Below are positions 1 to 48,767 of a stretch of 48,767 nt of DNA, piece by piece. The notes under the pieces are model-generated. The model made no database searches and was not told the DNA's origin. It saw only the letters and a list, made by a program, of their open reading frames with translations. The stretch comes from Acidobacteriaceae bacterium (GTDB taxonomy: Bacteria > Acidobacteriota > Terriglobia > Terriglobales > Acidobacteriaceae): contig JANXZS010000053.1 in NCBI GenBank assembly GCA_025355385.1, positions 1 through 48,767 on the forward strand, given 5' to 3'. Both the position numbers and the translations under genes were made by a program. The stretch's first letter is position 1. Each line of letters opens with the position of its first letter.

Positions 1-1
1 C

Positions 2-97
2 GTTTTTGCCAGTCATCAGCAGGAGTTGCTTGATGCGAAGACAAAGTACGACCTCGGGCGGAAGCATGAACTGAACGAGATGGAACATCCGCACTAG
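2..97 (+). CDS. 3' end of an unidentified gene (partial)
   Basis: An open frame runs from the left edge to a TAG stop at 95-97 and encodes the last 31 residues of a protein. The visible tail is very hydrophilic and charged (many Lys, Glu, His, Asp) with no membrane segment. I do not recognise the family from so short a piece. The 214-base gap to gpmI that follows is consistent with a real gene end, but the frame could be open by chance. Confidence 0.4.
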   Translation, partial: VFASHQQELLDAKTKYDLGRKHELNEMEHPH

Positions 98-311
98 AAT
101 AATTCCGTTTCAGGTATATCTGACCTAGCCGCGCCGGCGTCCGAATTTGGTCAGTAAAGACCACCCTTCCCTAGTCTATCCGGCCAGATCGAAGCCCCCA
201 AGGGGCTGCACTATTCGTGACGCATGGCACATTGTGGATGCATGCGCGGTAGTAAGCTGAAGCCAGGATCTCCCCCCCCCAAATTTTGCAGTCGTTTAAG
301 GAAAACTATAC

Positions 312-1925
312 GTGTCGATTCGGAATAAACCGCTAGTCCTTACCATCCTCGACGGATGGGGGTACAGTCCAGCAATCAAAGGCAATGCCATCGCACAGGC
401 CCGCAAGCCGGTGTATGACAAACTGCTCATCGACTTTCCTAACACACTGATCCAGGCATCGGATCATTTCGTCGGTCTCCCGGATGGGCAGATGGGGAAT
501 AGCGAAGTGGGCCACCTGAACATCGGCGCCGGACGTATTGTGCAGATGGACATTACCCGCATCGATGCATTAATTGCGTCAGGGGAATTCTATAGCCATC
601 CGGCAATCGTGGAGGCCATGAGGCGCGCTCTGCAAGGCCACCAGCTTCACCTTTTCGGCTTGCTCTCCGATGGCGGTGTTCACTCGCAGCAGGAGCATTT
701 GCACGCGCTATTGAGAACCGCCAAGAAGCATGGTGTGGAGAAGGTTTTCGTTCATGCCTTCCTCGATGGGCGGGATACTTCGCCCACCAGCGGCGCGAGC
801 TACATTGCTGCCCTCGAGCAGAAGATGCGCGAGTATGGAATCGGCAAGATTGCAAGTGTCTCCGGACGTTACTACGCAATGGATCGCGACAAACGCTGGG
901 AGCGAGAGCTGAAGGCATTTGACGCGATGGTCAAGGGCAAAGCCGAGGGGGGAGCCTACCCCGATGCGGCTGCGCGCTTAAAGGAAATCTATAACAACGG
1001 AATTACCGACGAGTTCGTCATCCCTTTTGTGGTTGTGGACGGCCACGGGAGTCCTGTCGGAGTAATCCGCGACGAGGATGTCTGCATCAACTTCAACTTC
1101 CGCGCAGACCGTGCGCGCCAGATCACACGGGTGCTCGCCCGCAACAGCGAACTGAACAAAAACGAAGGCCGCGACCTGCCCGGCGCAGAGCAACTCGACG
1201 AAACGATTCCTCGGTCAATCACGCCGAAGGGTCTGTACTACTTGTGTATGACGCAGTACGACAAGTTGTACGACCTGCCCCGGATCATCCCGCCGGAGTC
1301 CATGGATAACATTCTGGCCAATGTTTTGGCGCAGGCGAATCTACGAAACCTCCGCATCGCCGAGACGGAGAAGTTTGCTCATGTCACATACTTTTTCAAC
1401 GGAGGCATCGAGACGCCGTTCCCGGGTGAAGAGCGCGTGCTGATCCCGTCCTTGAGGGTTGCAACCTATGACCTGGCTCCGGAGATGAAAGCAGAAGCCA
1501 TTGCGGATGCGGTCATTGAGGCAATCAATGACACCGCGTTTGACCTGATCGTGGTCAACTTTGCAAATGCCGACATGGTCGGGCATTCGGGCAGGATGGA
1601 TCCAACGATCCGCGCCGTGGAGACGATCGACAGCCAACTGGGCCGCATCTACTGCGAATTGAAGCAGAAGGGTGGGTCCATGCTCATCACCGCGGATCAC
1701 GGCAATGCCGAGCAGATGATCGATCCACTAACCGGAGGCCCGCACACCGCTCACACTACGAATCCGGTGCCATTGATCGTTATCAGCGAGGCGGCAAAGA
1801 CAATCGGCCTGAGACCCGATGGCTCTCTGCGAGACATCTCGCCGACGCTGCTGTCTATGCTCGGCGTAGATCTCCCGAAGCAGATGACGGGTGGCGATTT
1901 GCGGCAAAAGCTGATCCAGTCCTGA
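312..1925 (+). CDS. gpmI: 2,3-bisphosphoglycerate-independent phosphoglycerate mutase
   Basis: This cytoplasmic glycolytic and gluconeogenic enzyme interconverts 3- and 2-phosphoglycerate using two metal ions and a phosphoserine intermediate. The 537-residue protein matches the usual iPGM length. It opens with the metal-binding DGWG motif (about 14-17). The nucleophile is Ser64 in [18 protein letters not shown] motif follows near 150, and the C-terminal alkaline-phosphatase-like metal site [10 protein letters not shown] is near 460. I chose the GTG at 312 because AAGGAAA lies about 7 bases upstream and translation enters the DGWG motif directly. It is monocistronic, converges on the Wzi gene to its right, and a hairpin lies between them. 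Family assignment is secure. Confidence 0.97.
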
Positions 1926-1938
1926 AGTGAGTTGAAAC

Positions 1939-1965
1939 GGCCTTCGCCCAGATGGGATGAAGGCC
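1939..1965. terminator. hairpin between convergent gpmI and wzi-like gene
   Basis: GGCCTTC (1939-1945) pairs with GAAGGCC (1959-1965), and an inner CCCA/TGGG pair (1947-1950 with 1953-1956) extends the stem. It begins 13 bases after the gpmI stop and sits between two convergent genes, so it may end transcription from either side. There is only a weak pyrimidine tract (CTCTCTATT) rather than a clean U run, so efficiency is uncertain. Confidence 0.5.
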
Positions 1966-1989
1966 CTCTCTATTGCATCAATTGAAATT

Positions 1990-3783
1990 TCAGAAGCTGA
2001 TGGCGTGGCGCGGGTACCATGTAAACTGGGCCGTCGTCGTGAAATTGTTCTGGGCCGTCGGGGAGAGAAACGGTGCCTTCCACCGTTCATACTGCACCCA
2101 GGCATGTACTTCGATATCCGGCCTGATGCGCTTTACAAGATCGAATGAAACATTATCCTGTGTAGTCCCAAGAGGCACGAAATCCTTCGGTGCCTTGGCC
2201 CGGCGATAGGAGATTTGCATAGATTCATTCGGGCTGAGGTGGTAGGTGAGCCATGCCTGTCCTCCCTTGGATTCGCGCCCGATCCAGTCGCCGAATAGGA
2301 AGCCCTTGTTGGTATATCCTTGGCGTTGCACATTCTCCCAATACAGAAATTTGCCACCGCTAGTGGACTGGCTTACGGGATCAGTGGACACACCCTCCAA
2401 GCGCAAATCCAGCTTGTGCATTCCCGGAAATTTCGCGAGATAGATTCCAGGTCTGACACCGGAACGTCGCGGTGCGCTGGGCGGACTCACATCGTCGTGG
2501 ACTTCGGAGTCGGTGTATAACGTCACCCTGTCTCGCAGATAAGGAAGCCTGTAGGTGAAGTCGAAACTTCCGAAGCGGGCTCCGGGATCATTACGAGAGT
2601 TTTTATCTGCGACGGTTACGTTCTGGAAGCTGAAGAAACTCTTCAGGAAGCTATGGATGGTGATGGGGACGTGTCCCTTGCCACCCCAGATAACGGTGCG
2701 CTCAAAACCAAATTCCAGATTGCGAGTGGGCTTGAAATTTATCTTCTCAGCATGCACCCAGGGAGCATTGGGATAGGTATGGCCCTTCAGGCTGCCCACG
2801 ATGAAGTCGTAGCGGAAGGGGCCGGTGAGCCTGGACAGCAATGGAACGTACACTGGCTCCGTGCGGTTGATGCGAAAGGCGTAAATATTCTCCGCGTTGT
2901 TGCTGTAGGCCATGCTGGCACCTTGGGCCGGGCCCATCCACTCATCGCTTTTGCCAAACGAGATTTCATTGTTCAGCACGCTGGCCGAGAGGTTCGCTTC
3001 AACGATGCGAAAGACGTTGGTGGCGGGGATTGGCCCGGTGGGCAGGGTAGCCTGTGTCGGTCCGAAGGGAACCTGGTCGATGCCGGAGAGTGTGCTGGAC
3101 ACAGGGATGGAATATCCGACTGCTGACGGTGCGTGCTGATATTCTCCGCGGAAGTACAGCGAGAATCGCCCTGCCGCTTCACTCGACGCACTGAATCCCG
3201 TGACGTCATTCAGACCTTCCTGCGTCATTCTGCCATAGTCGTTGATGTAGGTCTGACCAGCGTGAAAGCTGTCGTTTAGCGGCGTGCCGGAGACGCCGCG
3301 CAGCCGCGTATAAAATGAGTCGAATTGGATCCATCCGATCGTTTGATCCGTTGTCTCGGGATCCCGCATCAACTCGCGGCGAAGCGCTGCGTAGATTTCA
3401 CGAGCCTCTTCGTTGTTTGCACTGTCACTGAGCTTGGTGGCTGTCTCACGAAGGATGCTTCGCGTGCTTTCCCGAGTCCAGGGCCGCAGGCCAATGTAAG
3501 CCGAATCCGCATAACCGAGGGAGAAGAGACGAAGCACAGCCGGATAAATCCAGCTATCGACAGGGATGTATGGCGAACCCACCTGGTAGATGTCGGGAAG
3601 GGGTTCGACAGGCACGAGCGTCTGGCCTGATGACGGAATGGCTGGGGCCGGCGTTCCCGAAGGGCCTTGGGCCGCAGTGTCGATTACGGTCGAGGCATCG
3701 CCGACCTCGTGAGAGAGTGCCAACGCAGCCGGCAGAAAAAGGGTTCCTGCCAAAATGGGGATTGCAAGAGAAAGCAGCTTCAC
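1990..3783 (-). CDS. Wzi-like capsule assembly family protein, copy 1
   Basis: This is a predicted secreted outer-membrane beta-barrel of the capsule-assembly Wzi family. Known Wzi binds exported polysaccharide at the cell surface. A hydrophobic signal peptide (KLLSLAIPILAG...ALA) opens the protein. A Pro-rich linker follows, then the phrase GSPYIPVDSWIYPAVLRL, a conserved N-terminal helix region, and a long alternating aromatic barrel region. The last residues are ...YPRHAISF, ending in a terminal Phe as many outer-membrane barrels do. I prefer the GTG at 3783 because GAGG stands 5 bases upstream and it places the signal peptide at the extreme N terminus; an ATG at 3801 is the alternative. 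It lies immediately downstream of a second Wzi-like gene in the same orientation, with 129 bases between. The family call comes from the sequence pattern, and the polysaccharide substrate is unknown. Confidence 0.85.
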   Translation of the reverse strand: MKLLSLAIPILAGTLFLPAALALSHEVGDASTVIDTAAQGPSGTPAPAIPSSGQTLVPVEPLPDIYQVGSPYIPVDSWIYPAVLRLFSLGYADSAYIGLRPWTRESTRSILRETATKLSDSANNEEAREIYAALRRELMRDPETTDQTIGWIQFDSFYTRLRGVSGTPLNDSFHAGQTYINDYGRMTQEGLNDVTGFSASSEAAGRFSLYFRGEYQHAPSAVGYSIPVSSTLSGIDQVPFGPTQATLPTGPIPATNVFRIVEANLSASVLNNEISFGKSDEWMGPAQGASMAYSNNAENIYAFRINRTEPVYVPLLSRLTGPFRYDFIVGSLKGHTYPNAPWVHAEKINFKPTRNLEFGFERTVIWGGKGHVPITIHSFLKSFFSFQNVTVADKNSRNDPGARFGSFDFTYRLPYLRDRVTLYTDSEVHDDVSPPSAPRRSGVRPGIYLAKFPGMHKLDLRLEGVSTDPVSQSTSGGKFLYWENVQRQGYTNKGFLFGDWIGRESKGGQAWLTYHLSPNESMQISYRRAKAPKDFVPLGTTQDNVSFDLVKRIRPDIEVHAWVQYERWKAPFLSPTAQNNFTTTAQFTWYPRHAISF

Positions 3784-3912
3784 GCCTACCTCAGTATTCA
3801 AGAGCGCCGAAAGTCCGGAAAGTAAATTGCCCGACTACATTGCAAATACTGGTAAGGGAAAATAGCCTTGGCAATTGGGGTAAGATCCATCCTCGCGCCT
3901 ATACGAACCGCA

Positions 3913-5814
3913 CTAGCGAGCAGCCCCAATCTTGGGGAACCACGTGATCTGGAAGTTCCCTGACACATCGCTCTGTTTCTTCGCGTTCAGAAGAGGAATC
4001 CACCAGCGTTCATACTGCACGCTCGTATTCAACTCAACATTACGCGAGAGGCGCTTGACAAGCTTCACGCTGAAGTCTGTCTGCGTCCCTCCACCCACCC
4101 ACAAACGATTGTCCAGCTTGGAGTCGCGATACTGTGCCTGAACCTGTTCTTTAGGTGACATCCAGTAGGTCAGCCAGCCTTGGTATCCGGTGCTGTCGCG
4201 CCCTATCCAGTCGGCAACTAGAAAGCCCTTGTTTGTATATCCGTCTTTGTAGGCGTGGTTGGTATATGTAATGCCCGCGTCGCGCGCCTGGTTCGAATAT
4301 GGAGCTTCAAATCGAAAATCAAACTTCGGCGCGCCGGGAAGGTGCGAGATGTAGATGCCCGGCCGCCACGAGGAACGAAGGAAGTTGGCCAGCGGCGAAG
4401 GATCGTCGTCGCAGATGGAGTCGGTGTAGATGGTTACACTCTTCTGAAGTTTCGGAAGGCGCCAGCGGAAATCGAATCCACCGCGCCGGTCGCCGACGTC
4501 GTAGGGTTTTTGCCCTGAGTTCGCTTGATCGCCAACGCTGATAAAGCTTTTCCAGAAGTTTCCAAAGGTGAGTGCATGGTAACCCTTGCCGGCAAACTCG
4601 TTTGTCCGCGAGAAGCCAAACTCAAGATCCTTAGTGGGGTGAAGACTAATCTTATTGCCGAACACCCACGGGTTGTTCGGGCTGCGATGACCCTTGAAAT
4701 CTCCAAAGAAGTTATCCAATCGCACGGTTCCAAAGACCCGCGAAAAGAATGGAATATACAAAGGTTCGACCCGATCAAGACGCAACATGTATATTGGCTC
4801 GGCATTCGTGCTGTACAACATCGCCCCGCCTTGCGCCGGACCCCACCACATGTCGCTCTTTCCAACGGAAATTTCCGATCCCCATATGTGATAGGCAACA
4901 TAGCCGTTGAGAATGCGAAGGTTGTTGCGCGTGCCCACGGCGAAGGAGTTGGGTAAACCTATCTGGTCGTCAGCGGAGGAGGTTGTCGACTGCACGTTAA
5001 GCGACTCTGCAGCCAGGCCGGGAGCGTGCTGGTATTCACCGCGTAAGTACAAGGTGAACCTGCCAGCTTCGGCCCGGGCACTTCCGCCCAATCGCATGTT
5101 GAAGCCTTCGGCATAGGGTCTTCCGTAATCGTTGATGAGCGTCTGTCCGAAGTGGAAGCTATCGGTCAAGGGCTGGCCGCTGATTTGCTGAACGTTGCCG
5201 TAAACCGAGTCGAGACGAACGTTCAGCTGGGGGGCCCGGAGGTCGCGCAGTATTTCAAGCTGGAGCGAATTGAAGATCTCCCTTGCTGCAACGTCTTGCG
5301 GATTCTCATCCAGTTTTGCCTCCGTTTTCTCCAGCATGTGGGCCACGCTTAAACGCGTCCATGGGCGCTCGCCGAAGAACGCCGTATGGATATAGCCGAG
5401 GCCGGAGAGGCGGTCAAGGGCAGGGTACATCCAGCTATCCATTGGGACGTAGGTCGATCCCGCAGTGCTGATGTGACGAACGGGATCGATAGGCTTGTAC
5501 ACCTTGGGCAGTGGTGGATTCTCCTGCGGGGCGGCGGGTGTGTTCGGGGCAAGCGGAGGCATAGGCTTCTCCTGCTCCGCTGCGGGTGGGGGAGGGCTCG
5601 AGCCCTGGGGAAGCTTGGGATTGACTTCGACCTCGCCAGGATCGTCCGGTCTGGGAGTATTTTGCGTTTGACCCTGAGCCGGTGCAGGGGTGGTGTCTTG
5701 CTGAGAAGGGATCGCTACGGTTGAAGACGATTCGTTCTCCAGCGGCAGCGCCATAACAGCGGGAACGAAAATCCCCCACGCCACCACAAGACTTGCCAAA
5801 GAAAGAAATCTCAC
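3913..5814 (-). CDS. Wzi-like capsule assembly family protein, copy 2
   Basis: This 633-residue protein has a signal peptide (first ~22 residues, ending ...AVMA), a long Pro/Gln/Glu-rich low-complexity linker (about 25-105) and a Wzi-like barrel domain. It shares clear landmarks with its downstream neighbour: a PMDSWMYPAL element after the linker, and GYTNKGFLVADWIGR followed by a WLTY motif near the C terminus. The two genes therefore look like an old tandem duplication. By family it should sit in the outer membrane and bind or organise surface polysaccharide. No Wza/Wzb/Wzc or glycosyltransferase genes are in the window, so the partner polysaccharide is unknown. The linker is much longer than in copy 1 and might span periplasm or peptidoglycan (inference). 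Confidence 0.85.
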   Translation of the reverse strand: MRFLSLASLVVAWGIFVPAVMALPLENESSSTVAIPSQQDTTPAPAQGQTQNTPRPDDPGEVEVNPKLPQGSSPPPPAAEQEKPMPPLAPNTPAAPQENPPLPKVYKPIDPVRHISTAGSTYVPMDSWMYPALDRLSGLGYIHTAFFGERPWTRLSVAHMLEKTEAKLDENPQDVAAREIFNSLQLEILRDLRAPQLNVRLDSVYGNVQQISGQPLTDSFHFGQTLINDYGRPYAEGFNMRLGGSARAEAGRFTLYLRGEYQHAPGLAAESLNVQSTTSSADDQIGLPNSFAVGTRNNLRILNGYVAYHIWGSEISVGKSDMWWGPAQGGAMLYSTNAEPIYMLRLDRVEPLYIPFFSRVFGTVRLDNFFGDFKGHRSPNNPWVFGNKISLHPTKDLEFGFSRTNEFAGKGYHALTFGNFWKSFISVGDQANSGQKPYDVGDRRGGFDFRWRLPKLQKSVTIYTDSICDDDPSPLANFLRSSWRPGIYISHLPGAPKFDFRFEAPYSNQARDAGITYTNHAYKDGYTNKGFLVADWIGRDSTGYQGWLTYWMSPKEQVQAQYRDSKLDNRLWVGGGTQTDFSVKLVKRLSRNVELNTSVQYERWWIPLLNAKKQSDVSGNFQITWFPKIGAAR

Positions 5815-6166
5815 TCACACCTCAAGACTGGTTCCTTCTGTTTACGCCTGCCGCGATGCAGGGCGGTTTCAGCAACTCGAAGTTAATTGTCGCAGACAGA
5901 AACGTTCGGAGGCTATGCCACGCTTACATCAACCTACTGAAAGCGCACTCCGGGGTCAACCATGGGAGGGCATGAGGCCGGCATGAGGCCCGCCTGCTAC
6001 GCGGACATCAATCCAGATAAATTGCACTGCCGTGAACAGTGTCAAGAGGCCAGTCCGTAAAGTTTTAAGTCGGACAGCAGGTCGCGGACTTGCTTCGCAG
6101 TGGCCGCGGGGGTCTCAAATGCGCGTAAGGCGTGGGTACGACTCAATTTGCGGATGGAGTAAAAAG
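5815..6166. other. 352-base intergenic region upstream of the wzi-like pair
   Basis: There is no convincing gene on either strand. The region must hold the promoter of the leftward wzi-like genes and the 3' end of the E1-alpha-like gene. A short direct repeat of GCATGAGGCC occurs twice about 11 bases apart near 5970-5990. I see no clear terminator or promoter boxes. Confidence 0.4.
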
Positions 6167-7045
6167 TCAACGCTCATGCAAGTCTACCTGGAAATCACCG
6201 AGGATCTTTTGCTTCCACTCGCTGGTGAAAAGACCCTTGCGGGTAAGGTAGTCCTCCATCAGGTTCAGAGGATCGCCGTGGGAGAAAAAGGTATTGCACC
6301 TGATCAGCGTCGGTCCCCCGCCTTGACGAGCCCGTGTAATAGCCTCAAACGCGACTCGATAAACGGCTACTACGTCGTTGCCGTCAACGGGAATGCTGGG
6401 AAATCCGTAAGCATCCGCTCCGAGACCGTTCCGCTGGGATTTTGTGTTGGCTGGCTCGGTCGGGAGATTGTGCTGCGCCACCAAAAGCATTGGAAGATGG
6501 TGGCGGCCGGCGAATTCAAGAGCCTTTTCCCAGGAGTTGAGCGATGTGGATCTCTCTCCAGAAAAGGCGACGACAATGTCGCTGCGGTTCTGTTTCTGAT
6601 TTGCGAGGGCAGCGTCGGTAGCGCTCTTCCACAGGCGGGAAGAAGCGGCAGGCGGTGCCACGCCGTTCAGTGATGAAGCATTTCCATTGACTTGCAACGA
6701 GGGGCGGCGCTCATCCGGATTGACTGACCGTCCGAGGAGATACGACAGGATTGTTCCAAGCGGAACGCCCTCGATAAAGCTGGTGGTAACGTCCCAATGC
6801 GAGGAGACGATGGTATCGCCCGGGCCCAGATCGATAGCCACGCCGACTCTGGTGGCTTCCTGTCCGACGGTGGAGTGATGGTTGCCGGGGAACTTGCCCT
6901 GTTTCAAGATCAGGCGAATGTGCTCGTCGAGTGCCCGGCATTTAAGCATCGTGGTGTACATCTGCTTCAGCTTTTCGTTGTTGATCAGCGAGAAGCCGTT
7001 TTGCGCCGCCGCCGTGGCAGCCTTTTCCTTGACCTTGGTTGCCAT
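6167..7045 (-). CDS. divergent E1-alpha-like (2-oxoacid dehydrogenase) protein with degraded TPP motif
   Basis: This 292-residue protein resembles the alpha subunit of thiamine-diphosphate-dependent pyruvate or branched-chain 2-oxoacid dehydrogenases. Recognisable family blocks are the N-terminal LKQMYTTMLKCRALDE helix, GNHHSTVGQEATRVGVA (55-70), and VDGNDVVAVY (220-229) followed by ARQGGGPTLI. The cofactor motif, normally GDGA...NN, reads SGER (162-165) and HN (192-193). The GGSMH loop and the usual phosphorylation-loop HS are also not evident. The protein is shorter than typical E1-alpha (about 320-400). No E1-beta, E2 or E3 gene is nearby. I start at the ATG at 7043-7045; the frame stays open upstream into argJ, but that extension is unlike the family. 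It may be a non-catalytic paralogue or have changed function. It reads through without a frameshift. Confidence 0.75.
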   Translation of the reverse strand: MATKVKEKAATAAAQNGFSLINNEKLKQMYTTMLKCRALDEHIRLILKQGKFPGNHHSTVGQEATRVGVAIDLGPGDTIVSSHWDVTTSFIEGVPLGTILSYLLGRSVNPDERRPSLQVNGNASSLNGVAPPAASSRLWKSATDAALANQKQNRSDIVVAFSGERSTSLNSWEKALEFAGRHHLPMLLVAQHNLPTEPANTKSQRNGLGADAYGFPSIPVDGNDVVAVYRVAFEAITRARQGGGPTLIRCNTFFSHGDPLNLMEDYLTRKGLFTSEWKQKILGDFQVDLHER

Positions 7046-7289
7046 GTGCGGAACCGTCCTAAGGCGGATGGTAAATGGAGGAACGCGAGATTTGGATGAG
7101 CTTGCTGTCAGAGGGAGACGTCTGTTGAAGACTACTCTCCGCCACTGTTCGCTGTGCGGGTTCAATAGATGGGATTTGCACAGACGTGTGAAAAAGCTTG
7201 TGCAAAGCGCGGCACAAATGCTCGGAAGTATTTGAGGAATGCGGGAGTCGAACGTTCTGCACTGGAAATGATGCGGGGTCAAAAATAAT

Positions 7290-8513
7290 CTACGTAGAAT
7301 AGTCCGCATTGATGCGGACATACTCGGTCGTGAGGTCGGTCGTCCAGAAGCGGCAGCTCCCCGTGCCCACGCCAAGCGACATGCGTATCCGGTATTCGCG
7401 CTGCTTTAGATATTCGTGCGCCTTCGCCTCGTCGTAAAAAGGCGAGCGCTCACCATTGCGGCAGATCTCCAACTCGCCGAACCACAGGTTGATTTTGGCC
7501 GGATCAATTGCAACTCCCGAAGCTCCAGTGGCCGAGAGCAGGCGCCCCCAGTTGGGATCACATCCTGCCCAGGCCGTCTTGACGAGTGGGGAGTGAGCAA
7601 TGGCTTTGGCTACTTTAATTGCGTCTGCGTCGCTGGGGGCCCCCTCAATTTCAAGCTCCACCACGTGCGTGATGCCTTCGCCATCGGCAACGATTTGCTT
7701 TGCCAGCGAGGTGCAGACCTGCGTCAGCGCCTGCTGGAACGCTGGGGCGGACGCGGAGTCGATGCCAGCCCCGCTGGAGCCTGAGGCCAGCAGCAGCACC
7801 GTGTCGTTGGTGGACGTGTCACCATCCACCGAGATGCGGTTGAAGCTGACATTCACAGCCGATTGCAGGAAGCCAAGGAGGGCGGCAGGCTCCACCTGTG
7901 CGTCAGTCAGCACATACACCAGCATGGTGGCGTGTGGAACGAGTTGCGGATGGATCATGCCGGAGCCTTTGCCGACCGCAAGGATGCGGACTGTCTTGCC
8001 CGCAATTTCCAGGGTTGTCGCGGAGACTTTCTCGCGGGTATCTGTCGTCATGATCGCAAGCGCTAGTTGGTACAGGTGTTCGGCGCTGCGACCGAGGCTG
8101 GATTGCAATTGTGGCAGGGCCGCGATCAGCTTTTCTGCTGGTAGTGGCACTCCGATGATGCCGGTTGAGGCTGGGAAGACCTCATACTCGTGGCAGCCGA
8201 AGGTCGCGGCCACCGCTCCGCATACACGCCTGGCTGCTGCCAATCCCGCTTCTCCAGTCGCGCAATTGGCGTTGCCCGCGTTGATCGCGACGACGCGCAC
8301 ATGGCCAGCCGTGCGGCTAAGGTGGATCTTATCCACGATCAGCGGAGCAGCGATAATTCTGTTGGCCGTGAACATGGCCGCCGCGCTGGTGCCTTTGTCG
8401 GCCACGATGCCGGCAAAATCCGTACGACCGCTGGCCTTGAGGCCGGCCCTCGCAGCAGAGAATAGAAATCCGCCGGGTATGGCGTCATCAGAGAGAAAAG
8501 GTATCGAATTCAT
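7290..8513 (-). CDS. argJ: bifunctional ornithine acetyltransferase / N-acetylglutamate synthase
   Basis: ArgJ transfers the acetyl group from N-acetylornithine to glutamate in the cyclic arginine pathway, and bifunctional forms also use acetyl-CoA. The 407-residue precursor has the family length. It contains the autocleavage site HATML with the nucleophilic Thr196, the oxyanion-type STGIIGVPL segment near 116-124, and the GCDPNWGR motif near the C terminus. The chain should self-cleave before Thr196 into alpha and beta chains. An AAAGG sequence 6 bases before the ATG supports the start. The gene is divergent from the ABC ATPase with a very short spacer. No other arg biosynthesis gene is adjacent, though arginine feeds the pdaD/agu genes found further on. 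Family identity is secure; whether it is mono- or bifunctional is inferred. Confidence 0.95.
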   Translation of the reverse strand: MNSIPFLSDDAIPGGFLFSAARAGLKASGRTDFAGIVADKGTSAAAMFTANRIIAAPLIVDKIHLSRTAGHVRVVAINAGNANCATGEAGLAAARRVCGAVAATFGCHEYEVFPASTGIIGVPLPAEKLIAALPQLQSSLGRSAEHLYQLALAIMTTDTREKVSATTLEIAGKTVRILAVGKGSGMIHPQLVPHATMLVYVLTDAQVEPAALLGFLQSAVNVSFNRISVDGDTSTNDTVLLLASGSSGAGIDSASAPAFQQALTQVCTSLAKQIVADGEGITHVVELEIEGAPSDADAIKVAKAIAHSPLVKTAWAGCDPNWGRLLSATGASGVAIDPAKINLWFGELEICRNGERSPFYDEAKAHEYLKQREYRIRMSLGVGTGSCRFWTTDLTTEYVRINADYST

Positions 8514-8563
8514 GGTGAGCCTTTTACTCTATCAAGATGCTGGTATCAGAGGAGAGCACCCGG

Positions 8564-9361
8564 TTGGCTGACGCACCCGAAGCTGCAACTGATTTCTTGC
8601 GCCTGAGAAACGTGAACGTGGCGCGCGGCGATACCACAGTTCTGCACGACATTACCCTAAGCATCGCAACCGGCGAGCACCTCGCTATTCTGGGACCGAA
8701 CGGCTGTGGCAAATCCACCCTGATAAAGACGATTGCCTGTGAGTGCTATCCGATCGTCCGCGCCGATATGCAAGTGAGCATTTACGGTCGGGAGCGGTGG
8801 GACCTGACTGAGCTGCGCCAGCATCTTGGTGTGGTCCAATCCGGCCTGCCGGGAGAACAGACCTTGAAGACAATCGGGCTGAACGCTGTCATCTCAGGCT
8901 TTTTCTCTGCTTCGACTTTATGGCCAAACCTTCAAATATTGGATGAGATGAAGAAACGGGCGCAAGAGGCGTTGGAGCGACTTACTTCGGAGTATCTTGC
9001 CACCAAGTTAGTGGGGGAGATGTCGACGGGCGAGAAGCGACGTATTCTGATCGCCCGGGCGCTAGTCCACCGGCCCCAAACTCTGCTGCTGGATGAGCCA
9101 TCGAATGATCTGGATCTGGCGGCGCAGCGGGAACTGCGCGAGGTGCTCAGGCGACTTGCGAAGGAGGGTACTGGGATCGTGATGGTGACCCATCACCTGT
9201 CGGACATCCTTCCGGAAATGGATCGGGTCCTGCTAATGAAAGAGGGCCGCATCGTTGCCGATGGGCGCAAGAAGTCCCTGCTGACTTCCACCGCGCTGGA
9301 GACGCTGTTTGGAGTTCCCGTGGAGGTGGCAGAGCGGGATGGCTTCCTCTACTCATGGTAG
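8564..9361 (+). CDS. ABC transporter-type ATP-binding protein
   Basis: This is a single ABC nucleotide-binding domain of about 265 residues. It has Walker A GPNGCGKST (44-52), the ABC signature MSTGEKRR (153-160), Walker B TLLLDEPSNDLDL (174-186) and a switch His in MVTHH. The domain style (iron-complex or molybdate-like ATPases such as the YlmA/ModF group) suggests a soluble ATPase, but no permease or binding protein is adjacent, so the substrate is unknown. I prefer the TTG at 8564 because GAGGAG lies 9 bases upstream. The ATG at 8537 has only a weak ribosome site and leaves just 23 bases to divergent argJ. The C terminus ends GFLYSW. It may pair with membrane components elsewhere or act alone. 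Confidence 0.85.
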   Translation: MADAPEAATDFLRLRNVNVARGDTTVLHDITLSIATGEHLAILGPNGCGKSTLIKTIACECYPIVRADMQVSIYGRERWDLTELRQHLGVVQSGLPGEQTLKTIGLNAVISGFFSASTLWPNLQILDEMKKRAQEALERLTSEYLATKLVGEMSTGEKRRILIARALVHRPQTLLLDEPSNDLDLAAQRELREVLRRLAKEGTGIVMVTHHLSDILPEMDRVLLMKEGRIVADGRKKSLLTSTALETLFGVPVEVAERDGFLYSW

Positions 9362-9810
9362 GAAATCGAATCGTACGGAGGCTGCTGCTGGCGGTGCAAC
9401 GAACAGTTTTAGTCCGGCCAAAAGAGCCTCTTGACGAAGGTCCAGTCGGCAATTAGTCTGCAGCTACACGGGAAAGGAGGATGGTCCAGCCTATGAAGAT
9501 CGAACCAAGTTGTAGCAGTATTCGACGTGAGGTGACTGAGGCTTAGGGCTCCGCGCTCTAGACCTGGCGAAACTGCAATGAACTCGCCGAGGCCCACTTA
9601 CAATCTCTGAGGTTTTCAGGATTGCAGGCGCGGATGCCTCAGGTCAAACTCAACAGCCCACCGGTGAGCAGGGCTCGCTGCCAGAGATGGCGGCGGGCCC
9701 GTCACTTTTTGGAAGTCATGCCCTACGGCGTTGCAGCAGTCTGCAAGAAAATTGTGAGCGCGCATGAGTCAAACCGTCACACTCCGCTCTTACCGCCTTA
9801 CAATAGTGAG
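9362..9810. other. 449-base gap upstream of thiG
   Basis: I see no convincing gene here. The thiG frame stays open leftward to 9622, but the encoded extension is Arg-rich and unlike ThiG. I looked for a thiamine-pyrophosphate riboswitch (CUGAGA and the conserved second stem) and for a thiS gene ending in Gly-Gly, and found neither. A GGAAAGGAGGATGG stretch near 9471 resembles a ribosome site but leads to no clear ORF. Confidence 0.4.
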
Positions 9811-10581
9811 ATGGAACCGCTCGTTATCGCAGGAAAAGCCTTTCAGTCGCGTTTGATCGTTGGAACCGGAAAGTACAAGGATGGCCCCGAGACGCAGGCA
9901 GCCATCGAGGCCTCCGGAGCCGAGATGGTTACAGTGGCCGTGCGCCGCGTCAACCTGGATCGCTCCAAGGAATCACTGCTGGACTACATCGATACCAAAC
10001 GCTATTTTTTACTGCCTAACACAGCCGGTTGTTATACCGCCGACGAGGCGATCCGCGCTGCGCGGCTGGGCAGAGAAGTTGGCTTGTCGGACTGGGTAAA
10101 GATCGAGGTCATCGGCGATCAGGCTACGCTCTATCCCGATGTACAGGCAACCCTTGAAGCGACTCGAGTTTTAGTAAAAGAAGGCTTTACAGTTCTTCCG
10201 TATACAACGGACGACATTGTGTTTGCCAAGCGCCTTATTGATGCCGGGGCAGCCGCGGTGATGCCCCTTGGAGCGCCCATTGGCAGCGGCATGGGCATAC
10301 AGAATTCGGCTACGCTGCGCATTCTTCGTGAGCTGATCACCGAGGTTCCGCTGATCGTCGATGCTGGGGTGGGGACAGCCTCTGACGCCGCGTTTGCGAT
10401 GGAGCTGGGCGCGGATGCGGTCCTTATGAACTCCGGGATTGCAAACGCGGCCAAGCCGATCCTGATGGCTGAGGCGATGATGCATGGGGTGATCGCCGGG
10501 CGCCAGGCATACCTGGCAGGTCGTATGCCACGCAAGCTGTACGCCACGGCAAGCTCGCCGCTCGAGGGCGTTTCGAAGTAG
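9811..10581 (+). CDS. thiG: thiazole synthase
   Basis: ThiG forms the thiazole phosphate ring of thiamine from deoxyxylulose 5-phosphate, dehydroglycine and the sulfur of ThiS-thiocarboxylate. The 256-residue TIM-barrel protein starts with the typical [19 protein letters not shown]. It carries the Schiff-base Lys97 in DWVKIEV and the phosphate-binding [13 protein letters not shown] and [11 protein letters not shown] segments. I chose the ATG at 9811 because family homology begins there; the ribosome site is weak. The gene stands alone: no thiS, thiF, thiH/O, thiC or thiE is in the window. Function is secure. Regulation is not visible, because the expected riboswitch is absent from the upstream gap. 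Confidence 0.95.
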
Positions 10582-10713
10582 TCAAGTCTGCCAACCGGGT
10601 TCGGCCATCGGGATATTACACAGGGGTAGTTGAGTCGGCCAGCCTACTGGCGAGCCATCAGGGTTTTGTGAGAAGGACCGAAGTGGACACTCGCCCATCT
10701 GCCATCCCTGCGA

Positions 10714-10719
10714 TACACT
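10714..10719 (+). promoter_or_regulatory. candidate -10 box just upstream of ruvC
   Basis: TACACT ends 9 bases before the ruvC ATG. No Shine-Dalgarno sequence is seen before that ATG, so a promoter here would give a nearly leaderless transcript. No convincing -35 box at the proper distance accompanies it, so this is tentative. Confidence 0.25.
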
Positions 10720-10728
10720 CATCGGTGC

Positions 10729-11235
10729 ATGCGCGTCTTCGGGATTGACTGCGGAACTGAATGCACGGGCTATGGCGTCGTGGAGTGGAACGACGAGCTG
10801 CGGGAACCCCGACTGGTTGCCCGCACACTAGGCGGCATCCGTTTGCCCAAGAACGAGACAATGCCGCAGCGGCTGGCGTTGGTTTATGTAGAGCTGACTT
10901 CGCTGCTCAAGGTTTATCAGCCAGATGTTGTCGCCATTGAGGAGGTTTTCTACTCGGTCAACGCCAAGTCTGCCATTAAGCTTGGCCAGATTCGCGGAGT
11001 AGCGCTGCTGGCTGCGGCCATGCAAAACCTGCCGGTAGTGGAGTATGCACCGCTGAAGATCAAGTCTTCTGTTGTGGGATACGGATTGGCCACGAAGCAC
11101 CAGGTACAGTTCATGGTCGCCCGTCTGCTTTCTCTGGATTGCACTCCGGAACCCGCCGATGCAGCCGACGCGCTCGCCCTCGCCATCACACATATTCACA
11201 CGGCACAGACACTGCATTTACAAGGAGCTCGCTGA
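10729..11235 (+). CDS. ruvC: crossover junction endodeoxyribonuclease RuvC
   Basis: RuvC resolves Holliday junctions together with RuvAB during recombinational repair. The 168-residue protein shows the RNase H-fold metal ligands: Asp7 in FGIDCGT, Glu in AIEEVFYS (about 71), and the C-terminal acidic pair in PADAADALALA (about 146-150). The length is normal. The start is fixed by the universal MRVFGIDCG beginning. The next gene starts 4 bases after its stop, implying co-transcription with an unknown secreted protein. ruvA and ruvB are not in the window, but recN, uvrA and uvrC are. Confidence 0.96.
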   Translation: MRVFGIDCGTECTGYGVVEWNDELREPRLVARTLGGIRLPKNETMPQRLALVYVELTSLLKVYQPDVVAIEEVFYSVNAKSAIKLGQIRGVALLAAAMQNLPVVEYAPLKIKSSVVGYGLATKHQVQFMVARLLSLDCTPEPADAADALALAITHIHTAQTLHLQGAR

Positions 11236-11239
11236 AGTC

Positions 11240-11914
11240 ATGCGTGCTACTTATGCTGTCTTTCTCGCATGCGTGTTTACTACAGTCGCCTCGCCCCAAC
11301 CGTCGCCGCAAGCCGCTTCGCCGATATCCGTAGTCACGTTCAACTACGAAAACGATAAGCTGTTACCGTCCCATTACTGCCTGGTTATTCGTGAAAACGG
11401 AACAGGCACTTATGAGTCGCGCGACGGGATCGCAACCGGTGCCGTGGCTGGTCAAGGCCAACCATTCCAGCAGGAGATAAGTGTTTCGACTCCATTACTG
11501 CAAACTATCTTCTCTACAGCCCATCAGCATAAGTTCTTCGCCCTACCTTGTGAAGCTAACAATGGGGGAAAAATTGCCTTTCAAGGCAAGAAAACACTCG
11601 CATATGAAGGTCCGGATGGCAGCGGCTCCTGCGATTTCAACTACTCAAAGATAAAGCAGATTCAACAAGTTAATGACAGTTTGCAATCCATAGCTTCAAC
11701 TCTTGAGGCGGGCCACAGACTGGCCGTGGAGCACCAGCATGATCGACTGAGCCTGGACGCGGAGCTTGGAAGCCTCGAAGAGAGTGTTGCCGAGGGTCAC
11801 TCCCTCGAATTGCAGAATATTCGTCCCGTGCTGGAGGAGATTGCCTCGGACCCAGCCGTTCTCAATCGCGCCCGTCAGCGCGCTGCCATGCTAGCGGCAG
11901 GTGGGAAGCATTGA
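11240..11914 (+). CDS. unknown secreted protein downstream of ruvC
   Basis: This is a 224-residue protein with a short N-terminal signal-like segment (ATYAVFLACVFTTVAS). I do not recognise a named domain. The body has an Ile/Val-rich beta-type N-terminal half with two cysteines near 105 and 136 that could form a disulfide. The C-terminal half (about 145-224) is helical, Glu/Leu-rich and possibly coiled. The ATG at 11240 lies 4 bases after the ruvC stop, with AAGGAG inside the ruvC end, so the two genes are probably translated from one message. A periplasmic location is inferred. Its linkage with ruvC may be only positional. Confidence 0.7.
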   Translation: MRATYAVFLACVFTTVASPQPSPQAASPISVVTFNYENDKLLPSHYCLVIRENGTGTYESRDGIATGAVAGQGQPFQQEISVSTPLLQTIFSTAHQHKFFALPCEANNGGKIAFQGKKTLAYEGPDGSGSCDFNYSKIKQIQQVNDSLQSIASTLEAGHRLAVEHQHDRLSLDAELGSLEESVAEGHSLELQNIRPVLEEIASDPAVLNRARQRAAMLAAGGKH

Positions 11915-11994
11915 AATCGCCACCGATATGTACGACGCGCACAGAGCGGAGGGTGTTTTTAATTTCGATGTAAAGACTTCAAGACGAATTCTTG

Positions 11995-12007
11995 TAGACC
12001 GGGTCTA
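11995..12007. promoter_or_regulatory. 13-bp perfect palindrome upstream of the FecR-domain gene
   Basis: TAGACC and GGTCTA are separated by one G, giving a perfect operator-like palindrome. Its right half overlaps TAAAAT (12005-12010 region), which resembles a -10 box, about 45 bases before the likely GTG start. A repressor binding here would block such a promoter. No -35 box is clear. Confidence 0.35.
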
Positions 12008-12052
12008 AAATGAGCAGGGTTCGATACAGGCCCCGAAATGGAGGTGCACTCA

Positions 12053-13684
12053 GTGAGGCACCCAAATTCTTTGCAGGTTGTTCGCTACTCTATCCTCAGC
12101 CGCGGTTCCCACGTGTTTCCACGCGTTCTCTTCCTGCCGATCGTGGCGCTGCTACTTCTGCTGACCCATTGCGGCCCAGCTTCTGCTGATTCTGGCGATT
12201 CACGGCCACACATGGCGCGTTTGAGTCACGTGGAAGGAAGTGTGCAGGTCCTTCGGGGGGATCAGAGGGAGTTTGATCAGGCCGTCTCCAATATGCCGCT
12301 GGTGGAAGGTTCGCGCCTGCAGACTGGGCAGGATGGCCGCGCCGAAGTGCAGTTTGACAACGGAAGCATTGCGCGACTAACGCCCAACAGCACGATGAGT
12401 CTCAATCAGATTCAGCGAGGACTGGAAGGAGCGGCAGTAACCCAGATCGAACTGCTGTCGGGTCTGGGTTACTTTGAGCTGCACACGCGGGGCGGTGAGG
12501 ATTCACTTCACTTCGAGTCCTACACAATCACTCCCGTTGACGGCTCGGCGACCATACGGTTGGACGCGGACGCCAAACCCGGAGAGTTGAGTGTGCTTGA
12601 TGGAAAAGCTCACGTCACTGGCGGAACGTTGTTTGCAGTCGATGTCCACACCGACGAGACGATTCGCTTTGATGTGTCGGATCCAGCCCGCTATTACCTG
12701 GTCCAGGGAGTGAGCGCCGAATCATGGGACCAGTGGAACAGCGATCGCGACCAGGTTTTGGCGCAGCAGGCACTTAAGAGAACAGAATCCAGCCAGGAGG
12801 CTGCCAACTCTCACAATCCGGGTTGGGGCGATCTCGATCAGAACGGTAACTGGTACCCCGTTCCGGGATACGGAAATGTCTGGTCTCCTTATGGAGTGGG
12901 TTCGGGATGGGATCCTTATGGCTCAGGCTACTGGGGCTACTATCCGGGATTGGGATATATGTTCATCTCGGGATATCCATGGGGTTGGCTGCCTTACCGC
13001 TGCGGGAATTGGAATTACTTCGATTCCTTCGGGTGGGGGTGGATGCCTAATAACTGCGGAATGGGCGGAATGGGGTGGAATCAGGGCGGAAACATTTACA
13101 TCGCTAACAGGCCTCGTGGGTATCGGCCGCCGCCACGCCCCCATCCGTCGCGCGCGGTGGCATCCGATGGCCCCGGACGGGTGACGCGGGTGATTCGCGT
13201 GGATCGCGGGTTACAGGTAAGCCAGATCGTGCCGCAGCAACCTGACGGATCCCAGCAAACCAAGGCAATCGTGGTCAACGGGGTGGTGCTCCATCCTCTG
13301 CAGCCGCAGCCGAGGTCGGGGAATCCACCTGTAGGGTTAACCGGACTGCGCCCTTCGCGGCCAACTCAGCCAATGCCCAATCCCTCCGCGCCTGTCCAGC
13401 AGGTAATGCGCCCGGGCGGATCGAGTATGCGCGTTCCCTATAACGCCCCCGGGCGGGGCGAAACACCATCAGCAATCATGCCGCGTAATGGAGCGCCGGT
13501 TTCCCCGGGGATGAATCCGGTGCCTTCGCCGCGCACTGTCACTCCAGCACCTAGTGCGCCGATGCACCCATACTCGCCTCCGCCTTCAGCTCCTCCGCCA
13601 CATTATTCCCCGCCTCCGATGCCGTCGCAGTCGTCAGGCCGCACCAGTTCGGCTCCAAGTAATTCGGCTCCAAGCCGCAGGTAG
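12053..13684 (+). CDS. FecR-domain secreted protein with Trp/Gly/Tyr-rich middle and Pro-rich tail
   Basis: This is a 543-residue secreted protein. A long N-terminal segment leads to a hydrophobic signal (VLFLPIVALLLLL) with cleavage likely after ASA. Next comes a FecR-like beta domain (roughly 55-210) with typical phrases such as SHVEGSVQVLRGD and AEVQFDNGSIARL. A segment very rich in Trp, Gly, Tyr and Pro (about 255-345) resembles DUF6600-type repeats. The C-terminal ~190 residues are Pro/Ser-rich and probably disordered. No FecI sigma factor or TonB receptor is nearby, so a classical signalling role is not supported; a cell-surface or envelope role is more likely. I choose GTG at 12053 because GGAGGTG lies 6 bases upstream; an ATG at 12038 is in frame. 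A strong terminator follows. Confidence 0.8.
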   Translation: MRHPNSLQVVRYSILSRGSHVFPRVLFLPIVALLLLLTHCGPASADSGDSRPHMARLSHVEGSVQVLRGDQREFDQAVSNMPLVEGSRLQTGQDGRAEVQFDNGSIARLTPNSTMSLNQIQRGLEGAAVTQIELLSGLGYFELHTRGGEDSLHFESYTITPVDGSATIRLDADAKPGELSVLDGKAHVTGGTLFAVDVHTDETIRFDVSDPARYYLVQGVSAESWDQWNSDRDQVLAQQALKRTESSQEAANSHNPGWGDLDQNGNWYPVPGYGNVWSPYGVGSGWDPYGSGYWGYYPGLGYMFISGYPWGWLPYRCGNWNYFDSFGWGWMPNNCGMGGMGWNQGGNIYIANRPRGYRPPPRPHPSRAVASDGPGRVTRVIRVDRGLQVSQIVPQQPDGSQQTKAIVVNGVVLHPLQPQPRSGNPPVGLTGLRPSRPTQPMPNPSAPVQQVMRPGGSSMRVPYNAPGRGETPSAIMPRNGAPVSPGMNPVPSPRTVTPAPSAPMHPYSPPPSAPPPHYSPPPMPSQSSGRTSSAPSNSAPSRR

Positions 13685-13703
13685 ACGACAGCGCCTTCAG
13701 AAA

Positions 13704-13731
13704 GGGCCACCAAAACACGGTGGCCTTTTTT
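13704..13731 (+). terminator. strong Rho-independent terminator after the FecR-domain gene
   Basis: GGCCACC (13705-13711) and GGTGGCC (13719-13725) form a perfect 7-bp stem around loop AAAACAC, followed directly by six T residues. It starts 20 bases after the stop codon and has all features of an intrinsic terminator. Confidence 0.9.
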
Positions 13732-13777
13732 GCGTCAGCAGCGTTCCTGTGGAACATTGGGGCTGCTGGCACTTGGA

Positions 13778-14572
13778 TCACTGGGTTTGCAGGGAGCGAT
13801 GCAGGTGAGCCAGAGTCTCGAGTGGCAATGCTTCAGCTCGGGCTTGAGGATCGATGTTGCTGTCGGCGAGCGCCTTCAAGATAGTTTCGTGATCGTAGCC
13901 GACGGCTTTGAGGTTATTAGCCAGGGTTTTACGCTTCTGCGCGAAGCACTGGCGCAGGAGAGGAATGAACTGATCGGCTTCCACTCCGAGTTCCGCAAAG
14001 CGCGGCTGCATGCTCATGCGGAAGACCGTGGAGTAAACATCCGGAGGAGGCGTGAAGGCGTCGGGAGGCAGTGTGAAAAGCTTTTCGACGCGCGCGTACA
14101 ACTGTGCCGTGGTTGAGAGCAGGCCGTAGTCCCGGCTACCGGGGTTAGCTGCCACACGATCCGCCACCTCACGCTGCACCATCAGGACGACCCGGGACAG
14201 AATGGCGGCCTGATCGAAGAGTCGCAGCAGGATATCCGATGTGATGTAGTACGGCAGATTGCCGATGATCATTAATTTTTCGCCGGGCACCAGTAGGAGA
14301 GAGGATAGTTCGAGCGTGAGAATATCGTGCTGTACGATTTCTACGGAAGGTCTATCGGCGAAGGCCCCGCGCAACTCCGCAGCGAGGTCTGGATCAAGTT
14401 CCACTGCGACCAGCCTGCGCGCGCGAGCCGCGAGATGATGAGTAATTGCCCCTCTGCCGGGGCCTACTTCAACGACCGTCTGCTGGGAAAGGTCCCCGAG
14501 AGCCTCTGCTATGCGTACCGCCGCGCCGGGATGAACAAGGAAGTTCTGACCTAGTTTCGGTTTCTTTGCCAT
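13778..14572 (-). CDS. rsmA: 16S rRNA (adenine1518/1519-N6) dimethyltransferase
   Basis: RsmA (KsgA) dimethylates two adjacent adenines in the 3' hairpin of 16S rRNA, a late step in 30S maturation. The protein opens with the typical MAKKPKLGQNFL. It carries the SAM-binding VEVGPGRGAIT (34-44), the acidic VAVELD (55-60) and the catalytic NLPYYITSDI (105-114). At 264 residues it has the family length. I chose the ATG at 14570-14572 because homology begins there; an upstream in-frame ATG at 14623 would add 17 unrelated residues. Neither has a strong ribosome site. It converges with the FecR-domain gene and is divergent from glgA. No pdxA or apaH partner is seen nearby. Confidence 0.95.
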   Translation of the reverse strand: MAKKPKLGQNFLVHPGAAVRIAEALGDLSQQTVVEVGPGRGAITHHLAARARRLVAVELDPDLAAELRGAFADRPSVEIVQHDILTLELSSLLLVPGEKLMIIGNLPYYITSDILLRLFDQAAILSRVVLMVQREVADRVAANPGSRDYGLLSTTAQLYARVEKLFTLPPDAFTPPPDVYSTVFRMSMQPRFAELGVEADQFIPLLRQCFAQKRKTLANNLKAVGYDHETILKALADSNIDPQARAEALPLETLAHLHRSLQTQ

Positions 14573-14715
14573 GAATTCTGTGGAAGTACCCCGGGGGCTG
14601 ATTGATGGGTCCTGCACCAGCATTTAGACTACGCTTTTGTAGAGATCATTCAGGACCAATCCCTCCTGCATCCTAAGGGAAGGAATCTACGCACGCCTTA
14701 CTGGAGCGGTTACTC

Positions 14716-16170
14716 ATGCATATTGTCTTTGCTGCGTCGGAGTGTGTCCCCTATGTCAAGACTGGCGGATTAGCGCATGTTGTTGGAGCGTTGCCACCAG
14801 CAATAGCCAAGCTCGGACACAACGTCACCGTATATCTTCCGCTCTACCGGCAGGTGCAAAAGCACCTGACCGAGCGTCGTGTAGCTATTTCGTCGCTGAC
14901 CATTCCTTTTGAGTCTTACAACCGCTTTGCGAGTGTGGTGGACGGGGGTAAACGCGACGGAGTGCAGTATTATTTCATCGACTCCCCGGAATTATTCGAC
15001 CGGGAATACCTCTACGGCAGTCCCGCCGGCGACTATCCCGACAACGCCGAGCGCTTTGGGTTGTTCGCGCGTGCGGTGCTCGAGAGCACCAAGCAACTTG
15101 GCGTTCCGGATGTTTTCCACGTCCATGACTGGCAATCCTCAATGTTGCCGGTGTACTTGCGGACAACCTACTACTTTGATCCTGCCTTGCGCCAGTCCGG
15201 CTGCTTGTTGACAATCCACAATGCGGCGTGTCAAGGCGTCTTTCCGCCGGAGACCACAGGACGCCTGCTGCTGCCGTGGGACGTCTTCACGATGGACCGG
15301 CTGGAGCACTATGACCAGTTCAATTTTCTCAAGGGAGGGATCGTTTATTCGGATCTCATCACGACAGTGAGCCGTCGTTACGCACAAGAGATTCAGACGC
15401 CGGAGCTCGGCAACCATTTAGAGTCGATCCTCAAGCGGCGGGCTGCGGATCTGCATGGCATACTTAACGGGGTCGACTATGCGCAATGGGATCCTGCGAC
15501 CGATGGCAACATTGCCGGTCATTACACGCCAGATAATCTTGCGGGCAAACTGGAGTGCCGCCGCGACGTACTGCACGCTTTCGGAGCGAAGCTCGTCGGC
15601 GACGAGACGCCCGTTGTCGGTATCGTCTCCCGCTTCGCCACGCAGAAGGGTTTTGACTTGATCGCAGAGGTGGCCGGTGAGATTGCCGCCGAAGACCTGT
15701 TTGTCGTTGTTCTCGGAACCGGCGAGCCCTACTACGAAAATCTGTTCAAGGAACTACAGCAGCGTTATCCGGAGAAGTTATCCGTGAAGGTCATGGATGA
15801 CGAGGCGCTGGCTCATAAGGTGTACGCGGGCTCCGACATTTTTCTGATGCCGTCGCGTTATGAGCCCTGCGGGCTAAACCAGATGTACTCCCTCAGGTAC
15901 GGGGCCGTGCCAGTAGTGCGCGCTACGGGGGCGTTGGACGATACCATTGAGGAATGGGATCCTGAGCAGGGAACAGGCACCGGCTTCAAGTTCGAGGGGT
16001 ATAAGCCCACGAATTTCTTGGCAACATTGCAGCGCGCCCTGGCAGCGTTCAAGGAAAAGAAAAGTTGGCAGCAGTTGATGCGCAACGGCATGGAACAGGA
16101 CTATAGCTGGGAGAAGCCGTCGCGGGAGTACGTGGAGTGCTATGAAGAGGTAGCGCAGCGCAGATCGTAA
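14716..16170 (+). CDS. glgA: glycogen (starch) synthase, ADP-glucose dependent
   Basis: GlgA transfers glucose from ADP-glucose to a growing alpha-1,4-glucan. It is a GT5 enzyme of 484 residues, the usual size. The N-terminal KTGGLAHV (15-22) is the ADP-glucose loop with Lys15. The C-terminal domain shows GIVSRFATQKGFDL, and SRYEPCGLNQMYSLRYG carries the catalytic Glu. The usual loop is KTGGLxDV; here the Asp is replaced by His21. GGAGCGG precedes the ATG by 6 bases. No glgC, glgB or glgP is adjacent. Function is very likely glycogen storage; the His change deserves comparison with relatives. Confidence 0.94.
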   Translation: MHIVFAASECVPYVKTGGLAHVVGALPPAIAKLGHNVTVYLPLYRQVQKHLTERRVAISSLTIPFESYNRFASVVDGGKRDGVQYYFIDSPELFDREYLYGSPAGDYPDNAERFGLFARAVLESTKQLGVPDVFHVHDWQSSMLPVYLRTTYYFDPALRQSGCLLTIHNAACQGVFPPETTGRLLLPWDVFTMDRLEHYDQFNFLKGGIVYSDLITTVSRRYAQEIQTPELGNHLESILKRRAADLHGILNGVDYAQWDPATDGNIAGHYTPDNLAGKLECRRDVLHAFGAKLVGDETPVVGIVSRFATQKGFDLIAEVAGEIAAEDLFVVVLGTGEPYYENLFKELQQRYPEKLSVKVMDDEALAHKVYAGSDIFLMPSRYEPCGLNQMYSLRYGAVPVVRATGALDDTIEEWDPEQGTGTGFKFEGYKPTNFLATLQRALAAFKEKKSWQQLMRNGMEQDYSWEKPSREYVECYEEVAQRRS

Positions 16171-16204
16171 GCCAGCAAAGCCGCAAAGAAGCAATCAGAG
16201 GGTT

Positions 16205-17614
16205 TTAGTGCGTTCTTTCATTCGGCGGTTTGCGGAAGACGAGATAAAGCGGTAGGCCCAGCAGAATGATTGCGGTTCCGATAAGCGAACCGCGGATGTT
16301 GCTGCTGAAGGACGAATAGAGCAGTACCCCTGCTCCGGCGACGAACAGCGCGGGCAGAATCGGATATCCGCACACGCGGTAAGGCCGGTTGCGATCCGGT
16401 TGCCGCCGCCGATAGACGAAGATAGTGGTGGCCGTGAGCATATAAAACAACCACTCCGCGAAGATGGCCAGCTCAAATAGTTGCTGGAAGCGCCCGACTG
16501 CGATCAGCAGCAGCGATGTGAGCATTGCCTGTACGACGAGCGACGTTGAGGGGCTTTGAAAGCGGGGATGAATGGTCGCCATGCTGCGCGGAAAAAGTCC
16601 ATCTCGAGCGGCGGCAAAAGGTATGCGCGCCCCGGACATGATTGTGCCATTCAAGGTTACAAATATACTCAGGGCCATGCCCGCCGATACCAATGCTGCT
16701 CCTCGCCATCCGGCAATGGCGAGCATGGCTGCGACGGCGGGGCGGGGCGACGCGGCGATCTGGCTGGCGGACAGAATGTATTGGATGGCCGCGTTGGTAG
16801 CTATGTAGAGGATACCTACCACGCAGAGACCGGCAATGAGCGCGATGGGCAGGTTGCGCTCTGGTCGCTCCACCTCTTCCGCAACCATCGTCAAATCGTT
16901 CCACCCATCGTAGGCCCATAGCGCGGCAATCAGCGCAATCATGAAGCCGCTAAAGCCACCGTGCGAGCCAGTGAACTCCGTCCGGAAATTGCTTAGGCTG
17001 CCGTGGCCGTTGGTCAGGCAGAAGCCTACGATCACCAGGATCAGCAAGCCCTTCAGCCAGGTAAATACGAGCTGGAAATCTCCCGCCTTCTTGATGCCAA
17101 GGTAATTAAGTCCAGTCACCAGCCACGTCACGGCAATAGCAAAGATCTGCGCCCACGTGATGAGGAGGGGAGCGTGGAGCGCCGGTGTGTCGAGCCACGC
17201 GAGGGAGGTAAATGTCTCCAGCGTACGTGCCAGGCCAGTGGTCACGCTGGCGATCGAAGCTGGCTTCGCTACTGCGAACCACGTCCACATGTAAAGGAAG
17301 GCAGGCAGATCGCCGTAGGCGCCACGCAGATATACATACTCGCCTCCCGCCTGCGGCATCATCGCGCTCAGTTCGGCGTATGTCATGGCACCAAATAGTG
17401 AGAGCATTCCACCGGTGATCCACGCCAGGTAGACGAGGCCGGAGGAGCCCACGGCGCGCATCATCTCCTGAGGAACCAAAAAGATCCCGCTGCCGATGAT
17501 GGTTCCCACGACAATAGCGGTGGCGTGGGGCAGACCCAGCATGCGGGGCAGACTTTTTGATTTAAGTTCCGTCTCTCTATCTGAGGCTTCTCTTTGCGGC
17601 ATCGAGAATCCCAT
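16205..17614 (-). CDS. APC-superfamily amino-acid permease
   Basis: This 469-residue inner-membrane transporter has about twelve hydrophobic segments. It begins with the APC hallmark in TM1 (GTIIGSGIFLVPQ) after a ~35-residue polar N terminus. Other family landmarks are FGAMTYAELSAMMPQAGGEYVYLR (TM2-3 region) and LWAYDGWNDLTMVAEEVERPERNLP (TM6 and its cytoplasmic loop). This pattern is that of LAT/YkbA-type exchangers or basic and neutral amino-acid permeases. The substrate cannot be deduced. I use the ATG at 17612-17614; a further in-frame ATG nearer MPQREAS is possible. It follows uvrC on the same strand with about 105 bases between, so it could be co-transcribed or have its own promoter. 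Confidence 0.88.
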   Translation of the reverse strand: MGFSMPQREASDRETELKSKSLPRMLGLPHATAIVVGTIIGSGIFLVPQEMMRAVGSSGLVYLAWITGGMLSLFGAMTYAELSAMMPQAGGEYVYLRGAYGDLPAFLYMWTWFAVAKPASIASVTTGLARTLETFTSLAWLDTPALHAPLLITWAQIFAIAVTWLVTGLNYLGIKKAGDFQLVFTWLKGLLILVIVGFCLTNGHGSLSNFRTEFTGSHGGFSGFMIALIAALWAYDGWNDLTMVAEEVERPERNLPIALIAGLCVVGILYIATNAAIQYILSASQIAASPRPAVAAMLAIAGWRGAALVSAGMALSIFVTLNGTIMSGARIPFAAARDGLFPRSMATIHPRFQSPSTSLVVQAMLTSLLLIAVGRFQQLFELAIFAEWLFYMLTATTIFVYRRRQPDRNRPYRVCGYPILPALFVAGAGVLLYSSFSSNIRGSLIGTAIILLGLPLYLVFRKPPNERTH

Positions 17615-17719
17615 TCGTCGTTCCTGAGAGTAGCATCCATCGGACGACACGCAGTGCTCGAATCGTTGACCAACCACGCGGTAGCAGCGGTACGATTTCC
17701 CGGCTAAACGGGAGTGACT

Positions 17720-19633
17720 TCAAACTCGCTTATTGAGGATGTCCGCAGGATTTGCGGGTGTTGCATCGGGCGGGTGGAAGAAGCGGTGGATGTTCTCCGC
17801 AGTTCCGCGAGGGACCACCGCGGTGAGCGCCTCCATATCCGCATTCTGCACGCTGTTGAGGCTGCCAAAGTGTTGCAACAGGCGAATGCGTGTGCGGTCG
17901 CCCACGCCAGGGACATGCAGCAAGTCGGAATCGCGATCGCGCATTTCTCTGCGCTTGCGGTGATAGGTTACAGCGAAGCGGTGCGATTCATCCCGAATAC
18001 GCTGCACGAGGTGAAGAACGGGGGAGCGACGCTCCAGCACAATAGGCTCATCCTCCTGCCCGTGGAGATAGATGATCTCTTCGCGTTTCGCAATCGACGC
18101 GAGTGGCTGAGTGACCAGGCCGAGTTCTTCGAGCGCTGCGGCCGCAGCATGCAGTTGGCCCAGTCCGCCGTCGATGAGGATGAGGCTTGGCATCGGCTTC
18201 TGCTCCTCCCGCAGCCGCTTGTAACGGCGCCCCACTACCTCGCGCATCGAAGCGAAGTCATCGACGCCTTCGACAGTTTTGATCTGGAACTTGCGATAGG
18301 CTGACTTCTTCATCGCGCCATCTTCCCAAACCACCATCGACGCCACTGTCTCCGCACCCTGTATGTGCGAGATGTCGAAGCACTCTATGGTGCGTGGCAG
18401 TTCGGATAGCATGAGCGAATCCTGCAGTGCTTCCTGAATCATTTTCTGCGTGGGCTGCAATACGCGGAAGCGTTGATCGTAACTTTGCTTGGCGTTCTGT
18501 CCAGCCAGATCTACGAGCGACCGCTTGTCTCCACGGAGGGGCACTGCCAGCTCTACCTTGCGGCCAGTCCGCTCACTCAGGAGCCCGGCAAGACTCGCCC
18601 TGTCGGCGAAGTCGGCTGGCAGGAAGATGCACTTGGGAACATAGTGTTGGTCGATATAGAGCTGCTTTAGTAGAGCGGAGAAGAAGACTCCTGCATCGAA
18701 GTCCGGGCGGCTTGCCGGATCCACAGGCGCAGCTTTTGCGTCTTCTGAAGGCTCATTGGGCTCGACCAACTCGGGCAATTGTTCCCAGAAAAATTCGCGA
18801 CGATCGACAATCTTGCCACTGCGCATGTGGAAGAGATTCGCGGCTAACATTCCGTTTTCGTAGTGGTAGCCGAAGACGTCGGCGTCGTCACCTTCCGCCG
18901 CAGCCATGCGCTGCTTCTCGGCCACCTGATCGACGGTGATCAGCAGATCACGATACTTGCCTGCAAGTTCAAACTGCTCCTGCTGCGCCGCATCCTGCAT
19001 GCGTTGTTCGAGAGATTTCGCCAGTTCGCTCTGACGCCCTTCGAGGAAGAGTTGCGCGTCCCGTACCGCTTCACGGTACGCCTCGGCTGTGGTCAACCCC
19101 TCGACGCAGGGGCCAAGGCAGCGCTTAATGTGATATTGCAGGCAAGGACGCGCGTGGTAACGCGACAGATCCACCTTGCAACTGGGCAGCATGAAACTGC
19201 GATGGATCAGTTCCGCGATGCGGTAGGCGAGGTTTCCGGGAAAGTAGGGACCATAATAAGCGCCGCCATCCTTGCGCAGGTGTCGCGTCACAAACACTTT
19301 GGGATAGCGGTCGCCCAGTGTCAGCTTCACATAGGGATAGGTCTTGTCATCACGCAACAGGATATTAAAGCGGGGCTTGCGCTGCTTGATCAGGTTATTT
19401 TCTAGCGCAAGCGCCTCATGCTCGTTGTCCACAAGAATGTAGTCAAGGTCAACTGCTTCGCGCATCAGCGAACCGGTCTTGGCGTTCGCCTGGGAAGACT
19501 CCAGCAGATACGAGCGGACGCGCGCCCGCAGGTTCTTTGCCTTGCCCACGTAGATGACTTCATCGTCGGCGTTTTTGTAAAGGTACACGCCGGGACCGGC
19601 CGGCAGCGTCCGAATTTTCTCGTTAAGATCCAT
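17720..19633 (-). CDS. uvrC: excinuclease ABC subunit C
   Basis: UvrC makes the 3' and 5' incisions around lesions recognised by UvrAB in nucleotide excision repair. The 637-residue protein has an N-terminal GIY-YIG nuclease domain (PGVYLYKNADDEVIYVGKA, about 13-31), a Cys cluster near 155-175, a UVR motif that contacts UvrB (about 205-240), an RNase-H-like domain with the FDISHIQG and VWEDGAMKKSAYRKF segments, and a C-terminal helix-hairpin-helix (VPGVGDRTRIRLLQHFGSL). AAGGG lies 10 bases before the ATG. uvrA lies about 3 kb to the right on the same strand, separated by the OmpA-type lipoprotein gene, pyrE and a protease gene. uvrB is not in the window. Confidence 0.96.
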   Translation of the reverse strand: MDLNEKIRTLPAGPGVYLYKNADDEVIYVGKAKNLRARVRSYLLESSQANAKTGSLMREAVDLDYILVDNEHEALALENNLIKQRKPRFNILLRDDKTYPYVKLTLGDRYPKVFVTRHLRKDGGAYYGPYFPGNLAYRIAELIHRSFMLPSCKVDLSRYHARPCLQYHIKRCLGPCVEGLTTAEAYREAVRDAQLFLEGRQSELAKSLEQRMQDAAQQEQFELAGKYRDLLITVDQVAEKQRMAAAEGDDADVFGYHYENGMLAANLFHMRSGKIVDRREFFWEQLPELVEPNEPSEDAKAAPVDPASRPDFDAGVFFSALLKQLYIDQHYVPKCIFLPADFADRASLAGLLSERTGRKVELAVPLRGDKRSLVDLAGQNAKQSYDQRFRVLQPTQKMIQEALQDSLMLSELPRTIECFDISHIQGAETVASMVVWEDGAMKKSAYRKFQIKTVEGVDDFASMREVVGRRYKRLREEQKPMPSLILIDGGLGQLHAAAAALEELGLVTQPLASIAKREEIIYLHGQEDEPIVLERRSPVLHLVQRIRDESHRFAVTYHRKRREMRDRDSDLLHVPGVGDRTRIRLLQHFGSLNSVQNADMEALTAVVPRGTAENIHRFFHPPDATPANPADILNKRV

Positions 19634-19892
19634 CGTTGCGAGGCCCTTTTAAGTTTAGCGGTTTCTCTAACGATCTGAATCGACAGGCGAGTAAAGGGGT
19701 CTATAAGGTAAGAAATACTCGGTTGAGGGCCGAGCTTTTCCATCAAAATGTCAGCGCAACTTCATGCAATAATTGACCTTGGTCGGCAAACGTGCATTTG
19801 GCAGACTTATTGCATCCCATAGATGTTTAATTAATTGTTAAAAGCTGTTCGCAGAATTTAAAAATCTGAACTGACAAACGGAGTGCAAGTCC

Positions 19893-20636
19893 ATGAAGGC
19901 AGATATTTTTAGGTCGTTGAGGGCATTCTCAGCCTTGGGAGCAGTCTCTATGCTTCTGGTCACGGGCTGCTCGACTAAAAACTACGTTCGCAAACAGACG
20001 ACCCCTATTATCCAGCACACGAACGAGTTGGATGACGCCACGGCGAAGAACAATCGCAATATAAAAGACGTTGACCAGCGCGCGCAGCAGGGTATCACCC
20101 AGGCTCAGTCCTCCGCCGAAACGGCTGGACAAAAGGCCACTCAGGCGGGCCAGTCTGCAACCCAGGCCCAGTCCTCCGCACAAGAAGCAGTGACTCGCGC
20201 CGATTCCCTCGCCAGTGTGGTCAAGAACCTTGATAACTACAAGTCGATTTCGGATGTCTCAGTGACCTTTGGTTTTGACAAGGCAGTATTGACAAAGGCA
20301 GACAAGGCAGAACTCGACAAGTTTGCGACACGCCTCGGCGACGTTAAGAGCTACATTCTTGAGGTAACGGGTGGGACTGACTCGACCGGCGATGCACAGT
20401 ATAACTATGGATTGAGCCAGCGTCGCGCGGATGCGGTGGTGCAGTATCTTGCAGCCACTTATAACGTCGCCCCACATCGCTTTTACCTGATCGGAATTGG
20501 AAAGGATCAGGAAGTTGCGCCCAATACTACTGCGGCGGGCCGCGCCAAGAATCGCAGGGTTCTGGTGCAACTGCTCTCGAACACGGCGGATGCAAGCGCA
20601 GCTCCGCAAACCGGAAGCGTTTCGCAGCCAAAATAG
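19893..20636 (+). CDS. OmpA-family (Pal-like) lipoprotein with long coiled-coil segment
   Basis: This 247-residue lipoprotein has a signal peptide ending in the lipobox LVTGC with acylated Cys26. Residues about 35-120 form an Ala/Gln/Ser-rich heptad-like stretch with repeating ITQAQSSAETAGQKATQAG-type units, resembling Lpp-like coiled coils. The C-terminal OmpA domain (about 130-235) contains the peptidoglycan-binding signature around YGLSQRRADAVVQYL (about 175-189). It should anchor the outer membrane to peptidoglycan. It is distinct from, and unlinked to, the true pal gene in the Tol operon. GGAG lies 9 bases before the ATG. A strong hairpin follows. The 259-base upstream gap is AT-richer than its surroundings and probably contains its promoter. 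Confidence 0.9.
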   Translation: MKADIFRSLRAFSALGAVSMLLVTGCSTKNYVRKQTTPIIQHTNELDDATAKNNRNIKDVDQRAQQGITQAQSSAETAGQKATQAGQSATQAQSSAQEAVTRADSLASVVKNLDNYKSISDVSVTFGFDKAVLTKADKAELDKFATRLGDVKSYILEVTGGTDSTGDAQYNYGLSQRRADAVVQYLAATYNVAPHRFYLIGIGKDQEVAPNTTAAGRAKNRRVLVQLLSNTADASAAPQTGSVSQPK

Positions 20637-20660
20637 AAGTGGATTAGATGGGTGTGGTCG

Positions 20661-20689
20661 GGGCCGCAGCTCAGATGCTGCGGCCCTTT
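20661..20689 (+). terminator. intrinsic terminator after the OmpA-family lipoprotein gene
   Basis: GGGCCGCAGC (20661-20670) pairs perfectly with GCTGCGGCCC (20677-20686) over a six-base loop TCAGAT, followed by TTT. The 10-bp GC-rich stem 25 bases after the stop is very stable. The gene to the right is convergent (pyrE), so the hairpin may also help end that transcript, though on that side it lacks a U run. Confidence 0.8.
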
Positions 20690-20761
20690 GGCATTCGATA
20701 TCCCAACCGTCTGCGCGGATCCTCGCATTTCTACGAGGGTAATGCTCCATTTACTTTTGGT

Positions 20762-21367
20762 TCACATGGGCATCTTGCTGATGTATTCTGTGCGAACCTC
20801 GGCTGCAGTAAACAAGCTGAAAAAAGGGGCTCCCTGCGCAGCAGCTTCGACTGCCGGGCGTCCTTTGGCTTCCCTGCGCTCCACAAGGCACACGACAGCG
20901 ATGACTTTCATTCCAGCTTCCCGTGCGGCCTCGATCGCAGCAATTGTCGAGCTTCCCGTGGTGCATACATCATCGACAATCAGCACCTTGGCGCCCTTCC
21001 CGCAGTAGCCTTCTATCCTTTTTCCCGTTCCATGGGTCTTCTCCGTTTTGCGCACCAGAAAGCCATGGATCAACGGAGCACTGTTGTGCTTGAGCGCGTA
21101 GCAGGCGCTGGCCGTGGCGACGTTGGAGACGATAGGATCGGCGCCCATTGTCAATCCTCCGACTGCGTCGGGCTTCAGGCTGTGATGGTGGAGCAGGTCC
21201 AGAATAGCGAGCCCGGTCAGGCGGCCGCCCTCGGCGTGCAGAGTGGTGGTGCGGCAGTCGATGTAGTAATCGCTTTGGGTGCCGGAGGCGAGGGTAAATT
21301 TCCCCAGCTTAAAGGAGACTCGGGAGAGCAGTGAAAGCAGCGCGGCGTGGGAGTCCGAAGTGGTCAT
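20762..21367 (-). CDS. pyrE: orotate phosphoribosyltransferase
   Basis: PyrE joins orotate and PRPP to form OMP in de novo pyrimidine synthesis. The 201-residue protein carries the FTLASGTQSDYYIDCR orotate-site segment (24-39), GLTMGADPIV (71-80), FLVRKTEKTHGTGKRIEG (103-120; flexible catalytic loop) and the PRPP-binding VLIVDDVCTTGSS (128-140). Length is normal. It is the last gene of a same-strand run after uvrA and the CPBP protease gene, starting 66 bases after the protease stop. pyrF and other pyr genes are not present. Confidence 0.96.
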   Translation of the reverse strand: MTTSDSHAALLSLLSRVSFKLGKFTLASGTQSDYYIDCRTTTLHAEGGRLTGLAILDLLHHHSLKPDAVGGLTMGADPIVSNVATASACYALKHNSAPLIHGFLVRKTEKTHGTGKRIEGYCGKGAKVLIVDDVCTTGSSTIAAIEAAREAGMKVIAVVCLVERREAKGRPAVEAAAQGAPFFSLFTAAEVRTEYISKMPM

Positions 21368-21433
21368 CGCTAGTGATTGTAGTCGAATCGTGCGGTAGTT
21401 TCTTTACGCAATGCAGGCAGACAGAAGCGTGCT

Positions 21434-22372
21434 CTAGCCATGCAGCTTGTCGAGATGGCGAAATCCGTCCGTCGCTAGATAGAGTGTTGTAAAGATGGAT
21501 AGGTTATATGTGGCGTGCACTGCGACGCTGGCTGCAAGTGAACTCGTCCTGAATCTCACGATGCACAAGACAATACTGACTGCAAAGAGTACGGCCAATG
21601 GGGCAAACGCGTTGGCCAGCTGTTCAGAATGCAGCAGCGCGAATGGGATACTGGTGCCGATCGCAGCAAATATCATCGCAGGGAGACTCCATAAAGGCTG
21701 GCCGGATATGGGATCAATGCGACGCTCTGGATGACGCCAAATTCTGTGTCCAAGCCAGTCCCATGCGGTGGCCAGCGAAGGCAGCAGGAACCCCCGGAAT
21801 GCCAATTCCTCCAATGCCGGGGCGATCAGGACACCGAAGACGCTGACCATCCAAACCGAGGACCTCGTTTTGAAGAAATCGTCGATGGGAAGCGTCTTTG
21901 GAATGGGCAGAAAGTTGGACAAAAACTGTATCACCAACCCCACACCCAGGCCTGTCGCCAGAAGCCACGGCCAGCGACGACGGGCCACGCCCAGATTCCA
22001 CGAAACCCCGTCAAGAAACGGCCGGTACCACATGAGTGGAAACAGGAACCAGCTCACAGCCCAGACGAGCGAATAAGCGACGGCCATAGTCGGCATCACG
22101 ACGAGCGGATTCTTCTGCAGCTTTTCAAAGGGGATTCCGCCGAAAATGTGCAGGGCGCTACCAATGCCCACAGCGAACATGACTCCGAGCGTAGCCACAA
22201 TGACGATTCCGCCAAAGATAAGGGCGTGTCCTAAGTGGGGCACGGCGCGCGGCACGTGAGCAAAGACCTCGTCTACCGCGATCGGGCGCGAGCCAGCCTG
22301 AGTAGTCGGCTCTGGTGGCTCCATGGCTTCAGACTGCGAGGCCGCGTCCAACCGCTCGGGATCGGTGGTCAT
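21434..22372 (-). CDS. CPBP-family intramembrane metalloprotease
   Basis: This is a 312-residue multi-pass membrane protein of the CPBP (CAAX protease / bacteriocin-processing / Abi) family. About 45 polar residues precede the first of six to eight hydrophobic segments. The metal-site motifs are present: EELAFRG with Glu188, Glu189 and Arg193; FALLHSEQ; and SVAVHATYN. These are the three expected catalytic elements, so it is probably active, cleaving substrates in the inner membrane. The start ATG lies 2 bases after the uvrA stop, so it is probably translationally linked to uvrA. Its substrate is unknown. The link with DNA repair is positional only. Confidence 0.9.
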   Translation of the reverse strand: MTTDPERLDAASQSEAMEPPEPTTQAGSRPIAVDEVFAHVPRAVPHLGHALIFGGIVIVATLGVMFAVGIGSALHIFGGIPFEKLQKNPLVVMPTMAVAYSLVWAVSWFLFPLMWYRPFLDGVSWNLGVARRRWPWLLATGLGVGLVIQFLSNFLPIPKTLPIDDFFKTRSSVWMVSVFGVLIAPALEELAFRGFLLPSLATAWDWLGHRIWRHPERRIDPISGQPLWSLPAMIFAAIGTSIPFALLHSEQLANAFAPLAVLFAVSIVLCIVRFRTSSLAASVAVHATYNLSIFTTLYLATDGFRHLDKLHG

Positions 22373-22374
22373 GC

Positions 22375-25284
22375 TTATTCTTCCTTTGCGGCACCGTTGC
22401 TGCCGTTGCTGCTTGCTGTTTTAACGCGTCTCCTGGATTTCCCAGTTGCTGAGGTCCCGTTGGCGACGAGTACAGTCGGAGAGGTCGCGGCACCATTGGG
22501 CCTCGGGGTTGTCCTCGAATAATAACGCTGCAGGAATCCACCGGTGTAAGAACCCGGTACCCAGGCGACATCTTCCGGCCTGCCCTCGGCTACGATACGA
22601 CCGCCATCTTCTCCCCCTTCAGGCCCCAGATCGATCAGCCAGTCCGCGTTGCGAATTACATCGAGGTTATGTTCGATGATTATCACTGTATTGCCCAGGT
22701 CGGCTAGCCGGTGCAGAACGTCGAGCAGCCTGCGCACATCGTCGAAGTGCAGGCCGGTGGTGGGTTCGTCCAATAGGTACAGAGTGCGTCCTGTCTGCCG
22801 CTTTGAGAGTTCGCGAGCCAGCTTCATTCGCTGCGCTTCGCCGCCGCTCAGCGTGGTTGCGGACTGGCCTAGGTGAATGTAGCCGAGGCCCACATCTACC
22901 AGGGTCCGCAGCTTCTGATTCACTTGCGGAATGTCTGCCAGGACGGGCAAAGCGTCCTCGATGGCCAGCTCCAGGACATCCGCGATGGAGTAGCCATTAA
23001 ACTTTACAGCCAGCGTTTCCTGATTGTAACGGCGACCGTTACAAACCTCGCAGAGCACGTAGACGTCAGGCAGGAAGTTCATCTCGATGCGGCGCTGGCC
23101 TTCGCCCTGGCAGGCCTCGCACCGGCCCCCTGAGACATTGAACGAGAAGCGTCCCGGCTTGTAGCCCCGTTCCCGCGACTGCGGCAGCATGGCAAAGAGG
23201 TCGCGGATGGCAGTGAATACGCCGGTGTATGTCGCCGGGTTGGAGCGCGGTGTGCGGCCAATAGGGGATTGATCGATGCGAATGGCCTTGTCGATCTGGT
23301 CGAACCCGGAGATGGCTGTGTGTTCACCGGGTTCTTCGCGTGAGCCATATAACTCATGGGCGAGGGACCGGTAAAGAATGTCGTTAACCAGCGTGCTCTT
23401 GCCTGAGCCGCTCACTCCGGTCACCACCGTCATGACGCCGAGAGGGAAGCGCGCGCTGAGATTCTGTAGATTGTGGCTGCGGGCACCATTGACCGTGATC
23501 CACCTTTCCGTCAGCAGCCGGGGTTCACTGCGGTGCAGGACGCTGAACTCGCCACTCAAGTAGCGTCCGGTAAGTGACGCGGGCGAATTGATGATGTCGG
23601 CTGGAGTTCCTTCCGCGACGACCTGACCACCCAGCTTTCCGGCTCCTGGACCTAGATCCAGAACATAGTCCGCGTGACGGATGGTGTCTTCGTCATGTTC
23701 AACCACGAGAACCGTATTCCCCAGATCCCGCAGGGATTCTAGCGCCGCGATCAGTTTCTGATTATCCCGCTGATGGAGTCCAATCGAAGGCTCGTCGAGC
23801 ACGTAAAGTACGCCGCGGAGGCGAGATCCGATCTGCGTCGCAAGCCGAATACGCTGGCCCTCTCCACCCGAGAGGGACGCGGCATTGCGATCCAGCGAAA
23901 GGTAGCTGAGTCCCACGGCGTTAAGGAATTCCAGCCGCTCGACAATCTCACGGCGCAGGCGCTCGGCGATCAGCGCCTCACGTGCAGAAAAGTGAAACGT
24001 CTGGGCTGAGGCCAGCGCCCGGCGCAGCGGGAGTGCCGTGAAGTCCGCGATGGATAGGTCGCCGATCTGAACGGCAAGCGATTCTGGCCGCAATCGACGG
24101 CCCTTACAGGCGCTGCATTTCGAGGCGGACATATAATTCAGCAGCCATTCGCCGTAGGCATCAGACTTCGACTCATCGAGACTATTGCGCAGGTAGGCCA
24201 CGATTCCGTGGAATCCCGTGCGCGGCGCTTCTGTCTTGGCGGGCCCGTAAAGCAAAATATTCTGCTGTTTTTCCGTCAGGCTTTGGAATGGTTCGCTGAG
24301 GTCGATCTTGTAGCGGTCGGCCGCCAGATTGATTAGCTTGACCAGATATTGTGAGCTGGATCCCGGACCAAGGCCGCCGTCAAGGAGGGGCTTCTTCCAG
24401 TCGGTGATGATCTTGTTGGGATCGAAGTCGTAGATGCTGCCCAGGCCGTTGCATTCCGCGCAGGCTCCGTACGAGGAGTTAAATGAGAAGCTTCGTGGTT
24501 CGAGTTTTGGCACATCGAGGCCACAATCGGGGCATGCCATCGAAGAGGAGAAGAGCTGTTCGTCGCCGCCGGCCACCGCGACGAGCACAAGTCCGTTGGC
24601 CATTTGCAGCGATTTTGCGATGGAACTTTCGAGACGCTTTTCGACCCCGGGCTTTAGCACGATGCGGTCAATGACGGCTTCGATGGTGTGATTCTTCCGC
24701 TTCTCCAACTGGATCGGCTCTGCGAGGTCACGCATCTCGCCGTCAATGCGAGCGCGAAATCCCTGCTGATCCAGTTCATCGAGCAGATCTTTGAACTCAC
24801 CCTTGCGGCCGCGCACCACGGGCGCGTAGATGGTGACACGCTCCGCCTTCGCCCGGGACAGGATCCGCTCAACGATCTGCTCGGGAGACTGCCTCGAGAT
24901 GGATCGGCCACACTTGGGGCAATGCGGCACGCCCACGGATGCATAAAGCAGGCGCAGGTAGTCATAGATCTCGGTGATGGTTCCCACGGTTGAGCGCGGG
25001 CTGCGACTGGTAGTCTTCTGTTCGATGGAGATAGCAGGGCTCAGGCCTTCAATCGAATCCACATCGGGGCGTTCAATCTGGTCGAGAAACTGGCGGGCAT
25101 AAGCGGAGAGCGTCTCAACATAACGCCGCTGACCCTCGGCGTAAATGGTGTCAAATGCGAGCGAAGATTTGCCGGAGCCGGAGAGTCCGGTAATGACAGT
25201 CAGCGTGTTGCGGGGAATCTGCACACTGATATCGCGAAGATTGTGCTGGCGCGCGCCGCGCACCGTTATATGTGTGATGGCCAT
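22375..25284 (-). CDS. uvrA: excinuclease ABC subunit A
   Basis: UvrA is the damage-sensing ATPase dimer of nucleotide excision repair that loads UvrB. The 969-residue protein has two ABC domains. The first Walker A is [13 protein letters not shown] and the second [13 protein letters not shown]. Zinc-finger cysteine pairs are at CPKCGRS, CPDCG...CAECNG and [11 protein letters not shown]...CEVCNG. ABC signature segments are [12 protein letters not shown] and [12 protein letters not shown], with DEPSIGLH and DEPTTGLH following. I start at the ATG at 25282-25284 ([16 protein letters not shown]), where homology begins; an in-frame upstream extension to 25401 lacks support. The C-terminal ~55 residues are a Ser/Thr/Lys-rich tail beyond the conserved core. 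The CPBP protease gene follows 2 bases downstream. Confidence 0.97.
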
Positions 25285-25568
25285 GCTTGGGGCTTTATGA
25301 ACACTCGAGGAAAATGACGCGATTTGATGACTCGGTCTCTCCAGCAGAAAGTCTGCGAGAGCCAAAATGAAATCAGACTCCTTAGGTATCTTATTAGGCA
25401 ATAGAAACGGGGGTCAAACTTTGGGATTGTCTGCGACAATTGCATCACGGTGATCGCCTCTACTAGTGAATGAGGCATGGATGGCATCAAAGTGACTTAG
25501 GTTGAAACCGGAAAATGCTGACCTAAACGGTAGCGACCAAGGGCGCGCTCCTGATCAGAAGGCAAAGA

Positions 25569-25742
25569 ATGCAGAATTTGCTAAACACGGTTCTCCTGAT
25601 CTGTGCCGCTATGGGTTCTCTGGCTCTGGGAGTATTGCTGGCTTATTTAAGCTGCAACGCGGCCTTTCGCTTGTTGAGAGTGCAGGCACGATCGTACGCG
25701 GCGGCACCGCAAGCCAAGCCTCAGATCGCCCGCGTTTCGTAG
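25569..25742 (+). CDS. small single-pass membrane protein, 57 aa, uncharacterised
   Basis: A short ORF with ATG at 25569 and TAG at 25740-25742 encodes 57 residues. It has a hydrophobic stretch at about 4-29 (LLNTVLLICAAMGSLALGVL and onward), then a basic tail (RLLRVQARSY) and an Ala/Pro/Gln-rich end. This is the profile of a single transmembrane helix with a positive cytoplasmic tail. AGAAGG stands about 7 bases before the ATG, a reasonable ribosome site. It lies in the gap between divergent uvrA and the convergent STN-like gene. I know no named family. Coding status rests on the ribosome site, hydrophobic pattern and clean start and stop, not on homology. Confidence 0.55.
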   Translation: MQNLLNTVLLICAAMGSLALGVLLAYLSCNAAFRLLRVQARSYAAAPQAKPQIARVS

Positions 25743-25869
25743 TTTTGCTCACCAGATCCTTGGGCTTCCCCGCACGCACTCGCTCCCTACATGTACTTGG
25801 GAACTTAAGGGAAAACAGCGCGTCCACCATTGAAACCAATGTCGAAGTGTCATTGGCGGCAGGTGGGAC

Positions 25870-26748
25870 CTACTCCGGGGGCGGCTGCTCCGACTGCGGT
25901 TGATCTTGGTGCATTCGCTGCAACTGCTCCAGTAGCTGCTGCGGGGTTCTGACCTCGCTTCCAGGAGGGGCATTAGGACTCTGTGTTCCTGGTGGCGAGG
26001 GTTGACCCGTGGTGGGAGGCTCAATATCCTGATCTCCCTGGTCTACCTGGTCTGGCTCGGCCTCTTCGTCTGGGGGTTTGTCTGCTGCCACGGCGGCGGG
26101 TGGAGCGGTCCCACTGTTGCGCTGGCTGAGAATGAGATGCCGCGGGGCTCCATCTGCGATTTCTCCGACCATCAAAACGTTATAACCAGAGCCAACCAGC
26201 AGCGATGAGAGGACGTCACGGGGCGCGCCCGGACCGTAGTTGCCAAAGATGCGCTCATCGTGGCCGAGGCCTTCGACCTTCATCCCCGTGGCGGAGCTGA
26301 TGTCGTGCAGCACCTGCGACAGGCTTGAATTATTTGCCTGAATCGCTATGCCAGTGTGGCTGACTTCTACCTCGGCGCGACCAGCCGGCTGCTGCAGCAG
26401 GGATGTCGGCTCGGCCGGAGCTGCTGGCGTAGGTTCCGCCTGAGGGTGGACGACGTTGGGGGGCATTCCGCGCCGATGAGATTTAGGACTGGCAGGGGAA
26501 GTGGGAGGCTGCTCTGCTGGACCGGTGTTTGTCGTAGGCGGGAGTGATGAGTCCAAGGACGGTTTTGTGACTAAGGGAGCCGACGGTGAGATCACCGGGG
26601 CGGGCTTGGGTCGGGTACTCCGTACAACCGGGGCATTGACTTCGGGCGGCATGTTTTGCGCCGTGGCGCCCCCAACAAAAAAGAACCCGCAAAGGAGGGA
26701 AGGTGCCGCGGCCCGCAGCACTAGACGCAATGGCGCAGGGAGTCGCAT
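25870..26748 (-). CDS. secreted Pro-rich protein with STN-like (secretin/TonB N-terminal) domain
   Basis: This is a 292-residue protein. It begins with a signal-like segment (PSLLCGFFFVGGATAQ, cleavage after about 30). A Pro/Ser/Thr-rich linker covers 35-125. A compact domain at about 126-210 has the STN-type pattern: VEVSHTGIAIQANNSSLSQVLHDISSATGMKVEG, then a short strand, then VLSSLLVGSGYNVLM. STN domains sit at the N terminus of secretins and TonB receptors, but here no barrel or secretin pore follows; instead a Pro/Glu/Gln-rich acidic tail (211-292) ends the protein. The start at the ATG at 26746-26748 is a guess; an upstream in-frame ATG at 26820 exists. The likely location is periplasmic. 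The domain call is from pattern only. Confidence 0.7.
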   Translation of the reverse strand: MRLPAPLRLVLRAAAPSLLCGFFFVGGATAQNMPPEVNAPVVRSTRPKPAPVISPSAPLVTKPSLDSSLPPTTNTGPAEQPPTSPASPKSHRRGMPPNVVHPQAEPTPAAPAEPTSLLQQPAGRAEVEVSHTGIAIQANNSSLSQVLHDISSATGMKVEGLGHDERIFGNYGPGAPRDVLSSLLVGSGYNVLMVGEIADGAPRHLILSQRNSGTAPPAAVAADKPPDEEAEPDQVDQGDQDIEPPTTGQPSPPGTQSPNAPPGSEVRTPQQLLEQLQRMHQDQPQSEQPPPE

Positions 26749-26960
26749 GCGCCATACCGGCGTCAAACCTGCTAATACGTGACCCTCGCGAGAGCCGATT
26801 CGGGAGCTCATCAAAACCACCGTCTTCCGCCCAGGCGCCAGCCGCCTGCAGCAGAAGCATCTGTGTACTAGACTAGCAGTGGTTTTGATCCGCTTGCGCT
26901 TTTTTGCGAAAGTGGGAGAAGTGCCGGGTTTTTATTACAGATCAGGAACGAGTGCAATCG

Positions 26961-27962
26961 ATGCGATGGTCGCGATCTAAAAGGTTGACGTCAAAGCTGG
27001 CCGGCTTGCTGACGCTGGGTTTGATCGTTTACGGAGGACCCGCCCGCGCGGTAACCTGCACGACCCAGGCCCAGATGACAGCCGGCCTGAGATCCGAACT
27101 ACAGCAGGCCGCCCTCAATCTTGGGCAGCTCGTCCAGAAGGGTGATGTGGCAGCCGTGAGGCAAGGAATGCTGCCCAAAGCGGCCAGCCAATTTGAAGCA
27201 ATTGCCACAGGCGTGCAGGCGGCATCGCCGCTGATGCAGGGTGCCGGCCTGACCGTCGACCAGATCTATTCGCTGGATGCCTCCGATCTGAAGCAGGAAC
27301 AGGAGACGCAGTTTTTCTGCGGCGTGGGTGGCACTGCTCTGGCCGTTGCGTTGAATTTTCAGCAGCTTCCACCGGGAAAATACGGATTTGCCATCCTGCA
27401 TGCTACCGGGGTGGCGCAGCCTCAACAGTTGGCGTTCATTCTGGCGAATGATGGCGGTTGGAAGCTGGCTGGTTTCTACCAGCGCCCGATGCTCTTTGCC
27501 GGCCACGACGGCGTCTGGTACTGGACCCAGGCGCGCGAATTCGCGAAGAAAAAGCAGAATTGGAGTGCCTATTTCTATTACCAGACGGCGCAGTTTTTGC
27601 TCACGCCGGTCGATTTCCTCAGCAGTCCCAATCTTGAGAAGCTGCAGAACGAGCAGAGTTCTGCAGTGCCTCCCGGCCTTCCCGGAGCGCAACCCATGGC
27701 CCTGGCCCTGAACAGCCAGAGTTGGAACATCACAAGCCTGCGTACCGACGCCTCTCTCGGCGGGCTCGATCTGGTGATCCATTATCAGGCTCAGGGTGAA
27801 GCAGACCCGGTAGCGTCGCGGCAAAAGGCAATCGAAGTTATGAAGGCAATGCTTGCGGCTCATACCGAATTGCGCGACGCGTTTCATGGACTCTGGGTGT
27901 ATGCGGACGCACCGGGCCAGCGACCATATGCGGTAGAGATCCCCATGGCGCAAATTCAATGA
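26961..27962 (+). CDS. unknown secreted protein, 333 aa
   Basis: The protein has an N-terminal signal peptide (basic start RWSRSKRL, hydrophobic LAGLLTLGLIVYGG, cleavage after ARA). A mature domain follows, with two Cys near 33 and 119. I do not recognise the family. The middle region contains GGWKLAGFYQRPML and an aromatic segment WSAYFYYQTAQFLL (about 205-218) that looks like a TPR-type helix. I use the ATG at 26961 because it puts the signal peptide at the extreme N terminus. It is divergent from the STN-like gene, so the two might share a regulatory region (26749-26960). Periplasmic or surface location is inferred. Confidence 0.75.
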   Translation: MRWSRSKRLTSKLAGLLTLGLIVYGGPARAVTCTTQAQMTAGLRSELQQAALNLGQLVQKGDVAAVRQGMLPKAASQFEAIATGVQAASPLMQGAGLTVDQIYSLDASDLKQEQETQFFCGVGGTALAVALNFQQLPPGKYGFAILHATGVAQPQQLAFILANDGGWKLAGFYQRPMLFAGHDGVWYWTQAREFAKKKQNWSAYFYYQTAQFLLTPVDFLSSPNLEKLQNEQSSAVPPGLPGAQPMALALNSQSWNITSLRTDASLGGLDLVIHYQAQGEADPVASRQKAIEVMKAMLAAHTELRDAFHGLWVYADAPGQRPYAVEIPMAQIQ

Positions 27963-28077
27963 GGTGCGCTTGCGGGGCCCAGGGGGCCGGGGTCTAGCGT
28001 AACGTATAGCGCGTGAAGATGGCGCTGGCGCGACAGCGAGTAAATGCAGAGAATAAAATTTGAAGGTGGCCAATCGT

Positions 28078-28716
28078 ATGCTTAAGAATCTTTCCCTTGT
28101 GATCGCAGAGCGACGTGCAACTCCCAGCTTTGATGGAACGCCGATTCCTGACACGGACTTGAAAAAGATCCTCGACGCGGGCCTGCACGCCCCCAGCGGC
28201 TACAACATGCAGCCATGGCGCTTCATTGTGGTGCGCACTCCAGAGCAGAAGAAACGGCTTCGCGGTGCCAGCTACAACCAGGCCAAGGTGGAGGAGGCTT
28301 CCGTGATGATCGTCGCCTGCGGCGATGCCGACGGCTGGCGCAACGGCGATCTGGAAGAGATGCTTCGCCTGGGACGCCAAGGCGGCATGCCTGAGCATTA
28401 TGCGGAACAGGCCAAAAACAGCATCCCGAACTACCTGTCGAACCACCCCAATATGCCGATGTGGCTAAATCGGCACGTAATGATTGCTTTTACCCACATG
28501 ATGCTGATGGCGGAGACGCTGGGTTATGACACCGCGCCCATGGAAGGCTTTGAGCAAGAGAAGGTTCATGAAGTGCTCAAGCTGCCACTTAGCTATCACG
28601 TGGTCGCGTTGTTGGGAATTGGACACCTGAACGGTCCGGATAAGTTTGACGGGGGCCGCTTCAGCATGGCGCGGACGGTCTTCGACGAGGAGTTCGGGCA
28701 CCCGATCAAGCTCTAA
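28078..28716 (+). CDS. nitroreductase-family FMN oxidoreductase
   Basis: This is a 212-residue member of the nitroreductase superfamily, homodimeric FMN enzymes that reduce nitro, quinone or other acceptors with NAD(P)H. The N-terminal phosphate-binding region (VIAERRATPSFDGTPIP, about 8-24) and HAPSGYNMQPWRFIVV (about 42-57) are typical, as is the C-terminal VVALLGIGHLNG. GAAGGTGG lies about 8 bases before the ATG at 28078; a TTG at 28060 is less likely. The physiological substrate cannot be told from sequence. An unknown secreted protein precedes it and a HAD phosphatase follows. Confidence 0.9.
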   Translation: MLKNLSLVIAERRATPSFDGTPIPDTDLKKILDAGLHAPSGYNMQPWRFIVVRTPEQKKRLRGASYNQAKVEEASVMIVACGDADGWRNGDLEEMLRLGRQGGMPEHYAEQAKNSIPNYLSNHPNMPMWLNRHVMIAFTHMMLMAETLGYDTAPMEGFEQEKVHEVLKLPLSYHVVALLGIGHLNGPDKFDGGRFSMARTVFDEEFGHPIKL

Positions 28717-28850
28717 ACTCGTGGTGCGGACAGCAGCGCTAGTTGAGTTTGACTGACTTCTGGCCTCAGACAATCCGACCGTCCACAAAACTGCGACGGA
28801 TCAACAGCGGGTCCCTTTAGTACGGCAATGAACTGCGATCTGCGGAGGAT

Positions 28851-28862
28851 CCCGGTACCGGG
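28851..28862. promoter_or_regulatory. 12-bp perfect palindrome at the ribosome site of the HAD gene
   Basis: CCCGGTACCGGG overlaps the GGGGA Shine-Dalgarno-like sequence that precedes the TTG start by 6 bases. It could be an operator or an RNA fold that limits initiation. The half-sites are contiguous, so an RNA hairpin would need to open the central bases. Chance occurrence is possible. Confidence 0.25.
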
Positions 28863-28870
28863 GAACACCA

Positions 28871-29548
28871 TTGAGTCTAGAGATTCAGCGTCCGCCCGCA
28901 GGCCTAATCTTTGATATGGATGGGGTCCTCATTGACTCCGAGCCGCTTCACAGGCGGGCGAAGGAGCAGGCGCTCGGCTATTTCGGCATCGTTCTGGCTG
29001 ACCAGACTTATGCGGATTACAAGGGACGGCCCGACGAAACAATGATGCGGGAGATCGCGGCGCAGAGGGCGGATCCCGCAATGACAGCCGGCGAGCTGCT
29101 GCGGAGAAAGCATCAGGCATTCGAAGCTCTCGAGCACACCATCCTGCCTATTCCAGACGCCGTCGAATTTGTCCGGTGGTCAAAAAACCACTATCGGATT
29201 GCCCTTGCGACATCCGCGACTCCCAGAAATCGCGCCGCCGCGTTGAGTGCGCTGGATCTCAGCTCCATTTTCGAAGCAGTGGTGGATGCCGACGACTTTC
29301 AGCGACCCAAACCAGATCCTGAAGCCTTTCAAGTGGCCATGCGCCGATCGGCGCTTCGTCCAGAAGAATGCTGGGTGATTGAAGATTCGCTGAACGGAGT
29401 CAAAGCCGCGAAGGCCGCTGGATGCGTGACTGTCGCACTCACTACAACTTTTGCGAGACAGGCTCTTTTGGAGGTTGGCGCAGATATCCTGATAGCCTCT
29501 TTTGCGGAGCTTAAGTCACGATTGCAAGAAATTCAGTTGTCCGATTGA
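28871..29548 (+). CDS. HAD-superfamily phosphatase / beta-phosphoglucomutase-like
   Basis: This 225-residue HAD hydrolase of the beta-phosphoglucomutase/CbbY/GmhB-like subgroup has a helical cap inserted after motif I. Motif I is FDMDGVLIDSE with nucleophile Asp15 and acid/base Asp17. Motif II Ser/Thr lies in ALATSATPRN (about 111-120), motif III Lys in FQRPKPDPEAF (about 142-152), and motif IV ED in WVIEDSLNG. All catalytic residues are present. The TTG start has GGGGA 6 bases upstream. The substrate is probably a sugar or phosphoglycolate-type phosphate, which sequence alone does not settle. It runs with the NUDIX gene 39 bases downstream and may be co-transcribed. Confidence 0.88.
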   Translation: MSLEIQRPPAGLIFDMDGVLIDSEPLHRRAKEQALGYFGIVLADQTYADYKGRPDETMMREIAAQRADPAMTAGELLRRKHQAFEALEHTILPIPDAVEFVRWSKNHYRIALATSATPRNRAAALSALDLSSIFEAVVDADDFQRPKPDPEAFQVAMRRSALRPEECWVIEDSLNGVKAAKAAGCVTVALTTTFARQALLEVGADILIASFAELKSRLQEIQLSD

Positions 29549-29587
29549 GTTCAAATCTCGTTGGAGATCTGGAAGTGAGGTCTGCAT

Positions 29588-30082
29588 TTGCGGAGAGAAT
29601 TCCCTGATGCGCCTATCGTTGGCGTTGGCGCGGTGATCCTTGAAGGCAACCGGGCATTGCTGGTGCGGCGGGGGCACGAACCGCTGAAAGGGGAATGGTC
29701 TCTGCCCGGCGGTGCGCTCGAGCTAGGAGAAACTCTCGAGCAGGGGGTGGTTCGCGAGGTTCTGGAAGAAACCGGTCTCGTGGTGGAGGCGGTCTCGGTG
29801 GTCGAAGTCCTGGATCGAATCGTGGCGGAAGATTCTACGGCGGAATGCAATACCGCTGGCGGCAGCAGAATTCGCTTTCACTATGTACTGATTGATTATC
29901 TCTGTCGCGTGACGGGTGGGACCCTGCGTGCGGCGAGCGACGCCATGGATGCCCGGTGGGTTGCGCGCGAGGAATTGAACGCACACGGCATCTATCACCT
30001 TGCTCCTGCCACCGTTGTTGTCATAGACAAGGGTTTTTGCATGGCGGAAAACGCCCGTGACACTTTGCGCATCACTCTTTAG
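29588..30082 (+). CDS. NUDIX hydrolase
   Basis: This 164-residue NUDIX protein cleaves nucleoside diphosphates linked to another moiety. The Nudix box is complete at 42-64 (GALELGETLEQGVVREVLEE then TGL), with Glu residues correctly placed for metal binding. The preceding EWSLPGG is typical of MutT/ADP-ribose pyrophosphatase-like relatives. The TTG start has GAGG 6 bases upstream (GTGAGGTCTGCA). It directly follows the HAD gene and precedes a divergently styled hydrolase gene on the same strand. Substrate class is unknown. No membrane segment. Confidence 0.88.
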   Translation: MRREFPDAPIVGVGAVILEGNRALLVRRGHEPLKGEWSLPGGALELGETLEQGVVREVLEETGLVVEAVSVVEVLDRIVAEDSTAECNTAGGSRIRFHYVLIDYLCRVTGGTLRAASDAMDARWVAREELNAHGIYHLAPATVVVIDKGFCMAENARDTLRITL

Positions 30083-30149
30083 CAACGTCTTAGGTTGTAC
30101 AGTCTCCGATCGAGCCCAGCGAGTTTGTGGCGAGAGAGCCCATCCATCC

Positions 30150-31196
30150 ATGCACGAAAATTCTGCGTGGACAACTGAACCTGAAACACCTACCTCATCC
30201 ACAGTGAAGTCTGGCCTTCGACCCGGAAGGTCGCGAGCATGGTGTGCGGCAAGGAGAGCCTTGGCAGCGGTCTTGCTGATCATGCTTGTGGGTTGTACTG
30301 CCTTCTGGTTCCATCCTGTCTGGATGATTGAACAAGCGCTGTCGATATTTCTGTGGAGCCATGGGATTCGCAGCGAATACATCGCCGTAGACGGCCATCG
30401 CGTGCACTACCTGGTCGCAGGGCAAGGGGAGCCGGTGGTCCTCATCCACGGTCTTGGAAGCCGTGCGGAGGATTGGGCGAACCTGATCCCGACCTTCGCC
30501 AAAGGTGGATACCGCGTATACGCGCTCGACTTGCTCGGCTACGGTAAGACGGATCGGCCACTCAGCGCATCGTATTTTATCCGCGAGGAGGCCGCTTTGG
30601 TGCAGGACTTTCTTGATGCTAAGGGGCTAGCCCGCGTGAATCTCGGAGGCTGGTCTATGGGCGGGTGGGTGGCTCTGCGAGTGGCCAGCGATGCGCCCAA
30701 GCGCGTGGAGCGCCTGATGTTGTTTGACAGCGCGGGAATTCGTTTTGATATGCGCTTCCCGCCGGATATTTTTGTTCCGGACACCCCTGAAAAACTGGCG
30801 AATCTCAACTCCTGGCTGATGTCAGAGCCGCCTAGCATCCCCGCGTTCCTTGCGCGCGATATGCTGCGCACCATGAGCGGACACCCCTGGGTTATCCGGC
30901 GCAGTGTTGCGTCCATGTTGACTAGAAACGACCTGATGGATGGCAAACTCAGCGCGTTGAAAATGCCTGTCCTGATTGTGTGGGGCTCCGAGGACCGGTT
31001 GATCCCGGCGATGAGCGGAATAGTTATGCATCAGGAAATCCCGCAGTCGATTCTGGCGTTGTTTGGCGGCTGCGGCCACCTGGCGCCGCGGCAATGTGCG
31101 GACCGCATCGGGCCTCGCACTCTTGAGTTCCTGCACTCGCAGTCGCCCATCGCATCCGCTATTAAGTTTGTACCGGCTGACCGGACTTTCGAGTAG
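30150..31196 (+). CDS. membrane-anchored alpha/beta hydrolase
   Basis: This 348-residue alpha/beta-fold hydrolase has a ~30-residue polar N terminus and a hydrophobic segment at about 38-55 (ALAAVLLIMLVGC...) likely to be a signal anchor or lipoprotein-like signal. The oxyanion motif is HGLG (100-103), the nucleophile Ser169 is in GWSMGG, the acid is probably the Asp in WGSEDRLIP (near 285) and the catalytic His is in GCGHLAPRQ (near 308). This is the standard triad of epoxide hydrolase/lipase/haloperoxidase-type enzymes. I choose the ATG at 30150; GAGAG lies upstream but spacing is long. The substrate is unknown. It follows the NUDIX gene with about 67 bases between. Confidence 0.85.
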   Translation: MHENSAWTTEPETPTSSTVKSGLRPGRSRAWCAARRALAAVLLIMLVGCTAFWFHPVWMIEQALSIFLWSHGIRSEYIAVDGHRVHYLVAGQGEPVVLIHGLGSRAEDWANLIPTFAKGGYRVYALDLLGYGKTDRPLSASYFIREEAALVQDFLDAKGLARVNLGGWSMGGWVALRVASDAPKRVERLMLFDSAGIRFDMRFPPDIFVPDTPEKLANLNSWLMSEPPSIPAFLARDMLRTMSGHPWVIRRSVASMLTRNDLMDGKLSALKMPVLIVWGSEDRLIPAMSGIVMHQEIPQSILALFGGCGHLAPRQCADRIGPRTLEFLHSQSPIASAIKFVPADRTFE

Positions 31197-31333
31197 CGAG
31201 CTAGTTAGACGCAATCGCTCACGAGGTCTGGGTCACTACTACTAACTGTTCCGTTGTAGTCAGGTGCAGCATCTCTTCAAAGGGAAAATTGAAACGGGCT
31301 GCGCTCCTTCTGGTTGACTTGCGCTGAATTGCT

Positions 31334-31948
31334 TTAGTCTTCTGCCTTCCACACGTAAGCGTCTTTCTGCGGCAATCCGATGTGACCGAGGACGCGGCAG
31401 GCGAATTGGCGAGCCATTTCGGTTGAATTCACCGGCTTGTTGTAGAAGGACGGGATAACGGGAAAGATGACCGCGCCGGCATCGGCAGCCAGTTGCATGT
31501 TCCGCAAATGAATCTTGTTGAGCGGGGTCTCGCGCACGCACAGAATCAGGGGGCGACACTCCTTCAGGCATACATCGGCGGCGCGCTGGATGAGGTTCGA
31601 AGCGAGGCCGTTAGCTATAGCCGCCAGCGTTCCCATGCTGCAGGGAAGGATGATCATTCCATCAGACGGATAGCTTCCGCTGGCAATGCCGGCACCAATG
31701 TCGGCCTCAGGGAAGGAATGGATTTTTAGGGGAGGCTTTCCCAGCAGCTTTTCCAGCAAATTGCTGCGGCCACTGAACTCCATCTCTTCTGCCACTACGC
31801 GTAGGGAACTCTCCGACGTCACAAAGCTAACGTGAGCTACGCGCTCATCGGCTTCAAGAGCCAGCAACAGTTGCTGACCAAAGACGGCTCCACTGGCGCC
31901 GGTCAGCGCAACGGTCAGGTTCCACTCGCTTTTGGTCTTGCCTGTCAT
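31334..31948 (-). CDS. ubiX: flavin prenyltransferase UbiX
   Basis: UbiX attaches a prenyl group to FMN to make prenylated FMN, the cofactor of UbiD-type decarboxylases. The 204-residue protein has the flavin-binding VALTGASGAVFGQQLL (about 13-28), a Ser/Thr-rich FMN loop (TSESSLRVV), LPCSMGTLAAIANGLASNLIQRAADVCLKE and PLILCVRETPLN, all family motifs. No ubiD is in the window; the product would serve a decarboxylase elsewhere. It lies 75 bases downstream of purB on the same strand. Start has GAGG about 13 bases upstream, a little far. Confidence 0.95.
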   Translation of the reverse strand: MTGKTKSEWNLTVALTGASGAVFGQQLLLALEADERVAHVSFVTSESSLRVVAEEMEFSGRSNLLEKLLGKPPLKIHSFPEADIGAGIASGSYPSDGMIILPCSMGTLAAIANGLASNLIQRAADVCLKECRPLILCVRETPLNKIHLRNMQLAADAGAVIFPVIPSFYNKPVNSTEMARQFACRVLGHIGLPQKDAYVWKAED

Positions 31949-32023
31949 TTTGATAGAACAATCCTCGTATCCGAAATGTATACAGTAGACGCGTGCGTTG
32001 CCACATGACTCGGTAAGTCCCGA

Positions 32024-33316
32024 TTATCCCAGCACCCGGACAAAAATGGCATCAACGTTCTCGAGTTGTCGTGTGAGATCAAAGGTCTTCGCCAGCTTTT
32101 CCGGAGTCAGCAGTGCAGTAATTTCCGGGTCTGTAGCCACCTCATCTTTGAAAACAAGATCGTCTCGCCAGGAGCGCATTGCGTGGCCCTGCACGAGGCG
32201 ATATGCATCCTCGCGCGACATTCCAGCCTCGGCCAGGTCGAGGAGCAGCTGTCCGGAAAAGATCAGGCCGCCCGTGCTCTCCAGATTTCGCATCATGCGG
32301 GCAGGGTAGACCAGCAGCTTTTCAATGAGGTTGGTAGTCTTTGCCAGCAGGTAATCCGTCAGAATTGTTGAGTCCGGAAAGATTATGCGCTCTACGGACG
32401 AGTGGGAGATGTCGCGCTCGTGCCATAGGGCTATGTTTTCAAAAGCCGCCTGGGTATTGGCACGCACTACGCGAGCCAATCCGCTGATCTGCTCGCTGGT
32501 TATGGGGTTCTTTTTATGTGGCATGGCCGAGGAACCCTTTTGCTTCTCGGAGAAATACTCCTGAGCCTCTCTCACCTCAGTGCGCTGCAGATGGCGAATC
32601 TCCACGGCGATCTTATCGAGCGTTGCGGTTACCAGGGCCAGAGTGGAGATGTAATGCGCGTGGCGATCGCGCTGGATAACCTGCGTGGCAATGGGCGCGG
32701 GCCTGAGCCCGAGCTTCTCGCAGATGCGCTCTTCATGCTCCGGCTTAAGGTGGCCGAAGGTGCCAACAGCACCACTGGTCTTGCCCACGCGCATGTCCTC
32801 TGCGGCAGCGTCGAATCGAACCAGGTTGCGCTGCATCTCTGCGTACCAGTTCAGGAGCTTGAGTCCGAAGGTGGTTGGCTCTGCATGGATACCGTGGGTG
32901 CGGCCAATGGCGGGCGTGTGCTTGAACTCAAGCGCGCGGCTCCTCAATACATGCGCCAAGTCAACCATGCCTTTACGCAGGATAACGGAGGCAGCTTTTA
33001 CCTGGAGGGCCTGCGCGGTATCCACCACGTCATTTGAGGTGAGTCCATAGTGCAGCCAGCGGGATTCCGGCCCGATCTTTTCGGCAACTGCCGTGGTGAA
33101 CGCAATGACGTCGTGCTTCACCTCTGCTTCGATCTCGTGAATACGCTCCACGCTGAAGTCGCCTTTGGTGCGAATCGCCCTGGCGGCCTCTGCCGGGACG
33201 ATGCCAGCCTCGGCCAGCGTTTCGCTAGCCGCCGTCTCCACCGCGAGCCACATGCGGTACTTATTTTCTTCTGTCCAGATGTGACCCATCTCGGGGCGCG
33301 TATAACGATCGATCAA
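32024..33316 (-). CDS. purB: adenylosuccinate lyase
   Basis: PurB cleaves SAICAR and adenylosuccinate, two steps of purine synthesis. The 430-residue protein opens IDRYTRPEMGHIW, has the general base region TRTHGIHAEPTTFG-type (His141) and the superfamily signature SSAMPHKKNP (262-271) with the catalytic Ser. The start is decided by the ribosome site: AAGGAGG lies exactly 7 bases before the TTG at 33314-33316, which gives the usual N terminus. An upstream in-frame ATG at 33358 would add 14 unrelated residues. No other pur genes are adjacent. ubiX follows on the same strand. Confidence 0.96.
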   Translation of the reverse strand: MIDRYTRPEMGHIWTEENKYRMWLAVETAASETLAEAGIVPAEAARAIRTKGDFSVERIHEIEAEVKHDVIAFTTAVAEKIGPESRWLHYGLTSNDVVDTAQALQVKAASVILRKGMVDLAHVLRSRALEFKHTPAIGRTHGIHAEPTTFGLKLLNWYAEMQRNLVRFDAAAEDMRVGKTSGAVGTFGHLKPEHEERICEKLGLRPAPIATQVIQRDRHAHYISTLALVTATLDKIAVEIRHLQRTEVREAQEYFSEKQKGSSAMPHKKNPITSEQISGLARVVRANTQAAFENIALWHERDISHSSVERIIFPDSTILTDYLLAKTTNLIEKLLVYPARMMRNLESTGGLIFSGQLLLDLAEAGMSREDAYRLVQGHAMRSWRDDLVFKDEVATDPEITALLTPEKLAKTFDLTRQLENVDAIFVRVLG

Positions 33317-33323
33317 AAGAATG

Positions 33324-33330
33324 CCTCCTT
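33324..33330 (-). promoter_or_regulatory. ribosome binding site that sets the purB TTG start
   Basis: AAGGAGG, a near-perfect Shine-Dalgarno sequence, lies 7 bases before the TTG start of purB. This excludes the upstream ATG at 33358 as the main start, because it would place the ribosome site inside the coding region. Confidence 0.8.
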
Positions 33331-33428
33331 GATTCCACAGCCTGATCCGCGAGTACACTCCATTTTATCGTTTGCGCATCTCATTCTGCATGCAATGGGT
33401 GTAGACTCGCGCAGAAGAAGGGAAGTGA

Positions 33429-33719
33429 ATGGAAGACCAACAGGACCTTATTACAATAGGAGAGTTTCGTGACACGGCCGAGGCCGAGATGGCCAAGGGC
33501 CGCCTGCGCTCTGCGGGAATCGACTGCTTCCTGGTGGGCGAAAACGTCGGTGTGCTCTACGGAAATTCAATCGGCAGCCTGCGGCTTCAAGTCAATCCGG
33601 ATGACGAAGCCGATGCCCGCGCCATCCTGGACGTAATTGCGGAACCGGGAGCAGCAGAACGGGCGGAAGAAGAAAACGCTGCCGCGTCCGTACTGGAGAA
33701 GCCGCTGGACCAAGTTTGA
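33429..33719 (+). CDS. DUF2007-domain protein (putative signal-transducing protein)
   Basis: This 96-residue cytoplasmic protein matches the DUF2007 / putative prokaryotic signal-transducing family. An early ISEF/FRDTAEAEMAKGRLRSAGIDCFLVGENVG pattern (about 13-44) is typical, with beta strands around GSLRLQVNPDDEADARAILDVI. The C terminus is a Glu/Ala-rich helix. AAGGGAAGTGA precedes the ATG. It sits divergent from purB, and its TGA stop abuts the stop codon of the convergent glutaredoxin gene. Function in the family is not established. Confidence 0.8.
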   Translation: MEDQQDLITIGEFRDTAEAEMAKGRLRSAGIDCFLVGENVGVLYGNSIGSLRLQVNPDDEADARAILDVIAEPGAAERAEEENAAASVLEKPLDQV

Positions 33720-33983
33720 CTACCTGCTGGCGCCGCTGACGCCTAACAAGGCACCCATTTCCTTATACAGAAAACCGCGTCCCGGCTTATAAGGCTGCAC
33801 CCATTTGCCGTTGAGCACAAACTGCGGAATTGCCATCTTACCGACGTTCTTCATCACCTCCTGCGCTGCGGAGGGAGTCGTCTCAATGTCGATTGCGGTG
33901 TAGGCAATTCCATGCTCGTCGAGGAACCGCTTAGCCTCTCGGCAATCCCGACACCAGGGAGCGGTATAAACCAGCAATTGCAT
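33720..33983 (-). CDS. glutaredoxin-like thiol oxidoreductase
   Basis: This 87-residue single-domain glutaredoxin-fold protein has the active site WCRDC, Cys11 and Cys14 (CxxC), after a YTAPW strand, and the conserved cis-Pro in AIPQFVL. It is close to NrdH/YruB-type glutaredoxins used for disulfide exchange. The start at the ATG at 33981-33983 is chosen because the fold begins there; a longer frame to 34178 encodes no recognisable extra domain. Its stop abuts that of the DUF2007 gene. It is on the same strand as tadA and separated from it by about 150 bases. The redox partner is unknown. Confidence 0.85.
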   Translation of the reverse strand: MQLLVYTAPWCRDCREAKRFLDEHGIAYTAIDIETTPSAAQEVMKNVGKMAIPQFVLNGKWVQPYKPGRGFLYKEMGALLGVSGASR

Positions 33984-34132
33984 ATAAGGATGATACCGGA
34001 CGGATGCGTGGCGGGGCTGGCGATCAAAAAATTGCAATCTGCTCTGCCTCAGGAGAGTAGCGAACAGCGGCTCTTTTTGACGGAAATTCCGCGAGAGCTT
34101 CGGTTGTCGAATGTGTCTTAGGTCGAAATGCT

Positions 34133-34582
34133 TTAACTGCGTCGTTCCCGAAAGAAACGACGCAATACCTCGCCACACTCCTCTGCCAGTACTCCCCGTG
34201 CGACTTCCATTTGATGGTTGAGCCGGGGATGGTTGAGGACTGAGAGTACGGAGCCGGCTGCTCCAGCCTTCGGATCATCCGCGCCGACCACCAGACGTTC
34301 GAGTCGGGCGTGAATCATGGCTCCGGCACACATGGCGCATGGTTCGAGCGTGACATAGAGACTGCAGCCTGTTAGGCGGTGATTGTTGCCCACCTTGGCG
34401 GCTTCGCGCATGGCGACAATCTCAGCATGAGCAGTGGGATCGAAGTCCCGCAGGACCCGATTCTGCCCGAGCGCAACGATGTTCCCGCCACACACCAGCA
34501 CAGCTCCAACAGGAACCTCCCCCGCTTCCGCTGAGGCCTGGGCCTCTTCAAGGGCAATCCGCAGATAATCTTCGTCAGTCAT
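34133..34582 (-). CDS. tadA: tRNA-specific adenosine deaminase
   Basis: TadA converts adenosine 34 to inosine in tRNA-Arg(ACG), allowing wobble reading. The 149-residue zinc deaminase has the catalytic HAE (52-54) and the zinc ligands in PCAMC (81-85), plus the N-terminal VPVGAVLV and C-terminal FF (RRFFRERRS) typical of TadA. Its ATG overlaps the aguA stop in an ATGA, so it is translated with the agmatine genes. The upstream extension (to 34612) is not supported. A guanine deaminase or other relative is unlikely given the motifs. Confidence 0.94.
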   Translation of the reverse strand: MTDEDYLRIALEEAQASAEAGEVPVGAVLVCGGNIVALGQNRVLRDFDPTAHAEIVAMREAAKVGNNHRLTGCSLYVTLEPCAMCAGAMIHARLERLVVGADDPKAGAAGSVLSVLNHPRLNHQMEVARGVLAEECGEVLRRFFRERRS

Positions 34583-35664
34583 TCGACCGCGGGTTGTTGC
34601 TGCGTCATGCAATGCAGCGCACCCAGCCCCCAGATGAGATCACCACAGTGTATCCCCACGACGTCGCGGTCAGGGAATAGCTCCGCGAGTGTGTTGAGTG
34701 CGACTCTGTCGTTATTGTCGTTAAATGTAGGCACCAGCACTAGCCCATTGGCAATGTAGAAGTTGGCGTAGCTGGCAGGAAGGCGCTGGCCCTCAAAGAC
34801 TACGGGACCGGGCATGGGCAATTCGACGATACGGAAGGGCTTGCCATCCAGGTCGCAGGCGTCGCGCAGACGCTCCAGGTTTTGCTTCAAGGGTTGGTGG
34901 TTATCGTCCAGGGCATTTGCCTCAGTCACGGTGACAATAGTGTTTTTAGAGACAAAGCGCGTGGCGTCGTCCACGTGTCCATGCGTATCATCTCCGGCAA
35001 TCCCGTGATTCAGCCAAAGTACCTTTTCCACGCCCAGATAGTCGAGAAAGGCCTGCTCCAGTTGCTCGCGGCCCAGGCCTGGATTGCGCTGCTGGACTTC
35101 GCTCAAGAGGCATTCCTCCGTAGTGAGCATCAGTCCAGCTCCGTTGACGTCTATCGAGCCGCCCTCAAGCACGATGCGTTGATCTCGAGCCATGGCTTTC
35201 CATTGCTGCAGACCTTCGCTTTGCGCGACGTGGTCCGGGATTTGGTCATCCTGCTGCCAGTTATCGTACTTGGCCCAGGCGTTGAATTTCCAATTCGTAA
35301 CAGCCAGCGATTTTGTATGTTCACTGGCGTTGGTGACAAAGATCGGGCCGGAGTCACGCGTCCAAACCCGGTCAGTCGGCCACTGGTGAAAAATGACGCG
35401 GTCGAATCGCACCCCCGCACGCTTCAGGATACTGCTCGCCCGTTTCTCGGCTGCCTGGTCATCCACCAGGATGTGCACCGTCTCTACGCGAGCGAGCTGT
35501 CGAACGATCTCGGCGTAGACCCAGGGAATGGGGTGATACTTGCCCGGCCAGTCCTGGGGATTATGCGGCCATGCAATCCAGGTGGCGGAATGCTTCTCCC
35601 ATTCCGCCGGCATCCGGTAACCAAGTTCATGGGGTGTTTTTTCTGTGTCGATCACGGCTTTCAT
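34579..35664 (-). CDS. aguA: agmatine deiminase
   Basis: AguA hydrolyses agmatine to N-carbamoylputrescine plus ammonia. The 361-residue guanidino-group-modifying enzyme opens GYRMPAEWEKHSATWIAWPHN. It carries the RDSGPIFV segment (Asp), WLNHGIAGDDTHGHVDD with the catalytic His, and the catalytic Cys352 in GALHCMTQQ. These match plant and bacterial AguA rather than arginine deiminase. It overlaps aguB by 4 bases upstream and tadA by 4 downstream, a tightly coupled operon. Its substrate should come from the pyruvoyl arginine decarboxylase gene just upstream. Confidence 0.95.
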   Translation of the reverse strand: MKAVIDTEKTPHELGYRMPAEWEKHSATWIAWPHNPQDWPGKYHPIPWVYAEIVRQLARVETVHILVDDQAAEKRASSILKRAGVRFDRVIFHQWPTDRVWTRDSGPIFVTNASEHTKSLAVTNWKFNAWAKYDNWQQDDQIPDHVAQSEGLQQWKAMARDQRIVLEGGSIDVNGAGLMLTTEECLLSEVQQRNPGLGREQLEQAFLDYLGVEKVLWLNHGIAGDDTHGHVDDATRFVSKNTIVTVTEANALDDNHQPLKQNLERLRDACDLDGKPFRIVELPMPGPVVFEGQRLPASYANFYIANGLVLVPTFNDNNDRVALNTLAELFPDRDVVGIHCGDLIWGLGALHCMTQQQPAVE

Positions 35665-36581
35665 TTGTCGGGGCCCGGTGTGTCCAGATAGCGATTGACG
35701 ATGGGACCGTAGGCATCAATGCGGCGGTCGCGCAGAAATGGCCAGTTACGGCGTGTGTCTTCAAGCAACGCCAGATCGACTTCGCCGATCAAGATCTCCT
35801 CCCTGTCGAATGAGGCTTTGGCGATGATGCGGCCGAAGGGATCTGCAAGAAAAGAGCCGCCCCAGAATTCGAGGCCGGGGCCCTCGACCCGATCACCGCG
35901 AACGTCGCCGTGCTCCGTACCCACGCGATTCACGGCGGCAACATAGACGCCGTTCGCGATGGCGTGCGACCGCTGGATTGTTTGCCACGCGTCGTACTGT
36001 GCTGCTCCGAACTCCACTTTTTCGGCTGGATGCCAGCCGATGGCGGTGGGGTAGAAGATCAGATTCGCGCCCTGGAGAGCCGTGATGCGCGCGCCCTCGG
36101 GATACCACTGATCCCAGCAGACAAGCGTTCCTACTCTGCCGACGGCCGTGTCGAACGAGCGAAAGCCCAGATCACCTGGTGTGAAGTAGAACTTCTCGTA
36201 GTAAAGGGGGTCATCGGGTATATGCATCTTGCGGTAGAGCCCGGCGATGGATCCATCCGCATGCAAAACTGCGGCCGTATTGTGGTAGAGTCCCGCCGCG
36301 CGCCTCTCAAATAGGGAAGCGACGACCACCACTTTTTCCTCGCGGGCTACTGCACCCAGGCGTTCCGTGCTGGGACCGGGAATGGACTCGGCCAGATCGA
36401 AGAGAGCAATCTCCTCACGCTGGCAAAAATATTGCGCGCGGAAAAGCTCCGGCAAGCAAACAATGTTCGAACCTTCGCGAGCAGCCTCGCGAACGCGATC
36501 TGCTGCCTTGTCAAGATTTGCATCGGGGTCTGGGCCGCAACTCATCTGCACCAGGCCCACGCGGTACTTTAGATTATTCAT
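35661..36581 (-). CDS. aguB: N-carbamoylputrescine amidase
   Basis: AguB is a nitrilase-superfamily amidase that hydrolyses N-carbamoylputrescine to putrescine, CO2 and ammonia. The 306-residue protein has the catalytic triad Glu45 (CLPELF), Lys118 (YRKMHIPDD) and Cys155 (VCWDQWYPE), with family spacing. The context (coupled to aguA by an ATGA overlap and downstream of a pyruvoyl arginine decarboxylase) supports this over other carbon-nitrogen hydrolases. A terminator-like hairpin separates it from the decarboxylase gene. Confidence 0.93.
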   Translation of the reverse strand: MNNLKYRVGLVQMSCGPDPDANLDKAADRVREAAREGSNIVCLPELFRAQYFCQREEIALFDLAESIPGPSTERLGAVAREEKVVVVASLFERRAAGLYHNTAAVLHADGSIAGLYRKMHIPDDPLYYEKFYFTPGDLGFRSFDTAVGRVGTLVCWDQWYPEGARITALQGANLIFYPTAIGWHPAEKVEFGAAQYDAWQTIQRSHAIANGVYVAAVNRVGTEHGDVRGDRVEGPGLEFWGGSFLADPFGRIIAKASFDREEILIGEVDLALLEDTRRNWPFLRDRRIDAYGPIVNRYLDTPGPDK

Positions 36582-36613
36582 ACGTCTCGATCCCCAGCGC
36601 CTGGCCTACAGAC

Positions 36614-36643
36614 AAAAGGCGCAGGCCGCAGAAGGCCCGCGCC
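36614..36643 (-). terminator. terminator-like hairpin between pdaD and aguB
   Basis: Read on the minus strand, GGCGCGGGCC pairs with GGCCTGCGCC (one G-U) around a 6-base loop, followed by TTTT. It begins 20 bases after the pdaD stop and lies upstream of the aguB start. It looks like an intrinsic terminator or attenuator, so pdaD and the aguB-aguA-tadA genes are probably separately or partially coupled. Confidence 0.7.
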
Positions 36644-36662
36644 CGTGTCGTCGAGTTCGCTA

Positions 36663-37220
36663 CTACTCGAAAATCAGCACTGCGGCAGCCAGTACCGTCG
36701 TCCACAGACCATGCTTATCGCCAATAGCGGTTTGGGTCACGTTGGCGGTGCGCACGATCTTGTTTGAAATGCGATAAATTTCCTTCTTTTCGTCCCAGCT
36801 CTTATCGGGATCAAAATCCACGTCAAGCGTTGTCGCAAGCATCTCTGCAGCTAGTTCTTCGGCATAATCGCCCGCTTGCTCCTCCGCCTCCCCAAAGCTG
36901 TGGTGCTCGCTGAGGTAGCCGTAGGTGTCGTGATCCGTTGGAATGGCCACGCCGATGCTGGAAGCAACCAGACGATGCGGTTCGCGGGTGGAGTTCTCCG
37001 CCACGACAGCGAATACGACCTCGCCGGGACTGAGATACTTCAAACCCTCTTTGCGTGGAATGAGTTTGGCTTGTGGCGGAAAGATCGACGATACGCGAAC
37101 CAGATTCTGGGCAGCGATCCCTGCATCTCGGAGTGCCATTTCAAACGAGGTCAGACGTTCCTTGTGTCTCCCCACGCCCTTGGTGAAAAACAAACGCCTC
37201 GGGACCATGCTTTTGCCCAA
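36663..37220 (-). CDS. pdaD: pyruvoyl-dependent arginine decarboxylase
   Basis: This enzyme decarboxylates arginine to agmatine using a pyruvoyl group generated by self-cleavage of the proenzyme, unrelated to the PLP-dependent SpeA. The 185-residue protein has the family length. The cleavage site is the Ser-Ser pair in [10 protein letters not shown] (44-45). Other family segments are [32 protein letters not shown] and [10 protein letters not shown] choose the TTG at 37218-37220: AGGAGG lies 8 bases upstream, while the ATG at 37247 would put that ribosome site within the gene. It is followed by aguB and aguA, which complete the route to putrescine. Product location is cytoplasmic. Confidence 0.93.
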
Positions 37221-37551
37221 TTCAGAAACCTCCTCTAAGGAATGCATTCACCGCGCAAACTTGCTGCTCGCAGGAAGTAACCGATTGCGGATCCTGCGGA
37301 AAGTTTTACCGGCAAATTTACCGTGCACCTAATACGATAAATCCTTAGGGCTAGTGGTGCATAAAAAGCCAGTAAATTTTTGCTATTTGTGGGCAAGCAA
37401 AGCAATGCCACGCCTACCGCTATTGCCTATTCAATAATGCTGTGGTGCACGGCTCGCTGTGGCATGATTGCCACATCTTCCGAGTGGATGTTAGCCTTCT
37501 CTAGTCTTAGGTGCGCACTGCGCCCATCTTTCCTCGGAGAATGTCAAGTCC
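37221..37551. promoter_or_regulatory. intergenic region between divergent pdaD and icd
   Basis: No convincing gene is present. This 331-base region must hold both divergent promoters and the pdaD ribosome site (AGGAGG, 37229-37234 on the minus strand). It includes a 7-bp perfect inverted repeat TGTGGCA/TGCCACA with 4-base spacer (37458-37475), about 77 bases upstream of icd, which could be an operator or an RNA hairpin. Confidence 0.4.
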
Positions 37552-38955
37552 ATGAAAAAAAGTTACAACGGAGTGCCTCTGCCTGAAGGGGGAGAGGCGA
37601 TCCAGTATGTCGACGGGAAGTATCTTGTCCCGGATCATCCCATCATTCCATTTATCGAAGGCGACGGCACCGGTCGCGACATCTGGCGCGCGTCGCAGCG
37701 AGTGTTCGATGCCGCGGTTGAAAAGGCTTACGGCGGCAAGCGCGCAGTAAAGTGGTTTGAGATCTTCGCGGGCGAAAAAGCCTTCCGTGCTTTCAAGACC
37801 TGGCTGCCGGATGATTCCGTGGATGCTGCGCGCGATCTGCGGGTCTCGATCAAGGGTCCGCTGACAACACCGGTTGGCGGAGGTATCCGCTCCTTGAACG
37901 TGGCCTTGCGCCAGATACTGGATCTGTATACCTGCGTGCGCCCGGTTAAGTACTACGATGGCGTGCCATCTCCCGTAAAGCATCCTGACCGGCTGAACGT
38001 GGTAATCTTTCGCGAAAACACGGAAGACGTCTACGCCGGGATCGAGTTCCGCCAGGGCACACCCGAAGTTGCAAGATTGATCGATTTTTTGAACAACGAT
38101 CTCTTGAAGGGAACCAAAAAGCATATTCGTGAGGATTCGGGCGTCGGCATCAAACCAATTTCAATCTTCGGCACTAAGAGGCTCGTCCGCAACGCCATTC
38201 GTTATGCGCTGAAGAATGGCCTCAAGTCGGTCACGCTGGTGCATAAGGGCAACATCCAGAAGTTCACCGAGGGTGCCTTTCGCGAATGGGGTTATGAGGT
38301 CGCCGTCGACGAATTCCGGGGTTCTGTTGTGACCGAGCGTGAGAGCTGGATTCTGGGCAACGCGGAAGCATACTCCGGAATGACGGTGGAGCAGAACGCA
38401 AGTCTTATCGAGCCGGGTCTGGAGTTTGGCAACGAGGACTATCGCAAGGCGTTGTATGCCGAGGTCAAACACGTTCTGGACACCATTGGCACTACTCATG
38501 GCGGCGGCAAGTGGAAGCAGAAGCTGCTCATCAACGATCGCATCGCCGATTCCATATTCCAGCAGGTAATTATCAGACCCGAAGAATACAGCGTACTGGC
38601 GACTCCAAATCTCAACGGAGACTATATCTCCGACGCCTGTGCGGCACAGGTGGGGGGACTCGGTATTGCTCCCGGCGCGAATATTGGCGATGGCTACGCC
38701 GTGTTTGAAGCCACACACGGGACAGCCCCAAAGTATTCCGACAAGGATGTCATTAACCCCGGTTCGGTGATTCTCTCGGGCGTGATGCTCTTTGAGTTTC
38801 TCGGGTGGAACGAGGCCGCCAAGCTGATCGAGAGTTCGTTGGAGAAGACCATTCAACAAAAATTTGTTACCTATGATTTCGAGCGGCAGATGCAAGGCGC
38901 GACTAAGGCCAAGACCAGCGAGTTTGCCAGCCGCATGATCGAAAACATGCAGTAA
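37552..38955 (+). CDS. icd: isocitrate dehydrogenase, NADP-dependent
   Basis: Icd oxidatively decarboxylates isocitrate to 2-oxoglutarate in the TCA cycle. The 467-residue protein shows the substrate loop [21 protein letters not shown] with the Ser that in E. coli is phosphorylated by AceK, the [14 protein letters not shown] segment, and the C-terminal [24 protein letters not shown] with [14 protein letters not shown]. This is the bacterial homodimeric type I/II pattern. GGAGA precedes the ATG by about 12 bases. mdh follows 47 bases later on the same strand. Confidence 0.96.
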
Positions 38956-38993
38956 TCAATGGAACCCGGCCATGCCGGACAGTGGGCCTTTAA

Positions 38994-39929
<936 letters not shown>

Positions 39930-40072
39930 ATTTTTCTACAAGTAACCATCGAAAAATCGCGACGCCGATTGCGGACAGCGTAATTCACGCGAGCGCCTGA
40001 TTTTGCCTTCCCCATTGCTCAGGTTGCCAGCTCCAGTGAGCACGCCGTCTTAGTCACGCATGCACCGTCAGT

Positions 40073-40270
40073 TCACTTATGCTCGCCGCTATGCTCCGCG
40101 TTTGATCCTGGTTCAGGAAAGTCTGTGTCCTGTCCGTCCGGCGGCTTGCCGCTGCCACGGTGAACGTTCTGGCCCGCGAGTGAGTTCTTCTCTTCTGGGG
40201 CAGAGGGTCTGTCGTTCTCTACTGCACCCTTGCCTCCGTCGGCATCGGGGTGGTTTGGCGTATTTGTCAT
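40073..40270 (-). CDS. small disordered acidic protein, 65 aa, uncharacterised
   Basis: A minus-strand ORF lies 104 bases after cpoB. From the ATG at 40268-40270 it encodes 65 very hydrophilic residues rich in Asp, Glu, Gly, Pro, Asn and His, with no hydrophobic segment (e.g. PSAPEEKNSLAGQN, DTDFPEPGSNAEHSGE). It is probably disordered. A longer in-frame TTG start at 40369 would place it just 6 bases after cpoB. I recognise no domain. The opposite strand is an Arg/Cys-rich shadow and less protein-like. It could be the last gene of the tol-pal operon. Confidence 0.5.
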   Translation of the reverse strand: MTNTPNHPDADGGKGAVENDRPSAPEEKNSLAGQNVHRGSGKPPDGQDTDFPEPGSNAEHSGEHK

Positions 40271-40374
40271 GCGGATGAAGATGATGGAATCAACGCCCTG
40301 TGTTGTCTCTGGCCTTTGCAAAAGTGCAGGGGAGCTACTGAGTTGCTCTGACCGGGCATGCCTCGTCAACAGTT

Positions 40375-41283
40375 TTATTGTTCGCGCCCCGCTGTCGGCT
40401 TCGGTGCGATACGCACTCCCATTGCATTCAATTTGGTTCGCGCCTGCTGCGCTTCTGGTGTTTGCGGGTAACGCTGGATCAGGCTGCGCATCTCCCGCGT
40501 GCCTGCATCCTTCTGATTCAACGAGATTAGGGATTCAGCCTTACGCAGTTGCGCGGCCGGTGCCTTGGGGTTGCCAGGGAACTGCTCCAGGACCGCATCG
40601 TAGCCCTTGATCGCCGCTGGATACTTGCCTTGGCGGTAGGAGATCTCGGCGATGTAATACTGTGCATTTCCTGCCAGGTCTTCGCGCGGATAGTACTTGA
40701 TCACGTCGTCGAACTCGGAGGTCGCAAGGTCATACTTTGCCGAGTTATAGTCGCGCAGGCCGCTTTGGTAAAGCTGTTGCAAAGGGGGAGCAGGCGATGC
40801 AGCGGGTGCCGTTCCGGCCGGAGCTACGCCTTCGGCTGGGCCGTTACCGGGTGCTCCAGGAATTCCAGCCGAGCTGGTCCCTGAGTTCAAAGTGGACGTC
40901 TGCGCTTGCATATCCTGGAGCTGTTTGTCGACTCGGGCGATTCGAGACTTCAGTTCATCGATCGAATCGTTCAAAGCCTGCAGTTGGCCGGAAACGCCAT
41001 CCAGCTTCTGCGCCCCGCCCTCATTCTGGGTCTGGAGCTTGGTCTGAAGATCGGTAACCCTTACCGACATTTTGTTCACATTGTCCGCTGTCTGCTCCAC
41101 CAGATGCTGCAGCACACCCATACGCTCGTCGTTAGTCGTCTGCAGGTGCTGGATCGCTTCCTGGAGCTGCTGGACCTCGGTCTCTAGCTGAATCATCTCC
41201 TTGGAAACGGCATACGCATGAAAAGTGGGAAAAACAAGAGCAAGGGCGGCAATCGCGACGAAACTAAAAATCCTTGAGCGCAT
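40375..41283 (-). CDS. cpoB: Tol-Pal system protein CpoB (YbgF), TPR-containing
   Basis: CpoB is a periplasmic coordinator of peptidoglycan synthesis and outer-membrane constriction, working with Tol-Pal and PBP1B. The 302-residue protein has a signal peptide (MRSRIFSFVAIAALALV...AYA). An N-terminal trimeric coiled coil follows (about 28-120, many Leu/Gln/Glu heptads). A Pro/Ala-rich hinge (about 130-165) leads to C-terminal TPR repeats (about 170-290, e.g. LYQSGLRDYNSAKYDLATSE and NAQYYIAEISYRQGKYPAA). AGGTGA lies 7 bases before the ATG. It is the sixth gene of the Tol-Pal operon, after pal. Confidence 0.92.
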   Translation of the reverse strand: MRSRIFSFVAIAALALVFPTFHAYAVSKEMIQLETEVQQLQEAIQHLQTTNDERMGVLQHLVEQTADNVNKMSVRVTDLQTKLQTQNEGGAQKLDGVSGQLQALNDSIDELKSRIARVDKQLQDMQAQTSTLNSGTSSAGIPGAPGNGPAEGVAPAGTAPAASPAPPLQQLYQSGLRDYNSAKYDLATSEFDDVIKYYPREDLAGNAQYYIAEISYRQGKYPAAIKGYDAVLEQFPGNPKAPAAQLRKAESLISLNQKDAGTREMRSLIQRYPQTPEAQQARTKLNAMGVRIAPKPTAGREQ

Positions 41284-41316
41284 CTGGGGTTCACCTGGCG
41301 TGAATGTGAAGAGATT

Positions 41317-41345
41317 GCGGCAGCATCAGAGATCGATGCTGCCGC
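41317..41345 (-). other. hairpin in the pal-cpoB intergenic gap
   Basis: GCGGCAGCATC (41317-41327) and GATGCTGCCGC (41335-41345) form a perfect 11-bp stem around a 7-base loop. It lies just after the pal stop, without a U-run, so it looks like a processing, stability or attenuator element rather than a full terminator, consistent with cpoB being expressed from the same message. Confidence 0.65.
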
Positions 41346-41355
41346 TGAAGACAGG

Positions 41356-42096
41356 CTACTTATCGAGGGAGAACTGCCCGCGCCGATTCTGTTGCCAGCA
41401 GCTTTCGTCATGCCCTGCGCAGAACTGCTTCTCTTTGCCATAGCTGACCACGCGCAGCCGGTCCGGACTGACGCCGGCGGTTACGAGAGCCTGCTTGGCT
41501 GCATTGGCGCGATTCTCGCCGAGTGCCAGGTTGTATTCCGTCGAACCACGCTCGTCGCAATATCCACCGACCACCACCTTCACAGTGGAGTGGGCGTTCA
41601 GGAAGCTGGCATCCTTCGAAACAGTGGCTTGGGCATCGCCCCGCAGATCATAACTGTCGTAATCGAAGAAGACATCCTGAACGTTTTGATGGAAGGTGTT
41701 CTCATCTACGAGATCCGTGTTGGTGCTAACTACCGGTGCCGGCGTGTTGACCGTAACTCGCGCCGTCGCATCGGCCGAGCCAGCCGTACTGCGGGCCACG
41801 AGGTGGTAGTTGGTTGAAGCGGTGGGGTTCACGGTCTGTGTTCCCTCTGCGCTGACGGCGCCGATGCCCTCGATCGAGATATCGGTTGCATTGGTGGTGC
41901 GCCACGCCAGAACGACTTTGTCTCCAGCGGTCACCACAGTGGGAGTGGCCGTGATCTCAGCAGTTGGCTCCGGAGTTACGACTGGCGGTGGTGGCGGCGG
42001 TGGTGGTTCAGTCTTCTTCTTGCCGCAACCCACGGCCAATGCAAGCGAAGCAAGAAACACGAGCGACGCCAAATACTTCAATTGTTTTCCGATCAC
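41356..42096 (-). CDS. pal: peptidoglycan-associated lipoprotein Pal
   Basis: Pal is the outer-membrane lipoprotein that binds peptidoglycan and TolB. The 246-residue protein has a lipobox LAVGC with acylated Cys24. A long Pro-rich and immunoglobulin-like segment (about 30-135: PPPPPPPVVTPEPTA, then VTAGDKVVLAWRTTNATDI) is unusual compared with the short linker of E. coli Pal. The OmpA-like C-terminal domain (about 140-246) carries the peptidoglycan signature GYCDERGSTEYN and LGENRANAAKQALV. The start is GTG with AGGAGG 5 bases upstream. Within the Tol operon it lies between tolB and cpoB. Confidence 0.93.
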   Translation of the reverse strand: MIGKQLKYLASLVFLASLALAVGCGKKKTEPPPPPPPPVVTPEPTAEITATPTVVTAGDKVVLAWRTTNATDISIEGIGAVSAEGTQTVNPTASTNYHLVARSTAGSADATARVTVNTPAPVVSTNTDLVDENTFHQNVQDVFFDYDSYDLRGDAQATVSKDASFLNAHSTVKVVVGGYCDERGSTEYNLALGENRANAAKQALVTAGVSPDRLRVVSYGKEKQFCAGHDESCWQQNRRGQFSLDK

Positions 42097-42098
42097 GG

Positions 42099-42114
42099 TC
42101 TCCTCCTGAGGAGA
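42099..42114 (-). promoter_or_regulatory. inverted repeat overlapping the pal Shine-Dalgarno sequence
   Basis: TCTCCTC-CT-GAGGAGA is a 7-bp inverted repeat with a 2-base centre. In the mRNA the second arm contains the AGGAGG ribosome site for pal. A fold would hide it from ribosomes, though the tiny centre would force a few pairs to open. It could tune pal relative to tolB. Confidence 0.4.
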
Positions 42115-42220
42115 ATCTTGACGGTTAACCCATCAAGCTTGTCTAAATCACGTTAGTAAAAACTCACATACCACAGGACAAATCAGTTTACTTCTATCTC
42201 CCTGTCACTTCCAACTGCTC

Positions 42221-43585
42221 TTACTTCCAACTCCAATTTGGCATCGAATTATTTCCGCTTTGCGTCAGAGCACGTTGGTCGGTGCCATCTGCAAGCATGG
42301 TCCAGATCTCTGACTGAGCACCCTCAACGCGCTCAAAAACTATGTGCCGCCCATCGGGGGACCAGCTTGGGAAGTCATTGCGGCCAGCATCATGTGTTAG
42401 CTGCAGCCAACGCTTGCTGGCAACGTCCATGACATAGATATCCTGTCCACCCGGGGCGCCGGGGCCGTACTTGCGATCCCATGCGAACGAGAGGAATTGG
42501 CCATTGGGGGACCAGGACGGGGATGTGGCATAGCCTCCATCCGTCATGCGCTGAATGTCGCCGCCATCGGAGTCCATGATGTAAATCTGTGGCAGGCCGG
42601 TACGCCCGCTGCACCATGCGATCTGCGATCCCGTTTTAGGATTCCATACCGGGGATACATCCGGACCGCGAAAGTTTGTCAGCCGCCGCGCATTCAAGCC
42701 CCCAGCGTCGGCGACCCAGATCTCAGGATCGCCCGAGCGACTGGATGAGAACGCCAGCTTCGTCCCATCGCCAGACCACGCTGGAGAGAGGCTTGTTCCT
42801 CCAGCAGAGGGCCAACTGATGAGCCGGTTCAAGTCCATCGAGTACATGCGAATCGCCCACCCTGTCCTGCTCAGCGACGCGAATGCGATGCGCGAATTGT
42901 CAGGGGAAATGCGGGGTGAGAGGGAGATCTGTCCAAGGTGCGTAATAGCATGCTGCCCTTGGCCGTCGTAATCCATCGCCCAGATCTCTTTGGCTCCCGT
43001 CCGCGAGGAAACGAAGTAGAGCTTGGTCTCAGCGATTCCATTCAGACCGCCGCCCAGCCGGAGGATGATCTCATCTGCAAACCGGTGGGCGATCAGGCGG
43101 GCATTGTCCTGGGTGGCGGCTTCGTTGTACTGCTTGCCGAGCACCTGCGGCGACTGTTCATTCTTGGCGTCGAATAGCCATCCATAAACGACAATCCTGC
43201 CGCTTTGAACGGAGATCGCTCCAAACGCAACCATGGCGGCGTTGGCCGGGGCGTCGGACCACTGCTTCAAGCGGATCTCCTGCGGGGAGCCAGGAGCCAC
43301 GGTCGGAGCCATGCTCTTCGAGACCATATCGAAAATGCCGGCGCTGCTCAAATCTCTGTAAAGCGTGGTATCGAATGTATTCTTCAGGGCGGGAGTTTGG
43401 GGATCAGGGGAAGCAGGTTTGAAATCCGCTAGAGCCAGGCGGATACGTTCGACACCCAGATTGGTTCCTGTCTTCACCCAATCCTGTGCGGTGGCCGGGG
43501 GCGGACCCGCGAGCACCGTAAAGCACAGGAGCAGCAGGGAGGCACACGTCAGGTATCGAATCTTTGCGAGCGTCGTCATTTTCAT
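42221..43585 (-). CDS. tolB: Tol-Pal system beta-propeller protein TolB
   Basis: TolB is a periplasmic protein that links Pal to the TolA/TolQR motor. The 454-residue protein has a signal peptide (YLTCASLLLLCFTVLAGPPPATA), a TolB N-terminal alpha/beta domain (about 40-175) and a six-bladed PD40 propeller (about 190-440) with repeats such as LSPRISPDNSRIAF, SPAWSGDGTKLAF, SPVWNPKTGSQIAW and SWSPDGRHIVF. The length matches the family (~430). It follows the tolA-like gene after 31 bases and precedes pal after 124. Confidence 0.95.
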   Translation of the reverse strand: MKMTTLAKIRYLTCASLLLLCFTVLAGPPPATAQDWVKTGTNLGVERIRLALADFKPASPDPQTPALKNTFDTTLYRDLSSAGIFDMVSKSMAPTVAPGSPQEIRLKQWSDAPANAAMVAFGAISVQSGRIVVYGWLFDAKNEQSPQVLGKQYNEAATQDNARLIAHRFADEIILRLGGGLNGIAETKLYFVSSRTGAKEIWAMDYDGQGQHAITHLGQISLSPRISPDNSRIAFASLSRTGWAIRMYSMDLNRLISWPSAGGTSLSPAWSGDGTKLAFSSSRSGDPEIWVADAGGLNARRLTNFRGPDVSPVWNPKTGSQIAWCSGRTGLPQIYIMDSDGGDIQRMTDGGYATSPSWSPNGQFLSFAWDRKYGPGAPGGQDIYVMDVASKRWLQLTHDAGRNDFPSWSPDGRHIVFERVEGAQSEIWTMLADGTDQRALTQSGNNSMPNWSWK

Positions 43586-43616
43586 GAGCAGGACTAGGGG
43601 CAGAAACCTCTCCGTG

Positions 43617-44459
43617 TCAGTGATTCGGGTGCGTGTAAGTAAAAGTGTACGCCACTGTCAGGCTGTTTCCGGTGTATCCGGGGGGCAGGGGACCGAAGGT
43701 ATCAACACGCTGCACGGCGCGCAGGGCTGAGGTGTCAAGCGTCGCTGATCCGCTGGAAGTCGCGATGCGGACATTGCTCGGGCTGCCATCGCGCGACAGT
43801 ACGAATGTTACGAGGGCCTCCCTGCCCTCCTGCGTTTGCGGAGCAACTTCAGGGGTGTACCAGGAGTCACGAACTTTGCGCTGAATAATTGCCACATACC
43901 AGCCGAAGCGCGAACCAAAATCACCCGCGGCAGCTACCGGATTGCCGCTACCTCCGCTGCTTCCCGACGTGGAGCGGGCCATATGGGACGGCGTGGCCTC
44001 ACCATACTGCGCACGGTTGTCCTGCTTGGATGGCTGCTGCTTTCCGGGAGGAGTGGCCTTGGGCGGAGCCGGTATCTTTTCCGTGCTCTTCTGCGGAGCG
44101 GTCTTTATCTTCTCCTGCTTAGCGGAGATCGGAATGGCCTTCTCTTCAACCTTCTGCTCGGCTTTTGGCTGTGGAGGCGCAGGGGCAGGACTGGGCTTCT
44201 CGGTCGCGAGAACATTATCGGAGGGCGGATGATCCTGTGGCAGTGGCAACGCTGGAGCCGAACTGACGAGCGTAGCCGAGATTGCTCCACCAGCGTTGGC
44301 GTCGCCCCAGGTGTTGTGATGCATCAGACCGCTCAGAAAGGTAAACGCAGCGAGCGCCCCGGCAAGACCCAGATGCAGAATGGCAGAGCCGAGCACAGGA
44401 GCACGGAAGGCTTCTTTCCTGTCCAGTACATCTTCAAATTGTTCGGCCATTGCTGCCAT
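43617..44459 (-). CDS. tolA: TolA/TonB-like energy-transducing protein
   Basis: This 280-residue protein has a short cytoplasmic N terminus, one transmembrane segment (about 25-45), a Pro/Lys/Ala-rich periplasmic spacer (about 65-150, with many PPxA and KPxP-type units) and a C-terminal TonB/TolA-fold domain (about 180-280: YVAIIQRKVRDSWYTP, ALVTFVLSRDG, ALRAVQRVDTFGPLP, and AYTFTY). Sequence alone could be TonB, but its place between tolR and tolB indicates the TolA role. It starts 4 bases after the tolR stop. Confidence 0.88.
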   Translation of the reverse strand: MAAMAEQFEDVLDRKEAFRAPVLGSAILHLGLAGALAAFTFLSGLMHHNTWGDANAGGAISATLVSSAPALPLPQDHPPSDNVLATEKPSPAPAPPQPKAEQKVEEKAIPISAKQEKIKTAPQKSTEKIPAPPKATPPGKQQPSKQDNRAQYGEATPSHMARSTSGSSGGSGNPVAAAGDFGSRFGWYVAIIQRKVRDSWYTPEVAPQTQEGREALVTFVLSRDGSPSNVRIATSSGSATLDTSALRAVQRVDTFGPLPPGYTGNSLTVAYTFTYTHPNH

Positions 44460-44463
44460 CCCG

Positions 44464-44889
44464 CTACTTCGCGGCTCCGTTTTCGATCGGCTGGGTAACG
44501 ATGCTGATGTTCGTGATCCCGGCCTGCTTTACCGCGTCCATTACGGAAGCGAAGGCGCCGAACGGCACGCGTTCGTCAGCGCGCAGGTAGATGATCTTCT
44601 TGCTGGGGTCGCCTCGTGTGACGCGCAATCGTTGCGCAAGCTCATTGACATTGATGGGCTGATCCCCGAGGAAGACCCGCTGATCGCGATCGATGGTGAG
44701 CACCTGTCGCTGCTCGGTGATCTCTTTAACCGATTTGGTTTTGGGCACCGCGACATCGATGCCCGATTGCAGCACTGGTGCGGTGATCATGAAGATGATG
44801 AGCAATACCAGCACGACATCGACCAGCGGGGTGATGTTGATATCCGCCAGCGACGTCTGGGTTCGACCGCTATTACTTGTGAAGGCCAC
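44464..44889 (-). CDS. tolR: TolR / ExbD-family proton-motive motor subunit
   Basis: TolR couples the proton gradient to TolA movement with TolQ. The 141-residue protein has a short N terminus and one transmembrane helix (about 22-42) starting with the proton-path Asp in INITPLVDVVLVLLIIFMIT (Asp24). A periplasmic ExbD domain follows (e.g. VSVKEITEQRQVLTIDRDQRVF-like region). I choose GTG at 44889: GGGAGG lies 6 bases upstream and the tolQ stop is 16 bases further into it, so the two overlap and are coupled. An upstream in-frame start at 44907 is less likely. Confidence 0.9.
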   Translation of the reverse strand: MAFTSNSGRTQTSLADINITPLVDVVLVLLIIFMITAPVLQSGIDVAVPKTKSVKEITEQRQVLTIDRDQRVFLGDQPINVNELAQRLRVTRGDPSKKIIYLRADERVPFGAFASVMDAVKQAGITNISIVTQPIENGAAK

Positions 44890-45646
44890 GCACGGCCTCC
44901 CTCTCAATGGGGTCGACGCCGGGCCGCAACGTGATCTCTTCCATGCTGTTCAACAGCTCGCGAGAGAAATCGTCGAGACGCGCTCCGAACTCGCGCAGGC
45001 TGGCTCCGAAAGTGTTATAGGCGATCACGGCGGGCACTGCGACCAGCAAGCCTGCCGCAGTTGTAATGAGCGCCTCGGAGATGCCGGGAGCCACCGCACG
45101 AAGCGTTGCTGCACCCGCAGTTCCCAGCCCGTGAAAGGCATCCACGATGCCCATGATGGTGCCGAAGAGTCCAATGAAGGGCGATACCGCTCCGATGGTC
45201 GCCAGCGAGGGAAGACGCATTTCCATCGCGGTAAGGGCTTCGCTGGATGCGGTCTGTGCGGCTCGTTCGAGAGCCGTGATATTTTGCGGCGGACCCGAGC
45301 CCCCTGTCTGTCGGCGATAGGTTTCGTATACCTCGTCAAAGACGTTGACCAGCGGGCTGGGCTTGAACTGCTCGCTCAGCGCAGCAATCTCCTGCAGGCG
45401 GTTTGCTTTACGGAAGGCGCGCAGGAAGCGCCGGCTTTGCGCACGGGCGCGCTTGAAACCGGACCACTTCGCAAAAATGATTGCCCAGGAATAAATGCTG
45501 GCTAGTAACAGGATGAAGAGAACCGCAAGGGCGATCGGTCCGCTTTGCTGGACCATCTCGACGATTGCGCTGCCGTTTCGTGGCGCGTCGGGAACAGCGG
45601 CGTCGCTCTGGAGATAGACGAGAAGTGTTACGAAAATATGTGTCAT
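44873..45646 (-). CDS. tolQ: TolQ / ExbB-family proton channel
   Basis: TolQ is the inner-membrane proton channel pentamer of the Tol system. The 257-residue protein (ATG at 45644-45646) has three transmembrane segments: about 36-58 (PIALAVLFILLLASIYSWAII), then two near 165-190 (GTIMGIVDAFHG region) and 195-220. The MotA/TolQ/ExbB signature PSLATIGAVSPFIGLFGTIMG and the Thr/Ala-rich LITTAAGLLVAVPAVIAYN are typical. The frame stays open upstream to 45919, but that part is not TolQ-like. It is the first gene of the Tol-Pal operon and is divergent from recN across about 277 bases. Confidence 0.9.
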   Translation of the reverse strand: MTHIFVTLLVYLQSDAAVPDAPRNGSAIVEMVQQSGPIALAVLFILLLASIYSWAIIFAKWSGFKRARAQSRRFLRAFRKANRLQEIAALSEQFKPSPLVNVFDEVYETYRRQTGGSGPPQNITALERAAQTASSEALTAMEMRLPSLATIGAVSPFIGLFGTIMGIVDAFHGLGTAGAATLRAVAPGISEALITTAAGLLVAVPAVIAYNTFGASLREFGARLDDFSRELLNSMEEITLRPGVDPIEREAVRGLHK

Positions 45647-45923
45647 TGACTCAGTTTTAACGTTAGCAGACGCGGGCTCTGGAACCAAGGCATGGACGAA
45701 GATAATGGGAATGGTGGAACCACGCTTTACATTGCTAAAGTCATTGCAACTGCAGGCATGAGCCCCATGGCGTGGGGAGTTTGTTTTATCTCGCCCCGGC
45801 AGTTTGGCGGACGCGTCACGAAACGCACATGCTATGCTTCGCTCGGATTCCCGAATGCGTGACTGGCTGGTGGTCCATTTGGCCCCACGTATTCCGGGAA
45901 GAAACTGACTTTGAGGCACGACG
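45647..45923. promoter_or_regulatory. divergent promoter region between tolQ and recN
   Basis: A 277-base gap separates the start of tolQ (leftward) from that of recN (rightward), with no gene I can support. It must contain the promoter of the Tol-Pal operon and probably that of recN. GAGG lies 7 bases before the recN ATG. No clear LexA-type box is evident to my reading. Confidence 0.45.
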
Positions 45924-47612
45924 ATGCTGCTCGAATTACGGGCCGAAAACTACGCGGTCATTGATCATGCGATTGCGGTCTTCGGACCGGGGTTGAACCT
46001 GCTTACCGGCGAGACCGGAGCAGGCAAGTCGATCCTGGTGGATGCGCTGGCGCTGCTGATGGGCGAAAAGGCTTCCTCCGATGTGGTGCGCCACGGTGCG
46101 GACAAGGCAGTAGTGGCATGCGTTTTTGAAAGCACCCCGGGCGCTGAACTGGTTCTCGAAGAGAACGGAATCGATCCGGATGGCAGCGAAATCATCTTGC
46201 GGCGAGAAATACAGAGTAGTGGCAAGGGTCGCGTATACGTGAACAACCAGCCGGCGACGGTTGCGGTGTTGCGACATCTCGCGCCGGAGCTTGCCTTGGT
46301 GCATGCACAGAGCCAGACCCTGGGCGCATTCGATCAGGCGCAGCAGCGCGGCCTGCTGGATCGCTATGCCGGATGCCAACTGGAGCCTGTGGCTGCCGCA
46401 TATGCTGCGTGGCGGCAGGTACGCATTCAGTTGGAGGAGATGGAGCGTGATGAACAGGATCGTCTGCGCATGGCGGATCTGTGGAGCTTCCAGAAGAAAG
46501 AAATTGAAAGTGCGCGACCGGCTGCAGGAGAGGATGAGGCGCTCGAAATCGAGCGCAGGGTGCTGGCGAACGCCGAGAAACTTTACGCAGCCGCCATGGG
46601 CGCCTATGACGTGCTATACGACGGCAGCGCAAGTGCGGAAGTGGCTCTCGGCGCTGCGCTTAAGCATCTCGAGGAAGTTGCACGGTACGACGGCAGGTTC
46701 GCGGATGCCACGCAACAGCTCATTTCTGCACGAGCCGTCGTGGGCGATGTGGGTGAGACGATGCGTGCGTATACCGAAGACATCCAGGCCTCGCCCGAAC
46801 GGTTGGGCGAAATCGAAGATCGGCTCGAAGTGCTGGATCGACTGAAGCGCAAATACGGTCCCAAGCTCGAACAGGTGCTCGCACACGGCGAAGAAGTGAC
46901 GCGAAAATTGGAAGAAATCGAGAATCGCGATGAAACTCTGAAGAAGCTGCGCGGGGATTTACATCGGACGGCCGAGGCCTATCGCGGTGCAGCGGCTACT
47001 TTAAGCCGGGAGCGCACTATTGGCGCTAAAAAGCTTGAAAAATTGACTGAAGCACAGATTAATAGCCTGGCAATGAAAGTTGCATTCAAGATTAAACTCA
47101 CGGATAACGTGCTCGAAAATGCGTGGACCGCGCATGGATGGGGCCAGGTGGAATGCCGAATCGCGACCAATGCGGGCGAGCCTATGAAGCCACTCGACGA
47201 GATCGCATCCGGCGGTGAAATGTCCCGGGTCTTACTCGCGCTCAAGGTGACGGTGGAGGAGGGCGCAAGTCGCGCTCGCGCCACCACCAAGACAGCGGTT
47301 CCGCGGACACTTGTGTTTGACGAGATTGACACCGGTATTGGCGGACGTGCGGCCGAGGCGGTCGGGCAAAAGCTGAAATCCCTCTCGCGAACACAGCAGG
47401 TGTTGTGCGTAACCCACCTGCCACAGATTGCAGCCTTTGCCGACCAGCATTTCTTAATCGAGAAGCACGAACAGCAGGGGCGCACCAGGACTGCGATACA
47501 CCTGCTCGACGAGGGCTCCCGCACCGAGGAGGTTGCGCGCATGCTGAGTGGCGCCAAGCTTACCGAAACCTCTATCCGCCACGCGGAACATATGTTGAAG
47601 ACCAGCCGCTAG
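45924..47612 (+). CDS. recN: DNA repair protein RecN
   Basis: RecN is an SMC-like ATPase that tethers DNA ends and assists double-strand-break repair. The 562-residue protein has an N-terminal LRAENYAVIDHAIAVFGPGLNLLTGE, Walker A GETGAGKSI (29-37), a long coiled-coil middle (about 170-360) and a C-terminal ABC half with signature ASGGEMSRVLLALK, Walker B TLVFDEIDTGIGG and VTHLPQIAAFADQHF. It is a full-length RecN. ispH follows about 190 bases downstream, same strand. Confidence 0.95.
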   Translation: MLLELRAENYAVIDHAIAVFGPGLNLLTGETGAGKSILVDALALLMGEKASSDVVRHGADKAVVACVFESTPGAELVLEENGIDPDGSEIILRREIQSSGKGRVYVNNQPATVAVLRHLAPELALVHAQSQTLGAFDQAQQRGLLDRYAGCQLEPVAAAYAAWRQVRIQLEEMERDEQDRLRMADLWSFQKKEIESARPAAGEDEALEIERRVLANAEKLYAAAMGAYDVLYDGSASAEVALGAALKHLEEVARYDGRFADATQQLISARAVVGDVGETMRAYTEDIQASPERLGEIEDRLEVLDRLKRKYGPKLEQVLAHGEEVTRKLEEIENRDETLKKLRGDLHRTAEAYRGAAATLSRERTIGAKKLEKLTEAQINSLAMKVAFKIKLTDNVLENAWTAHGWGQVECRIATNAGEPMKPLDEIASGGEMSRVLLALKVTVEEGASRARATTKTAVPRTLVFDEIDTGIGGRAAEAVGQKLKSLSRTQQVLCVTHLPQIAAFADQHFLIEKHEQQGRTRTAIHLLDEGSRTEEVARMLSGAKLTETSIRHAEHMLKTSR

Positions 47613-47802
47613 TACATCAGCGGTTTGCGAATCCGAGTCGAAGGATTGCAAGAGATGCTCTCCCGTGCCGGGAGCCTTGTTGATCACTTCCTTTCGAACC
47701 TGCCTCGAACTCTTTTAGGGGAGTGTCCGGCTTGATATACTGATTGTTGTGATAGTTAACACTTTTGAAACCAATTCTACCCGTAGCCGAGAGGGATTCC
47801 CC

Positions 47803-48767
47803 GTGACCGAGAAGCGCATTCTTCTGCTCAAGCCTCGCGGTTTTTGTGCCGGCGTCGTTCGTGCGATCGACGTGGTAAAGATTGCGCTCGAGACCTTCGG
47901 GGCTCCCATTTACGTGCGTAAGGAAATCGTACATAACCGTTTTGTAGTGAATGAGTTGGCCGAAAAAGGCGCGATCTTTGTCGACGATATTGAAGATGTG
48001 CCCGCAGGAATGCGCGTAATTTATAGCGCGCATGGCGTATCGCCAGCGGTCCGAGAGCGCAGCCGCGAGCGCGGACTGAAAGTTATCGACGCGACCTGTC
48101 CGCTGGTGACCAAGGTTCACGTAGAGGCCGTCAAGTTTGCCCAGCAGGGATATTCGCTGGTCCTCATTGGGCATCGCGACCACGATGAGATTGAGGGCAC
48201 GCTAGGCGAGGCTCCGGATGTGACGCAAGTCGTTTCAAATGTGGCTGAAGTTGCTGCGTTGACAGTGCCCGATCCTAATCGGGTAGCTTACCTGACGCAG
48301 ACGACCCTTAGCCTCGATGAGGCTAGGGACATCATTCACGCCCTCAAAGAGAAGTTTCCCCACATCGTTGGGCCGCACTCGCAGGACATCTGCTATGCGA
48401 CGGAGAACCGCCAGGTGGCCGTCAAGAACGTTGCCCATCAGGCGGATCTGGTTTTGGTTGTGGGTTCGACCAATAGCTCGAACTCGAACCGGTTGGTTGA
48501 GGTTTCGAGCAATCTGAGTACGCGTGCATTTTTGATCGAAGATTCCAGCAGCATCGACCGGGCGTGGTTTGAGAATGTGAACACGGTTGCGTTGACCGCG
48601 GGTGCCTCTGCCCCTGAAGTTCTCGTCGAAGAGGTAGTGAAGTATTTGCAGCAAATCGGATTCGGGAGCGTCGAAGAAGTAGAAGTTATGCCAGAGAATG
48701 TTCGTTTTGGACTACCGCCGGAAATTGTTCAGGCCATTGCGGCTGCACCCGCGAGCGTGTCGAACTG
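47803..48767 (+). CDS. ispH: 4-hydroxy-3-methylbut-2-enyl diphosphate reductase (3' end missing)
   Basis: IspH performs the last step of the MEP isoprenoid pathway, forming IPP and DMAPP using a [4Fe-4S] cluster. The three cluster cysteines are visible: Cys15 (RGFCAGVVRAID), Cys99 (DATCPLVTK) and Cys197 (DICYATENRQ). Active-site His44 (IVHNRFV), His77 (SAHGVSP) and the GHRDHDE motif (His124 and neighbours) are also present. About 321 codons are seen before the window ends, so the gene is truncated here by the window edge, with no stop reached. I choose GTG at 47803 because GAGAGGG lies about 7 bases upstream and it gives the family N terminus (TEKRILLLKPRGFC). An in-frame GTG at 47749 is an alternative. 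Confidence 0.93.
   Translation, partial: MTEKRILLLKPRGFCAGVVRAIDVVKIALETFGAPIYVRKEIVHNRFVVNELAEKGAIFVDDIEDVPAGMRVIYSAHGVSPAVRERSRERGLKVIDATCPLVTKVHVEAVKFAQQGYSLVLIGHRDHDEIEGTLGEAPDVTQVVSNVAEVAALTVPDPNRVAYLTQTTLSLDEARDIIHALKEKFPHIVGPHSQDICYATENRQVAVKNVAHQADLVLVVGSTNSSNSNRLVEVSSNLSTRAFLIEDSSSIDRAWFENVNTVALTAGASAPEVLVEEVVKYLQQIGFGSVEEVEVMPENVRFGLPPEIVQAIAAAPASVSN

Follow-up and report, generated by a model that had tools for sequence, protein, structure and literature searches.

The gene studied here lies in a window of 48,767 nucleotides (the whole stretch of DNA that was analysed, from an Acidobacteriaceae bacterium) and very probably encodes a protein that is selected for a non-catalytic function. 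On balance we favour its being a conserved pseudoenzyme, one that descends from the E1-alpha of a heteromeric dehydrogenase of the pyruvate type. It appears that soil acidobacteria keep an inactive protein under selection, and the protein therefore probably has a different, non-catalytic job.

The original prediction was of a recognisable member of the E1-alpha family that reads cleanly without a frameshift, and both points stand. The frame is open over its full length and the product matches the Pfam family E1_dh (PF00676) at 4e-26 and 92.1 bits against a cut-off of 22, which amounts to domain homology. The closest solved chains are E1-alpha subunits, the best being Thermus E1-alpha 1um9_A (2.4e-25). 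The NCBIfam equivalog models TIGR03181/TIGR03182 give the window protein 137.3 bits against a cut-off of 411.35; this is a weak test, the intact relative L044 itself reaching only 290.8. The start of the protein, MATKVKE, is common to intact orthologues, whose identity to the window protein reaches 53% (L070). Fold, descent and the GQEA and VDGND..RAR..GPTLI blocks are held in common with heteromeric pyruvate dehydrogenase E1 alpha (TIGR03181/TIGR03182, PF00676), but the window protein has neither the G[DE]G..NN motif, the GHS loop, the C-terminal tail nor an adjacent E1-beta. Modelling of the fold had been proposed as a check. With 99 degenerate rows as input, AlphaFold predicts that the E1-alpha fold is retained (pLDDT 84.5), and the model matches E1-alpha 1w88_G with Z 28.2 and rmsd 2.5 over 254 aligned residues. 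The weakest region of the model, residues 116 to 132, is one of the lost regions, and pLDDT is low in parts of the former pocket.

The changes are found in the cofactor site (Table 1). The GDGA...NN motif had been said to read SGER...HN, with other cofactor elements missing, and alignment with intact relatives agrees: GER and HN occupy the two motif positions, the Arg of SHRD (presumably, by analogy, a diphosphate contact) has become Trp-84, and the GHS loop and C-terminal tail are absent. The replacements themselves are not shared. The question had been raised whether SGER/HN is conserved in orthologues; it is not, since the copy in the same genus has GKG/QD at these positions and further replacements are observed in other degenerate loci. 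SGER/HN was therefore rejected as a new functional motif. We take the lost parts (the pocket, the 106 to 135 region, the GHS loop and the NN loop) to form the alpha/beta active site in E1 structures. Because of this, we infer by analogy that the protein, hereafter pseudo-E1-alpha, would no longer bind ThDP and would no longer pair with E1-beta.

Table 1. Features of the pseudo-E1-alpha gene and its surroundings (window positions; residues are those of the window protein)
Feature	Position	Strand	Remarks
E1-alpha-derived pseudoenzyme gene (favoured reading)	6167..7045	−	292 aa plus stop; ATG at 7045
argJ, upstream neighbour	7290..8513	−	also in intact argJ-E1alpha-E1beta loci
Wzi-like (Caps_assemb_Wzi) gene, downstream neighbour	3913..5814	−	family match
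Intergenic stretch, place of E1-beta in intact orthologues	5815..6166		no E1-beta remnant found
GER instead of G-D/E-G, residues 163-165	6551..6559	−	alignment with intact relatives
HN instead of NN, residues 192-193	6467..6472	−	alignment with intact relatives
Trp-84 at Arg of SHRD in intact orthologues	6794..6796	−	alignment
Deletion point of GHS (phosphorylation-type) loop, residues 253-258	6272..6289	−	alignment
Retained block around VDGNDVVAVYRVAFEAITRARQGGGPTLI, residues 217-252	6290..6397	−	best-conserved part of degenerate family; contains Asp-224, Arg-230, Glu-234 and Arg-240

A search for related loci with the window protein alone gave no match; with alignment A5 it returned 80 named loci, and the nine records of these with a lineage belong to Terriglobales, Acidobacteriaceae and Korobacteraceae. 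Relatives were sought in 398 genomes of the same bacterial family with a profile derived from 14 degenerate proteins. The 140 loci that were classified comprise those of the initial search and the best-ranked profile matches, 11 listed and further weaker, unlisted matches being left out; L040, an ordinary paralogue, was removed before alignment. Defining as intact those copies in which G[DE]G, NN and GHS are all present, 37 of the 140 loci in this bacterial family are intact and 103 are degenerate, the latter spanning 22 genus-level groups. The alignment-free pattern G[DE]G..NN is found in 37/37 intact and 0/103 degenerate copies. The mean length falls from 363 aa in the intact to 297 aa in the degenerate class, and all 103 degenerate loci retain an open frame (249 to 360 aa). 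Orthologues that keep GDG and NN had been named as grounds for suspecting an artefact or local decay. Such orthologues do exist (the 37 intact loci), but the suspicion is not sustained, the degenerate form recurring throughout the 22 groups. Sequencing error is also unlikely because the copy in a genome of the same genus, G001 (10 contigs), is degenerate too; with this copy and the 103 degenerate loci in hand, local change and sequencing error were rejected. We note that in 24 of the 37 intact E1-alpha genes GDG is itself replaced by GEG, with Glu for the usual metal-binding Asp (e.g. L044, L046 and L070). E1-beta adjoins 23 of these 24 genes, and the separate E1-alphas L020, L031 and L042 are likewise of the GEG type.

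The two classes are separated by their partner gene. Of the 37 intact loci, 36 have E1-beta immediately downstream in the same orientation, and a contig edge interrupts the remaining one. The 103 degenerate loci all lack it there; in 10 of them a nearby contig edge leaves less than 1.5 kb behind the gene. The presence of E1-beta splits intact from degenerate copies at every readable locus. A tblastn search of as much as 2.5 kb behind the degenerate genes gave no trace of E1-beta, and 102 of the 103 offered more than 100 bases to search. The original observation that no E1-beta or E2 partner is near also holds, as tblastn of the window with eight E1-beta proteins, one AceE and the E2 of the genome gave no match. 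The other E1s of this genome are an E1-alpha followed by E1-beta on contig C28 and a fused 728-aa E1 on C24; its two strong E1-beta matches lie beside the former and inside the latter, and two weak ones are on C249 and C111. There is one E2 match (PF00198), on C27. The aceE gene of the genome (L287, G000:C312) stands alone on a contig other than that of the window, and no E2 is apparent beside it among the long neighbouring frames, as judged by reading frames.

Seven loci from outside the family, among 30 retrieved, all have GDG..NN, YGHS and E1-beta, and on this account intactness appears to be the ancestral state. Three genomes (G016, G112 and G185) have a degenerate copy as well as an intact E1-alpha/beta pair. 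In most genomes of groups g7 and g80 the profile matches only at the strength of ordinary paralogues; the degenerate gene therefore seems dispensable in many genomes, including most of g7 and g80. Near-alike intact E1-alpha genes with E1-beta are seen in different genera (L137 of G185 and L138 of G112; L139 of G372 and L140 of G115), a likeness of sequence that may reflect horizontal transfer.

Degenerate and intact genes occupy the same kinds of site. The argJ-type site, to which the window belongs, accounts for 69 degenerate and 13 intact loci and the TlyA/NAD-kinase site for 18 and 10, respectively; neither neighbour lies in the retrieved stretch at 16 degenerate and 14 intact loci. Intact orthologues with E1-beta (e.g. 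L045, L046, L044 and L070) share with the window gene an argJ or TlyA/NAD-kinase neighbour but differ in keeping the motif, in their greater mean length and in having E1-beta −6 to 257 bp downstream. A Wzi-like gene neighbours the degenerate gene in 68 of the 103 loci, a count made with a flank of only about 1.5 kb at 17 of all loci (15 intact and 2 early-decay), where a more distant wzi or aceE would escape. The window has two tandem Wzi-like (capsule assembly) genes, at 1990-3801 and 3913-5814, and the same pair is present in G001. A thiG-like thiazole synthase gene (9622-10581) is located near argJ and pseudo-E1-alpha; its cluster, c12, is also near several degenerate loci.

On a quick tree, three changes between the intact and degenerate states are required. 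The AU test does not reject a tree that holds the 103 degenerate rows in one group (p-AU 0.14). It does reject a group made up of the g78 rows and 13 main-group rows (p-AU 0.002), and for group B2 with the same rows the result is borderline (p-AU 0.067); in both comparisons the 13 rows were hand-picked and the g78 and B2 groups were named after the tree had been seen. Because the g78 rows are rejected from this main-group subset, the data support no fewer than two separate decays. Genus g78 contains both states: L085, L090, L141 and L145 have decayed and are without E1-beta, and L080, L081, L082 and L084 are intact E1-alpha/beta pairs. The four degenerate rows are 59-79% identical to intact copies of their own genus. 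The intact and recently decayed loci of g78 thereby form a natural before-and-after series.

The rate of substitution indicates that the degenerate genes are constrained. Of 18 degenerate pairs, 17 had a dN/dS of 0.09-0.54 by the NG86 method and one was saturated, giving no value. For the window gene and its counterpart in G001 the ratio is 0.33 (bootstrap 0.23-0.45), with dS at 1.03, near the value of 1 where the method becomes crude. Intact E1-alpha genes gave 0.02-0.05 in four pairs; within the 12 closest pairs of another computation they spanned 0.02-0.33. Of the 14 pairs that gave a ratio for both genes, 13 have a higher one for the degenerate gene than for argJ; pseudo-E1-alpha appears less constrained than argJ, yet clearly constrained. 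Selection on the gene had been predicted and is indeed observed; dN/dS near 1, which would have pointed to a decaying gene, was seen neither for the window pair nor for any of the 12 bootstrapped pairs (upper bounds at most 0.84). Residues Asp-77, Asp-224, Arg-230, Glu-234 and Arg-240 are invariant in the 99 degenerate sequences of alignment A3, that is, the 103 rows less four early-decay g78 rows.

These data bear on the idea of a slow pseudogene, in which a functionless alpha subunit drifts after loss of E1-beta and the frames are open only through the recency of decay. Some observations do lean this way: the shortening of the protein (to 249 aa at the extreme), pocket replacements that vary by lineage, and raised dN/dS in L085/L090 (0.54), an early-decay pair, and in L130/L131 (0.58, a separate computation). 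We nevertheless consider drift improbable. Every frame is open across 22 genus-level groups with long branches, all 12 bootstrapped ratios lie below 1 (resampling took only L085/L090 as far as 1, and then 6 times in 1000), and five charged residues are invariant. Moreover Arg-230 and Val-231 are better conserved in the degenerate than in the intact set, with weighted frequencies of 1.00 and 0.97 vs 0.71 and 0.59. An enzyme with an altered cofactor, with another ligand now in the site, was one of the non-canonical roles that the original prediction had in mind. Of that prediction the selected role has survived, in the form of purifying selection on a protein that has lost its ThDP motif, but the altered cofactor has not. 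The predicted retention of a pocket-bearing fold would suit such an enzyme; against it there is no common replacement motif (the window protein has GER/HN, its genus-mate GKG/QD and other loci many different ones) and pLDDT is low in parts of the former pocket, and we regard it as very improbable.

Two further explanations would keep the protein non-catalytic. Pseudo-E1-alpha could be a regulatory alpha subunit, dominant-negative or stabilising, that still pairs with an E1-beta encoded elsewhere, for example that of the C28 pair. The genome does offer the C28 pair as well as the fused E1, and the alpha fold is retained in the model, but the degenerate genes have no adjoining E1-beta and the lost positions cluster in the pocket and in loops that, in E1 structures, meet E1-beta; pairing of this sort seems to us unlikely. 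Alternatively the ancestral E1-alpha may have had a second, non-catalytic role which alone survived the loss of E1-beta. Decay with retention on at least two occasions (the g78 rows set against the 13 main-group rows) would be in keeping with this, as would the basic character of the 91 main-group proteins (mean pI 9.4, against 7.0 for the intact ones). In group B2, however, the shift in pI is smaller (8.3), and the four g78 proteins do not show it (6.2); we give this second explanation little credence too. The absence of the shift in g78 was also the reason for dropping basic pI as a sign of nucleic-acid binding.

A frequent neighbour of the degenerate gene is aceE, which encodes the homodimeric pyruvate dehydrogenase E1 AceE (TIGR00759). 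A same-strand aceE adjoins the gene at 39/103 degenerate and 0/37 intact loci, and such cases occur at both argJ and TlyA/NAD-kinase sites. In 34 loci, all those of genus g34, aceE is upstream, which may represent a single inherited event. In five it is downstream and takes the place of E1-beta (L059 being counted here by coordinates), three of these being at the TlyA site. Six changes in aceE adjacency are needed on the tree. Edaphobacter-type loci have a full 891-aa AceE between argJ and the degenerate gene (sequence of L104; TIGR00759, 1287 bits). AceE is likely to belong to the same pathway as pseudo-E1-alpha but, unlike it, is an enzyme in its own right. The retrieved stretch shows no adjacent aceE at 64 of the 103 degenerate loci, and the locus in the window is one of these. 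Genus g9 contributes 27 of the 103 degenerate loci, yet among its genomes only G397 has an aceE match, so the idea that aceE is always needed was rejected. Genome-wide presence of aceE as a mark of the degenerate state was likewise rejected, as the gene is present in 293 of the 398 genomes, at least 13 of them with an intact locus (e.g. G102, G104, G115 and G137). A passage in PMC5462960 notes aceE in acidobacteria without dxs; the passage is not about the degenerate E1-alpha gene.

We return to the reading of the gene as a conserved, non-catalytic pseudoenzyme. The ancestor would have been an E1-alpha with E1-beta directly behind it. At every locus where E1-beta is absent the ThDP/Mg motif has decayed, and purifying selection still acts on the E1-alpha fold, as predicted, and on a block of charged helix and strand. 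Pseudo-E1-alpha would then work by contacting other proteins, whether as a scaffold or as a regulatory subunit. Its role, in protein binding, regulation or assembly, would be connected with pyruvate oxidation; AceE is the first candidate for a partner and, in Edaphobacter-type genomes, the likeliest one. AceE or pyruvate oxidation is a possible target, though we hold this with less than even confidence. More speculative is the full scheme, in which E1-alpha pseudoenzymes arose repeatedly upon loss of E1-beta and came to serve AceE as an accessory subunit, for regulation or assembly. Dead paralogues that regulate enzymes have precedents in print, in passages of PMC5201418 and PMC5106787. In regulatory pseudoenzymes of this kind, such as the trypanosome prozyme, a dead paralogue is kept and activates or scaffolds its partner; there the active partner is known, whereas for pseudo-E1-alpha AceE is a candidate. 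A search of open-access literature, in which most subscription journals are not represented, turned up no account of such an E1-alpha pseudoenzyme.

The gene would thus be a pseudoenzyme of central metabolism in bacteria with a clear before and after. The partner gene accompanies every readable intact copy, the pocket is lost wherever the partner is absent, and the dead protein is retained, so that early and late stages of pseudoenzyme evolution may be seen side by side. Homologues of ‘pyruvate dehydrogenase E1 alpha’ in such genomes may lack the capacity for that chemistry. If the protein does prove to be an accessory of AceE, an inactive remnant of one pyruvate dehydrogenase would be serving its successor.
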